DNA from: Mariannaea sp. PMI_226
Taxonomy: Eukaryota; Ascomycota; Sordariomycetes; Hypocreales; Nectriaceae
Assembly: GCA_024336345.1 (NCBI GenBank)
Contig: JANFOG010000008.1
Coordinates: 248,001-312,000 of the forward strand
Reading direction: 5' to 3'
Length of the DNA stretch: 64,000 bases
A program made the translations under genes and the position numbers. Under the pieces are notes generated by a model, which saw nothing but the letters and a program-made list of their open reading frames with translations, searched no databases and had not been told where the DNA came from. Shown here one piece after another: positions 1 through 64,000 of the stretch; position 1 is the first letter of the stretch; the number at the start of each line of letters is the position of its first letter.

Positions 1-224
1 GGTGGGGATTCGCATACATCTGAAATGAGTTGGAATTTATTCTGTCTACATAATGTGAAACGTGAGGTCTACTCTGGTATAAAAGACACAGACAACTTCG
101 AGGGCTTGGAAGGCAAGGTTTTGTCTTTTTGGCGAGGCACGCAAAGTCACATACTTATTAGACAACAAGTCGATATGTAGAGAAAGAAGAACAGATTCAT
201 TAGAGCTCACAACTCAGAACGACC

Positions 225-601
225 ATGGGATTGCGTCTACTAAATGCGCTAAGGGCGCTTAATGGACGTTCTCTCTCTCTCCCTCTATCTCTCGCAATGA
301 CGATGACCAGGAATCACTTGGCGTTTCATGTTTCCCAAGATAGAAGGTAAGCAGTCCCGTTCTTAGACCTAGCTTCCAATACTAACCTTAGGCTGTAATA
401 AAACTGTTTAGTACTTTAGGTACCTTGATTAGTGCAGTGGAACCTATATCAACAAAGTACCAGCCCAGACAGCTAACCCGAACTAATCGCAGCGTTGAAC
501 ATGAGCTATATAGTGCCCAGGATGGGCGACGGAACGGGAACCGTGAAAAATACCTTGATCAAGAGAAGTTCTTTCAAATCCAATGTAGATTTCAGGAGTA
601 G
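225..601 (+). CDS. Possible small two-exon hypothetical protein (103 aa)
   Basis: Reading from the ATG at 225 (context gaccATGg) gives an open first exon 225-346 ending at a good donor (gtaagc). Joining to the acceptor after gtttag gives exon 412-601, open to a TAG, for 103 residues. A branch-like actaac lies in the intron, a TATAAAAG box lies at 78-85, and a CT-rich stretch lies within exon 1. The N-terminus is Leu/Arg-rich and could be a targeting sequence. I recognise no domain. A nearer acceptor at about 392 would give an immediate stop, so the call depends on the second acceptor. It could equally be non-coding. Confidence 0.25.
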
Positions 602-1010
602 GTTCCCTTGGTGAGAAATCCCATAGTCTCGATGCATGGATTCCATATGTAAATGTTGGCGTCATGATATTGAATGGGTTGAGGGCAATGTCGGCTCAAG
701 ATGAAGACTGGCTTCGGATGCCTCCACACTAGTACCTATGTATAATATGCAAGGTTCCTAGACCAGAAAACTACCTAGAGACATACATCTATATTTTCAG
801 AGGGCATATTCGACTCAATTTGATTTGTACCTTAACTAAAGTACCGTACCTATTGGTAGGTTGGGTCTGATTATACAGCGCACCTAGTTTGTATCTACTA
901 GTGGGTGGATTCATCCCACTTCGGGCTGCTATTCAAGCGTCAATTTGAAGCACCCCGTTATTTAATCTGGTTCTATATGGAAATTCAAGGCTATTGTTCG
1001 CCTTGAATGA
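602..1010. other. Intergenic, no gene seen
   Basis: I see no conserved coding frame or RNA gene. This is the downstream flank of the minus-strand gene that ends at 1011. Confidence 0.5.
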
Positions 1011-2087
1011 TCAAGACCGATTCTGATCTTTTGCCGCCAGCCTCTTGCTCCGACGGCGGTATTCAACAAACCGCCTGCAAGCGATGCATTGTCCGTCATC
1101 GTCAAAGTAGTGCTCATCCAGTTGGTTCTCGCACTCCTCGTGTGGTTCCCCATCGTCGCATGCATCGCACGACTGTTGCCGGTACGTGCAATCCCACAGA
1201 CTGGTCGTGGTATCGGACCAGAAATCAAATAGCCGGCAAAGGCACCCGGGAGTGTGCCAACCGTAAAGGATCTCGTGGATGCGCTCGGGGGGGTCATCTG
1301 GCTTGAGAAACTCATTCCGTTGAGGGGGATCCCGAGCGCACAGCACCGAGATGTCGATCGCTGGGCATTTTTCGAAACCAGATTTTTCTACTAGTAACCA
1401 GCCATATGTTTCGCCTTCCAAACAGCTCTCTTCATCGATGCCCAAATCCTCCACTAGACTCTCCATTGCCGGTGTAACATCGAGATCAAAGCGCACAAGT
1501 GTAAGACCCTTGTCCGTAATATTGTCCCAAGTGAGCCTGTCGCTAGTGGCCACGAGGATCCAGCTTCGATAACGGCCCCGAAAATCATATTCACGCCAGA
1601 ACTGCTCAGTTGGGCACCAAGTCGGTACAATGTGCGGCCACGGCTCCTTTCCCCGGATTTCGCTGACCAGTTTTTCTTGGGCGTCTTCTTCTGAAAGACC
1701 AGCGACAGCTTTCTGCCTCATCTCTCGAATGGCAGCCTTTCGGTGGGTTTTCTCTTGACGATGATGCGCAACACATTCCTCAATGGTGCTGAAACCCGTG
1801 AAAACGTCGACCCGGGGCCAGTAATTCCGAGCATTTCCCCAGCCAGCGATTGCGTCGCTCCAAAGCAGTTTCTCTCCAAGAGCTTCAGGTGAAGGACTGG
1901 GATTACCGAGACAATACAGCTGTATCCCAAGCTTGGGGATGCTGATGGCTTGATTTGGAAATCTGGTGACGACGGTGTAGGAGCGTCCTGCATGGTCAGG
2001 AAAATGGTGAGCGTGAGGACCAGGCGGGATTTTCCTTGGCGCCCTGCCTCCAAGGCTTTTCCGGGCGGTTTGTCTGGACCGGGCCAT
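1011..2087 (-). CDS. Protein with a histone H3-like N-terminal tail and a Cys-rich C-terminus (358 aa)
   Basis: Seen: one uninterrupted 358-codon exon whose first residues after Met are ARSRQTARKSLGGRAPRK. Against the canonical H3 tail ARTKQTARKSTGGKAPRK this is 14 of 18 identical, with T3S, K4R, T11L and K14R. The K9/S10 block (QTARKS) and K18 are kept. The tail starts exactly where H3 starts after Met removal. The rest is not a histone fold. Residues 282-337 hold eight cysteines, including C307-x2-C310 and C334-x2-C337, in a region rich in Asp and Glu; a basic RRRSKR stretch at 344-349 could be a nuclear signal. Inferred role: a chromatin-associated protein, or a decoy for H3K9 writers and readers such as Clr4/HP1-type factors. 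I do not recognise the central region. The length of the frame and the exact tail register make the start convincing. Confidence 0.75.
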   Translation of the reverse strand: MARSRQTARKSLGGRAPRKIPPGPHAHHFPDHAGRSYTVVTRFPNQAISIPKLGIQLYCLGNPSPSPEALGEKLLWSDAIAGWGNARNYWPRVDVFTGFSTIEECVAHHRQEKTHRKAAIREMRQKAVAGLSEEDAQEKLVSEIRGKEPWPHIVPTWCPTEQFWREYDFRGRYRSWILVATSDRLTWDNITDKGLTLVRFDLDVTPAMESLVEDLGIDEESCLEGETYGWLLVEKSGFEKCPAIDISVLCARDPPQRNEFLKPDDPPERIHEILYGWHTPGCLCRLFDFWSDTTTSLWDCTYRQQSCDACDDGEPHEECENQLDEHYFDDDGQCIACRRFVEYRRRSKRLAAKDQNRS

Positions 2088-2779
2088 TAAATAAAAATAT
2101 GAGGTGCTTTAACTGCAAACCTGACCGGAGGTAATCTGTACAGGAGACACCAATCCACTCAAATTGCGGCTGAGGCAGATGCTCGAGTGAATGTGCGTGG
2201 ATGCGATGCCTGGAGTGGCTGAATGGTGCGAGATCGATCATCAGCAGAACTAGCTTGCACGGTGATGATGCCAAAAAAGATCCGAAAATAATTAGTCCAT
2301 TTCAGGCTGAGGCCCACTCTATCCGAGAATGACAGATCGGATGCCCAGAAGAGCCATCCAGAGACAGGGCCTGACAATGATGTTGAGTTTTGTCTACGTA
2401 GGATATAAGCTCTGAATAGCACATTTTGTGAGGTCCGCATGCTCGCCAGGTCAGGCACGAGAGTAGTTAAGAAAGGGCAGAGTCGTTTTGCTCGTCTACG
2501 ATACAATGAGGGATTGACACAGCTAACCCATACATATGCGGACAATATTGCAATGTGGGATTAGTGAATAATAACGAATAAGAAACCAAATTTTACGATA
2601 AGGGCTATAAATTTCATTTGTGTTTAAGAAATTTGGATTGAAAAAGGAAGCAAGTGTAGTACAAGGAATCATTGTCCCTACAGAGTATTAATTTGAGCCG
2701 AATCATCCTCCCCTTTTGCGCCATAACTTGCCGTCGCGCTTAAAACACGACTTCAATTCCAACGGACTCCATTCAGCGC
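2088..2779. other. Intergenic between two minus-strand genes
   Basis: Open frames here have no recognisable composition or domain. The part next to 2087 should hold the promoter of the H3-tail-like gene. No clear TATA box could be assigned. Confidence 0.45.
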
Positions 2780-3276
2780 TCAGAATACATGAATCTCCGT
2801 GCCAGTCGCAAAGTGGTGAGTGACAAGTCTGCGATTGCACCGACAACAATAATGTTCCACATCTCTAAAACTCTTGACAACATACGGGATTACGACTCCG
2901 ACGACAGTGCACACCAAAAAAAACCCAGCCATGACACTAAAAATATGCGATTAGTTCTTGAATAAAATCCAAATAGATTCACGAAGACGACTTACTGTGT
3001 TCCCGTACACATTTTGCTGTTGACTCTTGTAATGGACGGTTCCATGCAAGCTGGACAATTAATGACTCTTGGCCAGAATTTGAGGTCTTTCAGAGCAACA
3101 GCCTCCTCCTTCGGGAAGTGATTAAATGATGTGATCTCCCCTCCCGCTTGGCCAGATCCAAATTTGGGAAGCATGGCAGTCTGGGTGTCAGGGCCAGGGT
3201 GTGTAACCAACTCATTCATGGCGAAGGGAGAAGTGGGTGAAGGGACTTGGTGACGTGTGGAGCGAAAAGATGGCAT
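2780..3276 (-). CDS. LITAF-domain membrane-associated zinc protein (two exons, 145 aa)
   Basis: Exon 1 runs 3276-2996 and exon 2 runs 2936-2780, joined across an intron with gtaagt donor and ttttag acceptor; phase is kept and the total is 145 residues. Residues 74-127 show the LITAF layout: C74-P-A-C77, then a hydrophobic stretch (about 96-114) that would insert in the membrane face, then C124-x2-C127 in a V-E-H-Y-C context. In the family the two CxxC pairs bind one zinc and the hydrophobic part anchors the protein to late endosome or plasma membranes. The N-terminal 70 residues look disordered. Exon 1 alone would be cut within the zinc-binding half, so the splice is needed. Confidence 0.75.
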
Positions 3277-4396
3277 GAGTGCGTTTGTGAATACACCGGT
3301 AAAATGTGCAAATATATTAAATGTGTTATGAATGCGAAATATTGTAGTCTTCTTCTTTTTGGTATTCTATTTGACAATTTTCAGGCCGTAGTTATAATGA
3401 TTCTCTCGCCAATCCATTCAGCCTCAAACCTCCCCGAATCTTGGACGCAACAATGCACCACTCCTGGCGGCCGGGATTTGGCTTCGTATTTCGTACAAAC
3501 CCGTTACGAAAAATGCTGTCCAATCAAATGCCGTTTGAGGCTAAGGCATGATGTCAAGTCGGGGCTTGGATGACAAGGATGTGTCCGCCCAGCTTGACTG
3601 TGTTGGATGGTGTCCCAGTGTTGCCAGTGTCTCATGCCATTCGTTGTCGACACTGATACTAGCGGAATGGGGGAAGGCTCTAGCACACTTGGCAACGCCA
3701 CCTAGGCAGACATTTAGGAGACATGCATCATTATCCTTGTGACGATGGTATTGTTTCCGTTTATCCAATAACATGTGGAGAAGGGGTCATGCAGCAAGCG
3801 CTGCAATATGCATTAACAAGATTAGCACTCACATCCCGCGATGAAAACGTACGAGCCACAACATATGCCGGTGACCCGATTCGTGACCGACCCTCCAAGC
3901 TACAATATATTCCTTGCCGACAATGCCGATTATTCAAATATTTCCTTTATGTAAATATCTTGGGGAATGGGAAGTAAGTACGGCATCCGATACGATTACT
4001 ATCGCGAAATGGAGGCTTCTTATTAGTCAATTCAGCACTACAAACGGCCCGGTTATTTATCTAATGCGATACCTATTCTTTTCCTTCATTTTTCTTTATA
4101 AATAGAATCAGGCTCCTTTAATGTATTATTTATATATTTAATTGATCAATTTGTCGGGAGGAAACCCCACGCCCAAAGCCGCGTAGCTATGCACACTTCG
4201 TGATGCGGAAGAACGTCCTGCGATACAGTCGCGCAAGCGGCTCATAACCGCCACTCCAAAAACCCAAAAAGAAAGGGTAATCAGCCAAACAAATTATACA
4301 GAAATGAAGAGAGCCATTTGGTGAAATGGAATACGTAAGAGTACCAATAAGTAGCAACTACTCATAAATATTTTATTATAATATTTAGTTTAGTAG
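3277..4396. other. Intergenic, AT-rich toward the right
   Basis: Several short open frames overlap on both strands but none shows a domain. The stretch 4070-4140 is strongly AT-rich. Nothing else is supported. Confidence 0.45.
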
Positions 4397-5458
4397 CTAT
4401 TTAAATAGAACTAGTACCCATGAATACACACTTGATACAATTGTTGTAGTCAATGCAAGGTAAGCAGCTATATCTAACACCCTTTTGAGCTGTGCCTTAA
4501 GCATGAGATGAAGCCGTGACCGATCTCTCTGGATAAATGTCGTGCTTGAATTAATATATGGTGGTTCTGCTGCGGGCACTGGCTTGTCTAGAAATTCGCA
4601 TAGTGGCTCCCACCCATCGCTCACGTGGTACTCCAATAGCCTTTCTGGAGGGACCAGCGATCGAACCTTTTCGTAATGCTTCTTCATGCTAGTAATCCCA
4701 TTACGGTCGAAATCGCTGTTGTAGAGTACTTGTTGCAGCTTCAGGAACATGGGATGGGTCCATCGATTAGGCATTCGTAAAAGGATGGCGGTGAAAGCGA
4801 GAAATGGAGGGAGAAAGCCACGGTTTGCTTTGAGGAGAGAGCTTTTATGAGATCTTGTTGTAATAATGGGGTTAGTCTAGGAGCCTTCTCGCAGGGTCTG
4901 TATGGACGCAAGTGATGGTATATGTACCTCTCCCATTCATCGTAGTCTCGTATAGTGAGAATCACTTTTGCCTCCGGGTAGTACTCAATTAGTTCTTCAG
5001 CAAAGTAAGCAGCTGGCATATCGATGACGGCCTAGTTTCGTGGATTTAGTAAAAGCTTGGGTGGTAGATGGCAAGGGTCATGCCTTACTTGGCAATGTCC
5101 TAGTAGTTTATCAAAGTCTTCCCGGGACGGTTTCTGGCCGTGATCGTATTTTGCGCTTAAAAGATCCATCCACAACTTGCAGTCATATGCATCTCTATGA
5201 ACTGCGTCAAAGGTGTGATAGGTATGATGAAACCCAAGAGTCAAAAGTTGATCTCGAAGAGCTAAGGTTATAGTATAGCATATGGTCAGCATAATACTTG
5301 CGCCTTATGCTTGAGTGATAACAACATTACTTACATCTAGTTCCAGTACGGCCGTACCCAAGACAAAGAACCTTCATGGGGACGGTACGCTTGCCATACG
5401 TACGGTGAGGGTGGACTACAGTCTGGGGCCCGATCCCTAGAATATTTGAAGTCTCCAT
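4397..5458 (-). pseudogene. Fungal PAPS-type sulfotransferase, frameshifted
   Basis: Exons 5458-5335, 5261-5089 and 5031 downward splice in frame (introns gtaagt and gtaagg). The P-loop-like PAPS motif GYGRTGTRSL spans the first junction, followed by the TYHTFDA and DFDKLLGHC segments and an ILTIRDYDEWERY segment; these match the fungal sulfotransferase family (Pfam Sulfotransfer_4), often misnamed P-loop NTPase. Between about 4860 and 4790 the frame must change to continue into the conserved SLVPPERLLEYHVSDGWEPLCEFL segment and the C-terminal membrane helix ending at 4397. No usable intron donor lies there, so a small indel is likely. It is a paralogue of the intact gene at 10258-11067. Either it is a recent pseudogene or the sequence has a one-base error. 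Start chosen at 5458; an upstream ATG at 5545 is also in frame. Confidence 0.7.
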
Positions 5459-6697
5459 GATAATTACCAGGCTGTACCAAGGAGAGATAGTTGCAAGATG
5501 GCAAGGGTAAACGACACGGCGATGTATATTGTGACTGAAGGCCAAGATGAGAATAGACCTGTATTTACCAACCCATCAAGTGTTGAGTTGGGGTAGGGCA
5601 ACAGTGTTCAATCCCCCGGATGGTGGTTAGTTATAGAGGGAGAGTAGTGTCTCGAAGAATGGATACCTGAATTGCACAGCATTATCACTGCTAATTTTGC
5701 TTGCATTGCATCCCTGCTTCGCCAGCGAACTACTTCCCGCGTAACCGAGCCCACCAGGATCAGCGAGACGGCAAGTATAGTACAAAATACCCCGCCTTTA
5801 TCTGCTAGTGCCGAGACCTGCATCATTGTGTTGTACTATTGTATGCAGCATACTACAAGTAGAATCAATGTCGGTGTGATTAGTAGCTATCATCCAGTCA
5901 AAGTTGGACTGTCTTGTCAATATGTTTTCCAACATGGACTCTGTAAGACGCCTGAATTACCGGTGTGATTGAAGCTTGAATTTGATGAGCACATGAGACA
6001 TAGCGGGGCTATCTTGCGCACATGTATGCCAACGTGGACATTGTGAGACATGCAGAGTATTGGACCCAGAGCTCCATAGTTGGGCTACAGATGTTCCAGT
6101 GTCCTTGCAGAATATGTGTCAGATTTTCATTAAGCTTGAAAGTGCGACTTCCGTCCCGAGAATGACATGGAATTCGTGTCCAACACCCCTTATGCCACTT
6201 GTCTAGCAGCCAGGCGAGGTAGTCTCACGGGAACAGACAAAACATTAGTCCCAGTTATTACGTCGATCTGAATGCTTTGTATTCTTGGTGAGAAATACAA
6301 ACAACTACTCTCATTGATATTTGGGAAGTTTAATCTTCTCAATAAATGGCTTATAAATCATACTGCTTGTCGTGACTCTGTCAATTCCACTCCAGCGGTT
6401 CCACTAAGAACATAAACCATTTTGTGCTTTCAGCAACACATTAATGCAGATACTCAGGAGGGAAGGAGCTTGACCAAGGTGCGTACGCATATGAATAATA
6501 TTACTTTTCTTCGTTGAGCTCTGTTTACTTCATAGGTAAACCCCATTCCATGGAGGGAATCCGAGATGAGTCTATGGGAGGCCATGAATATGCCGAACTT
6601 CATTCAACGACGGTGGTAGATGAACTTTTGCTTTCGTTCCTTGCCTACTGTCTTTAATGCATTTTTATCATTCTCAAGTCTGTGTATGAATCGGACC
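5459..6697. other. Intergenic, no gene seen
   Basis: It lies between the sulfotransferase start and the end of the fused dehydrogenase. A short minus-strand frame at 5608-5826 has a hydrophobic N-terminus, but nothing around it supports a gene. Confidence 0.45.
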
Positions 6698-9130
6698 CTA
6701 ATCGTCTTCCTCCCAAAACACTCGTTCGGGTAGCCAATCATCAGGGTACACCCGACATCTTACTTCCAGATTACTGAGCAACTTGTGCTCGTCCGGGGTC
6801 AGATTCCAACCATTCAAGTCAAAATTGGAAGCAATTCGTTCTGCTTTTACGCTCTTCGGGATAACACTTGTTCCTCTCTGTAGTGCCCACATAATTCTGT
6901 TTATACGTTAGGGCGAATTAGAGAAACGTGATGGGTGATACTGACAGGATTTGTTGCGGTGTTCTCCCTTTCCTCTCGCACAGCTCCCTCAGAGCTACAT
7001 TTTCATGAAGCTCTGGCAGGCCAGAGGCAAGCGGTGAATACGCAGTACAATGAATGTCATTCAACTCGCAAAATGCTAGTAGCTCGTTCGAAGGACAGCA
7101 GGGATGTAACTGCATTATGTCAGGTTAGATACAGTCTGGTTAATATGGCGAGTTGAGAATAGTGTGGCTTCACGTACCTCTATTTGGTTTACAGCTGGAA
7201 CAATAGTACATTGTGGATGTGATAGTAACTTTGTTAGATTGCGTATGCCAAAGTTGGACACACCAATGTTACGTATTCTCCCCGCCTGAACCTCGCGTTG
7301 CATATCCTGCCTACGCATACTATCGTTAGATTTATATGTCAAATAATTGTTAATATAGACATCTATATTATTTTCAGAAACTCACCATGTCTTTATGAAA
7401 TCCCAATCGGGCATTGCCTGGGTCGGGTCTTCTGGTTTAACTGGCGATGGCCAGTGCTGTTCAACACAAATTAGTGCTTGTCTTAGTGTAGCATTTTGCT
7501 TTCATCTCACCATGAGAAGGAGATCAATATACTCCGTTCCAAGTCTCTCTATAGACAGACGGACAGATTCAGCTACCCGATGGTGCCATGAATTGTCAAC
7601 TTTGGTTGTGATCCAAACGGTATCGCGAGCAAGACCCGAATCTCGAACTGCTTTGCCCACCTGGTCCTCGTTATTGTACCGAAATGCTGTGTCGATGTGA
7701 CGATAACCCAGTCGAAGGGCAGTCATCACAGCCTCATATGTCTGCATTGGTGCCTTCGGCTTACGAGTTCCAAAGCCTAGCCCTGGCATCTTGTCTCCTG
7801 TATTGAGTGTAAAACACAGCCGAGTAAAGTTGGTATCCGTGGTGCCATTGCCGTTCTTCGAGTGACCATTTGTTTTGCTGCATGGTTTATGACCGTTCGT
7901 GCTTGCATTTTTATCAGGGTGACCTGCATCCCCATTCAATGACGGGGATAGCTGCATGGTTTTGCTTCCGTTTTTGTACTCTGTCGTAGGAGGGACGGAT
8001 TCCAAGTTGTTGGAAAGAAAGGAAGTGCAAATAGCCTCTGCAGTTACGAGGGTGTCCTCCACCTGGGCAATGGATGTTGAAAATGACTCCTGAACTCCTT
8101 GAATGTACTCCCCAAATTGTTGGCATATGTTTTGGATAGTATCTTCTTTGCGAGACTGGAATACTGTCTGAAACGTTTGTCTGCCATGAGAGTCGTAGTG
8201 AATAATTTCATTGCAGTTCAAATGCAGAGAACCGCGATCTCCTCGTACTTGGACCGTTTCACTTTTACCAAACTCTACTTCGGAAACATAGAGATGGCCA
8301 ACCAGACCCGAAGAATCCCACCTCATCACTACGTGTGACTCACGGTCTCTCGCAGAGTGTAGGTGATCATTGGCTCGATGACCTAGTACTGTAGTAGGAC
8401 GCCCAAAGAGCCAGGTGATAACATCCAGCATGTGCACACCGAGATCATCCTAGCCATATTAATTACCGTACACAATGTCAAAAATTCCAGGTGGGCAAGC
8501 AACGAAAGGAGCAAAGGAAGGCCTTACAAATGTTCCGACGTTATCCATCATTCGCCACCCATCACTTGGAGGATCATATTTTCCAACTAACCTTGCTCTG
8601 ATAGACAGAGGACTACCAATCATAGGGAGCAGGCTCCGAAAATGAATGAACCGCGGCTGCCACCTTCTCTGGAAAGCCACAGCGACCTTGGTCGGGATGC
8701 AGCGTAGATTACTGTATTCTTCCAGAGACTCAGCAATAGGCTTTTCCTTGAGGCAAGCCACACCGGCGGCAGACAGCTGTTTGATGACTTGAAAGTGATG
8801 CCTGTTGGGTACGCAAACGATGGCGAAGCTGAGCTTGTCCTGGTGGTGTTGTAGGAGCTGCTCCAGATTCGTGTACCCTGGGATCTCGGGGAAGAGGGAA
8901 GTAAAGTCATCAATGGCCGTCGTGCTAGTATCGCAGACAGCGGAAACTTTGATAGTAGAGCTTTGGCGGAGGTGTTCAAACCAAGTGCTGTAGCCCTGTG
9001 CCCCCAAGCCAATAATAGCCACTGAGTAGCATGGTGCTTGGCTGCTCATTGTAGTCGATGTAGTCGTCTTTAATTTTGGTGTTCTACAGCTTATACAATC
9101 AAGCCATTCATGTTGTTCATACGTTAACAA
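6698..9130 (-). CDS. Gfo/Idh/MocA dehydrogenase fused to aldo-keto reductase (six exons, 702 aa)
   Basis: Exons: 9130-8528, 8449-7511, 7456-7386, 7310-7178, 7109-6946, 6896-6698. All introns are GT-AG and all phases agree. The N-terminal half is a Gfo/Idh/MocA oxidoreductase: the Rossmann motif GLGAQG (41-46), the E129-K-P motif and GVH207MLD. After a polar Asn/Gly/Lys-rich linker (about 355-413) comes an aldo-keto reductase with the full tetrad D454, Y459, K484 and H515, the last created exactly at an exon junction, plus a GVSNFG segment. Both halves should bind NAD(P)(H). No intergenic gap, stop or promoter separates them: exon 2 itself carries the end of the first domain, the linker and the start of the second. 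It lies between two sulfotransferase genes on the same strand. Substrate unknown. An inner ATG at 9049 may be the true start, since the first 27 residues are atypical. Confidence 0.8.
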
Positions 9131-10257
9131 CTCTTAGCTGTATTTTATAAGACTATGCGGGGTCCATCATGGCTCTATGCCCTCTGAGGTGCCCAGGCTC
9201 AGATGGTTGGAAATTAGGGCGTACTGCGTCAATCAGGAATCCTCGATTCGTCATATGAGCTTGCTTTGTGGATTGTCCCCGTCGGGCTGTGAAACATTTG
9301 ACAAATACAAGTCAGAAGGGTCAGATAGGCTAGCTACATATGTATCGCATTAGCTCGCATAAACCCTGTAAGGTATATATACCTATTCTCATATGATGTT
9401 ATATGCAGGTTTGCGTAAAGGACGTTCTCGTCTTGCCACGGAGAAATTCTGAAATCTGCATCCAAGACACATGCCGAGAAATGCGGTATGACTTATTCAA
9501 TCAGCAGGAGGAAATATTCCTGTACTCCAGCTGCTAATGTGCGTTAATGCAATTCATATGTAGCTAACCTTTCTGAGCCTTGCGGCCTGCAGTAGATCAC
9601 ATCCGAGCCGTTCCGATGGCCCGCAGCGACGATCCGACGCAAGAGACTTCAGCTCCGACATCCAGCCATGGCATTCCTAGCCCGTTGTCCCGGTGTCTCA
9701 GTTCAGTAGCCGCTAATTGATGAGGTGTCATACTACTACTGGATAGCCTACAGTCGGCAGTGACACCTCATGCGGCAGCGGTATATTAGTGAAACAGGTG
9801 AGCGGCTGAATATCGACGGGTAACGCCGCCGATAGAATACGAGCTGTATGGGGGGCAGGCCTCATCGGTGAATCAGCAAACTAGGCCGTGATTTATCCCC
9901 TATCTCGTATTACTAGTAATCAGATATAATCCAAAACAGCGAATCAATCTATGTCACTACTAACCTGCTATTCGTGGTTTCTCTCGTTTCTCAGCTCAAG
10001 TTGCCTTCCCAACATGACGTAGAATCTCGACCTATTCACAGAAGATCTTTTCGCACAGGGTCTTTATGAGGCATCCGACATCAGCTGCTGACATTATAGC
10101 TATCTGATACGCCACTTCTTACTAAACTAACCACAGAAAGAAATGATTAGCAGTAGAATCAGGTGGAAATGCCTGATGTGTGGAGATTTCACAGCACTTC
10201 AGCACATATGCAACCATCACAACTATCACACGCGAAGTCCATCCGATGACCCCCAAT
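9131..10257. other. Intergenic, promoter side of the fused dehydrogenase
   Basis: I see no coding frame of note. It should contain the promoter of the fused gene and the 3' region of the second sulfotransferase. Confidence 0.45.
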
Positions 10258-11067
10258 TCAGTATATCACAAACCATAAGAACAACCCACTTAAAAATATG
10301 ACCAAAACAAAAGATTTGATGTTCGCATCGGCACGAGCAATGCGGTCTTGAAACATCTGTTCATATGGCAGATCCTTATTCAACGTTGGAAATGGTGTTC
10401 TGGGAACAGGTTGCTTCAAGAACTCGCACAGAGGTTCCCATCCGTCGGTGACATCCCACTCTAGGAGCCGATCAGGCGGCACCAGGCTCCTTACCAAATG
10501 GCAATGGTCCTCCAGGACCCGTCGCGAATGTTTTTCAAAAGACCCTCTGTAAAACGTCTGCCAGTTGCCTCGAAAGAAACCTTCCTGTAGCCAGAATAAT
10601 TCTGAGCAGAACCAGCTCCGAAACCAGAACGTCCAGCTTGTTTGTAGAGGTACAAGGGTCTTCATAACGCTATTATGCCAAGCGTTTATGTCCTTGCGTA
10701 TGTTCAGAATGACTTTGGCTTCAGGATAGGCAGTGATGAGCTCTGGAGCAAATGCTGCCGCCGCGTGGTCGGTTATGGCGGCGCAGTGGCCGATTACTTG
10801 ATCGAAATCTGTGGCTGTTAGGCAATGCTGCCCCGTGCGACGGCCACACTCCTGCTTTAGCCGTAGTCTATGCCAAACTATGTCGTCTTCGGGGTGTAAG
10901 GTAGGGTCGAAGCCATGGTACGTGTGTTGATAGCCAAGCTGAAGAAGAGCAGCTTGCAGTGAAGCGGTGCCTGATCGAGAGGGACCAACGGCAAGAACTC
11001 GCAATGGCACAGTGCGAATTCGACAGGGCGGCTGGAGCGCATATACAGCTTCTTTGACGAATTCCAT
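10258..11067 (-). CDS. Fungal PAPS-type sulfotransferase (intronless, 269 aa)
   Basis: Single exon of 269 codons. The PAPS phosphate-binding motif GPSRSGTASL lies near residue 30, followed by TYHGFDP, FDQVIGHCAA, a PEAKVILNIR segment (strand, then PAPS 3'-phosphate-contacting type Arg), RSLVPPDRLLEWDVTDGWEPLCEFL and a C-terminal hydrophobic helix of about 18 residues that probably anchors the enzyme in a membrane. Family knowledge: transfer of a sulfuryl group from PAPS to an alcohol, phenol or amine acceptor; most fungal members have no assigned acceptor. It has the same architecture as the frameshifted copy at 4397-5458 but lacks its introns and is clearly diverged, so this is not a very recent tandem duplication. 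Confidence 0.8.
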   Translation of the reverse strand: MEFVKEAVYALQPPCRIRTVPLRVLAVGPSRSGTASLQAALLQLGYQHTYHGFDPTLHPEDDIVWHRLRLKQECGRRTGQHCLTATDFDQVIGHCAAITDHAAAAFAPELITAYPEAKVILNIRKDINAWHNSVMKTLVPLQTSWTFWFRSWFCSELFWLQEGFFRGNWQTFYRGSFEKHSRRVLEDHCHLVRSLVPPDRLLEWDVTDGWEPLCEFLKQPVPRTPFPTLNKDLPYEQMFQDRIARADANIKSFVLVIFLSGLFLWFVIY

Positions 11068-12286
11068 GGTTCATTCGTGGCGCATCTAGTCCGCACCGTG
11101 TATCGCCCTCTCAAGAAAGTCTTTAATGCTAGTTGATAAATACACCAATCTAAGTGGCAGTTTCCATGCAAAATTCTGGTATCTGTCTTTATATAGTACA
11201 TCCCGTTAATTCGTATAAGTAATCCTAGGATACTTATTTTATTGTTTTTTACGCAGGTCTTGGGGAGGTGTTAGTTTTTGGTCCACTTGTCGCACTTGGC
11301 CAGCCATCCTGTGAGCTGTAAGAAGAAACACAAACTAGCAAGCTGTACACATAAACTAATCGCGGCCAGATTGAGCCACGTCACACAAACACTGGATCCC
11401 GCACCGACGGAACCCGACTTACTTATCCAGGACGAGGGAGATTGAGCTTCCAAGTATCGGAGGAAGCTGCAAAGTAAGGACTAGGGGTTTAAGAGTAGTT
11501 GGAAGTTATTGTTAAACCTGTTTCCTAAGCGCCCTCAATTACTATTACATGCCACGGGTTTACTTGGTGTTGAATGATATAAATCGGCACCGTTGAAATG
11601 TATATTTACCGGACACTAGTGTAACAAAGGTTATCAACAGCTGATTCGAGACACAGTCCGCGACGTGTCTGTCTGTTGTCTCACCACGAACTCATGTCTC
11701 GCAAGAATTGACTGACGCATTATTGCGTCATTTGAAAGCAAGTCCGACCTAGAGCAGGCCTGCGTGCCCCATTCTCCATGACTTTCTGGCTGAGCATAGT
11801 CTTGCAAGGAGATGCTGGAAAGCGGAGTATCAATAGATCACATTCTGAAGATGATTATTGGTCCGATGAGATAAGGTATTTATGCATTGGAATTTTCAAC
11901 TGCAGTAATCACATTGAACGAGTGAGGCTTGGAACTAGTAGACTACGCTCGGGACGGTGTGCTAGTCATCCCGCAGCCCAACTGACTGTCCATATTAGGC
12001 CCTTACGACAATTTTGATGTAGCTGAATCATACCTACGCGTCTCTGTATCATATAACATCATGGATTTTAAGACACGGGTGTCAGAGTAGTGGCAAATGG
12101 TGGATCTATCGCCTATCACTCACAGACAGGAATATCGCCTACGGATTTGCAGAGTTTACGAAGAACCAGAATAGTCACAAACACATACTTTCCTGCATGA
12201 GTAACGTCAAGGTTTATTACGACTGTCTCAAAAAAAAGATGGACTACCACTCTGCATAATAAAACCCTATATAAATGATCGACTAT
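11068..12286. other. Intergenic, with a possible unassigned short frame
   Basis: A 60-codon minus-strand frame at 11271-11453 ends in a hydrophobic segment and could be a last-exon remnant, but I found no upstream exons. Nothing else is supported. Confidence 0.4.
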
Positions 12287-13638
12287 CTAGTCATCGGAAG
12301 GGCGTTCAGCAGAAGGTGAGATGCTATTTATGCACAAGTACATGTCAGTGGAGAATGGACGTTTGGTAACCAGGGGCCTTACCGAGCGAGGTGGCGTCTT
12401 TGACCATCCATCACGTCTGTTAATGCAGAATGACAAGTGTTGCGATTCTACTCCAGCATTAAAATCTTGATCAGTCATCGAGCCAGATGAATAACTTACA
12501 TCAAACACAAGAACTGTTCCATTCTCCCATCTCACCCTGCATTGCATGTCTTGGCCCAGCGTGATATGGTCAGATAGAAACTTCAAAAGAAAATCGCTCT
12601 CTTCTTTTTTGAATCCAACCACTTTCTTTGTGTTCGATGGATTGAAATACAGTGACTTTTTACCAGTTGCTGGATGCGTACGAACAATGGGATGGGCGGT
12701 TTCAATGGGTGCCCGACGAGTATATCCGCCAGTCGCAGCAGCTCTTGCCGCTTGGTCACGACCCGTGTGCACAGCAGACAGTCCTTTGAGCCTCTCTTGG
12801 AACGCGGGACTTAGGCGCTCATACGCCTGTTCCATGTCAACGAAGACGGTATCACCACCGGCTTTGGGAACCTCCAATGCATACAAGAAGGCCATCCCAG
12901 GAGGTTGCACCTCAAACGAGTGATCAGTGTGCCAAGCCAAAGAATTGGTATAGTTTTCAAAGAATTCTCTCGCAACGTTATTGCCTGCACGGCGAAGAAT
13001 GATGTGGACCTCAGGATGGCCCGCGGGAGAACCAGAATGCGGGTGAAGAATTAGTCGGCCGAAGTGGCGACCGAATTCCACTGCTTGTGCGATGGGAATC
13101 GACGCAAAGTCTTGGTCACGGAACACTAGATGTGTGATTTATTAGTCTTCTGATCCAGAAGCCATGTGTTACAACTCTTACCAAGGACCTTTTTCATAGC
13201 TGCAAGAAGAGCTAGCTGATCCTTCCCCTTGTCCGTTAGTTGGCTGAGCTGTACACCAGAAATCTCAGCGCCTATTCCGGGTGTAAGATCTTTGAGTCGA
13301 CTTTCAGGGCCGAGGAGATCTGGGAATGTGGCGTCTGCTCCCTTTCCACGTTCAACGTAATCGAAAGGTTCAAGCGGCGGATATCTAAAGCGTTGCTTTT
13401 AGTTCTCGTCGAGCATTTAGAGTAACTAGAGTACTGTATCACAACATTCTTCCTAGGAGGATTGAGCGTACTTGGCTTGTGGAACTTCCCAAACAGGAAG
13501 ATAATTTGGGAACAAGGCGGGGGCGTGCTCTGCCGTTCCTGTTACTTCTTCTTTGTCGGGCTCATGAGCTAAGTAGCCTCCTATAAGGAGAGTATCTTTA
13601 GCAATGGCACCAGCTGCCACACTTGCTGTCAATGACAT
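12287..13638 (-). CDS. TauD/TfdA-type Fe(II)/2-oxoglutarate dioxygenase (five exons, 365 aa)
   Basis: Exons: 13638-13472, 13384-13182, 13125-12500, 12447-12383, 12323-12287, all GT-AG, phases consistent, 365 residues. The iron-binding facial triad is complete: H189-x-D191 in WHTDHSF and distal H338 in NRNTCHSA, with the 2-oxoglutarate-binding Arg in QRRHLAR (349-354). The third intron must be removed to bring the distal His into frame. The end (RISPSAERP) also fits the family. Relatives oxidise taurine, other sulfonates, alkyl sulfates or phenoxyacetates; closeness to two sulfotransferase genes makes a sulfonate or sulfate ester attractive, but this is inference. No signal peptide, so cytosolic. 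Confidence 0.85.
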
Positions 13639-14152
13639 TGTAAGAATACAACAAAGATTGAGTAGGGGAATTGTATTGTAGGAAATGCGATATTGTAAAA
13701 GTGGGTTGTAATTAGAGAAATTTAACGAAGATGGAAGAGGGAGAAAAGTCGCCTTTTATATTTAGAAAGTGCGAGAAAGTGTGAGACATGCATGCTTAGA
13801 TGTAATCATCTGGCTGGTTTCCGAGGGATAAACCGGGCCATAAGATAATTATATTGTGTCACGACCGGATTTCTTGCAGATGACGTGTTAATTCACCACT
13901 ACGCATTTCCCGTCAATCACAGTTGGATCATAACTTGGACGGATCGTGACGATCTAATGAATCAAGATATCCTATTTTCCAGCGATATGTGTCATACATG
14001 AAGGTCTCCCACAGATAATGATAATAGATTCGAAAACCTCGCTGTTTCAGTCCCTCGAAAGTATTTTGTTGAAGGAGCACAGTCAAGATGGTGAAAGTGC
14101 CACATAACCTACTCGGTTCTTCTGAATAATTTTTTTTTTCTCTGTTTCCTTT
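13639..14152. other. Intergenic, dioxygenase promoter side
   Basis: A T-run lies at 14129-14139. I see no gene. It separates the dioxygenase start from the end of the GH79 relic. Confidence 0.45.
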
Positions 14153-16039
14153 TTAAAGGCTCGAGTCACCTAGGAACCGCCACGTAGCAACAGACTTCTT
14201 CCAAGTCAGCAAAACTGCCTCTGTAGCGTTGATAGACACAGTCAATTTGTTGCCTGCCGTCTTCATCCTTTTCGTATCATTCTTCACTCTTGTTTCTTTG
14301 CCTTTCTTTGCCTTTCTTTGAATACGGCCAGTCCAACCCATCCCATGTCAATCCAGCAGTCGCAGTACCATTGGGCCCCGTCAAGTAATGCATAGCTACC
14401 TCGGTTCCATCCTTGAGCCCTTCCACAAGAATGTCGACTTTTGCCGACGGTCGCTGCTTTGGCATCGTCCCGTTCCAGAGTTCCAAATTGAGCAAGGCAA
14501 TTTTGGCGATTTTACCGTGTTCGTATCCGGCGTACCCAACGAGGTGCTTGTTGCCAGTCTCGGCACTCAAGTCGTCCAATTCTTTGACTTGAAGTTTGTT
14601 TCCAGTGTCGCTCCCGATGAAGTCGGCTACAGCGACATGTCCATACCAACCAGCCTGTAATCTTGTTGGCAGCCATTCAGTGAAGCTCAAATGAACTCCA
14701 TTCTGCATGTTAACACGAGTGATGTTCTGGTTCTCCAGTCAGCTTTCGCAGATCTCAGCATCGATCATTCCTTCGGGCATACCAAACTCATCGCTTATAA
14801 CATACAGTCTACTGTCCAAATAGCAGAGCCGAGCGACCTAGACAAGATAGACTTCTCTGTTTCTGGAGCTTTGACGAGGGCGTTGCCAACCTCGTCAACG
14901 ATGAAGTTCGCCCCGAGTCCATTCTGTTTGTCCTGTACAAGCTTGGTTGCATTTCGAAAGAATTCGGTCGTCCTCCTAACATTGAAATTGTGATTGAGCA
15001 GCGTCCCTGAGATTTATTGTCAGTAGGAACTAAGTGTATGATCTCTTATGGCAGAATCCAACTACCCTGCAGATTCACGCTGTCCTGGGTACAGTAGCTA
15101 CACTTTGTCAACTTGAAAATGTTACAATTGATGAACTAGAGACCAAATCACATACAAGTGCTGTGCAACAGACTTTACGTGTTTGAAATCAATAATCTTT
15201 GGTGCTTTGTGCATAAAATTGGCTCTGAAGTCAAATAACCGTCTGTTGTCAACCTGTTTTTCAATCAATACCCATGGGTTTTGACTTACGTGGACCACCC
15301 TTCCTGAATGAGCCTCGAGCTCTTCTGAAATACTTGGAACTTCCTGCCTTCGTTTAAGCAGCTGATGTTACGCCTCAGCACGTGGATGGAGCCAGCCGAC
15401 TCATGGATATAGTCTTCCAACTCATAGCCTTTGGACCGAACTTCTTGACCGACATATAAATTTGGTTCATTCCCAAGTTCGACCGCTTGGAATCGGGGCG
15501 AATTGCATCCCCCAATCTTGTTCAGTACATTTTGAATGTATCCGACCGCTTCGGTGTAATTTTTGCCATGATCACGGGCGAATCCAAATTGCAAGATGAA
15601 ACTGACGTTGCCCAGGCGGTCAAATGTATCGAACCACTGTTGACCAAGCGTGTTGTTCACCTTGAGTCCATCGTGATGCCCTTGTTGGATTTCTATGGCC
15701 TTCTTTTGATTCAGGTCATATATGGTATGGTCCCTTTTAGGATATAGTGTATCAATAGTAGTCTCTTGCACATAGACTTTTCAACGGAGCTTACATTGAC
15801 GTGCCGCGAATCCGAGTGATGAGATTTGTGCTAGTTCGTCTAGACAGAGCATTATAGAGGTTCGGCGAGAAGGCGTTTGTGTAGTTAGGCTAACTTAGTG
15901 ATTTCATCGCGACTCCAGCGAAGGCATGATCGATAACTTGGCTTGCCCCCTCGGGAGGCTTCGCCGACACTGGAACATCCGCAGCCACGGGTCCGATCCC
16001 CAGGACTAAGTTGAGATAAATAAGTATGAAGCTAATCAT
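14153..16039 (-). pseudogene. GH79-type (beta-glucuronidase/heparanase-like) glycosidase, decayed
   Basis: A secretion-signal-like N-terminus starts at the ATG at 16039 and a family-like FAGVAM segment follows, but the frame meets a TAG at 15890-15892. The homologous frame continues past it (NYTNAFSPNLYNAL). Further frame breaks separate this from 15286-15771, which holds the GH79 acid/base-type segment VELGNEPNLY. The region around 14990-14810 encodes a conserved LLNHNFNV and FIVDEVGNAL type stretch and stops again. The block 14708-14277 encodes the GH79 C-terminal beta-sandwich (GLTWDGLDW), after which a change of frame is needed to reach KLTVSINATEAVLL. At least four lesions mean it cannot make a full enzyme. 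The ancestral role would be removing glucuronic acid from secreted or wall glycans. Confidence 0.7.
14291..14320. repeat. 10-bp tandem repeat, three units
   Basis: Units tgtttctttg, cctttctttg, cctttctttg follow one another. Because 10 is not a multiple of 3, copy-number change shifts frame. The repeat sits where the GH79 relic passes from the GLDWPY frame into the frame of its last conserved residues. Confidence 0.7.
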
Positions 16040-17133
16040 GAGTGCAACTTCAGCTCGTCATATGTTAGTGGTTGTCAATCGCTTGTGGCTGGTTATCACC
16101 CCAGTCGGTCGGTTCTGCTTTAGTGACCGACTGGCATGCATCAATCTCTCAATTTATATGTCCGACGAGGACAGAGATCAACATTCGTCAAGTTACAGTG
16201 CTTGATTTCCACGACGTCACACATGTAAGACAAGTCAGCAGAGCGACTGTCGCTCTGTGAAATGATGGTCAATTGACGATTGAAAAGTACAGGGATTCGT
16301 ACTTAGCTCAGGTAGAAGCCCTATCACTCAGATATTAAAGCTTTAAATCAAAAATAAAAATTAATACAAGCTGATCGAGTTACCAGTTTTAAAAATTTAC
16401 CTCAATTTAGGAGATGATCAACTGACGGCATCGATTAATAATGTGGCGGAATAGGAGTCGGATACGAGCGTGTAGTCTCAGTACCTCTTATCTCATCACA
16501 TATCAGACGTCACGACTTTAGAATTTGTATCCTGGCGGTTTCTGAGGAATTTAGTGGTCTCAAAGATCCGAACATGAGTGTTTCCGTGCGCCTGATGGCC
16601 GGGCACATTAGCGTTTCAGCTCTCCTTGGTTCATTCAGCCAAGAGAATAAGCCGTGGGGAGTTCGTCAGGAAAAATGAAAGGAGGTCATCCAAGTTAATC
16701 ACTGGCAAAATCTGCATAGGCTACTATTCTTGCAAACTTATATGTGCTGGTAGTAGGCTCCGCGACTAAAGAAAATATTTGTAAAGCAATACTTGCTACT
16801 GTTTACTTACCACCTCACACTCGCCCCATACAGCACCTACACTGGGAATACTGCCTAATATCCTCTACGAATGCAATCTATGGCAACCGAGTTTCTTCTT
16901 TGGGAAGTGATTAGATCGTTATAGGCATCTCATAATGACCTGTTTTGACTACCTCTATCTAACCTCCCTTATAAGAATCTTAGAAGCCTTTCAATTTGGA
17001 ATGAGTCTTGCTATTTTCACAGCCCACTATTGCTAATAGCACAGCTTTTCACGTGAAATCATCATGTAAAATGAAATTTCTTTTCGCACCAATATTTCTC
17101 TTCCTTTTATATTAGATTTTCTTTAGGAAAAAG
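16040..17133. other. Intergenic, no gene seen
   Basis: AT-rich around 16330-16400. There are no convincing coding frames. Confidence 0.45.
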
Positions 17134-20100
17134 TTAAGACAAATTTCTAAACCTCCAATATTCTTCAAAAGCAATAGGGTCAATATCTGATCCTGCCAGG
17201 GATATTGATTTTACTCCAAACAGCCTTCTGATAGCCAGTAGGTCACCTCTGTTTATAGCTGCTTGAAGCTCTGCCTGTCCTCCACCAGTAGTGACAGCCG
17301 CATCAATATTAGCACCTACTTTCCACAGCTTCTCAATGACCTCAATATGTTCTCCCTCTGCGGCTGCTTTAAGTGCCACCTGTCCAGCATAATCATTTAT
17401 TTTGGCTCCTGCTACTAGCAGCTTGTCGACAACATCTAGATTGCCTCCTCTAGCTGCTGCTTCGAGTGGCGTCTGCCCCTCATAGAGCCTAGCAGCATCA
17501 TTGACATCGGCTCCTGCTGCCAGCAGCTCCTCGACAACGTTTAGGTTACCTCTGCAAGCAGCTGCTTGAAGGGCTGTCCTTCCTAGGAGATGGGAGGAAA
17601 CAAAATCAATGTTGGCACCTGCTTCCAGTAGCTTCTCGATGATCTCGAGATGCCCCCCCCTAGCGGCAGCTTGGAGTGCCGTCTCTCCTGCCATAAGACG
17701 ATCACTATAGGCATGAACATCAGCTCCTGCAGCCAACAGCTTCTCAACAATCGCTAGATGTCCTCTCCTAGCGGCTGCTTCAAGTGCTGTTTGCGATGCG
17801 GTGAGATGATCGCTCACTGCATTGACATCAGCCCCCGCTTCTAATAATTGTTCCACAAGCTCCAGATAGCCTTGCTCAGCGGCTGCATGGAGTGCCGTCA
17901 GTCCAAAAATTCCATCATTACCGGCATTGACATTGGCTCCTGCTGCTAGAAGCTTGTCGACAATCTCTAGCCTACCTCTCTCAATAGCCACTACCAGTGC
18001 CGTCCGTTTCTCCAACGTGGTAGAAACGGCATCGATGTCGGCTCCCGCCGCTAGCAGCGTCTCAGCCATCTCGAGGTGGCCACTTTCTGCAGCTACATAA
18101 AGTGCCGTCCTTTCACCCCATTCGTTGGTAGAGGCAGTATTAATATCAGCTCCAGCTTCTTGAAGTGTCTTAACCACGGCCACGTGGCCATGCTGAGCTG
18201 CATACCACAACGGCGTTCGGCCATAAGTATCCTCAAGATCAGGACTTTGTTCGAGTCTAAGGAGTTCATCTACGGCTTTGATGACTCCAAAGTATCCTGC
18301 CAGATGTAGTCCCATCATTTTCTTTGGAAAAATTTGGCTATAGTCTGTGAACTTATGATCCTCAGCAACCATGAATGCTTGAGTCGATGCCTCCACCTTG
18401 GTGTGACTCCTGAGAAAGTTAATCACTTGACTCGGTGCCTCGAGTTTGGGAGCATGATGTGCCCAGTTGCATGCAGCGTACTTGTAGAACGGATACAACT
18501 TCAATCGCTCCTCAAATTCGTGATCCGTTTTACAGAATCCACTCTCGAAAACGGTAAATGAGAGGTATGTGATGCAGGTTGTTGTGATTAAAGAGTCTGG
18601 GTTCTGAAACCATCGATTTTGTGTCCACTGGAGATATTCTTGCGTTGTATAGTGAACCAACCGAATGACATCACTTTCTTCGTCGACTGTTACTAGTCCA
18701 GCACATATAGAGACCATATCTCTAGCATGTGGTAAGTCTCCATTGTCAAGTTCATGCCTTTCTGGCTTTACCGCCAGAGCATGTTGAAGTTCCAATATAG
18801 TCAGCTCTCTCCTTGCAAATGTGATCCACAACAGGATCTCCATCGCAAGAGCCTTCCTTTCACACGTCTGTCTGTTAATTCTCTTCATAGCTTGTTCGTA
18901 CGCAAGATTCAAGACTCGGTTCTGTTGATATTCGCCTAGTCCTTGACTTTGTTTTCCGAAACCCTTGATTGCACTTCGGACACCATTTGGTGTTAGCTTA
19001 TCGCGAAGTGAATCAAGATAGAGGTAGGCCAGAAGAAACCTGTGGATAGTTAACAACTACACCATACTTCTTATTACAGCAACTTACATTCCATCGACAG
19101 CTTGTGAGATGCCTGTCAAAATCTCTTCTTTTAGTTTTTGATTTTGCTGAACGAAAAACGGCAACTGCCCGATGTGATCCTGTAGGTATCTTGCCACGTC
19201 ACCGGCGCTTGCACGAATTTCTTTTGACAAGCTTTGTTGGAAGCAATCTGTAATATCTGGAACGAATCTGGACGTTGCAAATATGCTTATTCCATACATT
19301 TCTTGAAGCTTGAAGACCTCCGAGAGGAATCTGGTCCGGCACCCATAATCAGTTTGGCATTCATCAAGCGCGTCAACGATAATAAAAACCCTTGAATATG
19401 TTGATACGACTAACTGCAGGAGTGTCGAGATTTCGTCGAGAGATGGTCGTGTTCGCTTAGTTTTATGCCGGCTATGGAGACCTTTAATACTCTCTGGCAG
19501 GGAAGGCTGGCATTGAGCCAGCTGCTTGAGCAAACTTGCTAGCAAGTCGTGGATCTTTTGTTCATCTTGCCGCCGGAAGTTGCAATAGATATATGCCACG
19601 CCAACTTCCATCTCATTTCCAAACTTTGAACGTAGGAAATCAACTACAATCGACGTTAGGATTGTTTTTCCAGCCCCAGGGATGCCTGGACAGAACAGGG
19701 TCTGCTTGCTCGCTGCTAGCCAACTCTGGAACTCGTCTGACTCAAGGAGCCAATTCCCAGTTGTTGGTTGTCGTATGCTGAGATAGTCGCTTTGCTGCAG
19801 GCCGTAGTCAATCGGCGTAAGCCAATTGAGGATCTCAGTCTCATCCTTTCTTTCCAACTTGGCCAAAGTATTTATAGTATTTCCTCGGATTGTAGACACA
19901 GCATCGCGAACTAGATTTAATATTAGAACATTTATTGCTAGTGCCGGTTCAACATCACACACCTTGGTCAATGATATCTCGCACGGGGCGCTCCCCATCA
20001 ATATCAGCTGGCTGAACATATTGGAGAAGTTCTTTCGCAAATGTCGCAGCCAAAGCTGCAGCATATTCTTGCCAGTCTTTGTTCTTTTGCGAATCAGCGT

Positions 20101-21049
20101 AGTCGCAAATGCCACGAATGACAATACATGGGAAATTGTTCATCAGCCCTGCAGCCTCCATTTCAACGCATAAAACATTCCCACCGTAACGGCGGTTAAG
20201 CTTGTCACGGAACTTGGCCTCCTTTATCACTTGGTTTCCTGAGGCGATTAATCCATAATGCACACGTATATCTCCTTCCTTTCTGTGACCCTCATCACCC
20301 GTTGGGATGCTTCCCACCTGCTCAACCATAGAATCGGCTGCCCAAGGGTCTTTGCGTGAGTCAGACCAAGTGTACTTTGGCACCAGTCTCGGCCATTTCT
20401 GTTTTAGCTCATCTAGATACTCCGGTATCTTGGATCCACTTAACTCATTCTCTGACTTCAGTCTTGTCAATGCTGTGAGAATCGAGGTCGGTGGATTGTT
20501 CAGGCATCCAACCTGCTTGAATTTGTCCCCTTCCTCTGCCTTGCCGAAATCCCATTGAACTACCCCAGGATATTCACCGGCCGGTGTACTTACCACGACA
20601 TCGCCAAGTCGAACCTTCGGCGGGATACCTCCGCCAATACCAACCATCAGGCCAACTTTAATGAGCGGGAAAGTGGAAGTCATCCACGTCGCGACGGTAG
20701 CTGCTGAATTGGAGCCGATCTTCCCTTCAGGCAAGCAAGCTATGACAATGTTATGTGTGCCAACAGACCCCAGAGTATATGTGTTTGGGTCATTTGGCGG
20801 TTTCGGGAGATTGGCATGTCTTTGATCGAGCATGGCGATTGCCGCAGTCTGCTCTTTGGACAGAGCGCAGATCCAGCCCACAGTGTATTCATCATGGGTT
20901 CTGCTTTCGGTAGGGATCTGTGTAGCCATTGCAAAGGAATCTGCTAGCTCATCAGGAGGGCAAGTTTGGATTGAGGAATTGGTCGGCTGTGCTTGGCTCT
21001 GCTTGATGCGGGGTATTTTGCGATAACTTGACAGCTGCCAATTGGACAA
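17134..21049 (-). CDS. NOD-like STAND protein: PNP-like domain, NACHT, ankyrin repeats (1271 aa)
   Basis: Exons 21049-19963, 19910-19088 and 19039-17134 join in frame with GT-AG introns. Residues about 50-345 form a nucleoside-phosphorylase-like (PNP_UDP) domain with [20 protein letters not shown] and ICDYAD signatures. Residues 363-636 contain NACHT: Walker A GIPGAGKT (about 438-445) and Walker [11 protein letters not shown] (about 537-546). A helical winged-type region follows, then about ten ankyrin repeats (880-1245). Family knowledge: such fungal NLR-like proteins act in non-self recognition and regulated cell death, with the repeats as sensor, NACHT as nucleotide switch and the N-terminal domain as effector. 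All key residues look intact. An upstream ATG adds about 38 residues before MATQIPTE, which may be the true start. Confidence 0.9.
17200..18310 (-). repeat. Coding array of about ten ankyrin repeats
   Basis: Units of 33-36 codons with the core T-A-L-x-A-A-x-x-G-H-L-E-I-V-x-K-L-L-x-A-G-A repeat through the C-terminal part of the NACHT protein. Protein similarity between units is high, while many third positions differ, so I do not see signs of very recent unit copying. Confidence 0.8.
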
Positions 21050-23111
21050 GATGTATTAGACACTTCGCATGTCGAGGGGAAAGGTTGTTGGTTCACCTCT
21101 GGAAAGCCAACTGATTAGAAATTCCGGAGAATATTGCCGAGCTGAAATGCAAGGGTGTTGATTGGGGACCAACACAGCTGTAACCCTCACATGTCTTTCA
21201 ACGCTCCACTGCTTCCATACGACTGGGCGTGTGGCACCAACAATGTGTCACGAAAGCAAGTTTCCAACATGCTATCCCAGCGGCCTGTTTATAACTTCGT
21301 ACATTCTCGCTTTCTGATTGGTACCATGAGTAACTACAAGAATTAGAAATCGCCTAGGTACAGAGTGCCCCATGGGCACGCGAGATCTTCGACTCCTCGT
21401 TGAAAACGGTGGTAGCTTCAACTCTGCATAGTGCAAAGCTTTGCAGTCGAGTGTGGCGCAATCCTAGCCAGCCCTAATACATCCTTGGTTCTTATTTGAT
21501 AATTTTCTCGACACAGAGCCAAATAATATAATGGAAGCTATCGCTGCCTCTATTTTGTATCCGCCAATTGCTGCATTGTATTGACGGTAACCAGTAGCCC
21601 ATTCATTCACCACTGGTTACCTTAGGCGTCCTACCTCCGACATGAATTCTCCTATTACTCGCGTTTTTCCGTATCGTAACCGCCAAAAATGAGTACCAGA
21701 GTATTCATTTCGATTTGCATCATATCCAATTCAATTCCGCTTCAAATATTTGCGGGCTCATTTGGTGTTTGAGACCTATGTAACACGGAATGTAGAGCAA
21801 TAACGTAATATCACAGTTGCAAAATCTCATGGCGACTCCTGCGCGCTCGCAGCCTTCGGCCTTGCCAATATGTGCTGAATTCACTTGAATCACTGAGACT
21901 TGTATGCGATGAAATTCACAACAAACAATTAGTACCAATACATGACCAAGTCATACAGCAAGGTAGGCTCATATTTTGGCACATTTGAACAACGGTTGGT
22001 TTGGGCCGTCATTACCAGTTCCATCCTATTCTCAGCCGAGCCCTGCTGCACTTCCCTACCTCTGGCCAACATGGTCTTTCATCGTTCATTAGATCAATAT
22101 ATAAATCCTCCTGCAGTGAACAGGCTTCTCTGGCTCGCAAATTTGCTCATATACGTAATGATAGACGTATGGCGGTCTCTCGGAAAGCCCCAATGCTAAA
22201 ATGCCTTCTTTCCGGGAGACGAAAAGCTGTAGAGGACATTACTGCGAAGGTATCCTCACCGTTCGCGCGCGTAGCTAATTAGCTTCAGGAAGCGCGCTTC
22301 CGATGGAACGGCTCACGTCGAACGGGAGGTCTCTTATGTTGTCTTGCTCCTGAAGCTCTCTCTACATGCAGGTATGTGAATGTACTTAAATCAGTGAAAA
22401 TATCTCACCGGCTCAAAAATTGATTTGGAAATATTTGTCTAGTTGCACGCGTAATCTCTGATGCTGACACGATAGTTAAGATATAAAGATACTGTGACAG
22501 CGAGCGATTGCAATAACCCTGTTCTCACTTCATGTTCACCAGATCGGCAATAGTCTAGGCAGGCGCATCTCTCCATACTATGATCACAGGGTCAAGCAAT
22601 CTTGACTCTCTGGTTTGTTATTCACGGCCTGAGAGACACATTGTTCTAGTTCAGACCTGTCACCAACAAAGAACTTTCGCCAAACTTCATTTGGGACCAT
22701 ATCTTGTCTCGTCGGTGGAATATTGAAAAAGCAAATATGCGAATGAGTCAAGCGAAAATGTTCTAAAAGAAGCTCATCTACGGCGACTGTGTGGAAATAG
22801 AATTTACCGTTTGGCATGTAAAGGTGTGTCCAAAACCCTTGTTGTCATCAGTTATTTACCCCAGTCGTTCGAGACTCCATCAATCACCCACATTTAGGAC
22901 AGGTATCGAGAAGATTTATTCAGTGAACGCCTATTTATCAGAAATAATACAACTATTACAGCTCATGCAGCCGCTAGAGCCTTCCACTCGCATTGAATAG
23001 GACCTAATTTGGGCTCCCATTAAACCAGAAAGGCTAGAAGAGAAAGAAGTTAGGAAATGTCTTCTCACTCCGAAGCTTGACTGATGTTTCTCATCAGACT
23101 CTTGCCAGATT
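21050..23111. other. 2-kb intergenic stretch, no gene supported
   Basis: It holds scattered short frames (for example a 77-codon minus frame at 22584-22817) without domain signatures. The part above 21049 should carry the promoter of the NACHT gene. Confidence 0.4.
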
Positions 23112-25115
23112 CTAAACAAAAAACGCCGCAACAAATACAGAGAGCAGGATATTTCCAGTAATCGCGTAGAGGCCCCCTCTGGGACCAAAAAGCATGCTAG
23201 CCGCGTTCGTGGAATTCGTCCCTTGTCCCACTGAGCTGCTCTGGTTATTCTCTTGGGCCTCCAGCATCTGATTCACTTGGTCCCAAAACGCGCAACCGGT
23301 ATAGTTGACGTAACCAGGGACTGGGGTTGCAGACGAGTCGTTAGCCGCACTGCCAATATTGATACCTTGCGATTCCTTGTCGTTCTTGTATTGTGGCCAG
23401 TCGCCCTTTGGCTCACCATGGGCAGCCATGTTCGTCCACGCATCTACCAGGTAATGACTCAAGGATTTTTCTTCCGTTGTCATGCTACAGCTACTGTTGC
23501 CTATGGGCAGATGCTCTGTATGAGCAAAAACAAATGGGATATCTGCGGTATGGGAAGGGCCCACAAGCTTGAGGGCACTCTCAGGCAGACTGGGAAGCCA
23601 GGGGCAGTGCGGAGTATGAGCAAAGTTGTACGCCCATACCGGTACCTTTCCTTCTGATGTAGCAACTTGGAGACCACGGTGAGCAGTACAGACGTAGTTT
23701 GTATATCCAAGAATAGCAGACATGGCGTAGAAGGCTGGAAATGGTGTCGAGTTGAACGCCGCGACAGGATAGCGCTCTTCGATCATGGCAGCAATATTTG
23801 ATCCGAAGTTTTGAGACAAAAACTTCTGGTAGTCAGCCTCTGTTGCGGATGCAGGCCCTTTAGGTGCGTCTGAATACTGGAGAAGTGCTAGAATAGCGCC
23901 CTCCCTTGAGGCTAATAAGTTGCACATGTAAGCGATCTTGTTAGAAGCGACTGAAGCAGGGTGACTCACTGGAACCGAAGATGGACGGCACCTTGACGGT
24001 CACATTTGAGGGTTGCACTGGAATGACAGTTCCATCGACATGGGGCTGAAACTCGTAACTGATGGCGTTGCTAATCACGAGAAGAGGGAATGATTTTGCG
24101 TTGAGTCCAGGTGTATTACGAACAGCCTTTTGGATGTCGCTGACACTTTTCCCGGTCAGGCATTCGGTCTGGGATAGCTGATTAGCATAATTGTATATTC
24201 CCTTAGCAAATGCCTGAATAAATTGTGACTCACATCTGACACACTGCAGTTCAGAGCCTTCACGAAATCCGAACCGACTCTTTGGGCCGTGACTTTTCCT
24301 TGGATGTCTCTTCCGCCACCCGATTGCATAATAGCTGCATTAATCAACCGAGGGGCTTGAGGCAAGGTTGCAACGGTGAAAACATCGGTAGACCCAGCAG
24401 ACTGGCCATGAAGTAACACCTTTTTCTGGATGCCATTGTTAACAACTGCTACTTGACCGGTTGATTTAGCCTCAACTCACCGGATCACCTCCAAACTCTG
24501 CAATGTTATCTTGGACCCATTGCAAACCCAAGAGGATATCGGATATACCCTGGTTGCCAGGGACGCCAGCACTATCGAGGGCCAGGAAACCTAATGGGCC
24601 TAGACGATAGTTGATGGAGACAAAAACAGCATCGGCCTCTGCCACCTTGCATCCGTCGTAGAAGCTGTCTGATATACCTCCGGCACTGTTCCCGCCACCA
24701 TAGATCCAGACCTTCACTGGTAAACCAGAGCTTGAGCTTGCATTTGCGGGTGCCCAGACATCCAAGTAGAGGCTGCAATAGTTAGTTGTGCACACAATAA
24801 TAGACTGGTTGAGATTTACCAATCCTCCGAGTATGGTGGCTCTTCGACAAAGAGGTCCCCAAACTGAATACAGGCGGCAGGGATGACACTCCCATTAAGA
24901 GAACCACCAGGGTATTTCCCAGTGTATGCTTTAGGAGGTTGAAACCTCAGGCTTCCCACTGGTGGTTTAGCATACGGGATGGATTTAAAGAATTTCGCGC
25001 CATCGTCGCCGCTGCAGAGTCCACCATGGATGTCTCCGGCGCTGGTTGTGACCGTCAGCGACGACGCTGTGATGACCGAAGCAAAGAGAAAGAAAAGGGC
25101 GAGTGACGACACCAT
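23112..25115 (-). CDS. Secreted type-B carboxylesterase (five exons, 590 aa)
   Basis: Exons: 25115-24820, 24772-24481, 24419-24234, 24168-23970, 23911-23112; all GT-AG and in phase. The N-terminus is a clear signal peptide (hydrophobic to about residue 20). The type-B pattern follows: CLYLDVWAP, oxyanion-hole IYGGG, NYRLGPLGF, GGDPVLLHGQSAGS with nucleophile S203, PSIFGSTSREGA, and an HTPHCPW segment with the likely catalytic His. The elbow is GQSAG instead of the common GESAG. The C-terminus ends in a hydrophobic helix after a Ser/Asn-rich stretch, suggesting a GPI-type or membrane anchor. It should hydrolyse carboxylic esters outside the cell. It is divergent from the RTA1-like gene. Confidence 0.88.
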
Positions 25116-25990
25116 TGTAGAAGCCCTATTCTATAGTAGAGTGAGGAAAGAAAAGAAGAAAAGTGTGGCACGTTTTGTCTGTGTATAAGTAGGGGACGAT
25201 AGGCCTCTTAAATATCTTGATCGGACGCATGTTGGAGCTCGAGAACAATATCCGACTTGGATCCATGTCCGGTAATAGTTAGAAAGAAAACGAAAATAGG
25301 GAATAATCCTGTTAACATGAAAATATCCAAACCAAAAATAAACACAGCTGAATGGACCGCTCGGTTTGATCGGCCGCTCCATATTTAGTCCTCCTAATGA
25401 GGGAGACCTGCGATAATACTCTGGGCGTGGGTTAGTGTCGCGCCTCTGCACATCAGAGTCCGAGGAAACGAATAAGGAAGGGGGAAAACCGAGCCAGGGG
25501 TACGTGCGCAAGAGATTCTGCTGACCTCGCTTTAATTTTCTTATTTTCGTTCCCTCCCCAGGACAATTGCTGACCTGGTTTAGCGATCTAATTGGTGATC
25601 TGCAACTCGGCCGTGTGGGCGACCAGGCCACACATCCTTACGGCCGTACAGCACAAAAAAAAACCCACCTCAGGTACGAGATCACCACTCACAGCATAGA
25701 CATTGCGGTATCTGCATGGGAACGCGAAGAGACTGTAGCCGTAAGGGAAGGGTTTCGTCAGGAAGTGTTCGCAGATCAGGACTTTATCAATCCCTTCCGC
25801 CTTGCTGGGCTGTGCAGAAGCTGCCAAAACAAAAGGTTGTCAATATTTCTATATAACGGTGCACTTCCCCGGGGCCAGTAATTATAATAAATCTTCTCAT
25901 ATCATCGCCTTCCAATTTGTTTTTCGTTTATCTTCTTCCTCCTCTGCTTTTTTTTTTCCCTTATTATTCTCATCGTATATTATCTTCAAA
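25116..25990. promoter_or_regulatory. Shared divergent promoter region of esterase and RTA1-like genes
   Basis: An 875-base gap lies between the start codons of two divergent genes. A pyrimidine-rich leader (about 25919-25965) runs up to the plus-strand ATG, as is common upstream of fungal starts. No specific operator could be assigned. Confidence 0.5.
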
Positions 25991-27158
25991 ATGTCAATGG
26001 CAGAGTCAAATTGTACTGAAATTGGCCCAGGCTGCCCTGCCGATGAATCCTCTCTCTCGTACCAGCCGAACCTAATTGCGAATATCATTTTCACTGGAAT
26101 CTTTGCTGTCTCTCTTTTTGTACACGCCGTGCTGGGATGGAAGACGCGAACAATCAGTTTTCTCGTCTCGTATATGCTGGGATCCACATGCGAGACGGTG
26201 GGATATATTGGCCGCATCATGTTGCATAACAATCCGTACAAGTTGTCCAGGTAAGAATCAACCATTCCCATTACTGGCAAATAACATCAACCAGCTAACC
26301 GCACTCTTATCTTTATTCTTGCAGCTTCCTGATGCAAATTGTCTGCCTCACCACAGGGCCTGCCTTCTACTCAGCAGGGTTATACCTGTGCCTTGCTCGA
26401 ATGTACGACCCCTCATGCGAATGATCTTTTTTTTTTGTTGGCAAGATAGAACTGGTCATCTAACTATATCTCTCAGTGTTGTCATATATGGTGAAAAAAT
26501 CTCCCGCCTCCCTCCAGTATGGTATACGCGCATCTTCGTCACCTGCGACTTTATCTCCCTCTCCCTCCAAGGCGCCGGCGGTGGCGTCGCTTCAGCAGCG
26601 ACCAAACAGTCCACACTCAGTATGGGAAACAATATCATGCTCGTTGGCTTGATATTCCAGATTGTCACGCTCGTTTTGTTTGCTGGCTTCTGCACGGACT
26701 TTGTCTGGCGCCTGAATTCCTTCCCCAATCGAATCAGCATCTCGTCTCGACACATTCGTGAAAGCCGTCGATTCCGAGGCTTCCTTGTAGCTGCAGTCGT
26801 GACTTTCATGACCATTTTTATTAGATGTGTCTACCGTGTTGTCGAATTGGCCGGCGGTTGGAACAACAAGTTGCAGAGAGAAGAGGCTCCATTTATCATT
26901 CTTGAGTCATGGTAAGGGGAAATATCCTTCCTATTATTGATAATGAACCATCTCAGGGTTGCTGACCACTTGTTTTCAACATATATTAGCATGATTGTAG
27001 TCGCAGCCTTCGCTTTTGCATTCTTTCACCCAGGACATGCATTCCACAACATGTATAATGAGCTTAAGACGACACCTATGGACGACGCAAAGGAGGAGAT
27101 GGTGGGTATGCGGGCTGTTCGTGTGCCATTTTTGCCTGACTCTGACGAAATTGAGTAA
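25991..27158 (+). CDS. RTA1-like multi-spanning membrane protein (four exons, 313 aa)
   Basis: Exons 25991-26250, 26325-26402, 26477-26911 and 26990-27158; introns GT-AG, phases agree. The product has about seven hydrophobic helices and the family landmarks: a TCETVGYIGR segment, LTTGPAFYSAGLYLCLARI, a DFISLSLQGAGGG segment, IRCVYRVVELAGG and a final FHPGHAF. RTA1/RSB1-type proteins are linked to lipid translocation and to resistance to 7-aminocholesterol and other membrane-active compounds; the molecular activity of most members is not known. The acidic cytosolic tail ends in DSDEIE. The polypyrimidine leader just upstream supports the start. Confidence 0.9.
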
Positions 27159-29099
27159 AGGATGATGCACTAAAACAGTTCGATTATTTGCAGAATACGG
27201 CAGAGATATCGCTAAGATTGGGGAAGGAAAGAGGGAAGAGGGAGATGGGCGAGCGAGGTCTCAACTGTTATGTTGGCAGTTACTCGTGTCATGTCATGAT
27301 TTTTGGGGGGTTTTTTTTTCGGCTTGGTTATATCGGTACATATAGAATGCGGTCTTTCGTCGAACTCTTTCCTTGCTTTATTTCGTTTATTTCTTCCTTA
27401 CTGCACTTCATCTGCGAAAAGAAGAAAAAGAGTATTTACCCAGCCTTGCTTCAGGTTGCTTGTTGGACAAGGCGGTCTCCGTGAATGTTGTAGCAATATG
27501 CCACACGGGCAGCAATACAGTGCGGTACTGTACCAAGTAATTGCGGTGGTATGATACAGCGAGTTTGCTAAAAGTTTCGCTCACTCACGACGTGCTGAAA
27601 CCTCACTGGGGAGCCATCTAATACCAATCTGAGAGAAATATTTTCGAAGGGAAAAAAATGAAGCTTCTGGAGGTAAGTAATTCAACTGCATGTGTTTTTC
27701 CCATAATATATAGATAATGCAAACCAATAGTTCTAAGGTAGATACTAACTAACTATGCCTCTAAGTATTTATGACGACCCACTGTAATCTGTAGAGGTAC
27801 AGAATATGTGGTGCTACGGTTGTCGCCATCACGGTTGTCGCCATCGCGGTTGTCGCTGTCACGGCAGATAACTGCCGTGTGCTGTTTTGGTTGTCACGAT
27901 CCCCCCCTTGCACACAATTTGCTTAGTTCTTGACGCAAGCTTAGGGGAGGCTAATTTCTGAAATCCAGCGAATGATTATGCCTAAAATAGTGTAGCTATA
28001 CTCAATCTCTTCTTCTAAATTGATTGCAGCCATTGTGGAATGGGGAGTGCTGCTCGAGTTGTTTTCGTTGCCGACTGCTGCCGAGAGGGAGAAGGGAATG
28101 GGGAGGACTTTACAACTGCCTTGAGTAAGGTCGGTAGGGTAATCAATTAATGGAGATGAAGGGTCAATGCTACAGTATCAGGAATGGCCAAGGCCCCGCC
28201 CGACGACAAAGATCCTTTGGATCAAAACACTCGCTAACCTGAGAAGGGTGAAAGATTGGCTAGAGTGTCACTCCTTGATGATGTGCTGTTGGTGGTCAAG
28301 TATGGTAGAGGTAGTAAATGTGCCTCACAAGGCTGTCTCTCTGTCCGTCTGGTTTGTTACGGCCGTAAGCGTGGGCCCCTCGACGGACGTATGCCACCGC
28401 CTTTACCACACAATAGAGCAGCATTGCCTCAAATATCCGCTGAAATACCACAATTACGGAACAAGCGACATCTATATATTAGTGCTTATTCCACCCGTCA
28501 CTTTTATGCGACTTCCGAATCCTCAACACCCTCCAACACGAGTAGCGTTGAATGGCTGTCTACTGTGTAATGCTCACCATTCTCAGGCCAGAACCGGATC
28601 TCATGCCCTGTTGCAATGGTGGAGTCACCAGGGTTTCATTTCAGAGCCGAAGGCCGGCAAATCTGGATAATTACGCTGTTAGTGCTTATTCACCAACCCA
28701 CAAACTTCAACTGTTAGCGGGAGTATAGGTGAATTCGTCGCCAGACCAGCAGGTAAGCGATGGAGTAAGTCATGACTGAGATCGGCGCAGCAGTAGCTTC
28801 GATGGGAATAAATGCGGTACCACTCGACTAGACTTCAGCCTGTTAGGGCTCTGCTCTGCGAAACACGCAACCACGTCATATTGATAGAAACGACCTAGGG
28901 TGACTTGCTGGCTCATTAGAAAAATGCATGCGCCATAGCCGCTCGGCTCAAGAGCCAAAGAATTATTCTCCCCTCGTTTCATGTTGTATCGCCAAGTGTG
29001 CGGCGTCTATTCAAACTACCTTCGTACCAAACTCGGCCGTATCCCCCCAAGCAACCAAGCAACTAGGCCTCTTGGTCTTGCATATTCACTACTGTCAAA
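27159..29099. other. Intergenic, no gene supported
   Basis: Besides the small repeat and hairpin at 27811-27879 I see only short overlapping frames. The right part precedes a Zn2Cys6 gene and should hold its promoter. Confidence 0.4.
27811..27879. repeat. 15-bp tandem repeat with adjoining hairpin
   Basis: A unit close to ggttgtcgccatcac occurs about three times in a row. It is followed directly by the perfect inverted repeat cacggcag-ataa-ctgccgtg (27860-27879), eight-base arms and four-base loop. Confidence 0.65.
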
Positions 29100-32064
29100 A
29101 TGGTGTCTAGTACTGCACTGCATCAGGACAGAACGGACTCTGGGCCACCAGAGCCCCTCAATCCTGGTCCGGGCCTGCACGTCGGTGGGGATGCTCCTCG
29201 ACCTCAAACGAAAGCCCGGCGTCGCAACCGAGTGATTCACTCATGTCTTGAGTGTCGCCGGAGAAAGATGAAATGTGACCGAAAAGTCGGTTAAAAATCT
29301 AGTGAAACTTTGCAAGCGGAAGAGATTGAACAATCTAACAAACCTGAATAGGAACACTGCGAAAACTGTCGTACATCGGGCCATCAGTGTGTCTACGTCA
29401 CGTCTGCGGATGCGGATGCACAGCTTTCTCATAAATTAAATCTAATTAAAGAAGCCAAAGACGCCATTGACGACTCACTCTTAGGCACTGTGCAGGATCA
29501 CCACTGCGAGCCTAAGGTGACAGGACAACGCAAAAAGAGGTCAAGACCACCTAGACATGTGTCAAGTGGTGATGATGTCCACTCCGATGGGCGTGATGAT
29601 GACGATAATTATGATGATGATGAAGAAGACGAATATCTAGAACCCACGCCTTTGGCAGTTCAGGATGCTGCATATGCAAATGACACGGATGATGACGATG
29701 ATAATGGTGGTGCTGGCGATACCGACAGCCTCGGATTCAAGATTGGTCGCATGCGACTGACAGAGAGAATCGGAGGACTGTATCGGCCATGGATAGCAGA
29801 CGAGGTAGGTGTTGATGTGCCTCCCCAGATCTTGACTATTTCATCCTTTTAACAAATTAATAGTTACTATCTTCGTTACAAATAGGCACACCGCAAGGAT
29901 CTTTGCCCACTCCATCAGTAATAGTCTCAGCCCCGGCTCAAGATTTCCTGCACCATGAACCACCCACTAATGCACCTTCAATCAACACAATATTTGGTCA
30001 TTATTTCCCACAGGAGCCCCTGACACAGTATATTCCCCCTCGCGACATCGCCGACCGGCTTCTGGAGCAATACTGGAACGCAGTTCACCCCATAGCTCGA
30101 GTTTTGCATCGGCCTTCTTTTGCACAACGATACGAGACGCTTTGGGAGTTCATTGAGAATGATCACAGAGTAACTCCATCACTAGTAGCCGTTGTTTGTT
30201 CTGTACTCTTTGCTGCTTGCACCAGCATGTCTGACGAGCAGGTCTTGGCAACGTGTCACATCTCAAAAGCAGAAATGAATGCTGGTCTTAAGACCGGTAC
30301 CGAAACTGCCCTCGGTAAGGCAGACTTGCTGAAGACGACAAAAACAGAGACTGTGCAGGCCTTTGTGGCATATATGGTAAGGCACTTGAGTCATCGCAAT
30401 ATTCCCTTGCATTTCTTTGTTTGACCAAAAGCCAGTGGATTCTAATGTGTTTTTGTTTTTCCTTTAGCTTACTCTATGTGTTGACGAGATCTCCCGAGCT
30501 CATTCCGTTCTGGCTGGCATGGTAATTCGGCTGGCCGAATGCATGGGTCTCCATCGCGACCCTGCCGAGTATGGCTTCTCACCAGCTGAGTGCCAAACTC
30601 GGCGACTCATTTGGTATCAAATATGCTATCTAGATCTCAAGACAAATGAAATACAGGGTCCCAGGCCGTTCATTCACCGGAATGGATACACCACGCGGCT
30701 TCCTTTGGATATGGCAACGTCCCTCATTCCAGATCCTTCAAGTCTTCCTCGAGCGTGGAGCGACATGGTGTTCTCTGCGATTCGTTTTGAATGTCAGGAG
30801 ATGAAGCGACACTGCTTGGTACTTCGCTACCAAGTAGATCATAAAAAGCTCAGTCTGACCAAGGCAATATCAAAAATTGAAGCATTCCGGATGGAAATGG
30901 AGGTTAAATACAGTCCGGTGCTTAACTCCGCCACTCCAAACCCGATGCAGAGAATGGCGAGCTTGGTAATGAAGCTCTTTATCAATCTTATGTATCTTAT
31001 CCTGCTTCACCGCTATATGAACAGCGTCACATACCGGATTCCCGACAGACTCCGCCAAATCGTACTCACCAAAGGCATAGAGGCGCTTGAAGCTGCTGTG
31101 AAGCTGGATTCTTCACCAGATCTCCGGCAATGGTCATGGTACAGTGCCTCGTACCAGAATTATCACACGGCATTTCTGCTGCTATTTGAGGTCTTCACCT
31201 TTCCTATGCGCAGGGAAGCAAGCCGTATTTGGGCATGTCTGGACTGGGTTTTCGCCGATGTCTTGGTCAGCGTGCCACCTTTGGACACGACTAAAGTTGC
31301 GCCAACCGTTCAACAAATCGTTGGATATCGAGATATGAAAGCTAGGCATTTATTGACAACCATTGCAGAAGGTATGCGGACTTATCAGCGCGGCAAAGGG
31401 CTAAAGTTACCAGTCCAGTTCAAACCTTCCATGATTGTTATCACGCCCCAAAAAGCCGGTGATAGTTCTGATCCAAGAATGCCGCTCAATTACGCTCATG
31501 GAGAACCAGAGACAGAGGTGGGAGGGCCAAATACCATTGGGGCTCCTGATAGCGAACTGCCTCATAATCACTCAGAGAGCGAGCCGAGAGTGCACCAGCC
31601 AGCTTTCTCGTCGCTTGAAAATCACGGCTCAAACTCCATCCATGACTGGTCAAATTCTGTTCAAAATGCGGCCAGTTATCTCGCCTCTTCGTCGGAGCCT
31701 CTTCCGTCACAAATGCACTATGCTGGGTCTGACTACGAAGGAATTGATGCGGCGAAGCTTTATCCAAGCCACCCAGGTGCTCTGGGCGTGAGCACAACTC
31801 CGAATAGCAGCTTAGCCACTTCACAGTCTGCTGGTGCTGAAAGTAATGAAATCGATCAAATGCCAGAGATTGACTGGGTAAGTAGAAATCTATCCTGCGC
31901 ACTGCTGATGGTGGATAATAACACCGAGGGGGGAAAAAACGGGAGTGCTGACTTGGCCTTGACAGGTTCTTTGGGACACTATGTTTCCACCCCAAGTCAA
32001 TAATGGCAACTTGGATATCTCGAGCGACTCATGGTGGTCGCCGAATGATGCTCTGGATCTATGA
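29100..32064 (+). CDS. Zn2Cys6 fungal transcription factor (five exons, 886 aa)
   Basis: Exons 29100-29285, 29352-29804, 29864-30376, 30468-31877, 31966-32064. The zinc cluster is C49-x2-C52-x6-C59-x5-C65-x2-C68-x6-C75; the first intron cuts it between the third and fourth Cys, with a weak donor (gtcggt). A very acidic stretch (Asp/Glu runs) follows, then the fungal-specific regulatory domain with IADRLLEQYWNAVHP, FVAYMLTLCVDEISRAHSVLAGMVIRLAECMGLHRDP and RRLIWYQICYLD. The last exon restores a typical DWVLWDTMFPP end; without it the protein would stop in intron sequence. It should bind CGG-type half sites and activate or repress nearby or distant genes; targets unknown. Confidence 0.88.
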
Positions 32065-33576
32065 ATTGCCGCCTTGTTTCCGAATAGCACAAATGCTGTT
32101 GTCGAACTGAACCGCCACTCATTGCTTGGTGCGAAATGATTTCTTCTGGAGGTACTGGCAAACTGCAATTTGGGATTTCACAATAAGAAAAGATTCACCG
32201 CTTTAATTGGCAGAAAAATAATAACTGATTGACCATGTACAGCAACACAGAAGGAGGGCAACAATAAATAGAGAATAATGAAGTCAACTGACGTAAACGA
32301 TAAGAAACGGTCTAATCCGTAGGTGCTAGTGTCCTCATTGATTGGGCCATGTGTAGAGCTGGGGAATAATTTGGCTTGCACAACTCACGGCCAATGCCAA
32401 ATATTCACTTTCTATAATAACTTACTGCGGGATTTTAGGCACTTCCTTACCCATCTCTGGTGTTTTCATTTAATTGGTGAAAAGTATGATCAGTCATTGT
32501 GATAGATGACATCTACCGCAAACGCTCGTCGTGCAGATCACTGGGGCTTGTAGTACAAAACGCAAAAACGGCCGCTAAGTCCGGGCTTATCTGGGGAGTT
32601 AATTTGTTCAACTTGGACGATCGTTGAATTTATATATTATCGCAGCGAGTCGGCGCCACGTCCAGGTCCCCGACAATATCCGCCAACAGTACCTCCTAAC
32701 TAGAGTTACTGTGAGGGGTTCTATAATACATTGTCAAAGATCTCGAATCAACATTATCCTGATGTACCAAACAAGAGTCTGCGGCATTAGTGCAAGATGT
32801 AAAGAGTCAATTTAAGTCTAACCAAAATATATGGAAGTATCTTCTAATATACCGCCCGTATAACTAGATTATATTCAAGTTCCACAATCTATTGTGTTGA
32901 CAGTAGAAGGTGCAATAAATATAAGCAAAGATTATTGATTGAGGAACTATATGATTAGGGATACTCGTGATATATGTATAGTGAGCGATGATCGAAGTTG
33001 GAGACGGTTTGGTTACAGTCTGGGCAGCGGAGATGGGGTCTATGCTGTGCTTAAACGGATATGGCGAAAGCTATCGCTAAGACCCTCTCGCTAAAGGTTC
33101 CCAGCTATGACTCCTCATGAACCCATGCCGGGTTGACTGTCCCGACTTATGCTCACCCCGAGCCGGCACTTGGTCGAATGACGGGGGGAAGGACAGAGCG
33201 CTCCTGGAAAACTCGGAAGCCCATGGCAGGGTCGGGGGTTCATAAGATACTTTGGAGCCTCTATAGAGAAGGACACTGGTTCAATGGCCGGAGAGGGACA
33301 ACGGAAGAACGGAGGTCTTCTTCCAGGGCTCTTGAGATTCCTTTTTTCCCCTATGCGTAAACAGACCAATGCAGGTTCTCTTTTCATCGCAGCACAGACA
33401 GAGGGCCCAGGCTTTCACATGAATTTTTAATTGAGAATTGCTAACCAATGTACAAGATTATATACATGGACTCAATGACTAGAATAAACATAACTTAAAG
33501 CAAACAGAGAAACTAACCCCAAACAACCAAATATCAAAACCTATCCGTGACGAGAATAATATTCGGACTTCCTCTT
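32065..33576. other. Intergenic, no gene supported
   Basis: AT-rich between about 32820 and 32980. No coding frame shows a recognisable product. Confidence 0.4.
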
Positions 33577-34176
33577 CTACTCCATCTGAGATTTGATAAA
33601 CTGGAGATATTGTGTGACTGTTTGAGGCTGGCGGTCAATGCGGAGCATGTCGGGATGTAAACTAGTAAGTGATGCTTCTCCCCGCTCTATCTTGACCTTG
33701 TAGAATTGCACATTTTGCCGATGCACAGTGCACCCCAACGCTTTGTATCGGGAGTAGGCAAGGCCTCTAGATAGCCTATCAGCTGGCGTTCAGCTTCGCT
33801 TAATAAAGCTGCGTCCGTATTTGCATATGACGAGCGTTTGAGTTCTAGAGTGAGGAAGGTCTTGAAATTTCCATTCTGCACGCGTGCGACGTCCACGTGG
33901 ACTCTCTGACTTTGAGTAGCGTCTTCATGAAATGCGTGGTAGCCCTCATTGATGGAGAAGACATCCAAAAGGATGCTGGTCCAGGCGTTTCGAACTTGGG
34001 ATTCTAGAGAATCACGAGTAATTCGCGCCACCAAGATTTCCACGCCTGGCATGTACTCCGGGTCCATATACTAAGTGTAATTAATAAAACATCTATACGA
34101 GATTGGCATAAAAGCAGCTTACAGTATTTGCTATCTCCTCCTGCGGTGGAAGGTCGGGGGGGTGTCCTCGAGGCAT
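33577..34176 (-). pseudogene. Fungal protein of unknown function, broken by a one-base loss
   Basis: Exon 34176-34123 (starts MPRGHPPDLPPQEE) joins exon 34070-33577 through gtaagc/acttag. The frame runs to GALCIGK and then must move by one to give the expected continuation VQFYKVKIERGEASL ending at 33577-33579. The change falls in the A-run (minus strand) at 33713-33716; one extra A would restore frame. The middle shows HVDVARV and FLTLELKR segments, an Asp...E-x-K spacing that recalls PD-(D/E)XK nuclease-like folds, but this is a weak inference. The lesion may be real or a sequencing error in a short homopolymer. Confidence 0.5.
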
Positions 34177-34779
34177 GGCGTTGATGATACTATCAAAGAG
34201 AAAACGTAAAAGAGGGCTGTGAGTCTACAAAAAGGTTGGAGTGCTGTTTGTTTATTTGAACCAACAGGCCCCAAGTACGAAAGTGGCTAACAGCCCAACT
34301 AAGGGCTCTTTGCAGTTAAATGGGGATACAAAGGCCCAAGAAGACCTAGCTTTTGCCCAATGAAGACGTCGCCTTGAAGACACACGCACCAGAGTTACCG
34401 ATTGGGACACATGAAACGGCGGGGCAGTGCTTCTTTCACTTGATGGGTACTATGTAAAGGAGAGCGCTTAGTCCAAACTAATTTAATTGTATGTGCTGGA
34501 CCTAATATGCGGCCGTACACAGCAGCTCAAACCCGACTCGGGACGAGGCAGCCCATCACCCGCCGTAAATCAAAGGCGGAGGGCGAACCTCAATTATGGC
34601 ATACATTTCATTGGCTCGGTGTTCCAGTCACCTGCAGCTTGGGCGGCTCACTCCTTGTGCCTGATAAACAAGGTGCCTATTCGCGTTTTGCAACTCGACA
34701 TGGTGCTTGTCACACCATCCCCTCTTCCGCTCAATTGACCAGGCATGATTCTCATAGCACTCAAACGCTTTCTTCAATC
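34177..34779. other. Divergent intergenic region
   Basis: It lies between the broken gene and the F-box-like gene; frames at 34487-34878 run through it without domain signs. It should hold both promoters. Confidence 0.4.
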
Positions 34780-37121
34780 ATGAGGTACTGCGTCCTGTGC
34801 GGAGTTCCCATTACTCGGGGGCTCCATGAGACATGGCTCAAAGAATTCAGAGTTGGCGAGTTTACCATTACAATTTAATCTGACCAACAGCTAACTTTTG
34901 TATGTCTAGTGTGGATCGAGGACGACAACTGGGATGATGTCAAGTTATCTGGAGTAAGATTGTGTGATGAATACAACGACGCCGTCACTGGTACCGTCCC
35001 AATCAATCCCTTTGAGCACTATAGTGATCACCCTGATCCGGACTCCATGATTGACGTGGCTTTAATGACATTCAATCTGAAGCATATTTTGCATCCAGAG
35101 ACAATCCGGTATGGGTCAGAACCATTCTGGGGTTGGGCATTTCATTCATCCTGTTGGAGCCTTTTCAGCATCAACTTTACACCAAATCCCCGCCTGCTTT
35201 TCCATGTCTGTCTCTCTATGCCTATTGGCGTATCTAGTATTCTAGATTGGGGACACAATTATAGAGGAGCGGCAGCCCTTTATAGGGCTAGAGAAATCCC
35301 CATCCTCAGTAGTCGCTTCTCAAACTTGGCATCTATACCCCAGGACTTACGATCCGATCCTTTCGATATTCCCGGTCTGATGAAAGCTATTAAACATTCT
35401 GTTCGCCTCCAGCATGACGCATTCCAGTCTCATCTTGATCCTAACAGCCTTAGTCTGGGGGAGGACAAATTCTCGTTCTTATCGCCAGAACTTCTTCAAC
35501 TTATCATTACCTTCCTTCCGACTCCTGATGTCCGCTCTCTACGGCTAGCGTCCCCAGTCTTCGCTATGCTTAGCCTGCCTGAAGAGTTTTGGGCATCACG
35601 ATTTCAACCAGGTAATGAGTTCGACTATATACCTGGGGTTTTTCAGGATCCTCCAGAGTCCTGGAGGACACTTTATTTCTCACTTCAAGTTTGGGCTCGC
35701 AATAGTTCGAGTATGGCCAATCGAAGACGTGTCTGGGGCCTAGCAAAGTGTCTCCAAACAATGCTCTATCAAATGGAAGGTGTTCGCTGTAATGGATCCC
35801 CATTAAAAACTTGGTTTGAGCCCTCTATAACGGGCGAGGACTATGAAGATGGAGAGAAGTTGTCTTGGCATACAGCTGCACGCAACATAAATGACCCACA
35901 AGAGAAGTTCGATCGTGGCAGCCGAGTTTTGCGAGCTCGGGCTCTGCACTTCTCACAGCCTCTTGAAGTGCAGTCTATATCTGTATCTTTTGTTTACACT
36001 GGAGGTGGACTGTTTATCTCTGGTCTGCTTATTGTTGATGGAGCTAGCCAATCCCATGCTCTTGGATACCTTCATAAGAACCAGACCACGCTTAAGGTTC
36101 CAACCGCCCAACGTATTCAAGAATGGGAACTAGCTCTTGATATATCAGGAATTAGAGCAATTGCTATAATTGCTGAGGATGGCACAAGGTCCTCCTGGGC
36201 AGGTGAACCGGGAGATTTGCCAAAATGGCGCTTGGCTACGGCCTCAGGCATTTTCGCAATCAAGGCAGAGTTCGACGTTAGTTTCTACCTACTCATTTCC
36301 CTACAATATCAGGCCTCAAAAACTAATAATGCGTGCTAACTCTTATTAGGCATTGAAACTTGCTACATCAAGTTATCATAGTTTACAGACGCCTCCAGAA
36401 AGAAACAAATGGCAAAACAACTGTCTATGGTATCCTAATATACCACCAGAGCAAATGCTCTTCAATGGAAGTGAGGGCGACCAACCACCAGATAGCTTTG
36501 ATCTTCCGATTACGACTCTTTTTTTTGGTGGTTTTGACGGTCAGGATCTATCGAGTCTACTTGAAATTATCATTTGGACTTTCGACATCTGCCATGTAGT
36601 GGGGATAGAATTTATCTATGCCAACGCTTCGCAAAATCGACATCTCGGTCACACTGGCCCCTTTAGTAGTGATCACCCTGCGGCAAGAGGTTTTGATACC
36701 TCTGAGGGCCGTCGCATTTCCATGTCGATTGACGGCCCCGGAGGCGAAGAACTGAGAAATATCGAGGTGCAGGAACAAAATGGGTGGATAGTGGGGTTAA
36801 AGGTATGTCCAAGATTCTTCAAACCCAACAACATTGTGCTAATCAACACTCATATTACGCTGTATAGATCCGTACGACCTTTGGCCAAGAATTTACGTCT
36901 CCTCAATGTCCTTCCACAATCGGCGATGTGTGGACTGCTGTCCAACCAGCAGGTTCAAAGGTGGTCGGTTTATTTTCTACCTATGTAAGTCCGTCATTTT
37001 TGAGCTCAACCCGCCATCCTTTCTCTGTGGGGGGTAATAAAGACATCCAAAGAGTAAAGTAGTAATACTCCTCATTTAGGGTCACTTTCTTTGGAATTTA
37101 GGTCTTATATCGAAGGCGTAA
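34780..37121 (+). CDS. F-box-like fungal protein (about 710 aa, five exons)
   Basis: Exon 1 starts at the ATG at 34780 (MRYCVLCGVPITRG, two CxxC-spaced cysteines). The main exon spans about 34910-36276, then 36350-36802, 36868-36984 and 37080-37121; the last four are joined by clear GT-AG introns. An F-box-like segment lies in the main exon (FLSPELLQLIITFLPTPDVRSLRLASPVFAMLSLPEEFWASRF), so a role as an SCF ubiquitin ligase adaptor is likely. The long C-terminal part looks like a beta-rich recognition domain common in fungal F-box proteins (possibly Pfam DUF7600, from memory). The first junction is odd: frame and homology want exon 1 to end after EFR and resume at VWIEDD, but no canonical GT-AG pair gives this. 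The gene may use another start or may have lost a base. Confidence 0.65.
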
Positions 37122-38074
37122 ATGGCATGGTGGCATAGCGTTCTATATTGCAGTATTCTTGTGAGGTTTTACGTTACGTGGCAACGAAAATGGAATCTTC
37201 TCATATCTGAGATAATGTAAAGTGCTCAAGGTGTGCGATCTGCCTTACAGGCCATTTAGCTATGCGACGCATGATTTTATGAAATTCAGACGAGAAAGAC
37301 GAGTCGTCCTCACGGCAGATGGTTTTATAAAAGGGATTTTTTTAAAATACATTTGATTTTTTATTTATATATAATATATATATTAATAATTTTTTAATTC
37401 AATTTTAATTATTTAATTAAATGATTTTCTCTATTTTTATCTAATTGCTTAGCTAATTTCCATTCCTTTTTAGATTTGTGCTGTGGCTATTCCAGACCGC
37501 CTATCGCGACCGTTTCACACGTCGTTTTTCTGCATCACAAGACCTGCCTTTGTGGGTGTTTTTGGGCGCGGGGTTTTCTCCCGACAAAATAGCAATACTA
37601 ACCCCAATCCAAACCCTAACACAGACGCATTTCGTGCAGGACATAACGAAAGGTCAGGGGCATCGCGGTGTGGTTGGAATACGTCGGCGAAAATGAAGTC
37701 ATTGGATGTCGCAAAGAACTCGACGTTACAGCCTAAAGAGCGCATCATCGGTGTTGCCATTGCGCTGGGCATAGGGAGCAGGCAATGATGGGCCAAAGAG
37801 AGGTAAATAGCAGGTAAATGGAATATAACTTCAATACAATCACTAGCGATCCCGCTACTCAGGACCCTAATCGCTTCGCACCTCAGATAGTATATAAACT
37901 ACAGTTACTACCATTAGACAGTCTACCAAGCTATTCAGCTTTCCACGATCTACTTGCGCATTACCAGACGCAACACCCAGTGGCACACGTGCCAGAACAA
38001 CCGTGCTTGAAGTATCATTGATACTTTCCGCTAATATGAACCTATTGCGACCTGGTTTATGACTTGAGAGTTGG
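37122..38074. other. Intergenic with an AT-rich block
   Basis: The stretch 37320-37450 is almost pure A/T (TTATATATAATATATATATT type sequence). To its right, frames overlap on both strands with no product I recognise. Confidence 0.5.
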
Positions 38075-38419
38075 TCAGGCCACTGCATCACACTTAATGA
38101 TAAATTTGTCATAAACGTTTACTGCAGCTGCAACCAAACACGTGCCCTCAACAAGACGGATAGTCGGAAGGGCATCACAGCTTGTCCCAGCGACGCATGC
38201 ATTTACATAACAATTAAAGTTATCCTTGTGAAGCCATGTAAGCGTTATTGCGCCAGATCCAGGAATGGTATCGATCTTGTTGATAATCGAATCACCGAGT
38301 TCGACTATCGTTCCATCATCAGTGCACTGATAATCTGGATAGTAGATCAATTCGCCAATAATATCTGCATTGGTGCGAATAGCAAATGCCAAAAGGCCGA
38401 GAATAGTAGTAGGTCTCAT
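38075..38419 (-). CDS. Small secreted six-cysteine protein (114 aa)
   Basis: Single exon. The first 18 residues form a signal peptide (MRPTTILGLLAFAIRTNA). The mature part of about 96 residues has six cysteines (QC, NC, AC, SC, TC, KC contexts), an even number fitting three disulfides. No domain recognised. Size, secretion signal and cysteine content are those of fungal small secreted proteins, some of which act as effectors; a role here is inference only. It sits alone in an AT-rich neighbourhood. Confidence 0.7.
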   Translation of the reverse strand: MRPTTILGLLAFAIRTNADIIGELIYYPDYQCTDDGTIVELGDSIINKIDTIPGSGAITLTWLHKDNFNCYVNACVAGTSCDALPTIRLVEGTCLVAAAVNVYDKFIIKCDAVA

Positions 38420-39399
38420 CTTCGGAAGGGGAATTCTGGAGTAATAATTAGGATCTTTATTCTACTAGAAATGTTATGAAACTTACAAGATAAACCAGAA
38501 ACTGCTTATTAAGAGAAGGATTGAAAGTTTTTACTGTCAAATATTTTAATATGGTACCATACCTTATATTTATAACTGGACTTAGGGATATAAATAGCAT
38601 AGATAATTAATCATATAGTTTAGAAGGAATTGATTAGTATTCTGTTAATAATCTACTATTGTATCCCGGATTATTTGTAGATCTATGTCTTATTGTTGCA
38701 GGGAGCCATTTTTGGGTATAATTATACGACATACGAGTACTTTAACCTGTCCGTGGTGGTTGGTGCACCCCACTCTAGCGGACGATGTACCAAAGTTCTT
38801 TTTACAAGCGAATGCTAAGAAAAATGGATTCTCGTAAGATCTATGCAAGCAGGATTATTACGCTTCCGGCGGTCTACATTGATACAAGGAATGGGAGCTA
38901 CATAAACTTGCCACTTTGCGACAGCTTTCTACAAACCCAAGTAAATTGATACGTCTTGGGCTACATGGCCTACTCTTGTATAACTTGGGGAAACTTGGCC
39001 CAATCCCCAATCAGCTACATAGACTTCTATATGAGTCTGCTCACGAGAAACGGGCCCCGTGTCTTACTGGCAGCATCTTTACCTAGCACGCGAAACGCGT
39101 CCCATTTCTAGTTAGTAAGGCACAATCCTTGTAGATTCTTATGGACCTAACCGACGAGTGTACAGATAAACTAACCCGGGTCAAACTTGACCGTAATAGG
39201 GGTGAAAAAGATAACATGACCGGATCAGTTTTGCCCGGTCAGCTAGGCTTGACTGATGACGGCAAAAGGACTGCAAGGGTGACGAAAGTCGACTGATTAA
39301 AGCAGCCATGCACCGGCAAACACCACCCCAAAACCACATACGGCCACAGGTCTTTTATCAGATGAGAATCGTTAAGTCAACGTCATTTCTAGTCGTAAC
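38420..39399. other. Intergenic, no gene seen
   Basis: AT-rich next to the secreted-protein gene. No coding frame over 60 codons stands out. Confidence 0.45.
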
Positions 39400-40522
39400 T
39401 CACCCCAAAGAAAACTGTACATAGTATGTTGATGCAAGATTGCCCATGCTGATCAGCGTAGAAGGATGATCTTTCCCCAACTTGATCTTCTGAGTCTCCA
39501 TTACTGGCATTATTAGCCTCTCTTCCTCCTTCCATTGGCCTTGCAAGGCATAAATTCCCATAAGCGATTCTGCTGATATGCCTATAAGAACTTGATCGGA
39601 GCTGCAGGTGTTCATCAAATCATTCCTCTGCTTTATTAGTCGCGCTTTTGCCTTATCCACCTTTCCTTGCTCAAGATAAATATCCGCGAAAGCTGACCAA
39701 AGCTTTGATCCCTGATGCTGTAAATCTGATATCATAGAGCTTTTGAATACACTGGGCTGTCGGTGCATATCTGCGATTATCCCTTGGATGGTCTGGATCT
39801 TCTGGTTGCTTCTTTCCAGAATATCCATCGCCTTATCATCATTTTGCGCCACTCCAAAGCCAATATAATAACAAAACGCTGCCTGTAGAGCGATTGGTGC
39901 AGAGTGAGCATGGCTCTCTAGAAGGCATTGAGCAATGTGACACCGAACTCGATAGTCAGCACGGTAGAAATCATGAATCTTTTCTTGTATCTATAGAATG
40001 TTAAAAAATGATTCCTAATTGCCTGCAAGAATTCTACCTTAAAATCACTGCTCTGGACAGTTTGTTTTGGATATATTAGACCTTTCTTAAGGTCATCTGT
40101 TGTCCTGCTTTGTTCTGTTCTTTTCTCTGTTCTTCTCCGTTATTAGCTTTATTATAACAATCCTAATATTGGGTAAATTACCTTTGTGGATCGAGCTTCG
40201 CAAGCAATTCACTTAAGCACCTAACTTTCCGCTGCCCGGGAATTTGACGTAAACTCAATTCAAAAAATTCCCTGGGCGCATTTTTGATATTACTGCTCAA
40301 GTTCGTCTCCGATGCTACGAGTTGATGAGCTAATGCTGGAAGTTTTCCTCTCACATTGTTTATAAGATCTTCCTCCTGTTTTAGATTTTGTACCAGCAAT
40401 GATGTGACTGGGAAATCGGGTTCGAACAGGAGCCAGAAACAGAGTAGCCCGAAACAGAAGATGTCGGCTTTTACTGCCTCGGAGGGAGTCCAAAACCCCC
40501 CCGTGAAGCGAGCCTTACAGTA
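39400..40522 (-). pseudogene. Fragment of a fungal protein-kinase/TPR protein
   Basis: The upper end encodes a kinase C-lobe piece (FWTPSEAVKADIFCFGLLCFWLLF, subdomains VIII-IX), with the invariant APE replaced by SEA. It continues through KLDPQ, a splice, SSDFK, another splice at about 40040-39990, then IQEKIHDFYRADYRVR and a TPR-type region ending in GKDHPSTLISMGNLASTY, the usual kinesin-light-chain-like repeat of fungal signalling proteins. I find no N-lobe, glycine loop, catalytic HRD or DFG upstream, and the TPR series stops after one recognisable repeat. So both ends are missing and the piece is probably non-functional, though parts may be expressed. Confidence 0.55.
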
Positions 40523-41908
40523 GGTGCCTTGTCAACAGTTGCTCATAGTTGCAAAGCTTGCTGACTAACAATCTAATAAATTTTAGTGTTCGGCAGCCGC
40601 CTACTACGGTGCTGGATCTCCTTTTTTCGAAAACCCATTTTAGTTTATGGATACGGTATAGGGCTGAAATGGGCTCGAAGCATAGATAGAAGTAGAATCG
40701 GTTTATTACATTCAACTACTAGTCTTGCTACGATACCCTCGTAGAGATCGCGACACAACAGTCAGATGCTGTGAAGGAGGCCAAGGAGCAGTTGAGGGAT
40801 GCCACCGAGTCTATACATCCTGAAACAGACCGTTAGGGCTGCAACAAGATCCCCTAAATGCGTGCGGATGACTAGAAGCAAGTTGGTATAGGTGACTTTG
40901 CGTTAGATATGGCGAAGCCTTAACCTTGAACCATATCCACATAAGCCAGGCTAAACCGTCCTTCGGTATCCCCATATTACATATTAATGATGACGTTCTG
41001 CAAGAATTATAAGTAACTAACTGGGATTGTCTGCCATGTTTGAATTGTTGCCAAGGTTGAGGAGAAGTCGGGGGCGCTATGGTGGATCAAATATCCATGT
41101 GTGTAATTGGGTTCTACAAACCATATAATTCCATTCAAAAATGGCCGAGATTGAGGGGTGCGCGTCAGAGGTGACCTTGGTGAACCTGCATTGATGTCTG
41201 GCTCACCCACGGAAGAGCCAACGCTGGTGGGCTCACCCGACTCCCCGGGTCGCGCGATTGGGCAGAGCACTGGAGCCAAATACACATTGTCCTCATATTA
41301 CCCTTGACCTGCCCCGTTCGTTGCGAAGTACTGTCCCTATTATGCCCAATGCTCTCAAAGCTCCCAAAGGTGCCAAGGCTCTCAAAGCCGAGTGCAATAT
41401 GCCCTTGCTGGCGTCCTCATGCTTGGATGTCCAAGCCAATCAAATGTCATGGAAAAAAAATTGGCCAGTTTCCCACTCCGCCGGATTGTCCGGGATAACA
41501 AGGGCGATCGCCCCGAAACAGCCTCCCTGACGTCGATCGGAGCGGGTTGGCATCTCGGCAAGATGCAAATCTTGACTAAACGCGGCATGGCGGTGCCAGC
41601 TGTGTGCAGCGCGTCTCCGAAAGCCGCTAGGCGACGAGAGACGGTGCAAGCCTCAGCTGCTTCTATCTGCCAGCGCGAATGGGGCTAACAGAGCTATCGA
41701 ACATAGCTTGCGACCGTGACCGCTGATCAGTTTGAACAATGAACTGGCCCAGCATCTCATATTTAACCAGCTTGTCTTCCCCGTTTTCTTGGCTTTTCAT
41801 TATCGCACATCAAAAAGAGTCGAAAAAACTGGAAGTGAAGTGAGAGACTACAACGTTTCCGGATCGTCGATAGGCCAAAGATCATCAAAAAAACACATTC
41901 CAGCGATC
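40523..41908. other. Intergenic, no gene supported
   Basis: A short plus-strand frame near 40720-40833 (KEAKEQLRDATESI) looks protein-like but has no start or neighbours. The right half has many shadow frames. The TupA-like gene promoter should lie close to 41908. Confidence 0.4.
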
Positions 41909-42890
41909 ATGGCTCCTCCGATCAGATTTCTCGCTCTCGCCGCGTCTCTGCTGGCCGCGACTTGCTCCGCTGTCTCGCCTGATGCAGTGTACGGAACAAA
42001 GGGTGACTTGAAGCTCCGCATCGGCAACGGTGGTGCAGGCCAGAGCGGTCTCATTGGAGGTATGTGTACAACAGTTCTGTCTCACAGAAATCCAAGATCG
42101 TTGCAGATTTAAAAATAACCAACTGACACGACCACCATGTACAGTGCTGGCAGAGGCCTACATCAAGGACCGCGTCGCCGATGGTGCCAAACCTTTCAAG
42201 GTTGGCTGGTACAAGAGCGACACCACCTTCACCATTGGATACTTGAAGACTGGTGACATCGACGTCGGCATCACATACAACGTGGCTGCAGAGAATATTG
42301 CCATCAACCAGAGCATCGCAACCTCGCCCAGCTACTACGCCTTCCGCGACCACTTCCTCTTTGTCGGCCCCAAGGCTAACCCCGCCAATATCTCCAAGTC
42401 TGATGACATCCTGACCATGTTTTCGGATCTACTCGCGGGTGCCACTGGCGAGCCCACAGATCCTCCAGTCCGTTTCCTCAGCAGATACGACAAGTCAGCT
42501 ACCAACATTAAGGAGGTTCTTCTCTGGGCTGGCATCGGCCAGGTGCCTTGGGCCACGGCTTACTCCACCTGGTACCACCAGTACATTGCCTTTCCCATTC
42601 AGGCTCTTCAGGCTGCCATTCTGCTCAATGAGTACACAATCACCGACCGAGGGACCATTCTCTCTCTCGACAAGAAGACGCGCGATCAGACAGTCATCTA
42701 CAAGGCTGGCTCTGATAACGCCGATGACCTGTTGCTGAACCCTGCTCACCTCCTCATCAGCAAGAACGCTCCCAACGCGAAGGAGGCTGAGACTTTTGCC
42801 AAGTGGCTCGTTAGCAAGAAGGGTCAGGCTGTTATCACCGGGTTCAAGAAGGACGGTCAGCAGCTGTACTCTGGTGCTCCTAGTTCGTAG
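41909..42890 (+). CDS. Secreted TupA-like (tungstate-type) substrate-binding protein (two exons, 298 aa)
   Basis: Exons 41909-42059 and 42145-42890, GT-AG, in phase. The N-terminus is a signal peptide (APPIRFLALAASLLAATCSA). The mature part follows a periplasmic-binding-protein plan of the bacterial tungstate/molybdate type: a start strand LKLRIGNGG, a GDIDVGITYN segment, an FLFVGPKANPA hinge segment, a central FLSRYDKSATNIKE loop, and ISKNAPNAKEAETFAKWLVSKKGQ near the end. In bacteria TupA delivers tungstate to a TupBC transporter; fungi lack that transporter, so here the protein may bind an oxyanion or another small ligand outside the cell. GC content and codon choice look higher than in the flanking DNA. 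Bacterial ancestry is inferred from the family. Confidence 0.8.
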
Positions 42891-43684
42891 ATGCGGCGGA
42901 CAAGGCTCCTGGCGCCCTTGGATTACGAACTTCCCGCTGGACCGAACTCGGAGGAGATGGGCGTGCGGGTGGGTTTCGTTATGTTTTCCTTTTGATTTTC
43001 TTATTTTTTCATATACTTCTCTCCTTCTTTTATGGGGGTTACAGGCGTTTATAGACATGAACAGAATACGAGGCTTATTAATTTCAAGTCCTACTACATA
43101 TGGGAGGGACCGGATCAGTACATTGTCATAGAATCAGTTTCAACAACGTTTCATCGTTCCTTTATACCACTGCATATAATCTTTGCTTCTCTAAGTATAA
43201 TTATGGAGGGCTCGTCACATAAGTGTCGAGTTCAGTAGTTGAGAATGTTGTACGAAGAAATATATCATGGAGCTCGAACTCGGTGGAGCTGCTAAACTTG
43301 GGAGGCGAATTGACATGGCTGTATTTGCTTCTCCTCACATTTTATGTTGACAATAAAATCAGAAAAACCATGCAATAATTCTCTTTTATATACTTACACC
43401 ACATTCTTTCTCTTTATTCCCCCCACGAGATGAATCAAGATCGCGTGAATACTCGAATTGAGCATTTCGATACATTGCAGGCATATGCCTTTCGCGTCAC
43501 CAACCTACCCTAGAGTCACACCAAAAACCGACCTTTGCCTCTTATGGAAAGTACCGGCGTCCCCCGCATCTGAAAGCAATCGATTCGTCAAATCTGTTCG
43601 TTTGCCCCTTTTGACATATCCAGTTGAACACACCCGGGAATTGTCCGTGACCTCGCGGCCGTCGTGCCGCACCGGGGGGATACT
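42891..43684. other. Intergenic, no gene seen
   Basis: The 3' region of the TupA-like gene and the upstream region of a Zn2Cys6 gene. No coding signal found. Confidence 0.45.
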
Positions 43685-45811
43685 ATGCCTTCGTTGAAGA
43701 ACCCTTGTTCCGAATGTAAAAGTATGAATCTTTTGCCTGTCACGAAGCCTCCTTAGGGGTCTATGCGCAGTACCAAGCTAATGCTCTTCATCCTTGATCC
43801 CTGCAGGCAAACACCTGAAATGTACGTACGTCAATGCGAGATAGTCCTCCGTGAAGCACCTAAGAAGCGCTTTGATCAGTTCATGTTTGATGGCTGACTT
43901 TCCTACCTCTTTTCCATCATTGGTGCAGGCGACGAAGATACAATACAATGTCGCCGTTGTATCACGAAGGGATTGCAATGCTTTCGCCCTGGGAGAAAAC
44001 GACCCTTTCGAGATGGTTCATCAGCCAAGTATGACGCTCAGTTTGCCGATAATCAGAACTGGGTGAATACAAGCGCTCGAGAATGTAAGTGTACAGCAAG
44101 CCTTGAGCAGTCACAAATGTCTTTCTAACTCTGTCCAGTCCGTCTTCACACCAAACCACAAGGCCCTGCACAGAGAATTGCTCCTGAAGCGTCTCCCATC
44201 TTATCTGCCCGTCAGGAGGACGGCCGCATGCACCCAGACAGATCAAATTTGAATTCTTTGAGGTCTCCTGGCCAACATGCCGGCTCTCCATCAACTCCTA
44301 ATAGTGCATCCGGATCTGCGGATAGTTTCGCTGCTTCACCTCTAACGCTTCAACAGACCCAGACAACCCCCCATTCTAGTTTTCGCACCACTAAATCCCC
44401 AGTGTTGCCAGTGCTCTCGCAGCAGGGCCCATCGTGGGGTGGTTTGCTCCACGAGTTCGAACCAAAAAATGATAGTGATGCTACCTTGGTAGCGATTCAG
44501 GAAGCGTGTCTTCTGAGGTATTATGTTACTGTCCTCTCTCACTGGGTAAGGTAATTCCAGCCGGGCCAAGAGGGACCTTCACTGATCTATGCCAGTTTGA
44601 TATCTGCGATCCCCGAAGTCGTTTTCAGCTTCTAGTACCCGACCGTGCGAGGAGGTACCCGCCATTACGGTACGCAATATATGCCGTTGCAGCCCGTCAC
44701 ATCTGCCGTCTTCCCGAACTTCAAACCCCAGACGGCATATTGTACCAGGGCCAACTTCTGCCGAATCTCACGCCCGACACAGCTGTAGAGTATATGCTGA
44801 AGTGCATTCCTGTGTTGAAAGAGTTTCACGAAACGCGAGATGAGGAAACCCGCGAACTTATTGTGACGACTGCCGTTATCCTCCGACAGTTTGAAGAGAT
44901 GGACCACGACGAGGACGAAGATGAAGAATCAACTTCCACTGACCCTGTCAACAGCACGCCCATCTATGGGCGTGTCAACTTTCTTGCGATCCTCAACGCC
45001 GTACTGAGAAGCTCCAACTCGGCTGATCTTGTTAAACGCCTAGACCTCCTGGAGGCGTCGTACTGGATTGCTCTAAGGCAAGAAGTGTATTACGCCCTCA
45101 GAAGGGGCTACTCGCCACAAATGATGGAGCCTCCAGTTGACTGGGCCGACATCTCGCCAGAGAACAAGCTGGTTCTTCATACAAGCCAGGTCGCGAAATG
45201 GCTGTATGATGATAAGTCGGAAACTGAATGGCGTATGTTGTTCCCTGCTGCTTTAGGCAACTGAGGTTCTCAGAGCTAATGGTTTTTTTTCTTCCTTCCT
45301 TAGAGCGGCTAAAGCAACAAGAACGTCATCTAGACCAGCATGTCGTCGATGGGTTGTCACCAATACTATCACTAGCACCAGATCGAGCGAAGGGGGAGGT
45401 ATTTCCGACTATTTGGTATGCATCAAGCATGGCTCTTACGGGTATGCAGCACCACATGGTCGCAAAAATGATTCTGATCGCTGAGTCTCCGTTCCTGGGG
45501 TGTGCATCCACTGATAAAAATATCTCTTAGTAGCTTCTCACTAACAATGAACTAGAAGGGGTCAAACAGACCCAAGAGCAGCATACCGGGAGGCGGAGGG
45601 AAAGGTTCGGGCATTGGTACTCGATGTCTGTGGTATCGCTCTTCAACACCCAGCCACACCTCCGGCTATTGTGAATGCCGCTCTATCCATCCAACTGTAC
45701 GGTAGCTACTTTACCGATCCGTGGGAACGCGAGGGCTTGAGGGGTATGGTGCAAAGGTTCAAGGGAAAACAGGCCTGGCCGGTTCCCAAGGTTTTGCAAG
45801 AGTTTAGATAA
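43685..45811 (+). CDS. Zn2Cys6 transcription factor with micro-exon (seven exons, 567 aa)
   Basis: Exons 43685-43721, 43807-43821, 43929-44084, 44139-44545, 44596-45232, 45304-45499, 45556-45811; phases all agree. Exon 2 is only 15 bases and supplies the S-K-H-L-K part of the zinc cluster, which reads C-x2-C-x6-C-x6-C-x2-C-x6-C only after splicing of the first three exons. A Ser/Pro/Gln-rich linker follows, then the regulatory domain (LLRYYVTVLSHWFDICDPRSRF, YAVAARHICRL). The fourth intron (50 bases) must be removed to join SHW to FDICDP. An acidic DHDEDEDEE stretch lies in the middle. Target genes unknown; the neighbours give no clear lead. Confidence 0.85.
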
Positions 45812-46097
45812 CGGGATGGCATATGAGCCCAAGATATGAATCTACTGAAAACTCAGGCCATTAATAATATTAAAGAAATAAACTAGGTTCGACGCGCCTG
45901 ATCAATATCAAAAGTAGTTGTGGTGGTATACCAAATCTTCCAATGAGGTACAAGGAAGCCCGGAGATTAGAAGGTATGAGATCGCAAAAGATTAATAGTA
46001 AGCTGAGACGTATGTACTCTGATTAATCAGTTACTGTGAGTCCCGAGAAAAGAAAATGAAGATCAGATTGCTTTGCACTTTTGAATGCCCTGACATT

Positions 46098-46534
46098 TTA
46101 TACATAGTATTGGCAATTATCCCTCGTCATGCCGAAATGCGAGATGCCGAAGACCAGAGTCTTGTCTCCGCAACGGGAACACTTTCCAAGCGCGGCAGAC
46201 TCGCCACAAATTGATACCCTGAGGGCATCCCCCTTTCGTAGATGTATTGACGACTGGATATCAAGCAGCAGCTGACCATGTCTCGAGCTCATATGCAATC
46301 TATCTGGGTAGTAACAATGAGAAACGCGGCGGTAGCTACCAAAGAAGGCTAGAAGCTGTCTCCAGTTTTCGTTGCCAATGAGAGGATAATATCCCTCTTT
46401 GGAATGTATCGCCGCACATACCTGATTGGGCAATTTATTGCCACTCGCGCTTCGCAGTGAGCAAGCAGTGATACCCTTGTGTTCATCACAATGAACAGCA
46501 CTACTGAGAAGAGAACTTTCCAAAACAAGCCCAC
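46098..46534 (-). CDS. Predicted secreted cysteine-rich protein (two exons, 116 aa)
   Basis: Exon 1, 46534-46422, encodes a strong signal peptide (MGLFWKVLFSVVLFIVMN). It ends at a gtatgt donor. The acceptor after tttggtag gives exon 2, 46335-46098, in phase, for 116 residues. The mature part has seven cysteines and ends C-Q-Y-Y-V. A longer unspliced frame (46098-46679) covers exon 2 without a signal peptide and is the competing model. I recognise no family. The signal peptide appears only in the spliced model, which favours it. The gene is divergent from the dehydrogenase that starts at 46776. Confidence 0.45.
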
Positions 46535-46775
46535 TATGGAAATATGGGAAAAGATTATTAAGAATGATTTTTTTTCCTATTTTGAAATGTGCAAGGGACG
46601 CTTCAAGCTTTAAGAAGTATAAGAACATGACTTTCCACACTCTCTGCTCCTTGGTTCGAGGACAAATATCTACATCCAAAGGCTACTTGACATTCCCTGT
46701 CTCATTCTCTTCTCAAGCTCTTTTATTGTGGTGTTACCAACTTCATTTCGACAAAATACTATTTCTTGTACAAAC

Positions 46776-47944
46776 ATGGCAGATATTCTCAACATTGCTG
46801 TCGTTGGCCTTGGTCGTATGGTATGAACCGACCAAAAACCTACTCTTCGTGTACTCTTCTAATTTGTACTTAGGGCAAACGTCATGTCCATACTCTTCTC
46901 TATCGAGTGCCCCATGCTCGCGTTGTCGCGGTATGCAGCTCAACTGATGAAGAGGTCCAATGGGCCAAGAACAACCCAGAGTACAACAAGTTTGACATCG
47001 CCGTCTATGATAATTACGACAAGATGCTCAATCACCCTGACCTTCAAGCAGTCTGGGTTTCAACCAGTACCGAAGTTCATGCCAGTCAGTCCCTGGCTGC
47101 GATAGCCAAGAACCTTCATGTCCTGTGCGAGAAGCCGTTGAGCACCAATATGGCAGAGGTACAGATAGAATCCTTGAAAATCCATTTAAACTACATTTTG
47201 TTGACCTGAATCCAATAGGCACAGTCCGTGGTCGACGCTGCCAAGCAGAAACCGGCTCTCAAGGTTATGGCTGGCTTCTCTCGCCGCTTTGATGCCTCGT
47301 ACCGCGATGCGGCCAAGAAAATCCTGCGCGAAAAGGCTATCGGAGAACCCTTCATGGTTCGGTCAAACACCTGTGATTTGCGTGACGAAACCGGCTTTTT
47401 CGTCCGATACGCAGCCCGGAACGGCGGTATCTTTGTTGACTGTGCCATCCATGATATCGACTTGTCACTCTGGTACTTGGGCAACCCCGTGCCCAAGGCA
47501 TGCTGGGCCGCGGGTACCCTTCAGCACCACCCCGAGTTGGAGGCACTGTCCGACGTTGACAATGCCGTCGGTATCGTTGAGTTCTGGGGCGGAAAGATAG
47601 CCTACTTCTACTGCTCCCGAACGCAAGCCCACGGCCACGACGTGTGCACGGAGGTTACTGGCAAGGCAGGCAAGATCATGGTGAACGTTGTCCCCAAGGC
47701 GAACAACGTCGTCCTGTGTGACTCGCTGGGAATGCGTCATGAGGTCCAGCCCGAGTACTGGCAGCGGTTTGAGGACGCCTTCGCCGTTGAGACAAATGAG
47801 TTTACCGACAGCGTACTGAACGATAAGCCCGTGCCGCTGCCCATGGAAGGTGGTTTGCTGGTGATGCACATTGGCAGAGCGCTTCAACATGCTCTACTGA
47901 CTGGAGAGGTTGTCAAATTTAATGAGAAGGGCGAGAGACTCTGA
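46776..47944 (+). CDS. Inositol 2-dehydrogenase-like Gfo/Idh/MocA oxidoreductase (three exons, 351 aa)
   Basis: Exons 46776-46820, 46874-47158, 47219-47944, GT-AG and phase 0 at both junctions. The Rossmann motif GLGRMG (11-16) is made by joining exons 1 and 2, followed by the CEKPLS motif (catalytic Lys) and FVDCAIHDIDLSLWYLG with the conserved Asp and His. Length and pattern fit NAD-dependent myo-inositol 2-dehydrogenases or close sugar dehydrogenases; the exact substrate cannot be fixed. No targeting signal, so cytosolic. It is a stand-alone relative of the first half of the fusion protein at 6698-9130, but diverged. Confidence 0.88.
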
Positions 47945-48770
47945 ATTGTGTTTGTGCAAGGGCAGCTTAAAGAAAATGAGCACGGCTTATATTAGTGTAG
48001 CATGCCGTCAAAAGATTAGCTTTTAGACGTCTATCAAATCGTGGACCTACTATTTCCTTTTTGAACTGGCTCGGTGATATGGGAGGTTATGTACTCGCCC
48101 CAATACCAACGCGTCTGTGGTCGCATAAACTCCATCCTTGGCCATAACGGTTGCTGTCATTACATTGTGGTATAACCCATTCAGTGAGATATGAGGAAAA
48201 GGAGTTTGTGGAGCTAATACATAGCACAGTCCAACCATTCAAAATACTTGACTAGCCCAATGGTATATTATTGAGATCGTATTCTGTAGCACAACCTTGG
48301 AACTGCATATAGATGGGGGAGTCTAGGTGCTAAAACTTTTAATATGCCTCGGACGTGGAGTGCCGAGCTGCAAGAATGATATATAGTGCAAGTAGTCCTT
48401 ACCTCCCCGCCCCAAAAAAATTATATATCTCCATCTCAGATTCTGCATATCTTAAATGTCCCACGACATAATTAGAGGACGAGTTAGACTACATGTTTGG
48501 CGGTGGGGGGAGGGGGTACGGTGTGGAAATTCACGCAACGGACCGGGGGCTCATGGGAATGGGTCAACTTTTATCCATGGAATCCTTGCATATGTACGCC
48601 ATCTTCGCACCGCATCGGCCACTTTCCTGGGACTAGACTGCTGATCGGCCTGTCACTGGAGCCTTCAGCCTCCTCATTTTGGCAAACCTGACGTGAAATT
48701 TCTCTCAACCAGCCTCGCAGCCCGTCCAATTCGCCTAATTGACCCTTCATCCTCCTCACCACCAGCAAAA
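47945..48770. other. Intergenic, no gene seen
   Basis: It contains 3' sequence of the dehydrogenase and the promoter of the next gene. A pyrimidine-rich stretch occurs just before the ATG at 48771. Confidence 0.45.
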
Positions 48771-49542
48771 ATGGGCATCATTCGCAAGGCCGTCTTCACT
48801 TCTCTGCTCGGCACTTCCACTGCCGCCGCTTACCTCGCGGCCAGGAACCCGGTCATCTCTCCTCTTCCACCCAATGACCCCATCTGGTCTTCCAAGGTCT
48901 ACTACAAGCACAACCCCAACCGCAACCCTGCTACTCAGGACGTTTGCATCAAGCGCATCCCCATTGAGAAGATTCGTCCCGAGCTCTTGCAAAAGGATGG
49001 CGATTTGACTCTTGAATTCTGCCGCGGTGTGTGGGGTGGACTCGGTTAGTCTCGCTCATTTTTTTTCCCCCGTTTCATCTCATCATATCATTTTCATGCC
49101 TCACAAAATCGCATGATGTCGTACTGATTGAACATACCAAGGCTTTGCTGTCCAGCAAAAATATCTTGAATGGAAGTGGAGAGGACCTGAGACTGAGGAC
49201 CAGCTCTGGACAACCGAGCAACTGGCCCAGAGCACCTACGAGAAGGGCACCAAGTTCACCGACCACTTTGAGATTGTGGAGAAGACTCCAGCCGCCATTA
49301 CCGTGCGCTGCGGCGACTCCCCGCGCAACCAGGGCTTGCGAGGGTCCGATGGACTCTTCATTATCAGCGCCAGCGTCGACAAGGTCCATGGCGAGGTGGA
49401 GCTGAGGCTCAAGAGTTGTCTGTACCACAGCGAGGGTAAGGTTGCTGGTCAGAAGGGTCCCATGCCAGGCTGGATGGAAGAGCTTCACCAATGGTATGCG
49501 CGCATTTGGTCCGAAACTGCGGCTCGGAAACTGCTCAAGTGA
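48771..49542 (+). CDS. Conserved fungal protein of unknown function (two exons, 224 aa)
   Basis: Exons 48771-49044 and 49142-49542, donor gttagt and acceptor ccaag, in phase. The N-terminus (MGIIRKAVFTSLLGTSTAAAYLA) is a membrane anchor, mitochondrial signal or secretion signal. The rest is polar, with YKHNPNRNPATQDVCIKRIPI and YLEWKWRGPETEDQLWT stretches and a beta-rich second half (FTDHFEIVEKTPAAITVRCGD). I recognise no enzyme motif. Coding quality is good: strong third-position G/C bias compared with the flanks. Confidence 0.7.
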
Positions 49543-50861
49543 TTCAACAACCACATGTCCATGTACGTCCACGCGCGGTGGGCGCAAAAAGGCATGCCCA
49601 ATGAGGTCCCTTACGAAGCGATATCTGTTTTGTCTGTTCTTTGATGAATACCTATTTCTAGCGCAATATGATGAAGCCTAGTTACGTTCATGTCATTCCT
49701 CTTGCTGAAAGACTCTGTGGATTGTGATGCTGCCAAATATATCTGTTCATGCTGTGCTCTACTGGGATCTGCTGGAGACGCGCACGATGGCTGCGAGATA
49801 ATATCTTGCATGCCAAGTTAGCTGAACGGGACTTGGAGCCTGCGAGCTAGTAGGGAATCTTTTCACTTACGCTGACTGTACTGATCTCATAAGTAGTGAA
49901 ATCGGTGCATGCTATTGTAAAATCCCTATTGTGATGTAGCGGTCGAATACCATACCGGAATCTCAATTGATCTACGCGTTGCGCAGCGGATACAAATGGA
50001 TTGCAAGCCTGTTCAGCCAAATAGAACCATGTGGACTCACCTCATATTACTTCGAAATCTTGTGGCGAAGATGAGAGCAGATTGCAAATGATTGGAGCCT
50101 ATTTCTTATTCTCTCTAATAACAGCCGCCCACGCGAAGCTGCGCGGTCCACATACCATAAGAGGAATCTTTCCGCCCGCACTAACTTTAATATCGCTCAA
50201 ACATAAAACAGGTAGTCAAAGAAGTAATCCCCTTTGCTACCGTACTATATACTGAAATCAATGATTGGGTAAGCAATTTCTTCCGTCTGCTTCATAATGC
50301 CGGAGATAAATGAACATTATGTGTCCTTTATAAGTGAAATTGTGACAGCAGGATGTGTACCTGAACGAATGTAGAAGGGAGGCGAGTGGAACTAGGTTAA
50401 ATGACCATTCCAACTCTCGATTACGCCACCACTTGAGTAACCGGTAGATTTGTAAGCCCAGAGGTTAGGAACCAATTGGCAAAGAACAACAAAACACATC
50501 ATGGGTTCAGGTATTACAGTTGGGGAAATGTTGAACGGCCTCAAGTCTGGATATACAACCCGAGGCGTTGCTAGCGTCTATACTCATATGGTGCAGTTGC
50601 CTAATTGAGTAGGTGCACTCCTTGCGTGTGTGGACAGCCACAAGATACTGTGTAGATGATGCAGTGTAAGTCGTTTGATGCATTGGTTGGGATACCAGCT
50701 CATTGAAATATAAAAGAGTCGCTGGGTTCAGCCAGCTGCAGTTTGGAAGCAGCAACACAATAACAAGAAAAGAACGTCTTAGAAAACATTCTTCTCAATC
50801 TTGCCATTTTCTCCCCTTATTCGATTACCTCACCTTTGTTCCATCACCCGAGCAATTCACA
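49543..50861. other. Intergenic, no gene seen
   Basis: Short frames only. The last 100 bases are pyrimidine-rich and lead to the AKR start. Confidence 0.45.
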
Positions 50862-52063
50862 ATGGCGGCCACTCCCAAGTCACCCCTCAACCTCGTTCTT
50901 GGAGCAGGCAATGCAAGTTGACCCCAAGCTAAACGTGCATCGCGTGCTGCATTGTCCCTTATCATTTAAAACAATATAAGTGAAAGAACCGTTTCCTAAC
51001 ATAAGCGGTGCGCCACAGATTGGAGACAAGTCCCGCGATCCCATCGCACGTTTTGATACTCCCGAAGAGGTCAATAGCGTCCTCAATGCCCTCGCCGCAC
51101 GCGGCTACCACCAAATTGACACCGCGCGCATGTACTCACCTCATGCGCCCGGAAGCTCTGAGTCTCGTATCGGAGCTGTCAACGCAGGAGACAGATTCGC
51201 TATTGATACAAAGGTTCTTTCAGTGGAGCCGGGAAGCCATGCCAAGGAGAAGGTCTTGAAGGAAATTGACACTTCCCTCGAGCAATTGAACGTCAAGCAG
51301 ATCAACATTGAGTATCTTCACTTTCCCGACCGAGCTACCAAGTTTGAGGAACCTTGCGAGGCTATGGACCAGGCCCACATGGAGGGTAAGATCAAGCACT
51401 GGGGCATTTCCAACTTCACCGCCGAGGAGGTCCAGAAGGTCGTAGACATTTGCCAGGAGCACGGCTTCGTCATGCCCAGCGTCTACCAGGGCCAGTACAA
51501 CCTCGTCGCAAGGAGTGGCGAAAAAGAGCTATTCCCCATCCTGCGCAAGTACGGAATCTCCTTTTACGCGTACAGTCCTGCTGCCGCCGGTTTCTTCGCC
51601 GGAAATCACAAGAACGTCCAGGCCGGCGGGCGATATGACCAATCTGTAAGCTGGCCCCTGTCGGCCGCTCTATTCTGTTACTTTTTTTTGCCGTTTCATC
51701 ACGTAATTACTGAATATAGAAGTGCTAACCGCTTTTGTGATTGCGCCCCCTCCGAAGCATTTTCTAGGCGGCTTGTACACCAAAACCTATTTGCAGCCAC
51801 GCATCATCGACGCCACAGACAACGCTCTTGCGGTGGCCTCCAAGCACGGAATTAGTGGCCACGCCGCCGCCCTCCGTTGGACGGCGTATCACAGTGTCCT
51901 GAGCAAAGAGCACGGAGACTCCATCATTCTGGGTGCGTCTAGCCCAGGTCAGCTGGAGTCCAACATCGACATGATTGAGCAGGGCCCGCTGCCAGATGAT
52001 GTGGTGGCGGCTTTGGAGGCCGTGTATGCGGAGACTGGCGACCAAATCCCGTACCACAAGTAG
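50862..52063 (+). CDS. AKR7-like aldo-keto reductase (three exons, 327 aa)
   Basis: Exons 50862-50912, 51019-51645, 51758-52063. The first intron begins gcaagt and ends cacag, a GC-AG intron; joining gives LVLGAGNIGDKSRDP and keeps the frame. The second intron ends ccgaag, before HFLGGLYTKTY. Catalytic tetrad residues are visible: Asp and Tyr in QIDTARMYSP, Lys in AIDTKVLS, and His in YLHFPDR. IKHWGISNF and the late IILGASSPGQLESN segment (cofactor phosphate region) also fit. Aflatoxin-aldehyde-reductase-type members reduce reactive dialdehydes and succinic semialdehyde with NADPH; the substrate here is unknown. Confidence 0.87.
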
Positions 52064-52573
52064 AAGATTTGCATTTATTTTCTCCGAGGTAGATAACTAG
52101 AAGCATTTCTTTGGTTGATTCCTGGTCAGGTTTGGTTTGGCCCATCTCTTTCGCATCGAGGGTCGCTCGGCTCATCACGTGAGTCGCTTGGACAAACACA
52201 ACGCCACACGGCAAAGGCGGCAGACTAGGCCGTATGCAGTAGGAGCACTGCTTGGCGAAAGGTCGGGGGTTTTATGCTGCGTTCTGCGTGCGCTCAATAT
52301 AAACTGTGCTTACTCAGAAGCTTGGATGGCATTTTATAATTTATTATTATTAGTGTCAAACTCGGTCGTTAATAGCAAATAAAGTCGCTGACAAATTGGG
52401 CCGTCGGAACAAGCGTGGTTCAGCAGATGAGTTCCTACCCTCCCTTTCGATACATAAACTTGCTCCATAATGAGGTCTCTTTCTGAATACAAGAAAGAGA
52501 GTGGCACAGGGAAGTTTAGTGAGGCTTCTTCCCCCTTGTCCCAATCGCGTTATCCTATCTGGAGGGTGCCAAG
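52064..52573. other. Intergenic, no gene seen
   Basis: 3' region of the AKR and upstream region of the next gene, with no coding signal. Confidence 0.45.
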
Positions 52574-53640
52574 ATGGAGTTTATTACCATACTGCACCCC
52601 GGCCAGCCTGTCTCAGCAAACTTGAGGCGACAAGCTCACTCACATGCGGCTCGAGTATCGCACGCCCGAGCCAGAAGGCTTCGAGTAGCTACTCATAGAC
52701 GCCAAAAAGATGTCGCTGCCACTGCGGTTGCCCCTTCCACTGCCACGGGAGAGACTTCCGGTGCTCCGCCTCCAACCCAGACGACGGAAATGGATGTAGC
52801 TCCTCCAAAACGTAAACAGTACCAGGCTCAACGAGACGAGACAACACTGTTCGCCCCAGGCGCCATCTCCAGTCCATTCCGACACGAACCCTTGGCAAGT
52901 TTCATTCAATCTCTGAACACCCGAGAGTGCTACATGTTTGATCATTGTAAGTGATACGGTTATGGCGCCCATATCTGCCCATTTAGTCAGCAGCGAGGGC
53001 GGTTACAAATTGCGTAAGATTGCGAGCTGATGTGACGTCCAGACATCAGAGTCGTTGTGCCATATCTGGACCACCACTGTCCGGTGATGCAATATCTCGG
53101 CGAGTATCACGAGTATATCCGAAAAAACTGGATACTCTTGTCCTCGACCGATGCTGATCTTCTCCGGGGCTTTTTGCTTGCGGCCTGTCGCCATCTATCC
53201 TTGGTCCACTTAAACAAGGATTATACACAATTCGCCCTTGAATACAAGCTGGACTATGTGCAAAGTCTCCGCAAGGCCATTTCTGAAGGGAACCCGTCAT
53301 CGAGACGCATAGCCGTCACAAGGGCCTTGGTGCTAGCACTTGACGAGGTGAGTTTCTAAACACCAGCAGCGAAAAATTTGAAAGCTAGTGAGTGTATGAA
53401 CAAACTAACATGGAATGAAAAAAAATCCAGATCATGCTGGGAGACAATATCATGGCCTCCAAGCACGTGGCTGGGGCTTATCACATCGTCAAAATGTCGG
53501 GTGGTGCTCGCGCTCTCGGCTTGAGTAAGTTTGTCAGCGGTATCCTCGACGGTTGCATATCTGGGAAACGTCTATTAGACAAGACCCCAGTATTCCGATG
53601 CAGTCCCACGTTTATGAAGCCAGAATCCATCATGGTTTAA
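52574..53640 (+). CDS. Short fungal-regulator-like protein without zinc cluster (three exons, 295 aa)
   Basis: Exons 52574-52946, 53043-53347, 53431-53640, in phase. The N-terminus (FITILHPGQPVSANLRRQAHSHAARVSH) is the segment that follows or replaces a zinc cluster in many fungal regulators, and the middle (FDHYIRVVVPYLD, LLRGFLLAACRHLSL) resembles the fungal-specific transcription factor domain 2. There are no six cysteines upstream. Relatives run on for 150-300 residues after the point where this one stops, so the gene is probably shortened at the 3' end and may be inactive or act as a partner without DNA binding. Confidence 0.6.
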
Positions 53641-53993
53641 CCTCATAATATACGAGACGGGCATCTTTCTCGTCTTCCTGGTGCTGCTGGTCAGTATCCA
53701 ACGTACCAAAACATCTTTCATTGCCGTGATTGGCAAGTCGCCGTGGGTTAAGAACAACCAGATTTGCATGGTGGTAATTTAGACGATGCTTAGATATATG
53801 AAGAGACGTTTATGAGTTTAGCTTCAATCTGTACCATCTCGATCTTGTCTACAAGCCAAAAGACGTAAAATCCATCATTCATTGCAGCATTATTTATCGT
53901 AAAAAAAAATAAAAGCCCGGAAAAGCAACCTTGTCTGGTTTCAAACGCCATGAACCGGCTGTCTGGTTTTGTCCCTGATAGTTTGCTTCCCTA
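53641..53993. other. Convergent 3' region
   Basis: Between the ends of two convergent genes. It may contain the decayed end of the regulator-like gene, but no frame continues it. Confidence 0.4.
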
Positions 53994-55196
53994 CTATTCG
54001 TCTCTTAGTGCAGCAGATATAGCCTTCATACCCCCTTCGAGTTCATCCCGCGTCGGCCAACCGTATCCAAGTCGGAAGAAATGATCAGGCAACTCAAACC
54101 AGTGACCAGGGCCAACATAGGTGGCATACTTCTTGAGAAGCCTGTCATAGAAGGCTGCGAGTCCGCCCTTGGGTTCTTGCTTAATTCTCGGGAAGCAGAC
54201 GACTCCACCGGTAGGTTTTACCCATTCCAACAACTCCTCGCTCTCAATCCATGACTCGACCATCTGAAGACGAATCTTCATTTCTTCTGTCGTGTCGGCT
54301 AGAATTTGTTGTCGTCGAGACAAAACCTGCTTGGCAATCCACTCATCGATCACACTGCCGCTTATGCTAATCTGCTCCTTTGCCGCCAAGAAAGTCTCTT
54401 GGAGTTTCTTGTTGGTGGTGATGAGCCAGCCAATGCGAATTCCAGGAATGCCGAATGGCTTGGACAATGAGCTAACACTCAGGACATGGTCCCCTAAGGA
54501 GGCAGCTACAGGGAGCTTCTGACCAAATGCAATATCGCGATAGGTCTCATCCACAAGCAAAAGCACGCTCTTCTGTTTGGTGATGGCAACCAATCGGTCA
54601 AGCGCCTCTCGCGATAGAGTTGAGCCGGTAGGATTATGCGGGCAGGTCACAGAGACGAGTCGAGTGTTGGGCTTGATGGCAGCTTCAATGTCGTCAATGT
54701 TGGGCTGGAAGCCAGACTCAAAGGTGACATCAATGTATGAGATCTCGCAGCCAACCGCCTTTGGTGTCTCCAAATTTGTGGCGTAGTTGGGGCGGACAAC
54801 AACTAGGTGGTTACGCTCTGAAGCATGCGTGGTGCCTAGCTGAGACGTAGTGATGATAAACAAGGCACCAGCAGCACCCGAGGTGATAAGGACGTCGTCA
54901 GCGCTCACGTTGGCATCGTCAGCAATCAACTTTCGCAGCTCGGTCTCGCCGCGATGCTCATTGTAGAGAAGAGTTAGGTTCGGGATTTGAAGTCCCAGAG
55001 ATTCAATGGTCTGATCCGTAACAGAACTCTCTGAAAGATTATATTTAATCTTCTCGTAGCCGTACTCTTCGGGCGACTCAATCTCAATGGCCATTCGCTC
55101 ATACTTCATTTTTGCGGTTGTAATGGGCGTGTTGTTGGGAGGACTGATGAGTGCAAGAATAATAGAGAGAGGCTTAGTATGGAAACCGACTCTCAC
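53994..55196 (-). CDS. Class I/II PLP-dependent aminotransferase (400 aa or 371 aa)
   Basis: Single exon. Fold-type-I features: SGAAGAL phosphate-binding turn (106-112), CPHNPTG with N188, the VDETY Asp (D216) that holds the pyridine nitrogen, Schiff-base lysine K246 in SLSKPFGIPGIRIGW, and a late Arg in FFRLGYGW for the substrate carboxylate. Met30 (at 55109) is the likelier start, since the residues before it look like leader sequence and homologues begin near KYERMAIE. It transfers an amino group between an amino acid and a keto acid; substrate unknown. The neighbouring amidase is divergent and may share its promoter. Confidence 0.88.
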   Translation of the reverse strand: MRVGFHTKPLSIILALISPPNNTPITTAKMKYERMAIEIESPEEYGYEKIKYNLSESSVTDQTIESLGLQIPNLTLLYNEHRGETELRKLIADDANVSADDVLITSGAAGALFIITTSQLGTTHASERNHLVVVRPNYATNLETPKAVGCEISYIDVTFESGFQPNIDDIEAAIKPNTRLVSVTCPHNPTGSTLSREALDRLVAITKQKSVLLLVDETYRDIAFGQKLPVAASLGDHVLSVSSLSKPFGIPGIRIGWLITTNKKLQETFLAAKEQISISGSVIDEWIAKQVLSRRQQILADTTEEMKIRLQMVESWIESEELLEWVKPTGGVVCFPRIKQEPKGGLAAFYDRLLKKYATYVGPGHWFELPDHFFRLGYGWPTRDELEGGMKAISAALRDE

Positions 55197-55851
55197 TGAA
55201 AGGCGGAAAATTGGCTTAATTTATGTGTTTTCTCAAGCGGAGGGATTTCCAGTATTTGCGAAGTAAGTAGTCTTAGCTCGGCTAACGAAGGCATCGCAGA
55301 GATGGGGACATGAGTCGGGGGCGGTTAGTCGTGGGTGATCAATCCAGATGCTGCAGAGCCCCATTCTCCAGCTGCGAGTCAAGGTCCAGCGCCTCGACCT
55401 TCTCTCCTAGCGTCTATTATATGTGCATATAGTGGCTAACGCCGAATGCGACGCTTCGAACTTCCTTCTAATTGCCGCTGCTCGCCGCTCAGAATCCGTA
55501 CTACAACAACACCATGACACATTGAAACGTTAGGAAGAAACCCATGAGAATGTAGACAGCCACCAAAAGCCAGCAACGAACGCATCAAAATTTCCCGAGA
55601 GAGCGTACGATATGCTTTGCTTCGAGATTCCCTCCGAGGTTCTCTTTGATAAGCCCTCTTCTTACTTTTTTGTGCTGCACAATGTTGGCATACCTTTTGA
55701 TGTGATTATATATTGACTGAATGTTCCCTTCTCACGGACTTTGTCACGCTCCTCATCAACATTGTTGATTTCTCAATAAGCATTCGTCTTCTTCCCTTTA
55801 CTCGCCCTCCATCATTTCTACTTCAATTCCACCGCCGAGACCACTGCAATC
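55197..55851. promoter_or_regulatory. Divergent intergenic region, aminotransferase and amidase
   Basis: A 655-base gap lies between divergent starts, with a pyrimidine-rich leader before the amidase ATG. No regulator site can be named. Confidence 0.45.
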
Positions 55852-57900
55852 ATGTCAGTGACAGAGACTCTCAGACTTGTAGATGCTACCATCTCTGATC
55901 TGAGACGGGCTCTTGACAGCAGATGCTTGACAAGTGTGGAACTGGTGACTCTGTATCTACACCGAATCGCTCAATTCGACATGCGAGGCCCATCTCTCAA
56001 CTCTGTTTGCATCTTGAATCCCAATGCCCTTCAAGAGGCCCAGGCTTCCGACGACTATCGCGCAATGCCAGGCCATGTGCCCCGGTCTCTTGAGGGTATC
56101 CCCTTTACCATCAAGGACAGCTTCATGGTCAAAGGAATGACGGTTGCCGCTGGATCTCCTGCATTCGCTGATCTTGTGGCTCCCGACGATGCGGTCATCG
56201 TGGCAAAACTTCGAGAGGCTGGAGCCGTCATTTTGGGTCGGACCAATATGCCGCCCATGGCCGACGGTGGTCCGCAGCGCGGTCTATATGGTCGAGCTGA
56301 GAGTCCGTACAGCACCATATATGGCACAACAGCTTATGCTTCTGGCTCCTCAAACGGCAGTGGGACTTCGACGACTGCTTCATTTGCAGCTTTCGGCTTC
56401 GGCGGAGAGACAGTGACCTCAGGGCGCTCTCCTGCCTCTAATAATGCTTTGATCGGCTACTCTCCATCACGTGGTGTCATACCTACCCGAGGGCTGTGGC
56501 CGTTGTATCCAACTTGTGATGTGATTGTGCCTCATACGCGGACAGTCCCAGATCTCTTTGACGTACTTAACGTCATTGTGGTTGAAGACAAAAATGTTTC
56601 AACCGGAGCTAATTTCTGGCGAAATCAATCCTATGTTGATATTCCCAAGATTTCTGAAGTTCGACCTCTCGACTTCCACCAACTTGAAGATCCTCACGCT
56701 CTGGAAGGCAAACGTGTAGGCGTGCCTAGACGTTTTCTTGGGGAACGAGGAACGGAGCCCTCCAATATCTGCACCAAGTCAGTCTTGGATTTGTTTGATC
56801 GAGCTCGCAGAGATCTAGAGTCTCTTGGTGCAACTGTTATTGAGGTAGACTTCCCCCTCGTCGAGCAATATACGAAACAGGACTTTCCAGGGCAGGGGAC
56901 AAACGTACCGGGTTTATCAGCCAGTTGGGCGAATCTTGAACGATGTGAGATGATTGCCATGGCGTGGGACGATTTCCTTCGTGCGATAGACGATGCCAAA
57001 ATACCAAATCTCACCTTTGCCGACGTCGACAAGATTCATCCGCATATCGCTCCCTTGGACGATCCTGTGGCAATGTCTGAAGCTCAGAACATTGTCCGAT
57101 ATGCCGACATGATCGAGTCTGTGCGACTTCGGACCAACACTTTGGAAACTCTTCCGGAATGCGAAGAGGCGATCAAGGCCCTTGAGAAGATGCGCAAGGA
57201 GTTATACGACGATTGGATGCAAACCCATGGTCTGGACCTGTTGGCTTTCCCGACCAATGGCGATGTACCATTCGCAAACGCTGATGAAGATTTGGACTCG
57301 ATGCATCACGCGCTGCAAGATGGTATCAAATATGCCAATGGCGGCCGGGCTCTCAAGCATCTTGGCGTGCCTTGCATCACGGTTCCCATGGGCGAGATGG
57401 CGGACAAAGCGATGCCTGTGGGTATCACCTTTGCCACACAGGGCTGGGCAGACCAAGATTTGCTCAGGTTTGCATTTGCATACGAAACTGCCTCCAAGCG
57501 CCGAACGCTACCTCCAAGGGCCCCGGAGCTACCCACTGACAAAATCCCGTTGGAGAGCAGGGACTTGACGGCAACAAAACCCGAAGTGTCAATTGAGCAG
57601 ATCGTGTCAGATGTAGTTGAAGATGACCAGTTTGAGATTCGGTCTGTGTCAATCAAAGGCACAGTCAACTCGACTGATTCCTCTGTCAAACTCTCTTCTT
57701 TCACTGCGTTCGTGGATGGCAACCCTTCAGAGGTGTCAGTCACGGATGGGATGTGGACATTCGATCGTCAGCTCAGTCGATGCAAAACCCACGAGAAGTA
57801 TCCTACATTGGCTAAAGTCTCCAAAGACCATTTTATGTTGACATTTGTGGCCAAGGTCTCAAATGGTAGATGTGCAGCACGGATGGTCCTTGTTGAGTAG
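55852..57900 (+). CDS. Amidase-signature hydrolase with extra C-terminal domain (682 aa)
   Basis: Single exon of 682 codons. The Ser-cisSer-Lys triad is visible: K88 in GIPFTIKDS, cis-Ser in YASGSSNGS (S166/S167) and nucleophile S190 in GGETVTSGRSP, a variant of the common GTDTGGSIR signature. The amidase core ends near residue 560 (VPMGEMADKAMPVGITF, then LLRFAFAYE). The last 110 residues (SIEQIVSDVVEDDQ and on) form an added domain not usual in the family. It should hydrolyse amides or similar C-N bonds. Placement between an aminotransferase and a Zn2Cys6 regulator gene suggests nitrogen-compound use. Confidence 0.88.
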   Translation: MSVTETLRLVDATISDLRRALDSRCLTSVELVTLYLHRIAQFDMRGPSLNSVCILNPNALQEAQASDDYRAMPGHVPRSLEGIPFTIKDSFMVKGMTVAAGSPAFADLVAPDDAVIVAKLREAGAVILGRTNMPPMADGGPQRGLYGRAESPYSTIYGTTAYASGSSNGSGTSTTASFAAFGFGGETVTSGRSPASNNALIGYSPSRGVIPTRGLWPLYPTCDVIVPHTRTVPDLFDVLNVIVVEDKNVSTGANFWRNQSYVDIPKISEVRPLDFHQLEDPHALEGKRVGVPRRFLGERGTEPSNICTKSVLDLFDRARRDLESLGATVIEVDFPLVEQYTKQDFPGQGTNVPGLSASWANLERCEMIAMAWDDFLRAIDDAKIPNLTFADVDKIHPHIAPLDDPVAMSEAQNIVRYADMIESVRLRTNTLETLPECEEAIKALEKMRKELYDDWMQTHGLDLLAFPTNGDVPFANADEDLDSMHHALQDGIKYANGGRALKHLGVPCITVPMGEMADKAMPVGITFATQGWADQDLLRFAFAYETASKRRTLPPRAPELPTDKIPLESRDLTATKPEVSIEQIVSDVVEDDQFEIRSVSIKGTVNSTDSSVKLSSFTAFVDGNPSEVSVTDGMWTFDRQLSRCKTHEKYPTLAKVSKDHFMLTFVAKVSNGRCAARMVLVE

Positions 57901-57970
57901 TTGATCGAGTTGCCTAAATAGAAGGGGCTCCAGCTGCTGTCGTGTGAATTAATTGCCAGTGGCGGGGTCG

Positions 57971-59928
57971 TCAAATCAGCAACACACGAACTCCCCCTGT
58001 CTGGAACGACAGATTTAAGCCTTCTCTATCCTGATGCTGCTGCTGTGACTCCCAACAACTCTTTACGATCTTTAGTACTGTTCCAATGTTTCCAAATCCA
58101 CCGCACTCCTCAACAAGGTTAGACAGAAGGGACTCGAAGAAGGAATAGTGCTGGGACTCAGCCAGACATCCAATGACACATAAAGGCCATACAAGGCCCT
58201 GCAGGGAAATTGATCGGGGCCAGTCCCGAAGCACATCCACAGCTTTGTCAACCTTCTCTCTGATTTCAGGGACTGACGACCATGGCCCTGACACGATGGT
58301 ACCTGACAGAGCCAGCGAGGCGAGCGCGAAGATATAGGACACCCATGTAGCCTGAGAGGCTTCGGTATTTTCCTGTTCAGGATATGAATTAGGTTTCAGC
58401 TTAGCATAGTTTATATCTTTCTAAATTTATCCTCATACTTACTTTAATTATCGGTTCCAGCTCACCGATTCCGGTCTGTAATCGAGCTTCAATCTCTCGG
58501 CTCCTCGTTACCAAATCTGGCACACTTAGGGTTCCTCGCTCTTTCATTTCTTTTTTCCAAGCTTGGAGGTGCGCCAAGTCGCCGATGGATATCATTACCC
58601 AATTGTAGCAACCCATGAGGTCCGCCATCTCAATATTGGATGTTTCGAGCCAGTGTCGGTAGGCAATCTGTGGCACTCTGCCTGTCGAGACACATGCTAG
58701 GATATCAAACCAGATCGCATGGATTATGAGAAATTCAAAGGCTGAATGTGTTTGTTCGTTATTAGAAATTATATTCCCACTGTGTTGAGGCAAATCTGTC
58801 TCATTGGGAGACGCATTTTGCCCAAGCAGAGCGTCAGGCGAGTGCAGGCTGAGAACGGTGATCACGGCGTCTAGGTGAGGCAGCCAATCATACTCTGCAC
58901 CATTGAAGACCTATTGGAATGTTACAATGTGACCCAGGTAGACGCTAACAGGGAAATTCCTCTGCTACTGCTTCTCTATTGCTTACCTCAAAACTTATTA
59001 ACATCAAGCTGGAAGCTGCAAATTCCGCAAGTCGAGACTTATCGGCGAGCAGCGTGTCGGTCTCAAAACGACGCGAAAACTCACGGAGCTCTCGCAGGGC
59101 CTTTGAGTGATACTCGAATGCCTCTTGATTGCGTAGGTAGTCTTGGTTCTGAGAGACTTGGGCTTTATTTCGATGGAGGGCAGAGAGTGCCAGGACGGCG
59201 TGATACAAAGGGCCGCCGTGACTGAGGAACAAGAGGAGCCAGCCTCTGTTGCCCAAGCGGGTACGACGTTGAAAATAAGGGTACTGCCAGTAAAATACAT
59301 AGTCTAGATAGTGCATAAGGAGGGACGCCGACTCAGGCTTTAAGACACATGTTGAGGTCGGATGCTGTGGACGAGGGCTAGCTGATGGGCTTCTCCCTTC
59401 GTCGATTGGATCATGGCAATGATCAGGGCTCATACAAGTAGGCTGTGAGCCACACCTGGGCTCGGTTCTATTGCAAGAAGAGGGCTCTGAGCGATGTCGC
59501 GAGTGCAAACGAGATGACAGGGGAGTGACAAGTCGGTTTGGTGCTGTCGACGGGCTCTCGTCTAGCACAAGAGGAGAAGATGATCTAATGCCATGCGACT
59601 TCTCCTTCTCCTTCATCAGTTGTCGCTCACGATTCTGGGCCTTTCTTAGATTGCGGAAATTCTTCTTGACTGCTTTCTTGATCCGCACGAGTTCCTGTTT
59701 CTCAGCATCCGCCCCATCCATCCACGAGGGCTTCGAGCCATAGCCGTGACACGGAATGCGCCGGTCTTTGCATTCCCTACAGCTCGGTGTTTGGAGATCA
59801 CATTTTCGGTGCCTGATCTTGCAAGTCCAGCATCCGGACGGGGAAGGGCCCATGACACAAGGTCTCAACAATTGCCTTTGTGCGCTCTCTGGATGGATGG
59901 GGAGGAGGCTTCTGAGGAGCGGGTTCAA
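57971..59928 (-). CDS. Zn2Cys6 transcription factor (three exons, 578-603 aa)
   Basis: Exons 59928-58987, 58910-58443, 58372-57971. Starting from the inner Met at 59853 the zinc cluster is C8-x2-C11-x6-C18-x6-C25-x2-C28-x6-C35, followed by a basic coil (AVKKNFRNLRKAQNRERQL), a Ser/Pro-rich linker and the fungal regulator domain (HYLDYVFYWQYPYF, YHAVLALSALH). The inner Met is the likelier start (578 residues), since the cluster usually sits close to the N-terminus. It ends 70 bases from the amidase stop in tail-to-tail order and is a candidate regulator of the amidase-amidohydrolase set. Confidence 0.87.
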
Positions 59929-60593
59929 TTCTGTGCGAGGTTGAGTGGGAGGTTAATGGGACGGTTCTGACACAATTGGGACCATAGATATCCTGTGTGA
60001 AAATGTTGAATCGCTGATGCCGAATCGCTGATGCCGGTCCTTTCGCAAAAAGCTGCTCGAGTTTTGTCTCTCTCAGCTGGTTGCCAAAAACCGTTGGCTG
60101 AGGAGCTGCACGAGGAGCTGCACGTTAAGCACATGACCACCTAATAAGTTAGAGAAGCCATCCATCCCCACTATCCCGCTGCTCGCCCAATTTCAGTGGC
60201 GGCGTTTCGCTTCGAGCTTCCCCACCAATACTCGCCACGGCCTTCCGTTTCAGGGTACCTACGGTCTACCTAGGATAGGAGTTTCAACATTCTCGAGATG
60301 TCTATTTTAATGTCAATGTCCAACTTATACCCTCAAGTATACCTATCAGTTTTTGACATGTTATGCATGTTTCTTGTGCGCAAAGGTTGTCTTAGTTGAC
60401 CCGTGTTCAACGGCGTTTGCAAGTCGCAGGGAGGGCGTTCAGAATAGTCACAATTACAATGTAAGGAATACTGCTAGGTGATGTGTCCTTTTTTTTGTTC
60501 TTTTTTTTTTTTGGGCTTCACAATCGCACAAGTGATATATACGTAGCGGTAAATTTAAATGTTTTCAAAGAGGCAATGATAAAAGTGAGCTAC
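59929..60593. other. Intergenic with T-runs
   Basis: A T-rich run at about 60488-60513 and no coding frame of substance. It lies 5' of the regulator and 3' of the amidohydrolase. Confidence 0.45.
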
Positions 60594-62234
60594 CTAGCTG
60601 GACTTACAAACCCTGCTCGTATTTTCGCTCCAGACCTGTCGGCCTTCAAACCAGGTCTCCTTAACCTTGGCTTCAAGCAACTTTGCCGGATCCATGTCCA
60701 TATCGACAATCACAAAGTCAGCCAATTTTCCAACCTCCAGGCTTCCCGTACGATGTTCAAATACGCTTCGTGCGGCCCCTTCCGTCGCTGCAACAATAGA
60801 CTCGCATAAGCCTAGTCGAAAGTGTTCGTTGACAGTCTTTCCGTATCCCGGCTTTCTTGACGATTGGCGTGTGGTAGCGACGTACAGGTTATGCATTGGA
60901 AGCCAGGGAGAAGTAGGACTATCACTTCCAATCGCCATGAGGGCTCCGGCATCTGCAAACTCTCGGTAGGCAAATGCCCTCTTGCAGCGATCTTCGCCGA
61001 GCAGTTTGGGCCAATCTTGTAGGATTGAGGGATCAGCATGAACAGGCTGGATAGAGGCTGTGAGACCAAGTTCTCCAAGCCGTTGGGCATCCCTTGGCGA
61101 CGCTAGTTCTAAATGTTCGATGCGATGTCGGCGCCCCGTTGTGCCGTATTTCTCTATAGCGTCAATAGCCATCTTGATTGCTCCATCGCCGATCGCGTGG
61201 AGGGCGATTTGCAAACCCAGCGCATCGGCCTCTTTCACGACAGGCTCCAGGTACTCCTGCTCCCAGATTGGAGGAGGGCAGTTGGCCGGAAGAGGGGAGT
61301 ATGGCTGCGAGAGATAGGCGGTGCAGGCGTCAATAATGCCGTCACAGATAACCTTCACTCCTACAAGGCGAAGATTCGGACTGGTCTCAGCGTTGAACTT
61401 TCTACTCAGCTCTCCTGCACGCTGGACCTGCCTGCGGTTTGCCTCGAGATCGGTAGTGGGTTTGATGAGCCAATATGCCGCGATGCGTATGGCAAGATCC
61501 CGCTCTTCTTCACTCAGAGTTACCAAGGCGTCCCAGGCCTCTTCATCCATGGCCATCTCCACCACTCCGGTATAGCCCGCAGCATTATATTCTTGCACGG
61601 CGGCGCGAATTGCAGCCATTCGTTCTTCTTTAGGTGATGATTTAGCCTGAAAAGGCCAAATGATAGACATCATTGCCCCTTCATCAAGGAGACCTGAGGG
61701 TTTGCCATTTTCATCTCGGTAGATTTTGCCTCCTGCTGGATCAGGCACGTCGGCAACGTTCAAAACTTCAATTGCTGCTGAATTGCACCAACAGGAGTGC
61801 AAAGAACTGGCGTCGATAAAAATGGGCCTTGGGTCAATGTCGTCAATCATTGCCGCTGTCACCCCTTCCGGGGTCATAAAATGCATCCATCCTTTGCACA
61901 TGATCGTGGGAACGTTAGGGTTCGCTATCGCAAAAGACTTGATGGTTGACCGAATATCGTCGAGGTTGTTACACTTGGCAAGATCTACCTTGCGGAGTGA
62001 CTGACCGAGAAGCAGGAGATGCATGTGGCCATCAATAAAGCTCGGCAGAACAACGCGTTGTTCCAGGTCGTGTGTCTCTAACTCCTCGATTCCCTTTGTG
62101 ATTTCCCCAAGAGATCCTATGGCGACAATCTTAGTGCCCTGAATCAACATGCTGTCTGCAAATCTGACAGGCTCATCAGGTCCGTGGTCGGTTCGAACGA
62201 AGATCCGTCCATTGTGAAAGCACTTAAGCGACAT
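60594..62234 (-). CDS. Amidohydrolase family protein, YtcJ-like (546 aa)
   Basis: Single exon. Metal-dependent amidohydrolase features in order: FIDGHMHL (HxH metal pair, near residue 70), LHAIGDGAI (metal His), RRHRIEHLE (metal His), MAIGSDSPTSPW (metal Asp), and the small beta-sandwich made of both ends, closing with GKLADFVIVDMD. These match the Amidohydro_3 (exoenzyme-regulator/YtcJ) group, which cleaves C-N bonds in amides or formyl groups; the substrate is not known. No signal peptide, so intracellular. With the amidase and aminotransferase nearby it may share a nitrogen-compound pathway. Confidence 0.88.
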   Translation of the reverse strand: MSLKCFHNGRIFVRTDHGPDEPVRFADSMLIQGTKIVAIGSLGEITKGIEELETHDLEQRVVLPSFIDGHMHLLLLGQSLRKVDLAKCNNLDDIRSTIKSFAIANPNVPTIMCKGWMHFMTPEGVTAAMIDDIDPRPIFIDASSLHSCWCNSAAIEVLNVADVPDPAGGKIYRDENGKPSGLLDEGAMMSIIWPFQAKSSPKEERMAAIRAAVQEYNAAGYTGVVEMAMDEEAWDALVTLSEEERDLAIRIAAYWLIKPTTDLEANRRQVQRAGELSRKFNAETSPNLRLVGVKVICDGIIDACTAYLSQPYSPLPANCPPPIWEQEYLEPVVKEADALGLQIALHAIGDGAIKMAIDAIEKYGTTGRRHRIEHLELASPRDAQRLGELGLTASIQPVHADPSILQDWPKLLGEDRCKRAFAYREFADAGALMAIGSDSPTSPWLPMHNLYVATTRQSSRKPGYGKTVNEHFRLGLCESIVAATEGAARSVFEHRTGSLEVGKLADFVIVDMDMDPAKLLEAKVKETWFEGRQVWSENTSRVCKSS

Positions 62235-63422
62235 GGCAGTCTAGAAGGATATATTATAGTGGCAGACTGAGTCGCCGCCTTCTTGAATTCGAGCTAGATT
62301 CAGAGTTGGGGGTTGATCGATCCAACGTCGGACGGAAAAAGAAGATGTATATAAATTTCCAGTTTCAAGAACCACAGAATTGTATTTGGTGGGGGCGTTG
62401 GGTATTTATCTTCGGCTTATTAGTGAGTAATGCTATCAGCTTCATCTTTGATAGCAACCACACTAACTATGTCGTTGCCCGACTCTAGTCGCATATGGAG
62501 CTTTGTTTCGCCTCGGGCTTCTTTTCTAGACCTGGCCTAACTTACCAACTTGGGAAGGAAAGTCGAAACGAGCCCTACCCGGCAGGTAACATCGTTTTTT
62601 ATGTGATGTTCACGAAGAATTTAGGTGTCTTCTATTACAGGGCTAGGTCCCTATTGATTCAAAATAAGCAAATGACACAGTTTAATGTTTTTAATCATTT
62701 CTGACAAGTTATTGCTTGTAAATTCCCCTCCACCTTCCACCGCTTGTCTCTTTAGACAAGTTTAGAAATTGCGCCCTACTATTTGCCTCACACTGCTTTC
62801 AATAATTGTATGAGAAACTCCTCTCCCCGCCCTTTTACGGCGCTTTTATGTTTTAACACCCCCTATTAGGGTCTACCATTACTCATGTCTGTTCTAGATA
62901 ACTTATATTAGTTTGAAGAAAAGAAAGGTTAGGTGAGGGTGTGACCCAAAAAATTCTTGAGAAAATTGTTTCAACTAAAAGAGTATGGGTGAAACTGGTA
63001 TCAAAATGCCTATAGAATGCAACATAAGGATTATAGGGAAAAGTGACCAGCTAGGCACCGAGAAAAATGTATTTTCAGCGAACAAGTTGAGGATGATACG
63101 GATGCGCTAGTACGAGTAGCAGTCATGATGAAATTTTTCTAATTAGCATGGCCTCCGTGTTTAACTTGGGCATGGGATACCAGTCGATTTTGAACCCCCC
63201 CAGCTGTTGTCGAGACGAGTGTCCTGATCGTGACTTATCACCAATCTCCCAGTACGACCACAAATTCAGGAAACATATACCTCATATAGACAGGAAATAG
63301 AGAACGAATTTGCAGGTATTGACTAGCAGTTGCACTATGATAACTTATACTAATAATTCATCCTTGTTGAAAACTGCTTCAGTTACTGCAACACATCATT
63401 ACCCTCCACGATATGCCTCTCA
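62235..63422. other. Intergenic, no gene supported
   Basis: A 60-codon plus frame at 62306-62488 has a hydrophobic middle but no other support. The rest is without coding signal. Confidence 0.4.
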
Positions 63423-64000
63423 TTAGGAAACGTCGAGTCGATGGCCAGTCCTCTTTAGAGTTCGCTGATACCCTTCGCTGGCCTCCAAATTGCGAAGCCA
63501 CTGGTCAATCTTTGGCCAAGACTTGCCCTCTGTGCCAAGTTTATAACCAAAAATTACTTGAACAGGGAAGGCCATCATTATATCCGCCACTGTAAGACCA
63601 TTCCCAACAAGGTAGCTGGCCGAAGCCTTTGACAGCTCGTTTTCAAGCCAGTCCATGTCCTTCACGATGGACTTAACCAAGCCAACCTCGGCCTCTGGTG
63701 AAACAGAGCCCTTGGCGCTAAAGAGTGCCTCAATGTGAAGCATGAGACCGCCTTCGGACGCCCACATGTACTCACGGACCTTGGCGCGGTTGACTGGGTC
63801 CGCGGGTAGAAGTCGATGCTGCGTATCGTACTGTTCGCAAACATAGCTGTATTTCAAATGTTTAACTTGCTGTCGCAGGGCTGAGGAATAGAAAAATAAG
63901 TCTTGCTTACTCGGAAATTGCGCCAGACTCGCCGATAATGACGGCGCCATCTTGTATGGCCGGCGATTTCCCAATAGCCGTTGGAACGCCGAGCTCGTTG
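63423..64000 (-). CDS. Glutathione S-transferase, partial (runs off the right edge)
   Basis: The last exon, 63846-63423, and an upstream exon from 63911 to beyond 64000 are joined by gtaagc/atacag. Visible parts: [16 protein letters not shown], the thioredoxin-fold part that ends in the glutathione-contacting E-S, then Y-V-C-E-Q-Y-D, a helical domain ([34 protein letters not shown]) with the N-capping GLTVADI typical of GSTs. The catalytic N-terminal residues lie outside the window. It probably conjugates glutathione to electrophiles in the cytosol. Confidence 0.85.

What the first reader, a model, noticed from the sequence alone, without database searches (positions are those of the whole stretch)
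1011..2087. Non-histone protein that begins with a near-copy of the histone H3 tail
After Met the protein reads ARSRQTARKSLGGRAPRK, 14 of 18 identical to H3 residues 1-18 and in exact register with the free N-terminus. K9/S10 and K18 are kept while K4 and K14 are changed to Arg, so acetylation or methylation at 4 and 14 is excluded but K9 chemistry remains possible. The 340 residues behind it are not a histone fold and include CxxC pairs and a basic NLS-like end. This would be a histone mimic built into a fungal protein, able to compete for H3K9 methyltransferases, HP1-type readers or K4 readers.
Basis: partly seen in the sequence, partly recalled or inferred. Interest (0 to 1): 0.9.

Follow-up and report, generated by a model that had tools for sequence, protein, structure and literature searches.

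The report
Fungal protein family wearing histone-H3 tail
An unstudied family of mould proteins that are not histones starts with nearly the same amino acids as histone H3, and evolution has guarded that start in many species, which suggests that it docks onto the machinery that normally reads H3.

Summary
Window 2087..1011 (-) is a single-exon ORF of 358 aa starting M-ARSRQTARKSLGGRAPRK, 14 of 18 identical to H3 1-18 in exact register. In 2,000,000 shuffles of its own 18 residues the best score was 11. It belongs to an unnamed family of filamentous ascomycetes (78 other proteins). No Pfam family reaches its cut-off; the predicted body is confident (pLDDT 89) but matches no solved fold clearly.

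Many homologues are closer to H3 than this one: 13 of 73 begin exactly ARTKQTARKS and 4 of 73 match 19 of 20. Positions 1-10 evolve about as slowly as the folded body (0.86 versus 0.95), while the linker behind them is near saturation (2.53). The tail is probably ancestral and was lost repeatedly, including in most Fusarium rows and in the other two rows of this protein's clade. It is best read as a selected N-terminal H3 mimic.

The slowest sites are at the free end, so I favour a reader of the H3 N-terminus over a K9-only decoy; the partner is unproven. Closest known case: animal PAF15, whose H3-like N-terminus binds the UHRF1 PHD finger. Two other fungal families carry H3-tail copies.

The parts
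1011..2087 (-). Whole coding sequence (358 aa plus stop 1011-1013), one exon, Met codon at 2087-2085
   Evidence: 78 homologues, most of them starting at the same Met
2031..2087 (-). Met plus the H3 1-18-like tail ARSRQTARKSLGGRAPRK (14 of 18)
2055..2084 (-). H3 positions 1-10 (ARSRQTARKS), the slowly evolving part of the tail in the family
   Evidence: Site rates, mean 0.86 against 0.95 for the body
2004..2030 (-). Linker (residues 20-28), variable in length and sequence in the family
   Evidence: Mean rate 2.53; alignment A1
1191..2003 (-). Folded body (residues 29-299), no Pfam family, with conserved D94, C105, H108, E112, K113, R116, PHIVPxW and D201
   Evidence: model mean pLDDT 89, pTM 0.86; no clear fold match
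1077..1190 (-). C-terminal Cys/His-rich stretch (C300, C307, C310, H316, C319, C334, C337), possible zinc site (inferred)
   Evidence: Read from the sequence and from the conserved columns
1029..1076 (-). Basic C-terminal helix RRFVEYRRRSKRLAAK, NLS-like (inferred)
   Evidence: Sequence; helix 335-357 in the model; missing in some members

Best explanation
The protein is an endogenous H3-tail mimic. After removal of Met it presents a free N-terminus A1-R2-[T/S]3-[K/R]4-Q5-T6-A7-R8-K9-S10 on a flexible arm in front of a folded, possibly zinc-containing body. Selection keeps this end so that a protein that normally grips the free end of histone H3 (a PHD-finger protein, or an LSD1- or WDR5-class binder) also grips this one. 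That either brings the body to chromatin complexes or displaces them from H3. Shown by computation: the match, its register, its wide and probably ancestral presence in the family, and the slow evolution of positions 1-10. Inferred: Met removal, nuclear location, docking on an H3 N-terminus reader, and what docking does.
For: 13 of 73 members begin exactly ARTKQTARKS, 32 have at least 8 of the first 10, 31 at least 12 of 18. Positions 1-10 have mean rate 0.86, against 0.95 for 287 body columns and 2.53 for the linker (p 2e-5 against the linker; no difference from the body, p 0.57). Of ten pairs picked across clades, nine share 14-17 of 18 tail residues with 0-1 of 7-8 linker residues and 34-51% of the body; the tenth shares 11 of 18. 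62 of 73 have a small second residue, which by the recalled Met-aminopeptidase rule frees residue 1. Twelve of 15 residues shared with the own H3 gene (Met included) use another codon, so it is no recent copy. The model leaves residues 1-8 under pLDDT 50. Precedent: the VRTK end of PAF15 binds the UHRF1 PHD finger as H3 does; its R and T are needed, its K hardly (PMC7060239, section 7), which would tolerate K4R. The own genome has 15 PHD and 4 SWIRM matches.
Against: The tail is lost in many members: at least 12 changes of state on the tree, and only 31 of 67 rows have 12 or more of 18. The other two rows of this protein's clade have lost most of it, and this protein itself has four changes, so it may be relaxing here. 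Positions 11-18 (mean 2.40) are not slower than the linker (p 0.25), though strict-register counting raises them. No binding partner, localisation or transcript is shown. Conservation of a basic start could have another cause.
Confidence: 0.55

Rival explanations
1. K9-centred decoy, the first reader's idea: the QTARKS core is methylated at K9 by the DIM-5/Clr4-type enzyme and bound by HP1, so the protein recruits or titrates the heterochromatin machinery.
For: QTARKS is intact in the window protein and K9 is Lys in 44 of 73 members. The genome has 29 chromodomain matches (several with stops inside), 4 chromo-shadow matches and 1 Pre-SET match.
Against: K9 (1.02), S10 (1.13) and T11 (1.67) evolve faster than A1, R2, K4, Q5 and R8 (0.61-0.77). 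T11, recalled as a key DIM-5 contact, is Leu here. A K9-only mimic would not need the exact free end.
Confidence: 0.2
2. Intramolecular docking: the body is itself an H3-tail binder and the built-in tail is its self-blocking pseudo-ligand.
For: The tail and the body have travelled together since the base of the family, and the body has no known fold or function.
Against: The AlphaFold model leaves residues 1-8 under pLDDT 50 and shows no confident placement. Members that lost the tail keep the body.
Confidence: 0.1
3. Borrowed nuclear import signal: the tail is an H3-type NLS for the Kap123/importin-4 receptor.
For: H3 1-28 is an NLS in yeast; K14R has only a minor effect on it (PMC5677370, passages). 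Some members with the best tails (P0009, P0012, P0014, P0032, P0057, P0060, P0063) also keep a Lys at position 23.
Against: Kap123 contacts K14 and K23, and residues 1-11 were disordered in that structure, yet 1-10 are the conserved part here. The window protein has Arg at 14 and no Lys between 18 and 52. Many members have a basic C-terminal end that could serve as NLS.
Confidence: 0.08
4. Passive relic: an old H3 N-terminus was joined to the gene and is drifting away without function.
For: Many lineages have lost it; the minimum is 12 changes of state (at least 12 of 18 versus fewer) on the tree.
Against: Positions 1-10 are as slow as the body while the adjacent linker is near saturation; the amino acids are kept while the codons differ from the own H3 gene at 12 of 15 shared residues. 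In the own H3 gene the first intron, as I read it, interrupts codon 25, not 18-20 (sequence).
Confidence: 0.07

Closest known systems
PAF15/PCLAF (PCNA-associated factor, PF15715), the animal H3-tail mimic bound by UHRF1
   Same: Non-histone protein with a free H3-like N-terminus in register ([AV]-R-T-K) and an APRK-like stretch; Pfam's PAF model weakly sees the tail of 5 of 56 members (best E 0.0011)
   Different: Sub-threshold matches only (best 20.2 bits, cut-off 23.4), confined to the tail; a folded body of more than 300 residues instead of a small disordered protein (recalled for PAF15); PCNA-box pattern in 1 of 79 members
Histone H3
   Same: First 18-20 residues and their register
   Different: No histone fold behind the tail
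SNAG-domain transcription factors (Snail, GFI1) that bind LSD1 (recalled)
   Same: A free N-terminal peptide that imitates the H3 tail
   Different: SNAG peptides resemble H3 only loosely, whereas members here reach 19 of 20
Viral and host histone mimics of the ARxK/ARKS type (influenza NS1, G9a; recalled)
   Same: H3-like motif in a non-histone protein
   Different: Short internal or C-terminal motifs, and the viral ones act on a host; this is a fungus's own gene with the tail at the free N-terminus

Membership tests
PAF15/PCLAF (PF15715) | Pfam PAF model above its curated cut-off (23.4 bits) | tested here: not met
   Window protein: no match up to E 1. 7 of 10 chosen members match weakly, best 20.2 bits
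PAF15/PCLAF (PF15715) | PCNA-interaction box | tested here: not met
   Pattern Q..[ILMV]..[FYH][FYW] in 1 of 79 members (P0002), not in the window protein
PAF15/PCLAF (PF15715) | H3-like free N-terminus in register | tested here: met
   by analogy only, since Met removal is inferred
PAF15/PCLAF (PF15715) | UHRF1 (PHD-SRA-RING) as partner in the same organism | tested here: inconclusive
   No SRA match in the own genome, but none of the 14 control genomes rang either
Histone H3 | Histone fold | tested here: not met
   No Pfam match; locus not among the 10 PF00125 matches of the genome
Kap123-type H3 NLS | Lys14 and Lys23, or the published two-lysine consensus | tested here: not met
   Window protein: Arg at 14, no Lys between 18 and 52 (consensus from PMC5677370 passages). 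At least 7 of 73 members do keep a Lys at 23
Any solved fold (body) | Clear structural match in the PDB | tested here: inconclusive
H3 N-terminus mimic (functional class) | H3-like residues kept by selection in register with the start | tested here: met
   Rates and pairs, for positions 1-10; lost in several lineages
H3 N-terminus mimic (functional class) | Physical binding of an H3-tail reader, writer or eraser | not testable with these tools
   Needs peptide binding

The most novel reading that the evidence does not exclude
Filamentous ascomycetes carry a repertoire of their own H3-tail mimics that share chromatin partners with real H3: this family (free N-terminus), an AAA+ ATPase family with DUF7025 (free N-terminus) and an RT-like cellular gene (internal H3 1-31). 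Together they would be a built-in decoy or recruitment layer acting on H3 readers and writers.
Probability: 0.25. Interest if true: 0.92.

Novelty: new variant of a known kind. Interest (0 to 1): 0.74.

Why it matters
Endogenous proteins that copy the free end of H3 are few as far as I recall; PAF15 is the worked example, and it acts in DNA methylation maintenance (PMC7060239). A fungal family with an unrelated body, up to 19 of 20 identical to H3 and constrained over deep splits, would show that the H3 N-terminus has been borrowed more than once, and would offer a genetically tractable system for finding what binds it. A practical point: antibodies and peptide readouts for H3 could in principle cross-react with such proteins (inference).

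Tried and rejected

Literature: ten searches of the held open library listed no paper that I recognised as describing a fungal N-terminal H3 mimic of this kind; several listings were cut to the first 8-20 papers. I saw listings and starts of abstracts only, except PMC7060239 (passages, and section 7 in full), PMC5677370, PMC5718144 and PMC3520738 (passages). Most subscription papers are not held.

Led nowhere: folding Talaromyces P0057 without an alignment gave mean pLDDT 33.8 and was not used. The first tree was cut by a pattern that left some rows uncut; it was redone from an alignment anchor, with the same picture.

Rows dropped: of 79 family proteins, 6 without a readable start were left out of the tail counts (73 remain). 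Six more short rows were left out of the tree (67 remain); none of these six has 12 of 18. Alignment A1 and the fold used 56 of 79. P0004 and P0009 were counted from an inner Met. Strict-register counting penalises members with indels (P0006, P0011, P0017, P0043 and others), which still show KSTGGKAPRK-like pieces.

Full report
What is there. The minus strand from 2087 to 1011 encodes 358 residues in one exon, with the first in-frame Met at 2087 and a stop upstream. The mature start ARSRQTARKSLGGRAPRK matches H3 1-18 at 14 of 18 positions in exact register. Shuffling its own 18 residues 2,000,000 times never gave more than 11. A search of the own genome with the protein gave one match, itself. 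That genome is Mariannaea sp. PMI_226, judged by two named proteins that are 100% identical to its frames (P0080, P0200).

The family. A protein search found 78 relatives at E <= 0.001. Those with names come from Fusarium, Ilyonectria, Neonectria, Dactylonectria, Thelonectria, Clonostachys, Aspergillus, Talaromyces and Paecilomyces. None has a precomputed Pfam domain. The window protein has no Pfam match up to E 1. Scanning 56 members gave only weak matches, the commonest being PF15715, the histone-like domain of PAF15 (5 of 56, best E 0.0011), below its cut-off (20.2 against 23.4 bits).

The tail across the family. Of 73 members with a readable start, 13 begin exactly ARTKQTARKS, 32 have at least 8 of 10, 31 at least 12 of 18, 10 at least 16 of 18 and 4 have 19 of 20. 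Position 4 is Lys in 48 and Arg in 8. Position 14 is Arg in 28 and Lys in 10. 62 of 73 have a small second residue, which by the recalled Met-aminopeptidase rule exposes residue 1. Six others start MRTKQT, where a retained Met would stand in for Ala1 and keep R2, T3 and K4 in register (inference).

Age and constraint. On a tree built from the body only (67 rows, quick method, some forks open), H3-like tails occur in the short outgroup clade, in Aspergillus, in Talaromyces/Paecilomyces and in Hypocreales, so the tail is probably ancestral. The minimum number of changes of state is 12, so losses are common: the other two rows of the window protein's clade have 7 and 2 of 18, and the six fujikuroi-type Fusarium rows 0-2 of 18. 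Of ten pairs that I picked across clades, nine share 14-17 of 18 tail residues and 0-1 of 7-8 linker residues at 34-51% body identity; the tenth shares 11 of 18 and 2 of 4. Site rates on the same tree are 0.86 for positions 1-10, 2.40 for 11-18, 2.53 for the linker and 0.95 for the body (287 columns). Positions 1-10 differ from the linker (p 2e-5) and not from the body (p 0.57); positions 11-18 do not differ from the linker (p 0.25), though strict-register counting raises their rates because of indels. The slowest tail sites are Q5, K4, A1, R2 and R8. The window tail differs in codon from the own H3 gene at 12 of 15 shared residues, so the likeness is old and held at the protein level.

How it most likely works. 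The register and the slow free end point to a partner that reads the H3 N-terminus itself. The worked precedent is PAF15: its VRTK end binds the UHRF1 PHD finger in the H3 manner (Kd 2.2 uM against 1.5 uM for H3), mutating its R or T abolishes binding, and mutating its K has little effect (PMC7060239, section 7). That would tolerate K4R in the window protein. The genome has general machinery: 15 PHD matches, 4 SWIRM, 29 chromodomain, several with stops inside, 4 chromo-shadow and 1 Pre-SET. No SRA match was found, but that search rang in no control genome. The Kap123 import rival fits poorly here, because Kap123 contacts K14 and K23 and not residues 1-11 (PMC5677370, passages), although at least 7 members keep a Lys at 23. 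The K9-only rival fits less well than a free-end reader. None of these is excluded.

Not alone. The same genome encodes an AAA+ ATPase with DUF7025 that starts MARTKQTARK. Among 120 listed relatives (of 164 found), 14 have at least 8 of the first 10 H3 residues; many others begin MARTSQ, MARTAQ or MARGKR, and some models are truncated. It also encodes an RT-like protein (no Pfam match; named so by sources of its relatives) with an internal stretch 26 of 31 identical to H3 1-31. Among 120 listed relatives (of 609 found), 25 have 24-29 of 31, 41 have 13-22 and 54 have 6-12. These suggest that borrowing the H3 tail is recurrent in these fungi; a shared function is not shown.

Verdict. The partner and the outcome are not shown. 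I file it as a new variant of a known kind (endogenous N-terminal H3 mimic, as in PAF15), in an unrelated and uncharacterised family.

Noticed in passing
L036:3351-5783 (+) (G000:C23, start 1022350): An AAA+ ATPase with DUF7025 starts MARTKQTARKIRR, exact H3 1-9 at the free N-terminus; 14 of 120 listed relatives have at least 8 of the first 10 H3 residues.
   Followed up: partly
L037:2290-5226 (+) (G000:C25, H3-like stretch from 398043): An RT-like protein of 979 aa holds an internal H3 1-31-like stretch (26 of 31); 25 of 120 listed relatives have 24-29 of 31, 41 have 13-22, 54 have 6-12. It may be the cellular RVT gene (recalled; no test made).
   Followed up: partly
L037, residues 411-464 of the ORF: The deposited model P0200 (925 aa) leaves out exactly these 54 residues, the H3-like stretch, as if a 162-base intron with GT and AG ends; splicing is not shown.
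   Followed up: no
Family members of Fusarium (P0035, P0041, P0047, P0048 and others): The tail is replaced by a start of the type TSPERRLSTGGAAPYK, which keeps an STGG core and gains an RRxS motif that resembles a kinase site.
   Followed up: no
window 7502-13138 and L038:1987-2997: Neighbouring frames look like oxidoreductase, sulfotransferase-like, TauD-like and aromatic-prenyltransferase-like genes, as in secondary metabolism; judged by eye, no family search made.
   Followed up: no
G000:C22:231494 (L031): A 55-residue ORF starting MARTKQTARRGHPKAV, either chance or the first exon of a further H3-like start.
   Followed up: no
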